A stretch of 25,367 bases of DNA from the IMG/VR virus record IMGVR_UViG_3300014501_001234, positions 1-25,367 of that record, one strand, 5' to 3'. Shown here piece by piece: positions 1-25,367 of the stretch. The notes below the pieces were generated by a model, which was given only the letters and a program-made list of their open reading frames with translations, searched no databases and had not been told where the DNA came from. Made by a program: the position numbers and the translations under genes. The DNA comes from a virus. Each line of letters opens with the position of its first letter. Positions within the stretch are counted from its first letter, which is position 1.

Positions 1-552
1 TTATCCAACCCGTTGCCGTCCGCGTTGAAAGAGCCCGTACGAAATTCCCTTGTCGGACTTCTCTCGCTTCACCTCCATGCCCAACTGAACAAGACAAAGA
101 CCGTAGTCCTTTTCCCGTCCTACAACGTCAAGGTTCTGCTGAATACGGGACTGGTAGTCCTTCCCGTTTTCATTCCTTGCCGCCTTCGCTTTGAACGCCC
201 TGAACGCTTCCGCTCCAATGACCTTCGGATACTCTGCTATAATTTTATCCAAAGCCACCATTGTCCCAAAGCGAGTTAAAAGAACCTGAGTAACCGCATG
301 ATATGAGCTGCCCTCGCGGAACGGGTTGCGGCTGTTCATCTTGAGCTTGAGTAACTCTGCGATTTCCTCTTTTGAGAGCCCCCAGGAACGCTCCTGGGGA
401 TGTTTGACCCGTGTTGCGGTCTTTACCGCTTCCTTCCCTTTAGACGCCTTGGCGGACACCTGGGACGCCTTTGTGACCTTTTTAGAGGAAGCCTTAGAGG
501 CAACCTTCGCAGTCGCTGCTCGCTTGTTCGCAGTCTTCGTTGTCGTAGCCAT
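1..552 (-). CDS. Histone H1-like Lys/Ala-rich protein
   Basis: This is a complete 183-aa frame whose stop codon is the first three bases of the window. Residues 1-50 are a low-complexity basic tail of Ala, Lys, Ser, Thr and Val, like the tails of bacterial histone-H1-like proteins. From about residue 52 there is an ordinary mixed-composition domain (PQERSWGLSKEEIAELL onward) that I do not recognise. The ATG is preceded by GGAG about ten bases upstream. It lies at the distal end of the late tail operon, with a 167-bp gap containing several inverted repeats before it. The basic tail suggests nucleic-acid binding, for example DNA compaction or an injected DNA-binding protein, but that is inference. 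It may be a late cargo gene of the phage or a gene with its own promoter. Confidence 0.6.
   Translation of the reverse strand: MATTTKTANKRAATAKVASKASSKKVTKASQVSAKASKGKEAVKTATRVKHPQERSWGLSKEEIAELLKLKMNSRNPFREGSSYHAVTQVLLTRFGTMVALDKIIAEYPKVIGAEAFRAFKAKAARNENGKDYQSRIQQNLDVVGREKDYGLCLVQLGMEVKREKSDKGISYGLFQRGRQRVG
379..398. repeat. Perfect 8-bp inverted repeat inside the histone-like gene
   Basis: CCCCAGGA and TCCTGGGG flank a 4-base loop. The repeat sits exactly where the Lys-rich tail gives way to the globular part of the protein. It has no T run, so it is not an obvious terminator. It may be chance from the PQERSWG codons or a structure in the mRNA. Confidence 0.4.
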
Positions 553-719
553 TGCCGTATCTCCGGTTCGTGGTTCTTATCACATTAAAGAAACCATTTC
601 CTTATTGCGATAAGAACACGGGATCAAGTTGGGGGATTGAGTGCAAGCTACATTTTCGTGATTATTCCAGAATAATCACAAGTTGAGACTGGCACAAAGC
701 TTCGTGCCCTGATAATTTG
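553..719. promoter_or_regulatory. Intergenic region with three inverted repeats
   Basis: Three palindromic elements lie between the last tail gene and the histone-like gene. GTTCTTATC (573-581) pairs with GATAAGAAC (609-617). A perfect 10-bp repeat GTGATTATTC / GAATAATCAC lies at 658-679. GGCAC / GTGCC around AAGCTT lies at 691-708. The two right-hand ones, just after the tail gene stop, could end the tail transcript, but neither has a clear T run. The left one lies 21 to 65 bases upstream of the histone-like start and could be an operator. No gene is visible here. Confidence 0.4.
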
Positions 720-1877
720 TTAGGTGGGTTTCTTTCGTTGGCAATCACCGCAAGGTCGGCGGACGGCAAGTACGCTTTGCGTAGCAAGTACCGTTCGATC
801 ACTATCCCATCTACCCATTGGCGGCCAGTCCGCTCCAAACGCCCTTGTCGGTGGTGGAGTCCCATATTCGTCAGTCGTAATCTTCGTTGTAATCGGGCGA
901 TCCGTAGCAACGCTTCGCGCTTTCAGAGAATAATCAATAATTGGTCCCGGAGGACAGGTGTACGTGCTGTCGCTGTATACGTTGCACTCGCAAAATGTAA
1001 CCGCCGCCGTTCCGTCGTTTACGACTCCGATCTTGTAGTAAGGCGCGTCAGTCGCCATTCCGTTGTATTGGGCAAACCCACCCTCTTGAATACAATCACC
1101 AATGCCAAGCGAGTTTGTGAACGTCCCCGGATCGGTTAAGCACGGTTGACTTGTGTTGACAAAGCCACTGAAGTTATTGGCAAAAAGTGAAGCGTAAATT
1201 CCGCAGTCCTCCGCATCGCACATTGTATTGAGCATCCTAACCATCCATCCGCCGCCAGTATGGGTGTAGTCGGGCGTCCCGTCGGCTGCCAACCAAATCT
1301 TTAGATCGAGATAAATATCTGTCCACCCGCCAAACTCGCCGCAGTTTTCAAAATAATCAACAGTGCCGGTGCAGCCACCTTCATCGAAGACAACAATCCC
1401 CGGCGTATCCGTTCTTCCGTAATATTCGATAAATGCAAAGCCTGCGGTTCCAGTATCGGGACCGTAGCCCGCTGAAGGTCCACCAACGCAAAATGTGCCG
1501 TTGGGGAAATCGGTCCAACCATTAGGCTGAACAACATTGATGCCGGTTAGTGGACTTGGGTCGTCAGGCTCCGATAGCGGATAACATGCTGACGAGATAC
1601 AGGTTTCAGTTGCGAGCGTTGCCCCGGTAATAATTATCTGTGCGAAAAACGGGAGGTTGTTGAGTAATACGCCATTGGAATTTTGCGAGCCAGGACAAAT
1701 GGTGACATTAGTCATGGAGCAACAGCACGTCCGGCACTGGTTGGGACGGTGCATTACCCAATGCCCGTTTTCCTTTTTAACCAGCTGGCTTGCGTCGGGT
1801 TGGTCGTAGGCTCCTGCCCCGCCACCACCCCAGTCAGTGAACCTATTTAACAGCCACTTGCCATCAGGTGCGTCCAT
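720..1877 (-). CDS. Cysteine-rich tail-tip or fibre protein
   Basis: A 385-aa protein, the last of three genes downstream of the tape measure. It starts with ATG immediately after the upstream stop codon, with GGAG at good spacing, so it is translationally linked. I do not recognise a domain. It carries 19 Cys, including a QCRTCCC cluster near residue 48 and a C-terminal CGDC followed by QRKK. The rest is rich in Gly, Thr, Asn and aromatic residues, as in extracellular beta-rich proteins. Disulphide stabilisation or metal binding in an exposed virion protein would fit. Its position at the distal end of the tail module suggests a tip or receptor-binding role, which is inference. Confidence 0.55.
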   Translation of the reverse strand: MDAPDGKWLLNRFTDWGGGGAGAYDQPDASQLVKKENGHWVMHRPNQCRTCCCSMTNVTICPGSQNSNGVLLNNLPFFAQIIITGATLATETCISSACYPLSEPDDPSPLTGINVVQPNGWTDFPNGTFCVGGPSAGYGPDTGTAGFAFIEYYGRTDTPGIVVFDEGGCTGTVDYFENCGEFGGWTDIYLDLKIWLAADGTPDYTHTGGGWMVRMLNTMCDAEDCGIYASLFANNFSGFVNTSQPCLTDPGTFTNSLGIGDCIQEGGFAQYNGMATDAPYYKIGVVNDGTAAVTFCECNVYSDSTYTCPPGPIIDYSLKARSVATDRPITTKITTDEYGTPPPTRAFGADWPPMGRWDSDRTVLATQSVLAVRRPCGDCQRKKPT

Positions 1878-2603
1878 TTACAAATCTCCGGTAGCTCCAT
1901 CATAATTATCACATGGGTCTACGTTCGGGCTCTCATCGGTAAAAAGAAGCACAAACGCGCCGGAGTGAAAGTATCCCATACCGTTACTTGCGGCGGCACA
2001 ACTACCCCGAAACAATCTCATCACCGGAGTGAGTCCCGTCCCCAGCGAGTTGCTATTGAATACGTCCGTGGCGTTGTAGGTGTAGCTTGGGAAAGTAAAG
2101 GTGCTGGTCCCGCCGTCCCAAGCGCCATCCGATCCGCCGGTACTATAGATACTGACTGGGATTAGTCCAGGCGAGGGACTTTCAATAAGGTGTCGGGGGG
2201 TCGGGTTGGGAGTTGTGAAATCAAACTCCCAGAATATTTTAACTACCGTTCCAACCCGTATCGAGTGAGTGCTGTAGGCAATCTCTGACATATTAGTGGC
2301 GGTAAACGTCTGGGCAATTGGAGTAGTTGCCGCCGTAAACGTCGCCGCGTCCGTGACGGCTCCCCCGCTATTGGACGGCAGTTGTCGCTGAACCCAGTAG
2401 CGAGCATCGGTGTAATCCGCTTCCGTTCCCAATGGGCCGGTATTAACGATAGTGCCATAAAAGTATTGCGGAGCCCGTTGCCCTTTGGCGTTGCTATTTG
2501 TGACAGTGTTTACATTGTCGCGCAAGCTGTCTTTGTACATCTTCGCCAGCGCGATAACTGATGCGTTATCGAGGAAATTCTGATTGTCCGACTGGTCCGC
2601 CAT
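1878..2603 (-). CDS. Putative minor tail / fibre protein
   Basis: A 241-aa protein whose ATG overlaps the previous stop by one base (TAATG), with a GGGGG run upstream as ribosome site. The N-terminal stretch (residues 1-50) is hydrophilic and possibly helical. The rest is rich in Thr, Ser, Gly, Asn and Tyr, typical of beta-structured tail proteins. There is no signal peptide, membrane segment or family motif that I can name. Tight coupling to its neighbours and its place after the tape measure make a tail-tip component likely. The exact function is unknown. Confidence 0.5.
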   Translation of the reverse strand: MADQSDNQNFLDNASVIALAKMYKDSLRDNVNTVTNSNAKGQRAPQYFYGTIVNTGPLGTEADYTDARYWVQRQLPSNSGGAVTDAATFTAATTPIAQTFTATNMSEIAYSTHSIRVGTVVKIFWEFDFTTPNPTPRHLIESPSPGLIPVSIYSTGGSDGAWDGGTSTFTFPSYTYNATDVFNSNSLGTGLTPVMRLFRGSCAAASNGMGYFHSGAFVLLFTDESPNVDPCDNYDGATGDL

Positions 2604-3541
2604 TAAATGAATCCCCCGCCAAATACGGTATACGCTGGCGTGATAAAGATCGGAGCAAATGCGGTAGTGTGATACGGGTAGAATGATAGCCTATCAGGCT
2701 TCGTTGTCGCGGTCGCATAAGCGATTCCGTCCTCATCCAAGGGCCACGGCGTAGTGGCATTTTCGGCAGGGCTGTCGGAAGTCGCCGGCAGCACAATCGC
2801 CTTCCGCTTGCCGCCCCCGCTAAATAAATCTTCCAAGCCAAAGTTGGCGATGTAGTCGATCCACCCGTTATTTTTGAATTTTATTTTGTAAGTAACAGTC
2901 CTGAATTGAAAACCGTTTTCAGTCTGTATCACCGATAAACTTCCGCCACTGATCTTTGCCGAATACTGTGCAATCGTTGCACCGTCAAACGGGAAGTTAT
3001 CGTTGTTCACGCATTCCATCACATTTATTTCAGAGGCAATCGTAAATGATGGAGCCACATTTTTACTGTAGTTCGCAGACCATGTTCCGGCGTCGCGCAC
3101 GGCCGGGAAGGGAGAGCCCGCCGTGTTGACTACCGGCTGATTGCCGCTGATAGGCCCGTAATCATTCGACGCACTGGGATATTCTGATGCGTAATCGTAC
3201 GCATAATCTTCCGTGGCATTATCGAAATCCCATTGGATTGTGGCCGGCCGCAGCAATGGATTTGGCTGGGGATTCACCAGGTTGGAATAATCGCATTGGA
3301 CTTCCCAGTGCATTCGGTTGGATTCTTCCCCGACCATTTGCGGTCGCTTCTGTTTTAACAGTCGCCGGGAGTCATCGGGATGAGGCTGGGTATAGAGCGG
3401 TATGCCTTCCGCCATTTCCGCCGCAATGGGAGTAGTGGGCGCATCGAAATAAACAATGTAGTATTCGGTGGCTTGTAGCTCGCGCCCGAGGTCCACTGAA
3501 TAACTGCGCCAAGTTTCTCGTGATACTTTTACTAATGCCAT
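2603..3541 (-). CDS. Putative distal-tail / baseplate protein
   Basis: A 312-aa protein directly downstream of the tape measure, where siphophages usually encode the distal tail protein. The ATG has a strong AAGGGG site about ten bases upstream and a 13-base gap from the tape measure stop. Residues 1-85 are a compact mixed segment. The middle is rich in Asp, Tyr, Asn and Pro. Residues 200-240 (IQTENGFQFRTVTYKIKFK) look like a beta sheet. No motif is recognised, so the role rests on position only. Confidence 0.5.
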   Translation of the reverse strand: MALVKVSRETWRSYSVDLGRELQATEYYIVYFDAPTTPIAAEMAEGIPLYTQPHPDDSRRLLKQKRPQMVGEESNRMHWEVQCDYSNLVNPQPNPLLRPATIQWDFDNATEDYAYDYASEYPSASNDYGPISGNQPVVNTAGSPFPAVRDAGTWSANYSKNVAPSFTIASEINVMECVNNDNFPFDGATIAQYSAKISGGSLSVIQTENGFQFRTVTYKIKFKNNGWIDYIANFGLEDLFSGGGKRKAIVLPATSDSPAENATTPWPLDEDGIAYATATTKPDRLSFYPYHTTAFAPIFITPAYTVFGGGFI

Positions 3542-3554
3542 TCGGTAATTCCCC

Positions 3555-5201
3555 TTATTGCCCCACTATCGACACGGTTTGAATATTCTGTCCCTGTTGC
3601 CAAATTTTGTAGAGGTAGTCATTAGCCTTGTACATATCCTGCTTTGCTTGCTCTCGTGATTTTCCTAGCTCATCCCAGGCTCGTTTACCGGCACCACTCT
3701 TGGCATCGGGGTCGGGAACAACGCGGGGCAAAACGGCAGTCCCAGCGCGACCGAACCAGTTTTGTGCATGGTCTGGAGTATCTGATTGCCTATGCCGAAC
3801 GCCATGCGAATCGACCCAGGTGTTTTCTGTATCCCCCGATGAGGTTGTTGAGTTTAGAGTCGATAGCCGTCTTTGCTCGTTAAGGTCTTTACCGTTATGG
3901 ATGAAGACCACGTTGCTCATGATCTGCTTAATGTAGTCCTCGAACTTACCTTTTTTCGCCGCCTCAAAGCCACCCTTCATGGCGTTGACTTGCGCGCCAG
4001 TTAGCGGCACAGTTCCCGGTGCTTGTTCCGGTTTCTTTGCCACTACCTTCGGGAACTGTCCCGCCCACTCTTGCTGTATCCGTGACATTTCCGCCGAACC
4101 CCATTTAATCAACGGGGTCTTATCCATATGCGGGTGGACTTCGAGGCTCATCGGTGAAAGCTTCCCATCAATCTTCGGAGCCGGGATAACCCCATTTTTT
4201 ACATCGCCGCCGTCAAGCCATCCATTCGCTTTAAGCCATTCCATAGCCTGTCTAGCCGAATCGAACGTATCGAGGAACGCATGAGCCTTGTCACTAACGT
4301 ATTGAAACGCAAACGCGATTACGTCCAATCCTTTGCCGAAATAGAACGCCAATTTCGAGAATACATCACCGATAGTATTCAGAACCGATATCAGTTTTTC
4401 ACCCTGTTCGCCGCCGGCTCCGAATCCCTTGCTAAACGATGCGGCAATCTTTTCCAGGTCGTCGTCAACAGTATGAGTGACTGAAGACCATAACCCGCTC
4501 ATCGTTCCAGCTTGCTTCTGGAGCATGTTATTGAATGCGCCACCTTGCGAGGTCATCCCAATAAATGCTTTTTGCACCATCGGGAACGTGATACGCCCGG
4601 CTTCTCCCATCTGGTGAATCTGTTGTGGAGTTTTGCCGAGAGACTTCGCAAGCGCGGCGGTAAGCGGGATACCGGCGTTAGTGAACTCACGGATTTCCCG
4701 TCCAGCTAACACGCCGTTTTCCTGGACTCGGATATACATTTCGGCAAGCTCATTGACGTTGCCGCCCGTTCCGGCCGCTATGTTGCCAAGCATATTGATC
4801 GTCGGCACCAATTGCTTTGCCTCGACCCCGAAGGCGGATAACTTCTGCGCCGTCTTCGCGAGGTCTCCGAATTCAAACGGGCTCCTTACTCCGAATTCTT
4901 TTAATTGGGTTAGAACTTCCTTCGCCTGTTCGGAGTTGCCGATAAAGGCTCCCAGTGAAACGCTAGCCTTGTCAAACTCGGCGGCCAGCTTGAACCCTTT
5001 GGCGATGTCCATAACCGCCTCAAAGGCAACCCCGACCATCCCAGCTATGCCGGTAAGTTCGAGAGCCTTGGAGCCAGTTTCTTTTAACGAATCGCCAAAA
5101 CCTTTCGCGGCGTCTTTCGCTTCATGCCCGAATTTATGCGCGAAATCTGAAACGTCGCCAAACAGACCAACGGACAAATTGCTCATCACTTTATTTGACA
5201 T
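3555..5201 (-). CDS. Tail tape measure protein
   Basis: A 548-aa protein with the features of a tape measure. The N-terminus is helical and Ala/Gly-rich (DFAHKFGHEAKDAAKGFGD), followed by a hydrophobic stretch around residues 48-70. The conserved tape-measure core then runs from about residue 75 to 235, with phrases such as FGVRSPFEFGDLAKTAQKLSAFG and AGREIREFTNAGIPL. It follows the G/GT chaperone pair, as in lambda-like tails. At 548 aa it is short, implying a short tail (roughly 1.5 angstrom per residue by the usual rule). The ATG lies six bases after a CTAAATAC octamer and has no Shine-Dalgarno sequence, so the mRNA from that promoter would be almost leaderless. Confidence 0.9.
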   Translation of the reverse strand: MSNKVMSNLSVGLFGDVSDFAHKFGHEAKDAAKGFGDSLKETGSKALELTGIAGMVGVAFEAVMDIAKGFKLAAEFDKASVSLGAFIGNSEQAKEVLTQLKEFGVRSPFEFGDLAKTAQKLSAFGVEAKQLVPTINMLGNIAAGTGGNVNELAEMYIRVQENGVLAGREIREFTNAGIPLTAALAKSLGKTPQQIHQMGEAGRITFPMVQKAFIGMTSQGGAFNNMLQKQAGTMSGLWSSVTHTVDDDLEKIAASFSKGFGAGGEQGEKLISVLNTIGDVFSKLAFYFGKGLDVIAFAFQYVSDKAHAFLDTFDSARQAMEWLKANGWLDGGDVKNGVIPAPKIDGKLSPMSLEVHPHMDKTPLIKWGSAEMSRIQQEWAGQFPKVVAKKPEQAPGTVPLTGAQVNAMKGGFEAAKKGKFEDYIKQIMSNVVFIHNGKDLNEQRRLSTLNSTTSSGDTENTWVDSHGVRHRQSDTPDHAQNWFGRAGTAVLPRVVPDPDAKSGAGKRAWDELGKSREQAKQDMYKANDYLYKIWQQGQNIQTVSIVGQ

Positions 5202-5207
5202 ATAGTG

Positions 5208-5215
5208 GTATTTAG
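5208..5215 (-). promoter_or_regulatory. CTAAATAC late-promoter candidate (tape measure)
   Basis: The exact octamer reads CTAAATACCACTATATG into the tape measure start. Its TAA is also the stop codon of the upstream chaperone frame. It is one of nine identical minus-strand copies in the window, and resembles the T4 late promoter TATAAATA. Confidence 0.65.
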
Positions 5216-5900
5216 CCAGACGGTTTAACGATCAATCCGCCGCCGCCGCCCGTCCAGGCCCGCATCGCTTTCGCCTTATAGTCCTGCGGCGTCAACGGAC
5301 GTTCGTTGTGTTTCCAGCTAAATAGGAAGTCAGTTTCCTTGAGGGTCTTTTTATTACCGGCTTGCAGCGTTGCCCAGGCGAGCCGCGCCATCCGAAGATC
5401 GTCTCGGTAATCACCAAATGGTTCCATCTGGTAGACCATGCACCAGTCCTGCCATTGGCGGTTAGTGAGTTCTTCAAAAAGGTAATCAGGATGTGGGTAG
5501 CCCAGCTCGCGGCATAGATGGAAGGCAAAGAATAAATCGCGGTCGTCGGTTAGTTGCTGGCGTCTACTTTTTTTTCGTCGCTGTCCATGCTCATGCCGGA
5601 CAACTTGGAGATTTCTTTTGCCAGGTGGCTGATAACCGCCATGCTCATCGACTTCACTTCGGTGGCGTTATCGAACATTGGTTTTCCGTGTTCGTCGATA
5701 ACGCCCCGCACAATCAGGTCGGCAAGGATATCGAGCTGTTGGATTGATTCATCCTTCGCGGTGTCGAACTTGTCCGCATACTCGCGGACCTCCGCCGTTG
5801 ATAGCTCGCGTATCGTCACTGTTCCATCGGTATCAGGAATGCAGACCTCGCGCCTGCGAAGTCCCTTTGCGGTCAGTTGATCTTTGGTAAAGCGAGGCAT
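5212..5900 (-). CDS. Tail assembly chaperone GT (-1 frameshift product)
   Basis: Joining the 116-aa upstream frame to the following open frame by a -1 slip at the run of eight A's (5575-5568) gives a protein of about 229 aa. The downstream part reads RRQQLTDDRDLFFAFHLCRE, then later WQDWCMVYQMEPFGDYRDD, which matches the W..Y..lEPfG..rdD pattern of lambda gpT-like regions. That frame has no convincing start of its own near the junction. Location between tail tube and tape measure is the classical place. In lambda, the G and GT products chaperone tape measure and tube assembly. The stop lies within the promoter octamer of the tape measure gene. Confidence 0.85.
5550..5900 (-). CDS. Tail assembly chaperone G-like protein
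   Basis: A 116-aa protein, the unshifted product. Its ATG overlaps the tail tube stop by one base (TAATG). The sequence (VTIRELSTAEVREYADKFDTAKDESIQQLDILADLIVRG) resembles phage tail chaperones that bind the tape measure. It ends in DSDEKKVDASN, with the EKK codons lying on the slippery A run, so a fraction of ribosomes would make the longer GT fusion. As in other siphophages, the short form should greatly exceed the long form. Confidence 0.85.
   Translation of the reverse strand: MPRFTKDQLTAKGLRRREVCIPDTDGTVTIRELSTAEVREYADKFDTAKDESIQQLDILADLIVRGVIDEHGKPMFDNATEVKSMSMAVISHLAKEISKLSGMSMDSDEKKVDASN
5568..5575 (-). promoter_or_regulatory. Slippery site for -1 ribosomal frameshift
   Basis: Eight consecutive A's read as GAA AAA AAA G in the chaperone frame. 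A one-base backward slip keeps AAA pairing and enters the second chaperone frame, which stays open to 5212. The coordinate phase of the two frames agrees with a -1 shift. I did not identify a definite downstream pseudoknot. Confidence 0.8.
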
Positions 5901-6334
5901 TACGATCCTGCGGTGAACACTGCTAGGCCGGTTAGCTTGACCTCAACGGACACCATGTCCGCCTCATCTTCGGTCTTCGTTGTGATAGGGAGTTTCTTAA
6001 GATATCCGGGAGCGACCATCGTGCTGCCATCCGTAAAGACCTCTTTCCAAAAGTAGAGCGTTTGGTTGCCGAATAGCGCGTAAAGCGTTGCGTGAATCGT
6101 GTCATCAAACACCATTTCCCAGCCAATTGTTCCCGGCTCTACCATGCCCGGCGCATACTCTTTTGTGTTATAGGGGGAATCGTTGTTCGTCAGCTTGATA
6201 TCGCCTACTTCGGAATCCGGTCCCTTAATGTCGAGGGTTTGCCCGATTACGGTGTAGGAGCCTGGAGTTCCGGCGGTGTTAGTTGCGTAGTAGACTTTTG
6301 AACCGTATCCGACTGTGTATTTTGTTGCTGCCAT
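5900..6334 (-). CDS. Major tail tube protein
   Basis: A 144-aa protein placed immediately before the chaperone pair and two genes before the tape measure. Its composition and pattern are those of a siphophage tube protein. It starts MAATKYTVGYGSKVYY, is beta-rich, has a central WEMVFDDTIHATLYALFG segment and ends in a strand-rich tail (VSVEVKLTGLAVFTAGS). Unlike most late genes here, it has an 18-base leader after its CTAAATAC element with a good AAGGGA ribosome site. That fits the high expression needed for a tube subunit. Confidence 0.8.
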   Translation of the reverse strand: MAATKYTVGYGSKVYYATNTAGTPGSYTVIGQTLDIKGPDSEVGDIKLTNNDSPYNTKEYAPGMVEPGTIGWEMVFDDTIHATLYALFGNQTLYFWKEVFTDGSTMVAPGYLKKLPITTKTEDEADMVSVEVKLTGLAVFTAGS

Positions 6335-6352
6335 AGTAAATTCCCTTTAGTT

Positions 6353-6360
6353 GTATTTAG
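6353..6360 (-). promoter_or_regulatory. CTAAATAC late-promoter candidate (tail tube)
   Basis: Exact octamer 18 bases before the tail tube ATG, with AAAGGGAA between. It is one of only two copies followed by a real leader with a Shine-Dalgarno sequence. Confidence 0.65.
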
Positions 6361-6362
6361 GG

Positions 6363-6770
6363 TTAGTTCGTGGCAATCCAGGTTGTGCCGTTGGATACGA
6401 TCCTGATGCGCCCCCATTGGCTCATGATGCTGCTAACGCCTGATGCCCCGCTGATCGTTACCGTGTTAGCGCCGCTATCGGTTTTAATGACGTTGAGGAC
6501 TGCGCCGGGATAGAGGCTTGCTAGTGCCATTGTCAGAACGATAGCGGCGGACGTGGCATTACAGAGATAGTCGGTTGCCGCCCCGGCAGTCGCTGATGCG
6601 GTAAGCGAAACGACATTGCCTTGGATGGTTCCGCTGCTGATGAGGGCGGAACAGTTCACCGCAGTAACGGCAATATTTCCACTGCCATCAGAGAGGACAA
6701 GGCTATTTGCGGCTGGGATTGTAGAGCCGGGGGTGGTTGAATTGATTACTGGGACATTGATAGTTGCCAT
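6363..6770 (-). CDS. Small beta-rich virion protein, unknown
   Basis: A 135-aa protein rich in Ala, Ser, Thr, Val and Ile (TINVPVINSTTPGSTIPAANSLVLSDGSGNIAVTAVN). The C-terminal half (VLNVIKTDSGANTVTISGASGVSSI... WGRIRIVSNGTTWIATN) resembles short C-terminal domains common in phage fibres and decoration proteins. It sits between the fibre genes and the tail tube, so a fibre accessory or tube decoration is likely. The ATG is five bases after a CTAAATAC octamer and lacks a clear ribosome site. Confidence 0.55.
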   Translation of the reverse strand: MATINVPVINSTTPGSTIPAANSLVLSDGSGNIAVTAVNCSALISSGTIQGNVVSLTASATAGAATDYLCNATSAAIVLTMALASLYPGAVLNVIKTDSGANTVTISGASGVSSIMSQWGRIRIVSNGTTWIATN

Positions 6771-6775
6771 ACCAC

Positions 6776-6783
6776 GTATTTAG
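6776..6783 (-). promoter_or_regulatory. CTAAATAC late-promoter candidate within a palindrome
   Basis: The octamer is five bases before the 6770 ATG. It is embedded in a palindrome with arms TACCACG and CGTGGTA. No other copy has such arms, so an additional binding site or hairpin may exist here. Confidence 0.6.
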
Positions 6784-6827
6784 CGTGGTATTAGATCAAA
6801 CCATTTTCCTGAGCGAGCGACTGCACC

Positions 6828-6935
6828 TTAGCCTTTAAACTCCCAATGATCCCCGCCAACTCCGTCGCTACTAATAGTCAAGTTTGTCATCCAGTAGGAA
6901 TCGTAAACTGAAACTGGTTGTCCTGTAATTGGCAT
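6828..6935 (-). CDS. Possible 35-aa protein (fibre accessory or frameshifted remnant)
   Basis: ATG with AAGGAT about seven bases upstream opens a frame MPITGQPVSVYDSYWMTNL continuing to a stop at 6828. An overlapping frame shifted by +1 encodes ATELAGIIGSLKAKVQSLAQ and ends at 6791. It looks like a real helical C-terminus but has no good start. Either this is a tiny gene, or the two halves were one protein and a base has been gained or lost. A programmed shift cannot be excluded. Nothing here identifies a function. Confidence 0.35.
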   Translation of the reverse strand: MPITGQPVSVYDSYWMTNLTISSDGVGGDHWEFKG

Positions 6936-6944
6936 AATTGATCC

Positions 6945-7439
6945 TTATGTATATTGAAAATTGGGAGGGACCCATACCCCGGCCCCGACGTTCGATGCGG
7001 GTGTAGCAGGGCCAGTACCGTAACACGCGAAGTTAATAACGAGATCGGAGGTGCTACTGCCTGAAAACACGTTATACCACTCATCCCCTCCACTGGTTTC
7101 GGTGCTCGTAAGGTAATATTGGGTTCCTGTTGCAAGGATCAGTGGTGTGCCGAGTGTGTGGTAAAGATACTGGGCAGGTGTCGCTCCCGAACAATTTACA
7201 GTCGCCGACGCGATAAGTGCGATAGTAGTCCATATCCCTATTGAGTGCGTTTGCGAATTTCCGCTGACTACCCATCGTCCCAGTGAGGATACCGTAAGCA
7301 ATCGTGTTGGGGTGAAGGCAAAGCCGACATAACCAGTATAATCATTTCGCAAACTTGACCCGGCCCCACTGGTCAGAGCCGCCAAGCCCCCACCTCCGCC
7401 ACTGGCTTTGTGAAGTTGACATACCGGCGATAGAAACAT
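6945..7439 (-). CDS. Putative fibre-associated beta-sandwich protein
   Basis: A 164-aa protein whose ATG overlaps the stop of the collagen-like fibre gene (TAATG), so the two are translated together. A Gly-rich linker (residues 13-30) is followed by a strand-rich domain, including a GFAFTPTRLLTVSSLGRW segment, HSIGIWTT, and QYYLTSTETSGGDEWYNVFSG. This layout resembles jelly-roll or DUF4082-like adhesion domains, but that is only a visual similarity. The likely role is as a partner or tip domain of the fibre. Confidence 0.5.
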   Translation of the reverse strand: MFLSPVCQLHKASGGGGGLAALTSGAGSSLRNDYTGYVGFAFTPTRLLTVSSLGRWVVSGNSQTHSIGIWTTIALIASATVNCSGATPAQYLYHTLGTPLILATGTQYYLTSTETSGGDEWYNVFSGSSTSDLVINFACYGTGPATPASNVGAGVWVPPNFQYT

Positions 7440-9223
7440 TAGTGGAAATCTCCTTGCATCACCCCGTAGAGGTTAGTGCCGTCACAAAAGAACGTAATAA
7501 GGTCTACTGCATTCGCGGCTGTTGAAAGCGTTGGTGCGGTTCCCCCGGACCATTTGTAATCCGTCCCATAAGCCAGTGTGCGGCTTCCAGTGGCATCCTG
7601 CTTGACGATTAGTATATAGGTGGCTACTTCCAAATTGGATGGATTAGCAAGCGTTCTATTGCCAGCCAGCGTGACGGTAGCAATATCCCCACTATTCATA
7701 TCCCAAGCAATCGAACTTCCATCAGTAAGCGTTTGAGTGCTACTGGCGGTTTGTCCCGAAAAGGTTGCAATGCCAGAAATCGAATCGGTAAATGTCGTTG
7801 ATATATCGATTGTTAGCGATGTGCCGCCAACGGTGATATTCCCGCCGTCGCTGCCATCTGTCTGGATATAACTATTCCCGTCAAGATTTAGTTGACCGCC
7901 GTCGAACTCAATGCTGCCTCCACCGGTGCCGCTGCCATCGTTCATGTTTATTTGCTGACCGGACATATTGATAACGCCGCTCATCGTCCCACCTGCGAGC
8001 GGGAGAGCGGCGGGTGTATCATTGGCTACTAATGTCCGAAATGTCGGGGATGCTGCACTACCTGTTGCTGGTCCACTGTAGACTTTATTCGCGTTTTGAT
8101 TTGTAAAGGTTCCTGAATAACCAGAGAAGCCACTCTTACCGCTATAGCCAGAGAAACCAGAAGTTCCAGTCGCACCATTAGTGCCGCTAAAGCCAGATGT
8201 TCCCGTTGCTCCATTAGTGCCGCTATAGCCACTAAATCCGCTTGTTCCTACAGTACCATTAGTGCCACTAAAGCCAGAGAAGCCACTTGTTCCAGTCGCT
8301 CCATGACTACCGCTATAGCCGGAGAAGCCAGATGTTCCCATACCACCACCTACAAACGTGGTGGCGGTAATTTGATTCGCAACGAGGTTTCCGAGTCCAC
8401 TACTGCCGTTCCCAATAGTCACTTCTGATGGATTTGTTCTGCCGATTGTGGTATCAATCGGGTCGGTGGAAATGCCATCATCCCATTCGAGAAGGTGAGT
8501 TCCCATTAGGTGGACGTGACTCTTAAATAATGCGTCGCCGGACATCGAATGAAACTGGAGTTGGGTTGAGGGAGTGCCCGCCTCTTGAATATAAGAGGCG
8601 TTGGCAAATTGAACGCTGTTATAGATTACAATGCCACCCGCCATTGTGATTGTGTTTATTGGTGCATTGAGGTAGAGAGCATTTGCGTTGATATCCAGAT
8701 TTCCAGCGTTAGTGCCGTCTGCTACAATAGCACACGCCTCATCAAAATTGAGCGAACCACCGTCCATGTCAATGGCTTGGCTTTCCGCACCTGTTCCTGA
8801 ACCATCGTTAAGGTAAATACCGGCTGCACCTGCGAAGTAAATGCCACCTGCCATTGTCCCACCTGTGAGCGGTAATACGGCTGGTGTATCTGCTGCTGCT
8901 AAAGTGCGAAAAGTCGGGGCTGCTGGACTGCCGGTTGCCGGACCAGAAAAGATTTTATTGGCGGATTGGTTAGTGAATGCTCCAGTCGCACCTGAATAAC
9001 CAGAGAAGCCACTTTTGCCGCTATAGCCAGAGAAACCACTCATCCCTGTCGCTCCATTACTGCCTTGCGAGCCAGAATAACCACTAAAGCCTGATGTTCC
9101 ATTGCCACCATCCACTAACAATGGAACGCTATTTACAAAGTCACGGAGGTTGCTGGCGTGAATCTCCCCAGATGTGTTATCAGGAAAAGACGCTATCAGT
9201 TCGGCATTATCCAGTGGTGGCAT
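7439..9223 (-). CDS. Collagen-like tail or head fibre
   Basis: A 594-aa protein. After a short N-terminal head come two blocks of Gly-X-Y triplets dominated by GFSGYSG, GTSG, GATG and GTNG (about residues 40-85 and 294-375), with Ser or Thr instead of Pro in the Y position. Each block is followed by a similar module (FTNQ.ANK..SGPATGS then PTFRTL and LPL.GGTM.G), so the protein is an internal duplication. The C-terminus (LAGNRTLANPSNLE, VKQDATGSRTLAYG, DGTNLYGV) is a domain common at the ends of phage fibres. It lies between tail terminator and tail tube, an unusual place for a fibre. The ATG is four bases after CTAAATAC with no ribosome site. Confidence 0.8.
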   Translation of the reverse strand: MPPLDNAELIASFPDNTSGEIHASNLRDFVNSVPLLVDGGNGTSGFSGYSGSQGSNGATGMSGFSGYSGKSGFSGYSGATGAFTNQSANKIFSGPATGSPAAPTFRTLAAADTPAVLPLTGGTMAGGIYFAGAAGIYLNDGSGTGAESQAIDMDGGSLNFDEACAIVADGTNAGNLDINANALYLNAPINTITMAGGIVIYNSVQFANASYIQEAGTPSTQLQFHSMSGDALFKSHVHLMGTHLLEWDDGISTDPIDTTIGRTNPSEVTIGNGSSGLGNLVANQITATTFVGGGMGTSGFSGYSGSHGATGTSGFSGFSGTNGTVGTSGFSGYSGTNGATGTSGFSGTNGATGTSGFSGYSGKSGFSGYSGTFTNQNANKVYSGPATGSAASPTFRTLVANDTPAALPLAGGTMSGVINMSGQQINMNDGSGTGGGSIEFDGGQLNLDGNSYIQTDGSDGGNITVGGTSLTIDISTTFTDSISGIATFSGQTASSTQTLTDGSSIAWDMNSGDIATVTLAGNRTLANPSNLEVATYILIVKQDATGSRTLAYGTDYKWSGGTAPTLSTAANAVDLITFFCDGTNLYGVMQGDFH

Positions 9224-9227
9224 AGTG

Positions 9228-9235
9228 GTATTTAG
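9228..9235 (-). promoter_or_regulatory. CTAAATAC late-promoter candidate (fibre)
   Basis: Reads CTAAATACCACTATG. The ATG follows after four bases, so a T4-like start point would fall on or beside the start codon. It lies between the tail terminator stop and the fibre start. Confidence 0.65.
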
Positions 9236-9238
9236 CGA

Positions 9239-9688
9239 TTACGAGAATGCGTTATCAAATGCCGAGCCACCAACGGCGATAAGGTCTTCCGTATAGCTAA
9301 TCAGAATTTGCATCGTTGAGCGCTGTATACCTTTTTGCTCGCCAGCCCTAACGGGAGTATTGAGTTGGTCTTGCTGGTCAATAACATGAATAAAGTCAAT
9401 CTGAGTGCTATTGACGATCCCGGAGAATCCATCCAGAGCTTGACGAACAGCGTGCATAACAGCGTATACCGTAGCGGCATCCGCCGCCCAGGCGTCCAAT
9501 TGGAACGTAACAAGTCCCTGCCCGGTCGGGCCGTCATTGCTATACGGTCGCTGGGTATTCGGCCGCCAATACGTCAGACAGGGTTTTGCGGTAACGGTGG
9601 TATCCGTAAAGGGGCGAATTCTCCCGCCAATAAGCGAGTAGAGCGATGAGTTCGCAGTGAGAATATCAATCAAAGTCGCTTCTATCAT
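9239..9688 (-). CDS. Tail terminator / tail completion protein (DUF3168-like)
   Basis: A 149-aa protein beginning MIEATLIDILTANSSLYSLIGGRI, with a central QLDAWAADAATVYAVMHAVRQAL helix and a C-terminal strand region. This is the pattern of DUF3168-type tail terminators, which cap the tail and join it to the head. It starts four bases inside the end of the gp10-like gene (overlapping start and stop), in the standard head-closure, gp10, terminator order. Confidence 0.75.
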   Translation of the reverse strand: MIEATLIDILTANSSLYSLIGGRIRPFTDTTVTAKPCLTYWRPNTQRPYSNDGPTGQGLVTFQLDAWAADAATVYAVMHAVRQALDGFSGIVNSTQIDFIHVIDQQDQLNTPVRAGEQKGIQRSTMQILISYTEDLIAVGGSAFDNAFS

Positions 9689-10116
9689 TTATCCGTCGCC
9701 AGTTTCTCTATCTCTGATTTGAGCTTTTCGACATATTTATCTTGAGCTTTGCCGAGCGATTGCTCTGCTGCTCTGCTGATAAAATCGTTAGGGGGAACTA
9801 CTCCCCCGTCTTCCGTAGCATGACCGTGAATAACTAAATGGTCGTAGCGGCCTGGACGCTCGTCCCCTTCAACGTAGTTGATATCCGCCCCAGCGATTGC
9901 CGAGATTTTGTATCCATGCCCGGTGACTTTCCTATCCATACTTCGTTTTAACGCTCCCTCATCGACTGGGCATTCCGCTTTTTCTGCTTTGACGACCGGC
10001 GCAATTCCGGCACGAGCTGCCTTGCGGAGAATTGGTTTGTGCTTTTTCTCGCTGCCACAATTCTCAAGCTTTTTCAGCAATTCGTTTAGACCCTTAATCG
10101 TTATGTTCTGCATCAT
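9685..10116 (-). CDS. HK97 gp10-like tail completion protein
   Basis: A 143-aa protein with the HK97-gp10 pattern: an N-terminal GLNELLKKLENCG helix, then LRKAARAGIAPVVKAEKAECPVDEGALKRSM, and a C-terminal helix after a DFISRAAEQ motif. Family members act in head-tail joining or tail completion. Its start overlaps the stop of the head-closure gene, so translation is coupled. Confidence 0.85.
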   Translation of the reverse strand: MMQNITIKGLNELLKKLENCGSEKKHKPILRKAARAGIAPVVKAEKAECPVDEGALKRSMDRKVTGHGYKISAIAGADINYVEGDERPGRYDHLVIHGHATEDGGVVPPNDFISRAAEQSLGKAQDKYVEKLKSEIEKLATDK

Positions 10117-10457
10117 CAGAACACCTCATTAGCGAGAATAACTAACGAGATATTGCGCATATCTGGGTTAAGAACCGCAGAGATATCATAGGTATGACCG
10201 TCGAATAGGATTTGGTCTTCCCTATCGACATCGGAGGTGTATCGCATCGTTATTTGGTGCGAAACATCATCAACGATTTCCTGCGCGTTTAAGAGTTCTC
10301 TCCCCGTTAGCGGTCTAATCTCTGCCCAAAAGGTTAATGGCGTGCCGTATTCGTCGCTAGCGAGCTGGTACGTATCCACGGTCTCATTTGTGGCGGTATC
10401 GACCGTGGGAGAGTATTTATCGATTGTGATTGAATGGCGTAATTTTCCGATCCGCAT
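10116..10457 (-). CDS. Head closure / head-tail adaptor protein
   Basis: A 113-aa protein of the SPP1 gp16-like head-tail joining type. It starts MRIGKLRHSITIDKY and contains WAEIRPLTGRELLNAQEIV and ITMRYTSDVDREDQILFDGHTYDI, the usual family pattern. It should seal the portal-connector channel before tail attachment. The ATG lies four bases after a CTAAATAC octamer, and both are inside the 3' end of the glycosyltransferase gene (41-base overlap), so it has its own predicted leaderless transcript. Confidence 0.8.
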   Translation of the reverse strand: MRIGKLRHSITIDKYSPTVDTATNETVDTYQLASDEYGTPLTFWAEIRPLTGRELLNAQEIVDDVSHQITMRYTSDVDREDQILFDGHTYDISAVLNPDMRNISLVILANEVF

Positions 10458-11454
10458 ACAAGTATTTAGTTGCGGCGGATATCACTTCGGTTGGATCGTT
10501 CCAAGCTGTAGGTGGAAGGATTGTGACTTGTCCGGGGTTCCGTTGTTCCATCTGGGGGAAAAGGTCGCGGGAGTTCCCCTTTGCGGTCCTGAATACCGCC
10601 ATAGGACAACGGACGGTTGCCGCCAGGTGCGATGCGCCGGTATCGGTCCCAATGTAAAGGCGGCAGTTCTGTAGGGATTCAATCGCAGCATCGGTATCGA
10701 GGTCGCCGGTATGGTATTGCTGGCCGAGGAGTCCCGGCGACGTGGCTTTATCGCCCATTGTGGCGAACGTCAGCCCGTTGGCGGTAAGAGCATCCGCGAG
10801 GGTCTGCCAGTGCTGCCAGTTGCGTTCGGGGAAGAGCGCTCGATGCCTAACGCCCAATACAACGTCCGGACGCAACCTGCGAAGCCTGGGAGCGAATGGG
10901 ATAGGTTCTGCGGCGTTGATGCAATGGAGTTCTTGGCTTGGCGACAGGCCGCCGGCGTCGATTGGAACGGCATCGGGGAAGCGAGCGGCGAGCTCCAGCC
11001 ACGGGATTTTGTGGTCCCGCATGGTGCCGATCCGCTTGAGGTCAGGAACGGGGTCTGTCCAGTCAATCACGTACTCGTGCGCGGAGGAAAATAGGACTTG
11101 CTCCCCCGGCCGGCAACAAACGATTTTCCACGATGCTTTGTGAAAATGAACGATCCGAAGGTGGGTCATTACAAGGTGTCCGAACTCGCCGCAAAACGGG
11201 AGAAATAGACAGGTCTTTCCGGCCCCATAGTCCAGACGGTCAAGTAATCGCTGTATTACTTCGGGTGGTTGTGTAGTTTGAATGGCTACTTTTTGGCGAA
11301 TGAAATGCACTGCAATCGCGTCTATCGGCTCGTAGGTTTCGCCCGCTAAATAACACTCACAGTCATTAGCGATGGTTTCGAGCATCCGAATAAACACAAA
11401 TTTCCTATCAATCTCAAAGGCTTCGGCATTAGTCACAATTACGCTACATAGCAA
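10417..11454 (-). CDS. GT9-like glycosyltransferase (heptosyltransferase fold)
   Basis: A protein of about 340 aa inside the head-tail module. The C-terminal half looks like family 9 glycosyltransferases. RNWQHWQTLADALTANGLTF and ATMGDK form a Rossmann segment, followed by CRLYIGTDTGASHLAATVRCP, which matches the donor-site pattern (iG.DTG..HlAaa...P). The N-terminal half (FLPFCGEFGHLVMTHLRIVH) would be the acceptor domain. No signal peptide or membrane segment is seen. The longest frame starts at TTG 11454. A GTG at 11436 and an ATG at 11385 are alternatives and none has a good ribosome site. It may glycosylate a virion protein such as the Ser/Thr-rich fibre, which is inference from location. 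Confidence 0.7.
   Translation of the reverse strand: MLCSVIVTNAEAFEIDRKFVFIRMLETIANDCECYLAGETYEPIDAIAVHFIRQKVAIQTTQPPEVIQRLLDRLDYGAGKTCLFLPFCGEFGHLVMTHLRIVHFHKASWKIVCCRPGEQVLFSSAHEYVIDWTDPVPDLKRIGTMRDHKIPWLELAARFPDAVPIDAGGLSPSQELHCINAAEPIPFAPRLRRLRPDVVLGVRHRALFPERNWQHWQTLADALTANGLTFATMGDKATSPGLLGQQYHTGDLDTDAAIESLQNCRLYIGTDTGASHLAATVRCPMAVFRTAKGNSRDLFPQMEQRNPGQVTILPPTAWNDPTEVISAATKYLYADRKITPFNHNR
10462..10469 (-). promoter_or_regulatory. CTAAATAC late-promoter candidate (head closure)
   Basis: Reads CTAAATACTTGTATG. It lies inside the coding sequence of the glycosyltransferase, four bases before the next ATG, so the site is kept despite coding constraint. Confidence 0.6.
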
Positions 11455-12011
11455 GAACGTCGGCGCAGTTGATAGAACGCTTCCAAGGAATGCGGGACGG
11501 CAAGAATTGCCTTTTCGTCCGTTGAGCCGCGTTGCTCAAATAACGTCGCTACGTGAGTCCTGATCGCCATACGGATATCAGACGGAACATTGTCGGCGGT
11601 GTCTCCGTAGCCTGCCTGATAGACCACTGTTAGCGGAGCAACGTAGCCGGACAGCATCCGGAGTTTGTCGCTATTGCCGTAGGTTTCCCAGTTAAAATTG
11701 ATCACGTTCCCGTTGGCATCGGTAATTGAAGTAATGGATTGAACCGGGCCTCGCGGCAACAGCAAAAGGCGTGGATAGTATCCGTCGTATCCGAAGAATC
11801 CCAGCGGCGTCGTATGATACTCAAAGTAGGTCGCGGTAATTGTGCGAGTTAGCAAACTACTATCGAGGGCGTTTTCGGCATACTCGGTGCAAGCGTCCAG
11901 CAAGTCTTGCCAATAGATTTGCTCATCGAAGGTGGTGACGCGCAGCGAAGACATTATCTGTGCGTCCGTAGCGAGAGCCGGGGATAAAGGTCTAGTACCG
12001 CTCCACTTCAT
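11439..12011 (-). CDS. Head-tail connector protein (gp6-like)
   Basis: A 190-aa protein of the HK97 gp6 / QLRW-type connector class. It has an N-terminal helical part (QIYWQDLLDACTEYAENALDSSLL), a central TYFEYHTTPLG strand region, and a C-terminal VVYQAGYGDTADNVPSDIRM segment followed by a helix (AIRTHVATLFEQRG). It would form the ring beneath the portal. The ATG lies at the stop of the upstream small gene, with a purine-rich ribosome site before it. The 3' end overlaps the glycosyltransferase start. Confidence 0.8.
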   Translation of the reverse strand: MKWSGTRPLSPALATDAQIMSSLRVTTFDEQIYWQDLLDACTEYAENALDSSLLTRTITATYFEYHTTPLGFFGYDGYYPRLLLLPRGPVQSITSITDANGNVINFNWETYGNSDKLRMLSGYVAPLTVVYQAGYGDTADNVPSDIRMAIRTHVATLFEQRGSTDEKAILAVPHSLEAFYQLRRRSCYVA

Positions 12012-12271
12012 TATTTCTTCTCTGCTTTTGTGACCTTATCGGAAAATTCAACGTCATCGCTCTTTGGCTCGCAAAGCGTACTTGGCTCGCGAAGCGTAGG
12101 CTTTGGCGTTTCCGCTTTGGCAAGTACGCTTTGTGCTTTCGGTTTAACCTCAATAGCGATACCGGCTTTAATTGCCTGATGGGCGGTAAGGTCGTCTACA
12201 TCGTATTCGCTGTCACCGTGAAACGTCTGGCGGTCGTTCGCCATAGTCGTAATCATTTTTATTCTTTTCAT
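12011..12271 (-). CDS. Small acidic/basic virion-associated protein, unknown
   Basis: An 86-aa protein between capsid and connector. The central YDVDDLTAHQAIKAGIAIEV phrase resembles small proteins often found just after phage capsid genes. The ATG follows four bases after CTAAATAC. Later in-frame ATGs (MITTM, MANDRQTF) are possible starts. Its NDRQTF stretch is shared, at DNA level too, with the N-terminus of the prohead protease. Codons 51-72 contain palindromic copies of CAAAGCGTACTTG, probably a small inserted repeat. Confidence 0.6.
   Translation of the reverse strand: MKRIKMITTMANDRQTFHGDSEYDVDDLTAHQAIKAGIAIEVKPKAQSVLAKAETPKPTLREPSTLCEPKSDDVEFSDKVTKAEKK
12060..12134. repeat. Palindromic dispersed repeat cluster
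   Basis: CAAAGCGTACTTG (12070-12082) and its reverse complement CAAGTACGCTTTG (12120-12132) form a 13-bp inverted repeat. Between them is a near copy of TTGGCTCGC-AAGCGTA. The 15-mer GGCAAGTACGCTTTG also occurs once more at about 767-781. This looks like a REP-like or MITE-like small repeat that has landed in frame in two genes. Confidence 0.45.
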
Positions 12272-12275
12272 AGTG

Positions 12276-12283
12276 GTATTTAG
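12276..12283 (-). promoter_or_regulatory. CTAAATAC late-promoter candidate after the capsid terminator
   Basis: Reads CTAAATACCACTATG. It begins only nine bases past the strong terminator that ends the capsid transcript, so a fresh promoter is needed here. This is the best contextual support for promoter function. Confidence 0.7.
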
Positions 12284-12291
12284 GTTCCTAC

Positions 12292-12332
12292 AAAAGTAAA
12301 CCGCCGGGCTTTAGGCCCGGCGGTTTACTTTT
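12292..12332. terminator. Strong bidirectional terminator after the capsid gene
   Basis: A perfect 18-bp stem (AAAAGTAAACCGCCGGGC with its complement) has a 5-base loop and A/T tracts on both sides. It lies 18 bases beyond the capsid stop and would end the capsid mRNA, isolating the most expressed gene from its neighbours. Confidence 0.9.
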
Positions 12333-12349
12333 AAGGTTGACTAACTAAC

Positions 12350-13567
12350 TCAAGACGCTGGACAGACGAGTTTCACTAGGGCGAGTGAGCTATAGTTAAA
12401 TGCGTTGTAGCTGTAGAGGTCAGCGCCGGTCTGTCCTTGACGTGTATACGCTTGAGTGAAGCGTTGTAGAACGTCGCCGGGGCCGGCATCGCGGAGACGG
12501 GCTCCGATCCAAGAATAGATACAGCCAATGACGTTGTTTGCTCCGAAGGCTGCGAGGGTTTCGGTGTAAACGACAGGCGTGCCGTTAAAACGCTTAAGGT
12601 TCTGGTTCTGGGCATCCTGATTCAAAATCGGAAATCCGGTTGTCGTAGTAAGATTTTCGGCGGCAGTATACGCTGCTTTGCTCAACACAATAACCTTCAA
12701 AGCGTTGTAGCGCTTCGGCAGTGAACGGTTGAGGCTTACCATATTTGCATAAGTAAAACCGGTAACAGTAGCGGTCGGAATCGTGCTTGCCGTTCCATCG
12801 GCGATGATCGCGGTACTAATCGCGTTCTCGAATGCCAACTCTTTCGAGTAGGCGAGAGCGGGAACGCTTGCGCTCATCAGGTCGAAATCAACGGATTCCA
12901 ATTCACGGTTTTCAAACCAGATATTTCCGGAGTGATAAGTGACGGTGACGGAAACCACCGACTCTGAAAGAGCTGGTTCGTTTTCTGATTCGGTGACAGC
13001 CGTTCCTACACAAACGGATCCTGCGGCCGCAGTAAAGATCGGAATGTTATAGGTGCTGGTTCGTGGAGTCTTCCAGGCATCCATACCGTAGGCGGTCAAG
13101 CCTTCGCGGTATGCGTTGAGCGCGGAAGGCGAGACAGGCGGTGCGACTTCTACCGGCATCAGGATACCGCTTTGAGTGCTGCCGGTGATGGTGGTGAATT
13201 TCTTCGCCATTTGCCCGGTTCTGAACCATTCGTTTACCGCACTATCAAATTCCTTGCGGTCGAAATTCTTGCGGTCGAATCGTTCGCGGACTTTAATTTC
13301 GACATCTTCCTTGCCGGCTGGCTCGGAAGGGAGTTCAACGGTGCTAATCGAGGCCTCGGCTTTCTTTTCGCTATAAGCGTGTTCGGCGAGCTTCGCCTGA
13401 CGATCCATAACGGACTTAATTTCCGTCATGCGCTTGAATTGCTTATCGTTCTCTGCCACTTCGTCAGTGGACATTTCGCGCTTTTCGTCAGCCACTTTCT
13501 TGATTAGTGTTTCTGCGGACTGGTGAAGGTTCGTATATTCTTCGCGTAATACTTTAAGGTCTAACAT
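12350..13567 (-). CDS. HK97-family major capsid protein
   Basis: About 405 aa from the ATG at 13567 (an in-frame TTG at 13582 gives five more residues). Residues 1-110 are a charged coiled-coil scaffold-like delta domain (EEYTNLHQSAETLIKKVADEK), which HK97-type proteases normally remove. The mature domain begins near FTTITGSTQSGILMPVEV and shows the family pattern: a long E-loop-like stretch, then an ENRELESVDFDLMSASVPAL spine helix and a C-terminal GARLRDAGPGDV region. It follows the protease and portal in standard order. A CTAAATAC octamer lies 67 bases upstream, and a GGGA site precedes the ATG. Confidence 0.9.
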   Translation of the reverse strand: MLDLKVLREEYTNLHQSAETLIKKVADEKREMSTDEVAENDKQFKRMTEIKSVMDRQAKLAEHAYSEKKAEASISTVELPSEPAGKEDVEIKVRERFDRKNFDRKEFDSAVNEWFRTGQMAKKFTTITGSTQSGILMPVEVAPPVSPSALNAYREGLTAYGMDAWKTPRTSTYNIPIFTAAAGSVCVGTAVTESENEPALSESVVSVTVTYHSGNIWFENRELESVDFDLMSASVPALAYSKELAFENAISTAIIADGTASTIPTATVTGFTYANMVSLNRSLPKRYNALKVIVLSKAAYTAAENLTTTTGFPILNQDAQNQNLKRFNGTPVVYTETLAAFGANNVIGCIYSWIGARLRDAGPGDVLQRFTQAYTRQGQTGADLYSYNAFNYSSLALVKLVCPAS

Positions 13568-13620
13568 AGTTTCGATTCCCAAATAAGGTGTTGCCTGATT
13601 GGGTCGAAACTCTGCCGCCC

Positions 13621-14301
13621 TTACAGACTAAAAGTATTTAGCCGTGACTGACGCAATTTAATTTGAGCCTCACTTAACTTGGACATACCGCCTCTAACCG
13701 GCGGAGTCCCTACCGGCGCAGGATCGTCATGCGCTTCTGGGTCGCTATCGTCTTGTTTAACTCCTATCGAGCTATCAGAGAATGCGGGGATTGGTGTAAC
13801 GCTTACCTCGTCTACAGTGTATTTTGCTGCATTGACGATTTTATCGCCGCTATCGTCTTTTGTTTCCGTGTAATCCTCAAAGCCATTTGCCATGCTGAAA
13901 GACATTCCGCCTACAAGCTCAGACCGTACGTATGCCGCTGTATTTCTCCCAGCCGTTGTGTTCATATCTAGATCCAATTCAATCGGGACTCCGGTATCGT
14001 CCGCCGCCAGTATGCGGAGCGTTTGGTTAGTGGTTCCGGCTAGGGGTTGACCAAAATCGTGGTTCCATAACGCGAGCACGCTTGAAGTGAAATTTGCGGA
14101 ATCTTTGTTGAGGCGGACTTTGTATCCCCCCCTATCGCTGCTGGTGGCCCCCCAGACAATCGGATAGCCGGTAAGCGTTGGGATTTCTATTGTCGAGCCG
14201 TCCGCCGATACAAAGGTGCGCGAGCTGAATTTAATCTTCGCATCGGCTGCTTTGGTGGTAAACGTCTGACGGGCACTAAAAGTCTGGCGGTCGTTATTCA
14301 T
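13621..14301 (-). CDS. HK97-family prohead protease
   Basis: A 226-aa protein with the S78 protease pattern. VLALWNHDFGQPLAGT gives the catalytic His (H81) and VGGMSFSM gives the Ser (S134). The third acidic or His residue is probably in the VDEVSVTPIPAF segment. It cleaves the capsid delta domain during maturation. The N-terminus has a repeated RQTF motif (residues 5-8 and 11-14). The start overlaps the portal stop by four bases. Its last codons contain the CTAAATAC octamer that precedes the capsid. Confidence 0.9.
   Translation of the reverse strand: MNNDRQTFSARQTFTTKAADAKIKFSSRTFVSADGSTIEIPTLTGYPIVWGATSSDRGGYKVRLNKDSANFTSSVLALWNHDFGQPLAGTTNQTLRILAADDTGVPIELDLDMNTTAGRNTAAYVRSELVGGMSFSMANGFEDYTETKDDSGDKIVNAAKYTVDEVSVTPIPAFSDSSIGVKQDDSDPEAHDDPAPVGTPPVRGGMSKLSEAQIKLRQSRLNTFSL
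13634..13641 (-). promoter_or_regulatory. CTAAATAC late-promoter candidate (capsid)
   Basis: The octamer lies within the last codons of the protease (L N T F S L stop). It is 66 bases before the capsid ATG, leaving a leader with a GGGA site, the longest leader of the nine. A terminator follows the capsid gene, so this could give a separate one-gene capsid mRNA. Confidence 0.65.
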
Positions 14302-15890
14302 GTGGTTCCCCCAATCATTTCTTGGATGATAGTTTGTAAATTCGGGCTCTCGGACTTCTCGTTTCGCTTAATCAGCGCGAAATGCGTTCGCAGGCGATGG
14401 GCATACCGTTCGCCAATCTGCCCGGCAGTCGCCTGGACGGGCTCCCCGATAACGGATTGAATGGTTTCGAGGATCGGAGCAAGGGACTGCGCCGCATAAG
14501 TCGCTTGCTCGGCTGCAAAGACGTTCCCCCAGACGGTAAAGCCTTCGGGATCGCTCCCAGCCTTCGCCTGATGCGTTTCCGTCGCTTTAACGGTCTTACG
14601 GTCTACCCGGCTGCCAACGTCGCCCAGAATCGCCCGGAACTGCTCTATTGACGCCTTTGGTTTTGAGGAATTACTGGACTTTTCCGATGGCTCGCTAACT
14701 GTTGTCGGCGTAGGAAGCTCGCGGACGGCCGGCGCTGTATCTCCCAACGTCTTCAATTTGTCATCTTCCGGGTCATCCGTTGGCGGATACCCCAGCTCAA
14801 TTCGAGCATCGTTGTTCGTAATAATGCCGGCTGTCTTCAGCGCGACAACGATATTGCTCTCTGTAACAACGTCGCCGCGAATGAGCGCGTTCGGATCAAT
14901 GTGGATTGTAAATCCGGCGTCCTGCTCGGCGTCGGATAACAGCTTCAAAAGCTCATCCTCCGCCTGTTCGATTTCCAACCGGAACAGATAGCGCACAACG
15001 TCTTCACCGGCTTGAATGGGATTAGCATTATACTTGCCATCACTGTCATCTAGGAGAAAATGGCTGGGGACATCCGTGAGTTGAGCTATCTGTTTAGTGG
15101 ACAGTTGCGACAACTGAATAATTTGCGACTGTTGGTTGTCCGCAGACTTATTGTTGAACTTCGCGCCGCCAGTGAGAAGCAAAGTATCGTCCTCGGCGTC
15201 CGCGCCTTTGGCTCGGCGGAGGTTATTCAAAATCGTTTCCACCTGCGCATCGGTGGCGGTCGCGTCAATCTCGATTGCCCCCCGGATAACACTTCCCTTA
15301 ACAAGATAACGGGTGACATAGCGGTTTATCAGGCTGCTACGTTCAAAAGTTTCCTGGTGCAACCAAACATGATTGATGCCAACCATGCCGTCGTAAGATA
15401 AGTTTGACAGATGGATAAAATCCTGCGAGGGAACAACGTGAGGTCGTAAACCGCCAACGATATACCACTGACTTATTGAGCCGTCGTCTTCAATCCACCT
15501 AAAGGGACTGACTATCTCCGGCGGCCGGTTATGAATCGCAGCGACATTAAAAAGTGAATCACGCTCAATTTCCGCATAACCATTTGCATAGTGGTATTTT
15601 GCGAAGTAGAGCGTTCGCCAGAAACTAAAAGGCGACTGGTAAGGGTTCGGCTTTCGCTTTAGCAGTTTGTCGAGGCGGTGCGGGACGTCAATATCATTCT
15701 TCCGGACGGATCGCGGGAAGGATGCCATGTTTGAGCACTTAAAATTTATGGCGCGCCAATATGTTGGGACCGCTAAGGTGGTATACGAGTTGATAACGGG
15801 AACGGAAACGCCAGGAAATGGAACGTCTACAACTGTATAACCGGCGGTCGCGCCCGCTACCGCGCTAGTGGAATTTATGATTTGTCCCAT
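14298..15890 (-). CDS. HK97-family portal protein
   Basis: A 530-aa protein with the portal pattern. An N-terminal wing (TYWRAINFKCSNMASFP) is followed by DKLLKRKPNPYQSPFSFWRTLYFAKYHYANGYAEIER, typical of HK97 portals. A stem region follows, then SHFLLDDSDGKYNAN, and helices containing FRLEIEQAEDELLKLL. It forms the 12-mer channel in the head. The C-terminal 130 residues are extended and hydrophilic. The ATG is five bases after CTAAATAC with no ribosome site. Confidence 0.9.
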   Translation of the reverse strand: MGQIINSTSAVAGATAGYTVVDVPFPGVSVPVINSYTTLAVPTYWRAINFKCSNMASFPRSVRKNDIDVPHRLDKLLKRKPNPYQSPFSFWRTLYFAKYHYANGYAEIERDSLFNVAAIHNRPPEIVSPFRWIEDDGSISQWYIVGGLRPHVVPSQDFIHLSNLSYDGMVGINHVWLHQETFERSSLINRYVTRYLVKGSVIRGAIEIDATATDAQVETILNNLRRAKGADAEDDTLLLTGGAKFNNKSADNQQSQIIQLSQLSTKQIAQLTDVPSHFLLDDSDGKYNANPIQAGEDVVRYLFRLEIEQAEDELLKLLSDAEQDAGFTIHIDPNALIRGDVVTESNIVVALKTAGIITNNDARIELGYPPTDDPEDDKLKTLGDTAPAVRELPTPTTVSEPSEKSSNSSKPKASIEQFRAILGDVGSRVDRKTVKATETHQAKAGSDPEGFTVWGNVFAAEQATYAAQSLAPILETIQSVIGEPVQATAGQIGERYAHRLRTHFALIKRNEKSESPNLQTIIQEMIGGTT

Positions 15891-15895
15891 ACTTC

Positions 15896-15903
15896 GTATT
15901 TAG
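15896..15903 (-). promoter_or_regulatory. CTAAATAC late-promoter candidate (portal)
   Basis: Reads CTAAATACGAAGTATG. It lies between the TerL stop and the portal ATG, leaving no room for a leader with a ribosome site. Confidence 0.65.
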
Positions 15904-15906
15904 GTT

Positions 15907-17832
15907 TCAGATTTTTACAAACCGCACTGTCCCCTTGTATGCCTTCGCGGCGTCTGGCCATTGGTGTTTACGTGATTCCACTAATGCAGATACAGTTGCG
16001 GTGATAGGGTCGATCTTTATTGAGCGGGTTCCGGCGTATTTCCCCTTCGCACCGGGCTTCACTGGCCAGCGATTCCCCCGATCGTCTGGTTTTACTTCCA
16101 CGTTCTCTGCCGCCTGCCGGAAGACCGGGTTCGCCTCGATAACCACCGTTCCCTCTTTGAGGCGGTTCTCCAGCTCGGCGCAGCCTGGAGAGACTCCCCA
16201 GCCTTGTCCGATTGCTTGGCACTCAATACCGGCCGCCTCAAGTATCTTGACGGACTCCTCTGCATAGGCGCGGTCGTAGCAAACCTTGACGATCTTGTTT
16301 GCCCTCCCGGCCTCGATAATTGCGGCGGCAATCACCTTGTGTGCAACGCTGCCAATCGTTTTGCCGTCCAGTAGGGTTAGATGCCCTTCGGACGCCCAGG
16401 GGCGGTACTTGGGCGAGCCCTGTTGTCGGTCGTATTCGTCCGCCGTTGCTTCCGGAAGCCAGTTGAGGTTGCGGAGGTAAATCTTGTTGGGAGTGCTGTA
16501 GACGAAACTGGCGGAGCAAAGGTCATCCCCTAACGACAGGTCGAGACCGACATACAGTGCAGCATCTTTGATCGCTTCAGGGTCAATAAGGGCCGTAGCG
16601 GCATCCCACAAACCCATATCAATCCATTTGGTGATGCCTGATTTTCGCCATTGTGAGAGGTGTAATCGGCGGTAATCGGCTTCAGCGCCCTTCGATTTAC
16701 GGGCAATAATGATCTTTGGCTTCAACGAATCGAACGAAATAACGTCCGGGATGCTCGGACATGCTGCGATAGCGGCTTCTTCCGAGTCCCATTGAAGGGT
16801 TTCCGGAGCCTCAAAGATCGCCGGGAGTAGGTCTTTGCGTTCGCTCTTACCGTCTAAAACCGCTTTTGCTTGCTCGTAAAGCGACCAACAAAACGATTCC
16901 CGACTTTCACCGGCATTAGTGGCAACAAAAAGAATCGGCTGCTCGCGCTTAAACAGGTTCGCTTTGACTGAATCGTATAGTTTCGCATTGGGCCATTCCC
17001 ACGCCTCATCAGCTAGAATGGTCGAGGGTCTAAAACCAGCTTGACCACTAAACGTCCCGGAGATAGTTGTCCACTTCGCATTAGTCGATGGCACTCGCAA
17101 TTCGTATTGCGTGTCCTTTGCTAACTCTATAAGGGCTTCATCTTGCTTTATGGATCGCTTGGCAAAATCCATAGTGAGGTTGGCTTGCTTGTAGTTCGTC
17201 CCCATTGAAACGATATGCGCTGCGGGCTCATCACCACTAAATAACTCATATTCCCCGACAGCGGACATGAACGGTGTTTTTCCCGCGCCCTTTGCGGACA
17301 AAAGAAACACTTCGGTAAATCGACGCCTTCCGTTGTCTCTGCGCGTCCAGCCATAGAGCGTTCTGACGATTTGCTTTTGCCAAGCGAGTAATAAGAGCGT
17401 TTGCCCGGCCCACTTCCCCTCGAAATGCCGGACGTATTTCTTAATAAACCGGATAGGTCGCTCGGCTGCTATGGCATCGTAGTAGTATTCAGCGTCTTCG
17501 GTCGGTTGATAAATGCCCCGGACGGCACTAACAGTTGATTCCTGTAGCGATTTTTCGATGGTGTTATGGCAATTCGCGCAGACAGATAAGAGATTATTCT
17601 GTCTTGTCAGGCCGTCGCGGTCGGAAATTAAACAGACCTCAACGGGGATAATGTGGTGGACGTGTTCTACCGGCTGTCCGCATGGCTCGGTAGCGCCGGG
17701 AGCAACGTATTCGCACCAACAAACGGTGGCAATTTTTGTGGATCTGGCTCGCTTCCAAGCTGCCGAGTTGTAGAACTGTTTGGCTTCCGGGTTTCGTAAG
17801 TGTCTTTCGTAATACGCCGCTACTGCTCCGAT
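15907..17832 (-). CDS. terL: HNH endonuclease-TerL fusion, terminase large subunit without standard start
   Basis: The frame is open for 641 codons after the TerS stop. Residues 1-97 are an HNH nuclease (CWCEYV, CGQ, VEHVHHIIP at 55-63, QNNLLSVCANCHN). Residues 108 to the end are TerL: AWQKQIVRTLYGW adenine-binding region, Walker A SAKGAGKT (179-186), Walker B STILADEAWEW (271-281), ATNAG motif III near 304, and nuclease Asp in YVGLDLS (near 431). No ATG, GTG or TTG occurs in frame before GTG 17310, which lies only three codons before Walker A and would delete essential sequence. The first codon after the TerS stop is ATC, with GGAG six bases before it. HNH proteins beside terminases aid cos cleavage; the fusion is unusual. 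Confidence 0.85.
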   Translation of the reverse strand: MGAVAAYYERHLRNPEAKQFYNSAAWKRARSTKIATVCWCEYVAPGATEPCGQPVEHVHHIIPVEVCLISDRDGLTRQNNLLSVCANCHNTIEKSLQESTVSAVRGIYQPTEDAEYYYDAIAAERPIRFIKKYVRHFEGKWAGQTLLLLAWQKQIVRTLYGWTRRDNGRRRFTEVFLLSAKGAGKTPFMSAVGEYELFSGDEPAAHIVSMGTNYKQANLTMDFAKRSIKQDEALIELAKDTQYELRVPSTNAKWTTISGTFSGQAGFRPSTILADEAWEWPNAKLYDSVKANLFKREQPILFVATNAGESRESFCWSLYEQAKAVLDGKSERKDLLPAIFEAPETLQWDSEEAAIAACPSIPDVISFDSLKPKIIIARKSKGAEADYRRLHLSQWRKSGITKWIDMGLWDAATALIDPEAIKDAALYVGLDLSLGDDLCSASFVYSTPNKIYLRNLNWLPEATADEYDRQQGSPKYRPWASEGHLTLLDGKTIGSVAHKVIAAAIIEAGRANKIVKVCYDRAYAEESVKILEAAGIECQAIGQGWGVSPGCAELENRLKEGTVVIEANPVFRQAAENVEVKPDDRGNRWPVKPGAKGKYAGTRSIKIDPITATVSALVESRKHQWPDAAKAYKGTVRFVKI

Positions 17833-18186
17833 TTAATACTCCAATTTAGGTGGTTTCACTTCTCCGGCCGTCTTCTGGTCAAACTTGCGGCTCGCTGGCG
17901 ACGCTCCCAAGTCTGCTAGTAATCCGCGAAGTAGCGCCGTGGTCTTCTCAAAGATTTTGTATTGCTGAGACTGGCACACTATTCTGTTAGCTAAAACGAC
18001 AGTTGAGCCGTTTTCCTGAATATGTTTATAGGCTAACTGGTTCACCGTCCAAGTCCGACAGTAGGTCGCAAGTAGGGAAGCATCCGCCGGCTTAATCTCG
18101 TGACCGACTTGTTTGACGGCTGCGATAATGCGATTCCATTCGTCGAGTGCATCGCCGGTGATATCAGTAGGCGGTTTAATCCTCAT
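17833..18186 (-). CDS. terS: Terminase small subunit (P27-like)
   Basis: About 117 aa from ATG 18186, preceded by GGGGA, overlapping the previous gene. A GTG 12 codons earlier is possible. The phrases MRIKPPTDITGDALDEWNRI, KPADASLLATYCRTW and the C-terminal KTTALLRGLLADLGASPASR fit P27-family small terminases, which bind the packaging site. Its TAA stop (17835-17833) lies in the same frame as the HNH-TerL frame and directly abuts it. Confidence 0.8.
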   Translation of the reverse strand: MRIKPPTDITGDALDEWNRIIAAVKQVGHEIKPADASLLATYCRTWTVNQLAYKHIQENGSTVVLANRIVCQSQQYKIFEKTTALLRGLLADLGASPASRKFDQKTAGEVKPPKLEY

Positions 18187-18352
18187 TTTTCCCCATTGCT
18201 TCCTGATATAGACAAGCCGCACGATAAAGTGCTAACTCCGCATTAAAGGTCTTGTAGTCAAAGAGTGTTCCATTGTCGAGAATCCGGATGATCTCGGCAC
18301 AACAGTCAGCAAGTGCTACATCCGGTGTTATTGGTTTCATATCGTTCCTCAT
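18176..18352 (-). CDS. Small early-late junction protein, unknown
   Basis: A 58-aa protein (ADCCAEIIRILDNGTLFDYK, ELALYRAACLYQEAMGKNED). It is mostly helical. The ATG at 18352 is four bases after CTAAATAC. A second in-frame ATG at 18340 has a good GAGGAA site, so both leaderless and ribosome-site starts are possible. The 3' end overlaps terS by 11 bases. No known domain is recognised. Confidence 0.55.
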   Translation of the reverse strand: MRNDMKPITPDVALADCCAEIIRILDNGTLFDYKTFNAELALYRAACLYQEAMGKNED

Positions 18353-18356
18353 AGTC

Positions 18357-18364
18357 GTATTTAG
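18357..18364 (-). promoter_or_regulatory. CTAAATAC late-promoter candidate (first late promoter)
   Basis: Reads CTAAATACGACTATG and is the most upstream copy, opening the packaging operon. The 131-bp region between it and the gene ending at 18495 contains no gene that I can support. Confidence 0.65.
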
Positions 18365-18494
18365 TTTTCTAGTGTTTATCGACTTACGCCGATTTAGCCG
18401 GAAATAGTCGAGAAAATACGTGAAAGAGCGGCACGTTCTTCCGCATGAGCTCGCTTTTCCTGTAGGGACCGCCCCCAGTATCACCACAGAGCGA

Positions 18495-18695
18495 TTAAAG
18501 CGATTCTTTTCTTCTCTCGGGCAACTGGACGCTTTTGCCAAGATAATCATCACGTGCGCGTTTAAGGGCTATCTGTGCCGATTCTACAATAAGAGTACCG
18601 ATCTTCGTCGTTATCTTTTGTGGCTTCGTGTAATCGACATAGGTGAACTCTTCTTTGATCTGGTCGATCACGGATTGCATTTGTTTAGTTATCAT
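18495..18695 (-). CDS. 66-aa protein in the sigma operon, unknown
   Basis: A 66-aa charged helical protein (MQSVIDQIKEEFTYVDYTK, then KIGTLIVESAQIALKRARDDYL). AGGAG precedes the ATG by about nine bases. It lies 14 bases after the sigma-like gene and before the late promoters. It could be a small partner of the sigma protein, but I see no motif to support that. Confidence 0.5.
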   Translation of the reverse strand: MITKQMQSVIDQIKEEFTYVDYTKPQKITTKIGTLIVESAQIALKRARDDYLGKSVQLPERRKESL

Positions 18696-18709
18696 ATTGG
18701 TCGCTCCTC

Positions 18710-19048
18710 TTATTCTTCGTTTGGGTCATTGAACTGGCTGAAGAGTAGCGTCCCCCGCTCTTTGCCATTTCTAGCACGGCAATGCCTTAGGGCGTGGATG
18801 GCAACGCTGGTGTAATAGCTGAAGGCGTTCCCGTCTTTGGAATAGGTGAATCTATCGATCCGCTCAATACAATGCAGCAGCGCGTCCTGTATCGCGTCAT
18901 CCTCATGGCCGGGGGAATGCAGGCTGGGCATCTTGGAGAGGGTCGCTACTAGCTGATAGAGCGTTGCACAGATAGCCTTGTGGTTCTTATGGCGTTGGCG
19001 GAACAAGGCGGTGAAGATTGTGGCGTCAATACGTGATTTAGTAGGCAA
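18710..19048 (-). CDS. Short sigma-like protein resembling T4 gp55 (late transcription)
   Basis: A 112-aa protein. Residues 49-90 (DDAIQDALLHCIERIDRF, then GNAFSYYTSVAIHALRH) match sigma region 2 of the gp55 type, where an acidic-helix segment is followed by NPFAYFT-like residues. There is no region 4, as in T4 gp55, and it is shorter than gp55 (185 aa). The C-terminal LLFSQFNDPNEE could be a clamp-binding-like tail, but that is speculative. The start is TTG with AAGG nine bases upstream, overlapping the previous gene by 11 bases. It is placed just before the region with nine CTAAATAC motifs. An unrelated helical protein remains possible. Confidence 0.6.
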   Translation of the reverse strand: MPTKSRIDATIFTALFRQRHKNHKAICATLYQLVATLSKMPSLHSPGHEDDAIQDALLHCIERIDRFTYSKDGNAFSYYTSVAIHALRHCRARNGKERGTLLFSQFNDPNEE

Positions 19049-19298
19049 CGGTGGACCTTATTGTGTTGAGTTGTTCGGTGATGGCTGCTGGGGGGCATCC
19101 CAGTTTTCGTGCGACAGCGGCTAGTTTGACGCGGCCAGACTTGGTGATGCAATCGGGATCGTTGAGGGCTCGGATCAAAGGGGCATGAGTTTTCATCAAG
19201 TGTGTTATCAGGTCATTGGCTTCGGCTTGTCGATCGGGGGCGGGATTAGTATTGACGCAAGTATACGGGTTACTGACTGATGCCGACGCCGGGTCCAT
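19038..19298 (-). CDS. Small HTH-like protein, unknown
   Basis: An 86-aa protein. The ATG at 19298 has an excellent AAGGAG site eight bases upstream. The C-terminal half (SGRVKLAAVARKLGCPPAAI) looks like a helix-turn-helix. The N-terminus is Ser/Asn/Pro-rich and possibly disordered. The gene overlaps the sigma-like gene, so they are co-translated, and it may be a regulator of the same switch. Confidence 0.5.
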   Translation of the reverse strand: MDPASASVSNPYTCVNTNPAPDRQAEANDLITHLMKTHAPLIRALNDPDCITKSGRVKLAAVARKLGCPPAAITEQLNTIRSTVAY

Positions 19299-19329
19299 TC
19301 TTGTGCTCCTTGTGTAACCTCGTATTCTG

Positions 19330-19338
19330 TTATGGCAT
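19330..19338 (-). other. Minigene ATG-CCA-TAA behind a strong ribosome site
   Basis: Immediately after the terminator, AAAAGGAG is followed by ATG CCA TAA, a two-residue frame. About 30 bases on, the real gene starts with its own AAGGAG. It may be a ribosome loading or regulatory minigene, or coincidence. Confidence 0.3.
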
Positions 19339-19354
19339 TGATTGCTCCTTTTAT

Positions 19355-19387
19355 AAAAAATCACCTGTCGGTTTGACCTCCGACAGG
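19355..19387 (-). terminator. Rho-independent terminator upstream of the sigma operon
   Basis: CCTGTCGG (19364-19371) pairs with CCGACAGG (19380-19387), followed on the minus strand by a run of six T's. The stem sequence resembles the TGTCGGTG repeats of the origin region. It could end transcription from the HNH-like gene or act as an attenuator in the leader of the sigma operon. Confidence 0.7.
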
Positions 19388-19463
19388 CGACCACAATGGA
19401 ACTGAAAGGACACTGGCTATTTAGCGAGGATCATATCTATTTGTTTGCGGTTTTGTCATGCCG

Positions 19464-19880
19464 CTACCAGCGGTTAAAATGTTTGTTAATCCCACGAACT
19501 TTTAACTTGTTGAAAGCCGGGAGCGAGCGTTGCTGCATTACTAAATAATGGTCCGTGATAATCAGGTTTGACCGGCGACAGTCGAATGAGTTGTTATTTT
19601 TGAACGCCACTTCTTTACCCTTGGGGACGCCACCAAGTATAGCGTGATGTAAAAGTATGGTTTTTTTATTTGATGTCATTGCTACAGTAGTGCGGATATA
19701 CTGCCGTCCACAGGTTCCGTCTAACACATTCCAGCGTCGAAAGCCAGAGATTAAATGTAAATCGCAGGCGTCGATTAGAGCGATAACGTGACTTTTATCA
19801 CGTTTATAGATGTGTAGCTCGATGGTTGTGTTGTTATCTCGGTAAGTGAGTTGGTTTTGAATAATTTGTGGTAGAGGCAT
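19464..19880 (-). CDS. HNH-type protein with an altered active site
   Basis: A 138-aa protein with the architecture of HNH_3-type homing nucleases. A strand-rich N-terminus leads to LLHHAILGGVPKGKEVAFKN and then NSFDCRRSNLIIT. Typical members have VDHINGDGLDNRRSNL. Here the central His is replaced by Phe (F93) and the DN by DC, so nuclease activity is doubtful. H78, H79, R103 and N105 remain. There is no clear ribosome site. A sequence CGAAATAG five bases before the ATG is a weak relative of the late octamer. It is probably a decayed homing endonuclease or a DNA-binding derivative. Confidence 0.65.
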   Translation of the reverse strand: MPLPQIIQNQLTYRDNNTTIELHIYKRDKSHVIALIDACDLHLISGFRRWNVLDGTCGRQYIRTTVAMTSNKKTILLHHAILGGVPKGKEVAFKNNNSFDCRRSNLIITDHYLVMQQRSLPAFNKLKVRGINKHFNRW

Positions 19881-19913
19881 AACTGCTATTTCGACTATTG
19901 CCTTACATTACCT

Positions 19914-19944
19914 CTAAAATGAGCGGCGACATCAATCGCCGCTC
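19914..19944 (-). terminator. Terminator of the replication operon
   Basis: A perfect 9-bp stem GAGCGGCGA / TCGCCGCTC with a 6-base loop is followed on the minus strand by ATTTTA. It is suited to stop leftward transcription from the replication gene and origin region before the HNH-like gene. Confidence 0.65.
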
Positions 19945-20119
19945 GTGGTCAAGACTGACCGTCCAAAGAAATAACTGGGGCAGCGTTGAAGACACTCCAC
20001 TCCCCACTTAGTTATCGACAAAATTGCTTGTGTCCCCTCGGACACGATTGGATTATTTCTTACATAACTGTCTATATCGGCGATAACGGTTGTAGGGTAG
20101 AGGTTGCCACGCTTTTCCC

Positions 20120-20402
20120 AAGTGTCGGTAAAAATCAGCTAGGCGGGCGCAGGCAAAAAGCGGTTATGAATTATTTCGCTAATAATGCGGTTTTCTAATA
20201 AGTGGGTGGTGCCCCCCCTTAAAACTACTGACACCTACTACTACAACTACTACATACTACTACTTTACTACGGGTATTGAAGGGTATTTCCATTTCTCCA
20301 AGTGTCGGTGATTCTGTCATAATTCTGTCAGTAAGTGTCGGTTTTCACCGACAGTTGTTTTCGGCTCCACCGACACTTCACCGACACAATCACCGACAGT
20401 TG
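20120..20402. repeat. Candidate phage replication origin: iteron-like repeats
   Basis: Seven copies of a TGTCGGT core: plus-orientation at 20120, 20300 and 20333, and reverse-orientation (ACCGACA) near 20347, 20369, 20380 and 20393. Most read AGTGTCGGTG or CTGTCGGTG. A short direct repeat ATTCTGTCA occurs twice between them. The block lies just beyond the replication protein stop, the usual place for a phage origin bound by that protein. A TTATCGACA (one mismatch to a DnaA box) lies at about 20012. No coding gene is visible between 19945 and 20483. Confidence 0.55.
20223..20275 (-). other. TAG-trinucleotide run beside the iterons (possible unwinding element)
   Basis: On the minus strand this reads as many TAG or GTAG triplets (for example GTAGTAGTAGTATG and TTGTAGTAGTAGG). 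TAG-type trios beside DnaA sites are the DnaA-trio element of bacterial origins. Here they lie on the leftward side of the iteron cluster. A functional role is inferred. Confidence 0.45.
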
Positions 20403-20483
20403 CCCTTTGATGCCTAAATCGTTATAAGTCTTTATATTTGCTATGCACTTACAAGAAAATGAGGATTATTTTCCGCGAAACGC

Positions 20484-22325
20484 CTATCGCCGGAGAAAAT
20501 AGGCATCCGTCTTACCGTGTTTCTTCCTGATGACCTCGCCTGATCCGATGAGTAGAGCTATCGCGTTATCGACTTCCATACTTTTCATGTTTGTTGACCG
20601 AACGATATCGCGTTTCGTTGCTCCGTGCCGTCTGCGGACGAACGCTAATACCTTATCCAGTTTTTGGCCCTGTTCGGTTAGCTGCGCTTCGTGGTAGAGG
20701 TTCGTAAGATGGGACAGTCCGATTACAGCGAACGAAACCTTGAGCCATTTAGAGGCGTCCAGGACGCTCGCTAATGCGTTTGTTTCTATGGCTTGAGCCA
20801 CAGCAAGGATCGAGGCGAATTTCGCCGCCTGAATCAAAATCTTAGGTTCTAAAAGGTCGTATTCCGCTCGGCTGTTCTTCGCCGCATAGATGGGGTGCGG
20901 CTGCGAGCGAAACCATTCTTTGACGGCCCCCAGTCCGTCCCCGTTACCAAAGGTAACGGTTATCGTGTCGCTTGCCGGCCAGCATGCTGGCGCTTCCGAT
21001 ACGATGCCAAATGGGTCGCTGTCGTTTGCTGTCTGTCCGCCTGGACGGACCCTAGAGGCTGCCAGAAGCCATTTGCGGCATTTTTCGTCGTCAGCGGGCT
21101 CCGCATGGTATCCGGTCATTCCGAACCTCGCAGAATTGACGGGAACGATTCTGCCCGCCAGGCCGCCAGCTTGCTGGGTGACGTTGCGAACTTCGGTATT
21201 CCAGGGGTCTGCTTGCGAGAAGCCCAGGAATGTAAATGGGGTGCTCCCCAGAACGCGGACGCCCGATGTAATTGTTGCCATTTCGACCGGCGCTGCATCC
21301 AACAATCGGCAAAAGATTTGCCCATTTCGGATTGCTTGTTCGGCCGGCACCATCGTCAGGAGAAATGCACGAAATTCGTCGATGAGAACGAGTTCGCCGT
21401 TTCGCTTGGCGTCGTGTTTCTCGTATATCGCCGCCTTGAGGCGTCGTGTTTCTTCGCTGGACCTTTTCTTATCTGCGGGTACGTGTTCGCAGTAATTTTC
21501 CACAAAGGCTTCGATAGTGGCGGTCGCCGGGGCGTAGGTCTGCCGGAGCTCGCTGACTAACCTAAAGGTCGTGTTGTAAAGCCCGGTTTTGTTTGAGCCA
21601 CTTTGGTCGAGGCATACCGCTGCGAAGTTTGTGTAATAGTCTGTTCCCCAGTTGTGAAATTTGACATTCTTCCCGATAGCGGAAGACAGTATCGCTGCGG
21701 CACAAACAAGGTGCTTGACAGACGGCTTTTCCGATGTTCGTACCGCCAGATAGTCTATAATGTCGCTAATTGGTGCTGGGAGCCGTTGCCTCGATAGCGG
21801 TATCGTGACTTGTTCCGCGAAGGGGTCAACTTCAGGCGGCATAATCTCCGCATCGTCGGTTGCTACCAGTGCGCTGCTGATAGCTTGTAGCCGAGATTCG
21901 GTTACTCCCGATTCGGCGAGCATCGCAAGGCCGGTCTGATGATCGCCAGCCCGTATCAGTGCAGCTCCTCGTTCGCGATTGTCCCTTTGCGTACAGTATT
22001 GCTCCAATTCGGCAGATACGATGTGAAACGCATCCGGTCTAATTTTAGCGGTTAATACCGTTGCACCGTTATGGGCCGGAAAGTGCGATGCTATTTCGTG
22101 TCCGTTGAATTTCTTCTCTTGCTTGAGATAGCTTTCAAATTCGGGCCTACTGATGCCAGGCGCTTCCCCTTTGCACAATTTGTAAGTGATAGCATCGGCG
22201 AGTAATCGATAGGTTCCGGTAAAGCGTTGGGGTGTTTCTGCGATCCATTGAGCCGTCCGGGAGTCGATAAGTCCGAGGGCGAGAAGTTTTAGTTGATTGT
22301 CTGCATTCGGTTCTGGTTTATTCAT
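20484..22325 (-). CDS. Phage replication protein, DUF3987-like primase-helicase ATPase
   Basis: A 613-aa protein. Residues 11-70 resemble the helical N-terminus of DnaB-type proteins (LLALGLIDSRTAQWIAE, then ITYKL). An ATPase core begins near 195 (SEKPSVKHLVCAAAILSSAI), with a Walker-A-like DQSGSNKT (240-247) and Walker B ELVLIDEF (311-318). This is the pattern of DUF3987-type phage proteins. The last 65 residues (FVRRRHGATKRDIVRSTNMK onward) form a winged helix, probably the DNA- or origin-binding part. The ATG overlaps the previous gene by eight bases. The iteron block follows directly, so it is likely the replication initiator or helicase. Confidence 0.75.
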   Translation of the reverse strand: MNKPEPNADNQLKLLALGLIDSRTAQWIAETPQRFTGTYRLLADAITYKLCKGEAPGISRPEFESYLKQEKKFNGHEIASHFPAHNGATVLTAKIRPDAFHIVSAELEQYCTQRDNRERGAALIRAGDHQTGLAMLAESGVTESRLQAISSALVATDDAEIMPPEVDPFAEQVTIPLSRQRLPAPISDIIDYLAVRTSEKPSVKHLVCAAAILSSAIGKNVKFHNWGTDYYTNFAAVCLDQSGSNKTGLYNTTFRLVSELRQTYAPATATIEAFVENYCEHVPADKKRSSEETRRLKAAIYEKHDAKRNGELVLIDEFRAFLLTMVPAEQAIRNGQIFCRLLDAAPVEMATITSGVRVLGSTPFTFLGFSQADPWNTEVRNVTQQAGGLAGRIVPVNSARFGMTGYHAEPADDEKCRKWLLAASRVRPGGQTANDSDPFGIVSEAPACWPASDTITVTFGNGDGLGAVKEWFRSQPHPIYAAKNSRAEYDLLEPKILIQAAKFASILAVAQAIETNALASVLDASKWLKVSFAVIGLSHLTNLYHEAQLTEQGQKLDKVLAFVRRRHGATKRDIVRSTNMKSMEVDNAIALLIGSGEVIRKKHGKTDAYFLRR

Positions 22326-22503
22326 GGTGCTTGCCCCCTTTGGTAGAGGCGAGAAGCGTTTTGAATAAATAGTTTGCTTCGTAAACGACGTTTAGTATTT
22401 CACTTGCTGCGAAGAAATCTTCCTCGATAGCGAAGTCGTTTTCCGCCATAGCGAGGTATTGCCGTAATTTGTCAAAATGTTCGGTGGTTGATGTGCGATC
22501 CAT
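22318..22503 (-). CDS. Small helical protein preceding the replication gene
   Basis: A 61-aa acidic helical protein (TEHFDKLRQYLAMAENDFAIEEDFFAASEIL). The start at 22503 has an AAAGG site at good spacing; longer frames upstream run through a terminator and are not credible. It overlaps the replication gene by eight bases, so both are translated together. It may be an accessory to replication, but no family is recognised. Confidence 0.6.
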   Translation of the reverse strand: MDRTSTTEHFDKLRQYLAMAENDFAIEEDFFAASEILNVVYEANYLFKTLLASTKGGKHHE

Positions 22504-22525
22504 CGTGTGTCCCTTTCCATTGGGT

Positions 22526-22560
22526 AAAAAAATAGAGCCAAGGTTTGCCGCCTTGGCTCT
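22526..22560 (-). terminator. Terminator in the leader of the replication operon
   Basis: A perfect 10-bp stem AGAGCCAAGG / CCTTGGCTCT with a 7-base loop is followed on the minus strand by ATTTTTTT. It sits just 23 bases before the first gene of the replication operon. Transcription from the regulator gene would be stopped unless antiterminated. Confidence 0.85.
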
Positions 22561-22616
22561 GTACCCGGAAAAGGTGTTGAATCGATTATTGCATCGTCGA
22601 GCTGACTCTTTTGAGG

Positions 22617-22703
22617 TCAATGATACACAACGAATTCCGGATACACGGCGGCAAACCGTAGAGGGCATTTATTGCCATCTAACACACTACTTCGTTTATC
22701 CAC
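22617..22703 (-). CDS. Possible 28-aa leader peptide
   Basis: A GTG with AAAGG upstream opens a frame DKRSSVLDGNKCPLRFAAVY ending at 22617. It lies between the possible promoter and the terminator at 22526-22560. A leader-peptide role in attenuation would fit, but support is limited to spacing. Confidence 0.25.
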   Translation of the reverse strand: MDKRSSVLDGNKCPLRFAAVYPEFVVYH

Positions 22704-22808
22704 GGCATTATCCTTTCGCCTTTCACACAATTTGTAATAATTTATTTGTGTGCCAAGCGAATGGTTTCCCACCGTTCTTTCCGAAATAACGGTATGAATA
22801 AAACAAAC

Positions 22809-22872
22809 CGGGCACGGAAGCAAAGGCAAAATAGCGAGTCCAGCCCCCTACTGGACTCGTCTATCGTGCCCG
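22809..22872. repeat. Nested inverted repeat / structured RNA candidate
   Basis: The outer arms CGGGCACG (22809-22816) and CGTGCCCG (22865-22872) enclose an inner 9-bp stem CGAGTCCAG / CTGGACTCG (22835-22859). On the minus strand the inner stem is followed by CTATTTT. It could be a terminator after the regulator gene or a folded leader RNA. Confidence 0.45.
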
Positions 22873-23032
22873 ACCACCGCATACACGCTGCCGCCGGAAA
22901 GGATGCTGATAGTCGGGTCGAGCGACTTACTACCTTGCGAAAGAGGCTAAACAGTGGGGCGATTTTCAGGGCCTGCCCTTGGCATGTTCCGCCAATACCG
23001 CATCTCGTATTTCCTGGCGTCCTATCACGATG

Positions 23033-23515
23033 TTATCCAGGTATACATCGATATTCACATCCACTTGATTCCCGCGCCTTATTCCGCAAATAGCGGATCA
23101 TATCGCTGACCATCGTGAGTTTGCGGGCGACAATATCGTCCACCGCAGCCACCACGTCGATCGGGTAGGGCTTGCCGGTGGCGTTTTCTGTCCGGGTCGA
23201 AACCCGCCGCGCCGCTCTGACCACTACCATGTAGAGGGTGAAGGGAACATCGAGGCGTCGAACGGCTGGTGGGATGAGCCGGGCGATGGTTGCATAGTCG
23301 CTGATGGTGGCCTCGGAGCGCCCCAGCTTCTCGGCCAGGAATGACTGCTTGCATCCGCATTGGTCTACCAGCTCCACGATGGAGTCACCGATTTCAAACC
23401 CCAGGGCGGTTTCTTGGCGGAACAGCACTTTCAGGTGCTCGATTTTCTCGGCCACTTGTGCAGTGACCTCCCGAACTAAAGTTCGGACTGGTGAAGAATC
23501 CTTCGGGTTGGACAT
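23033..23515 (-). CDS. HTH regulatory protein (Cro or activator-like)
   Basis: A 160-aa protein. The ATG has AGGAG at good spacing. Residues 1-45 are helical. A helix-turn-helix is visible at about 54-78 (CKQSFLAEKLGRSEATISDY). The C-terminal half is helical and basic. It is transcribed divergently from the Xre-like gene, with about 200 bp between, so the pair resembles a lysis-lysogeny switch. The codons near the start contain the palindrome CCGAACT-AA-AGTTCGG, a candidate operator inside the gene. Similar HTH proteins also act in plasmid partition or replication control. Confidence 0.55.
   Translation of the reverse strand: MSNPKDSSPVRTLVREVTAQVAEKIEHLKVLFRQETALGFEIGDSIVELVDQCGCKQSFLAEKLGRSEATISDYATIARLIPPAVRRLDVPFTLYMVVVRAARRVSTRTENATGKPYPIDVVAAVDDIVARKLTMVSDMIRYLRNKARESSGCEYRCIPG
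23471..23486. promoter_or_regulatory. Operator-like palindrome within the regulator gene
   Basis: CCGAACT and AGTTCGG separated by AA, in codons about 10-15 of the regulator. Size and symmetry suit a dimeric HTH protein. No second copy was noticed. Confidence 0.35.
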
Positions 23516-23723
23516 ATATAACTCCTATTGAAATTCCGCCAGACGACGCCGGAAACATTTTCAGACACTCGTTTGGCCATCCCCTCGTTGGTGCAGGAGT
23601 TCAACAGTGGAGGATTGTGCGTCGGATCTAAAACGTGGAATTATCACCTGTTAAGTGTCGCCGACGTGCGAAGATTTTCCGGTTTTGCGGAAAACGGGTA
23701 TGCTGCTCTGGATGTTTTATGGG
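23516..23723. promoter_or_regulatory. Divergent switch region
   Basis: This region separates the two divergent regulator genes. It contains a 7-bp inverted repeat TTTTCCG / CGGAAAA (23675-23694) just before the plus-strand gene, and AAGTGTCGCCGAC (about 23652) resembling the origin repeats. The minus gene has a ribosome site at 23520-23526. Promoter boxes are not clear by eye. Confidence 0.4.
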
Positions 23724-23969
23724 ATGAGCTTCCGACGTGAAATCAGAGCCGCGATGTCCTACCGGCATTTGTCACTGCGGGATTTAGTAAAAGGTCTTGA
23801 GGGCAAGGTGGGCAAGACCACTCTCTATGCCTTCCTCGGCGGAAGATCTTCTGGGGGCATAAACTCGAAACTGCTTGAGCACATCTTTGAATATCTAAAG
23901 CTGACTGTTAAACACCCGACCTGGTTTGAAGCGAAGAGACTGATCCGCTCCGATCATCAACCAAAATAA
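23724..23969 (+). CDS. Xre/Cro-like HTH regulator, candidate prophage repressor
   Basis: An 81-aa protein from ATG 23724; an in-frame ATG at 23700 adds eight residues and has a purine-rich GGAAAA before it. The core (SLRDLVKGLEGKVGKTTLYA, LGGRSSGG, LLEHIFEYLKL) has the Xre pattern: helix, turn, recognition helix, Gly-rich loop and a further helix. It is the only convincing plus-strand gene and faces the leftward genes, as expected for a lysogeny repressor. Its 3' end overlaps the integrase 3' end by 13 bases (convergent). Confidence 0.65.
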   Translation: MSFRREIRAAMSYRHLSLRDLVKGLEGKVGKTTLYAFLGGRSSGGINSKLLEHIFEYLKLTVKHPTWFEAKRLIRSDHQPK

Positions 23970-25180
23970 TGGCGATAAATCGCTTCACAGGCCGGTGCCA
24001 CCATTTGCGGGTTTCTTTTACAGTAGTGATCTTTCAGTCCTGCCGTCCGGTGTCCCACAAGCAATCGGCAGAGGTCTTCGTTGACGTTTGCGGCGACTGC
24101 GGCGGTGTATGCCCCGTCCCTCAAGTTATTCGCCTTGACCTCAATGGATACCCCGGCCGCTTTCCTCAACGCTCGGAAGCGTTTCCCTGCCCCTGATACC
24201 GTAAGCGGGGCACCTTGATAAGAGTAAAAGATATTGGTTCCCTTGCGTTCCATCTTGCTCAACGCCTCAAGCGTCTCTTGCCATAGGACGGAAACCCTCA
24301 AGCACTTCCCCGTTTTCTTTCGATTAGTTACCAGGCATCCGTCCCGAATATCGTCCCATTCCAGGTGCATTGCTTCCTGAAGATAGAGAGCACAGTTGAG
24401 GCAAAGCAACAATAATGCCCGGTCGTCGCCTACCGCTTTTTTCAGAAGCAACGTGAAGTCCTCCGGGCTAACCGGCTGGGGGTCCAGATTGACGGTGGAA
24501 TCTTTTGGCGTCAGAAGTTTGAGGGAAACGAGAGCGTCATTGCACGCCTTAACCGCTATGGCGCGGGATGCTGCAAAGGTAAAGATACGTCGGGTGCGGT
24601 TGAAAAGGTGCTGCTGGGTCTTGCCGGAAATCCCCCTCTTAAAAACCTCGTCCCGGAACTCGATAACTTTTGCGGGGGTTATTTCTCGCAATCCGGTTAT
24701 TCCGGTGCTCTCTCGGAAATCTGCCCAGGCTGCGAGCACCTGGCGTTTCTCTCGCGATGTCACCTCGGAATGATCCATCCAGCATTTTGCCAGCTCGTCC
24801 GGGGACGGCAGAGGCTCGTGCGGTTGAAGGTCAGTGAGGTAGCCGATTTGTTCGATGCCGGTTTGTTCGGCAACGAATTTTGGACGGGCACGAATCTCGG
24901 AAGCGACAAACATCCAGAAGTCGCCGTTAGAAACACTGGACTGCTCGCCCAGCCATTCGAGGCGTTGAAGGTCGTTTATACGGGTGGCTTTTGCTTCTGG
25001 CGTATCGAGCGATTGGCGGAAGCGCGCAATAGCCTTTTGTTCATCAGGCTCTCGGAAGGTCTGATGAGTCCCAATGGTCCGCCAGCGACCATCCGGGCGA
25101 CGGGTAAGACCGACAACCGGCTCGCCGGTCATCGAATCGATATGGTGCTTTTGCTTACGCCCTGTCTTTGTTTGGCTCAT
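23957..25180 (-). CDS. int: Tyrosine recombinase (integrase) lacking the first catalytic Arg
   Basis: A 407-aa protein from ATG 25180; a longer TTG frame would run into the terminator. Residues about 123-230 form the core-binding domain, 235-407 the catalytic domain. The usual R..E box is LNCALYLQEAMHLEW, with Tyr (Y266) in place of Arg. The second box is NNLRDGAYT, with Asn (N351) for His and R354 kept. H377 (LVGHR) and the nucleophile Y386 (DHYCKR) are present, as is the beta-hairpin Lys (KKTGK). From memory, planctomycete integrases often have similarly altered first boxes. It lies next to the tmRNA 3' end, the attachment site. There is no ribosome site at the ATG. Confidence 0.85.
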   Translation of the reverse strand: MSQTKTGRKQKHHIDSMTGEPVVGLTRRPDGRWRTIGTHQTFREPDEQKAIARFRQSLDTPEAKATRINDLQRLEWLGEQSSVSNGDFWMFVASEIRARPKFVAEQTGIEQIGYLTDLQPHEPLPSPDELAKCWMDHSEVTSREKRQVLAAWADFRESTGITGLREITPAKVIEFRDEVFKRGISGKTQQHLFNRTRRIFTFAASRAIAVKACNDALVSLKLLTPKDSTVNLDPQPVSPEDFTLLLKKAVGDDRALLLLCLNCALYLQEAMHLEWDDIRDGCLVTNRKKTGKCLRVSVLWQETLEALSKMERKGTNIFYSYQGAPLTVSGAGKRFRALRKAAGVSIEVKANNLRDGAYTAAVAANVNEDLCRLLVGHRTAGLKDHYCKRNPQMVAPACEAIYRHYFG

Positions 25181-25188
25181 GCCACAGA

Positions 25189-25243
25189 CTGGACGCAAAA
25201 ACTCGGACAAAAGCAAGGAGTTTTTGTCCGAGTTTTTGTCCAG
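25189..25243. terminator. Large bidirectional terminator between integrase and tmRNA
   Basis: AAAAACTCGGACAAAA (25197-25212) pairs with TTTTGTCCGAGTTTTT (25222-25237), extended by outer arms CTGGAC / GTCCAG with a 2-base bulge. Both strands end in T runs. On the minus strand it stops tmRNA read-through into the integrase. Confidence 0.85.
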
Positions 25244-25247
25244 GTTC

Positions 25248-25266
25248 GATTCCCGTTGCGGGAATC
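25248..25266. repeat. Inverted repeat at the attachment site
   Basis: GATTCCCG-TTG-CGGGAATC lies 4 bases beyond the tmRNA end. The sequence GGTTCGATTCCCG here resembles the T-arm of the tmRNA on the opposite strand (GGTTCAATTCCC), so an inverted pair of T-arm-like sequences flanks the tmRNA boundary, possibly integrase core sites. Confidence 0.45.
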
Positions 25267-25269
25267 AAA

Positions 25270-25367
25270 TGGAGGCGGAGGGAATTGAACCCTCGTCCCG
25301 AGATAACTCGAATGGCGGCCTCTACATGCATAGTCGATGTTTTAATCTCGATCCCGGCGGCGGGCAT
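25270..25367 (-). ncRNA. ssrA: tmRNA 3' end (partial), prophage attachment site
   Basis: The minus strand carries GACTATGCATGTAGA, similar to the conserved segment near the tmRNA 3' end, then T-arm GAGGG-TTCAATT-CCCTC and acceptor CGCCTCC with discriminator A. The CCA is not encoded. The tag frame and 5' half lie beyond the window. tmRNA 3' ends are common integration sites for phage tyrosine recombinases. Confidence 0.85.

Follow-up and report, generated by a model that had tools for sequence, protein, structure and literature searches.

A phage HNH–TerL fusion gene with a probable AUC start codon directly after the small terminase stop

The window analysed here is the whole of one IMG/VR virus record, 25,367 nucleotides long with a G+C content of 51%, and it encodes an integrase. 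The late genes lie on the minus strand in the order putative late promoter, small gene, terS, HNH-terL, portal, protease, capsid and tail genes. The features around the two terminase genes are:

18357..18364 (−), CTAAATAC, putative late promoter of the operon small gene–terS–HNH-terL
18176..18352 (−), small promoter-proximal gene that overlaps the terS start, from the sequence and the ORF list
18186-18184 (−), likely terS ATG
17833..18186 (−), terS, small terminase of the P27/Terminase_4 family (PF05119 3.7e-12, TIGR01558 2.3e-12, phrog_83 7e-15)
17842-17839 (−), GGAG, Shine–Dalgarno (SD)-like, 6 nt 5′ of the ATC (−5.9 kcal/mol with the 16S tail)
17835-17833 (−), TerS stop TAA, immediately 5′ of the ATC
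17832-17830 (−), ATC, proposed HNH-TerL start, the first codon past the TerS TAA, in frame, and matched by alignment to the first Met of the relatives L001 and L006
15907..17832 (−), HNH-TerL fusion gene, 641 codons counted from the ATC (from its domains and fused homologues)
17533..17832 (−), HNH endonuclease domain, residues about 1–100, VHH...CANCHN (PF01844 2.8e-4, phrog_144 1.6e-13)
17310-17308 (−), GTG, codon 175, the first in-frame canonical start codon (from the ORF reading)
15907..17510 (−), HK97-like (phrog_9) TerL ATPase and nuclease part (PF03354 1.9e-19, PF20441 9.1e-17, phrog_9 3.1e-107)

Pfam places HNH at residues 51–92 of the fusion protein, TerL_ATPase at 151–323 and TerL_nuclease at 386–623. 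The TerL part is of the HK97 type, with PF03354 and PF20441 both above their cut-offs and the Walker A sequence KGAGKT at residues 181–186, and the N-terminal part is an HNH of the packaging-module kind, with PF01844 at its cut-off (21.4 bits) and the motifs H57-V-H-H60 and C85-x-x-C88-H-N. An AlphaFold model of the whole protein had a pLDDT of 53, too poor for use. Complete HNH–TerL relatives were found in six records in scans of viral contigs (L001, L002, L006, L025, L026 and L107); two more, L003 and L007, are cut by contig ends and were not counted as complete fusions. As judged from these sequences, the protein is a real domain fusion, common to at least seven phages, namely the window and its six relatives. 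The first zinc Cys pair of the window's HNH, C40/C51, holds an 8-residue insert when compared with the aligned fused relatives (17722-17680 (−), about residues 38–52).

The usual arrangement is that HNH, TerS and TerL are three separate genes, and in the other loci of the viral-contig scan where both HNH and TerL were found (L004 and 68 more) they are separate genes. The HNH protein of HK97, gp74, is likewise a separate protein, which stimulates cos cleavage by TerL (PMC9410871). The window resembles the HK97 packaging module in having a TerL of the same family, phrog_9, and an HNH that is the partner of TerL at cos cleavage (PMC9410871). It differs in that the HNH forms the N-terminal domain of TerL in the window and all six relatives, and in that it follows terS in the window and in those fused relatives where terS is visible, whereas gp74, TerS and TerL are separate in HK97 and the HNH gene lies apart. 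The fusion physically couples a helper nuclease of cos cleavage to the packaging motor, and so bears on how HNH proteins of the gp74 kind act with TerL. Matches in phage and plasmid records were below 60% identity and none among the matches listed reached the conserved HNH core, so at BLAST sensitivity those collections appear to lack the fusion or to contain it only rarely. A search of phages with just the HNH part gave nothing at 1e-3, and titles and abstracts in the literature mentioned no HNH–TerL fusion, which is weak evidence of absence.

The original prediction was that the HNH-TerL frame opens directly after the TerS stop, in the same frame, and has no canonical start codon before the Walker A region, and this reading is borne out. 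The end of terS reads ...TTG GAG TAT TAA and is followed in frame by the ATC, then by 640 sense codons and a TGA that ends at 15907. The first ATG, GTG or TTG is the GTG at codon 175, only six codons 5′ of KGAGKT, and initiation there could therefore not yield a working motor. A run of 173 codons with none of the three canonical starts has a probability of about 0.002 at the rate seen in the remainder of the gene, and the coding signal favours the HNH-TerL frame before codon 125. The ORF is called from the ATC when the full NCBI start list for table 11 is allowed. The GGAG also lies where it had been placed, with the six bases TATTAA between it and the ATC; a core SD tetramer at a spacing of 4–9 nt precedes 4.7% of positions on this strand. 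That the frame is shared with terS is, on its own, a 1-in-3 coincidence. The coordinate at which the original prediction ends, 18186, is the first base of the likely TerS ATG.

Comparison with homologues had been proposed as a check for a start at this place, and it locates one there. The six relatives share 44–60% identity with the window across the aligned part of its first 200 residues (58–59% for L001 and 58% for L006); five of them start with ATG and one, L107, with GTG. The window's ATC shares a residue column with the start ATG of L001 and of L006 (MSQAARQYDRH and MSEQSRFYDRH, against IGAVAAYYERH in the window). The ATG of L002, L025 and L026 lies 2–3 residues upstream of that column, and the GTG of L107 further upstream still. 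Conservation with the relatives begins at residue 7–8 of the window and the TAA precedes residue 1, and the start must therefore lie within the six codons ATC GGA GCA GTA GCG GCG, of which only the ATC is one base away from ATG. The first 174 codons hold 20 near-cognate codons (ATC, ATT, ATA, CTG, AAG, AGG or ACG), and a core SD precedes just two of them, the ATC and one ATT that lies inside the HNH domain. The window has a near-cognate ATC, with no ATG, GTG or TTG, at the homologous start. Two findings speak against an AUC start: of the 93 complete TerL ORFs that were fetched, 92 carry a canonical start no later than the homologous block, the exception being off by just two codons, and none of the relatives found shares a non-canonical start at this place. 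Closer relatives were sought by the pattern TTGGAGTATTAAATNGGAGC, which had no match in viral contigs, and through the window's portal, which gave none; no relatives were found in genome contigs.

The arrangement of the junction is also shared in part. The TerL start touches the TerS stop in L006 (TGATG), in L025 (TAATG) and in L107 (TAG, 2 nt, GTG), giving spacings of −1 nt in L006 and L025, 0 nt in the window and +2 nt in L107, all within the range of termination–reinitiation. In L001 (2222-2397) and L002 (117-206) an extra short stretch that may hold a small ORF lies between terS and HNH-terL, so not every member of the clade has the abutment. Reinitiation after termination is known to work well only where stop and start overlap or lie a few nucleotides apart (PMC6728339, PMC10666635). 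As in the TGATG and TAATG class of such sites, stop and start are adjacent and terS and terL are partners in one machine (PMC6728339, PMC10666635); L006 and L025 carry exactly these overlaps, and the window differs from them in its AUC and in a gap of 0 nt where theirs is −1 nt. Of those fused relatives whose upstream sequence suffices for scoring, only L025 matches the window in an SD energy near −6 kcal/mol, but its SD lies 11 nt from the start. Pairing with the 16S tail is weaker in L001, L002 and L006 (−3.0 to −3.3) and missing in L107, and L026 lies too near its contig end to be scored.

The original prediction left three options for the missing start: initiation at AUC, stop readthrough or a sequence error. 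The first of these is now favoured, since the homologous fusions start at the same place and just six codons fit between the TAA and the conserved block, and the second has lost ground. We think it probable that translation of HNH-TerL begins at the AUC adjoining the TerS stop and that this is a real, used start. A ribosome that ends TerS at the UAA, or else a new 30S subunit bound through the GGAG, would restart on the abutting AUC with the initiator Met-tRNA, and the product would be a separate HNH–TerL protein rather than a TerS–HNH–TerL fusion. Use of the AUC in the cell, the reinitiation and any yield of TerL lower than that of TerS are what we infer from this arrangement.

The main rival to an AUC start is a sequencing error, in which the codon is really ATG, the C is an assembly base error or a rare variant that entered the consensus, and the gene is an ordinary ATG-started one coupled to terS. 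The nearest relatives do carry ATG at the same place, a single substitution suffices, and the ATC is known from one isolated record. The GGAG and the abutment would be the same with a true ATG, so they do not bear against an error. On the other hand, the rest of the contig gives no sign of poor quality, and wherever the L006 record has a homologue of a window gene the two align in one frame; moreover, consensus base errors in covered contigs are, as a prior, rarer than true near-cognate starts. Taken together, we regard an error as somewhat unlikely. It could also be that the ATC is the outcome of a true, recent ATG to ATC mutation that crippled terL, in which case the record would be a decaying prophage or a non-viable variant. 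The integrase means that the window may be a prophage, and loss of a start codon is possible as a first lesion. However, the remaining genes for packaging, head and tail have open frames and are colinear with those of the L006 record, and the HNH and TerL motifs are undamaged through 641 codons, and so we consider such a lesion very unlikely.

Programmed readthrough, in which some ribosomes pass the TAA to make TerS–HNH–TerL, is suggested by the frames being continuous across a single stop. It would be expected to leave a conserved in-frame continuation in the family. Instead, terS and terL abut in different frames in L006, L025 and L107, where readthrough cannot join them, and are separated by the intervening stretch in L001 and L002; a TerS–HNH–TerL protein is thus no feature of the family. 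TerS and TerL are otherwise separate proteins, as is established for HK97-type phages, and no strong structured signal for readthrough or frameshifting was found at the TerS–TerL junction (z scores 0 to +2). We therefore hold readthrough to be highly improbable. Recoding of TAA was considered and rejected, since TAA is the commonest stop, ending 22 of the 30 window genes counted.

Initiation at AUC, the reading we prefer, has precedents in bacteria. The gene for IF3, infC, is recorded as starting with AUC in Streptomyces and with ATT in E. coli (PMC5472188). The window would be like infC in using a start one base off AUG, there AUC or AUU (PMC5472188), but infC autoregulates through IF3 whereas the window has a phage terminase gene abutting an upstream stop. 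In the sigR–rsrA pair of Streptomyces, sigR starts with GTC and IF3 represses initiation there (PMC5472188). This pair and the window would have in common a non-canonical start within a translationally coupled pair of genes whose products interact (PMC5472188). Unequal yield results from the non-canonical start in sigR–rsrA (PMC5472188), where the odd codon is in the first gene; in the window it is in the second. A putative throttling of TerL to a low level by the AUC is plausible. The further proposal, that the AUC has been selected as a low-efficiency start, perhaps sensitive to IF3, that fixes the yield of HNH–TerL below that of TerS with the strong SD as partial compensation, strikes us as doubtful. 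Stronger SD sequences that compensate for weak GUG and UUG starts are known (PMC5622118), and the window, a single case, may show the same for an AUC.

If the AUC were selected for low yield, the stoichiometry of a phage packaging motor would be under translational control. There is also a practical consequence: gene callers confined to ATG, GTG and TTG would lose the HNH domain together with the first part of the ATPase, or would place the TerL start at codon 175, and a TerL called from there would miss its N-terminal quarter. The locus offers a clean and cheap test of AUC as a start at a phage reinitiation site.

The octamer CTAAATAC upstream of the operon occurs nine times in the window, always on the minus strand, where 0.57 copies would be expected for both strands together:

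5208-5215, 6353-6360, 6776-6783, 9228-9235, 10462-10469, 12276-12283, 13634-13641, 15896-15903 and 18357-18364 (all −), copies of CTAAATAC

At seven of the nine sites an ATG lies 4–6 nt past the octamer, with the consensus CTAAATACnActATG. An SD is nearly missing in six of these seven genes (energies of −1.5 to +1.8) and reaches only −3.8 in the seventh (12011-12271), while most other scored genes of the window have energies of −4 or below. We take the octamer to resemble the T4 late promoter TATAAATA. The implied +1 falls at or near the A of the ATG, so that these sites look like late promoters of the T4 kind whose mRNAs may be leaderless. The octamer also precedes the homologues, in the L006 record, of the window genes 3555-5201 and 10116-10457. 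terL has no such site and sits in the SD group, consistent with its operon-internal position. A degenerate late promoter at the TerL start, CTAAATTG, was rejected, as it matches at six of eight bases and its implied +1 is not at the ATC.

An ORF of 112 aa at 18710-19048 (−) gave a weak match to phrog_234, late sigma transcription factor (8.8e-6), and a match to Pfam Sigma70_r2 below the cut-off; the L006 record holds a homologue with 56% identity. Judged by sequence, it may be a late sigma factor of the gp55 kind, here in a small phage that carries an integrase. Its AlphaFold model, with a pLDDT of 61, was too poor for use. A perfect inverted repeat at 6770-6790 (−), TACCACG-CTAAATA-CGTGGTA, directly 5′ of the ATG at 6770, has one of the CTAAATA copies in its loop.
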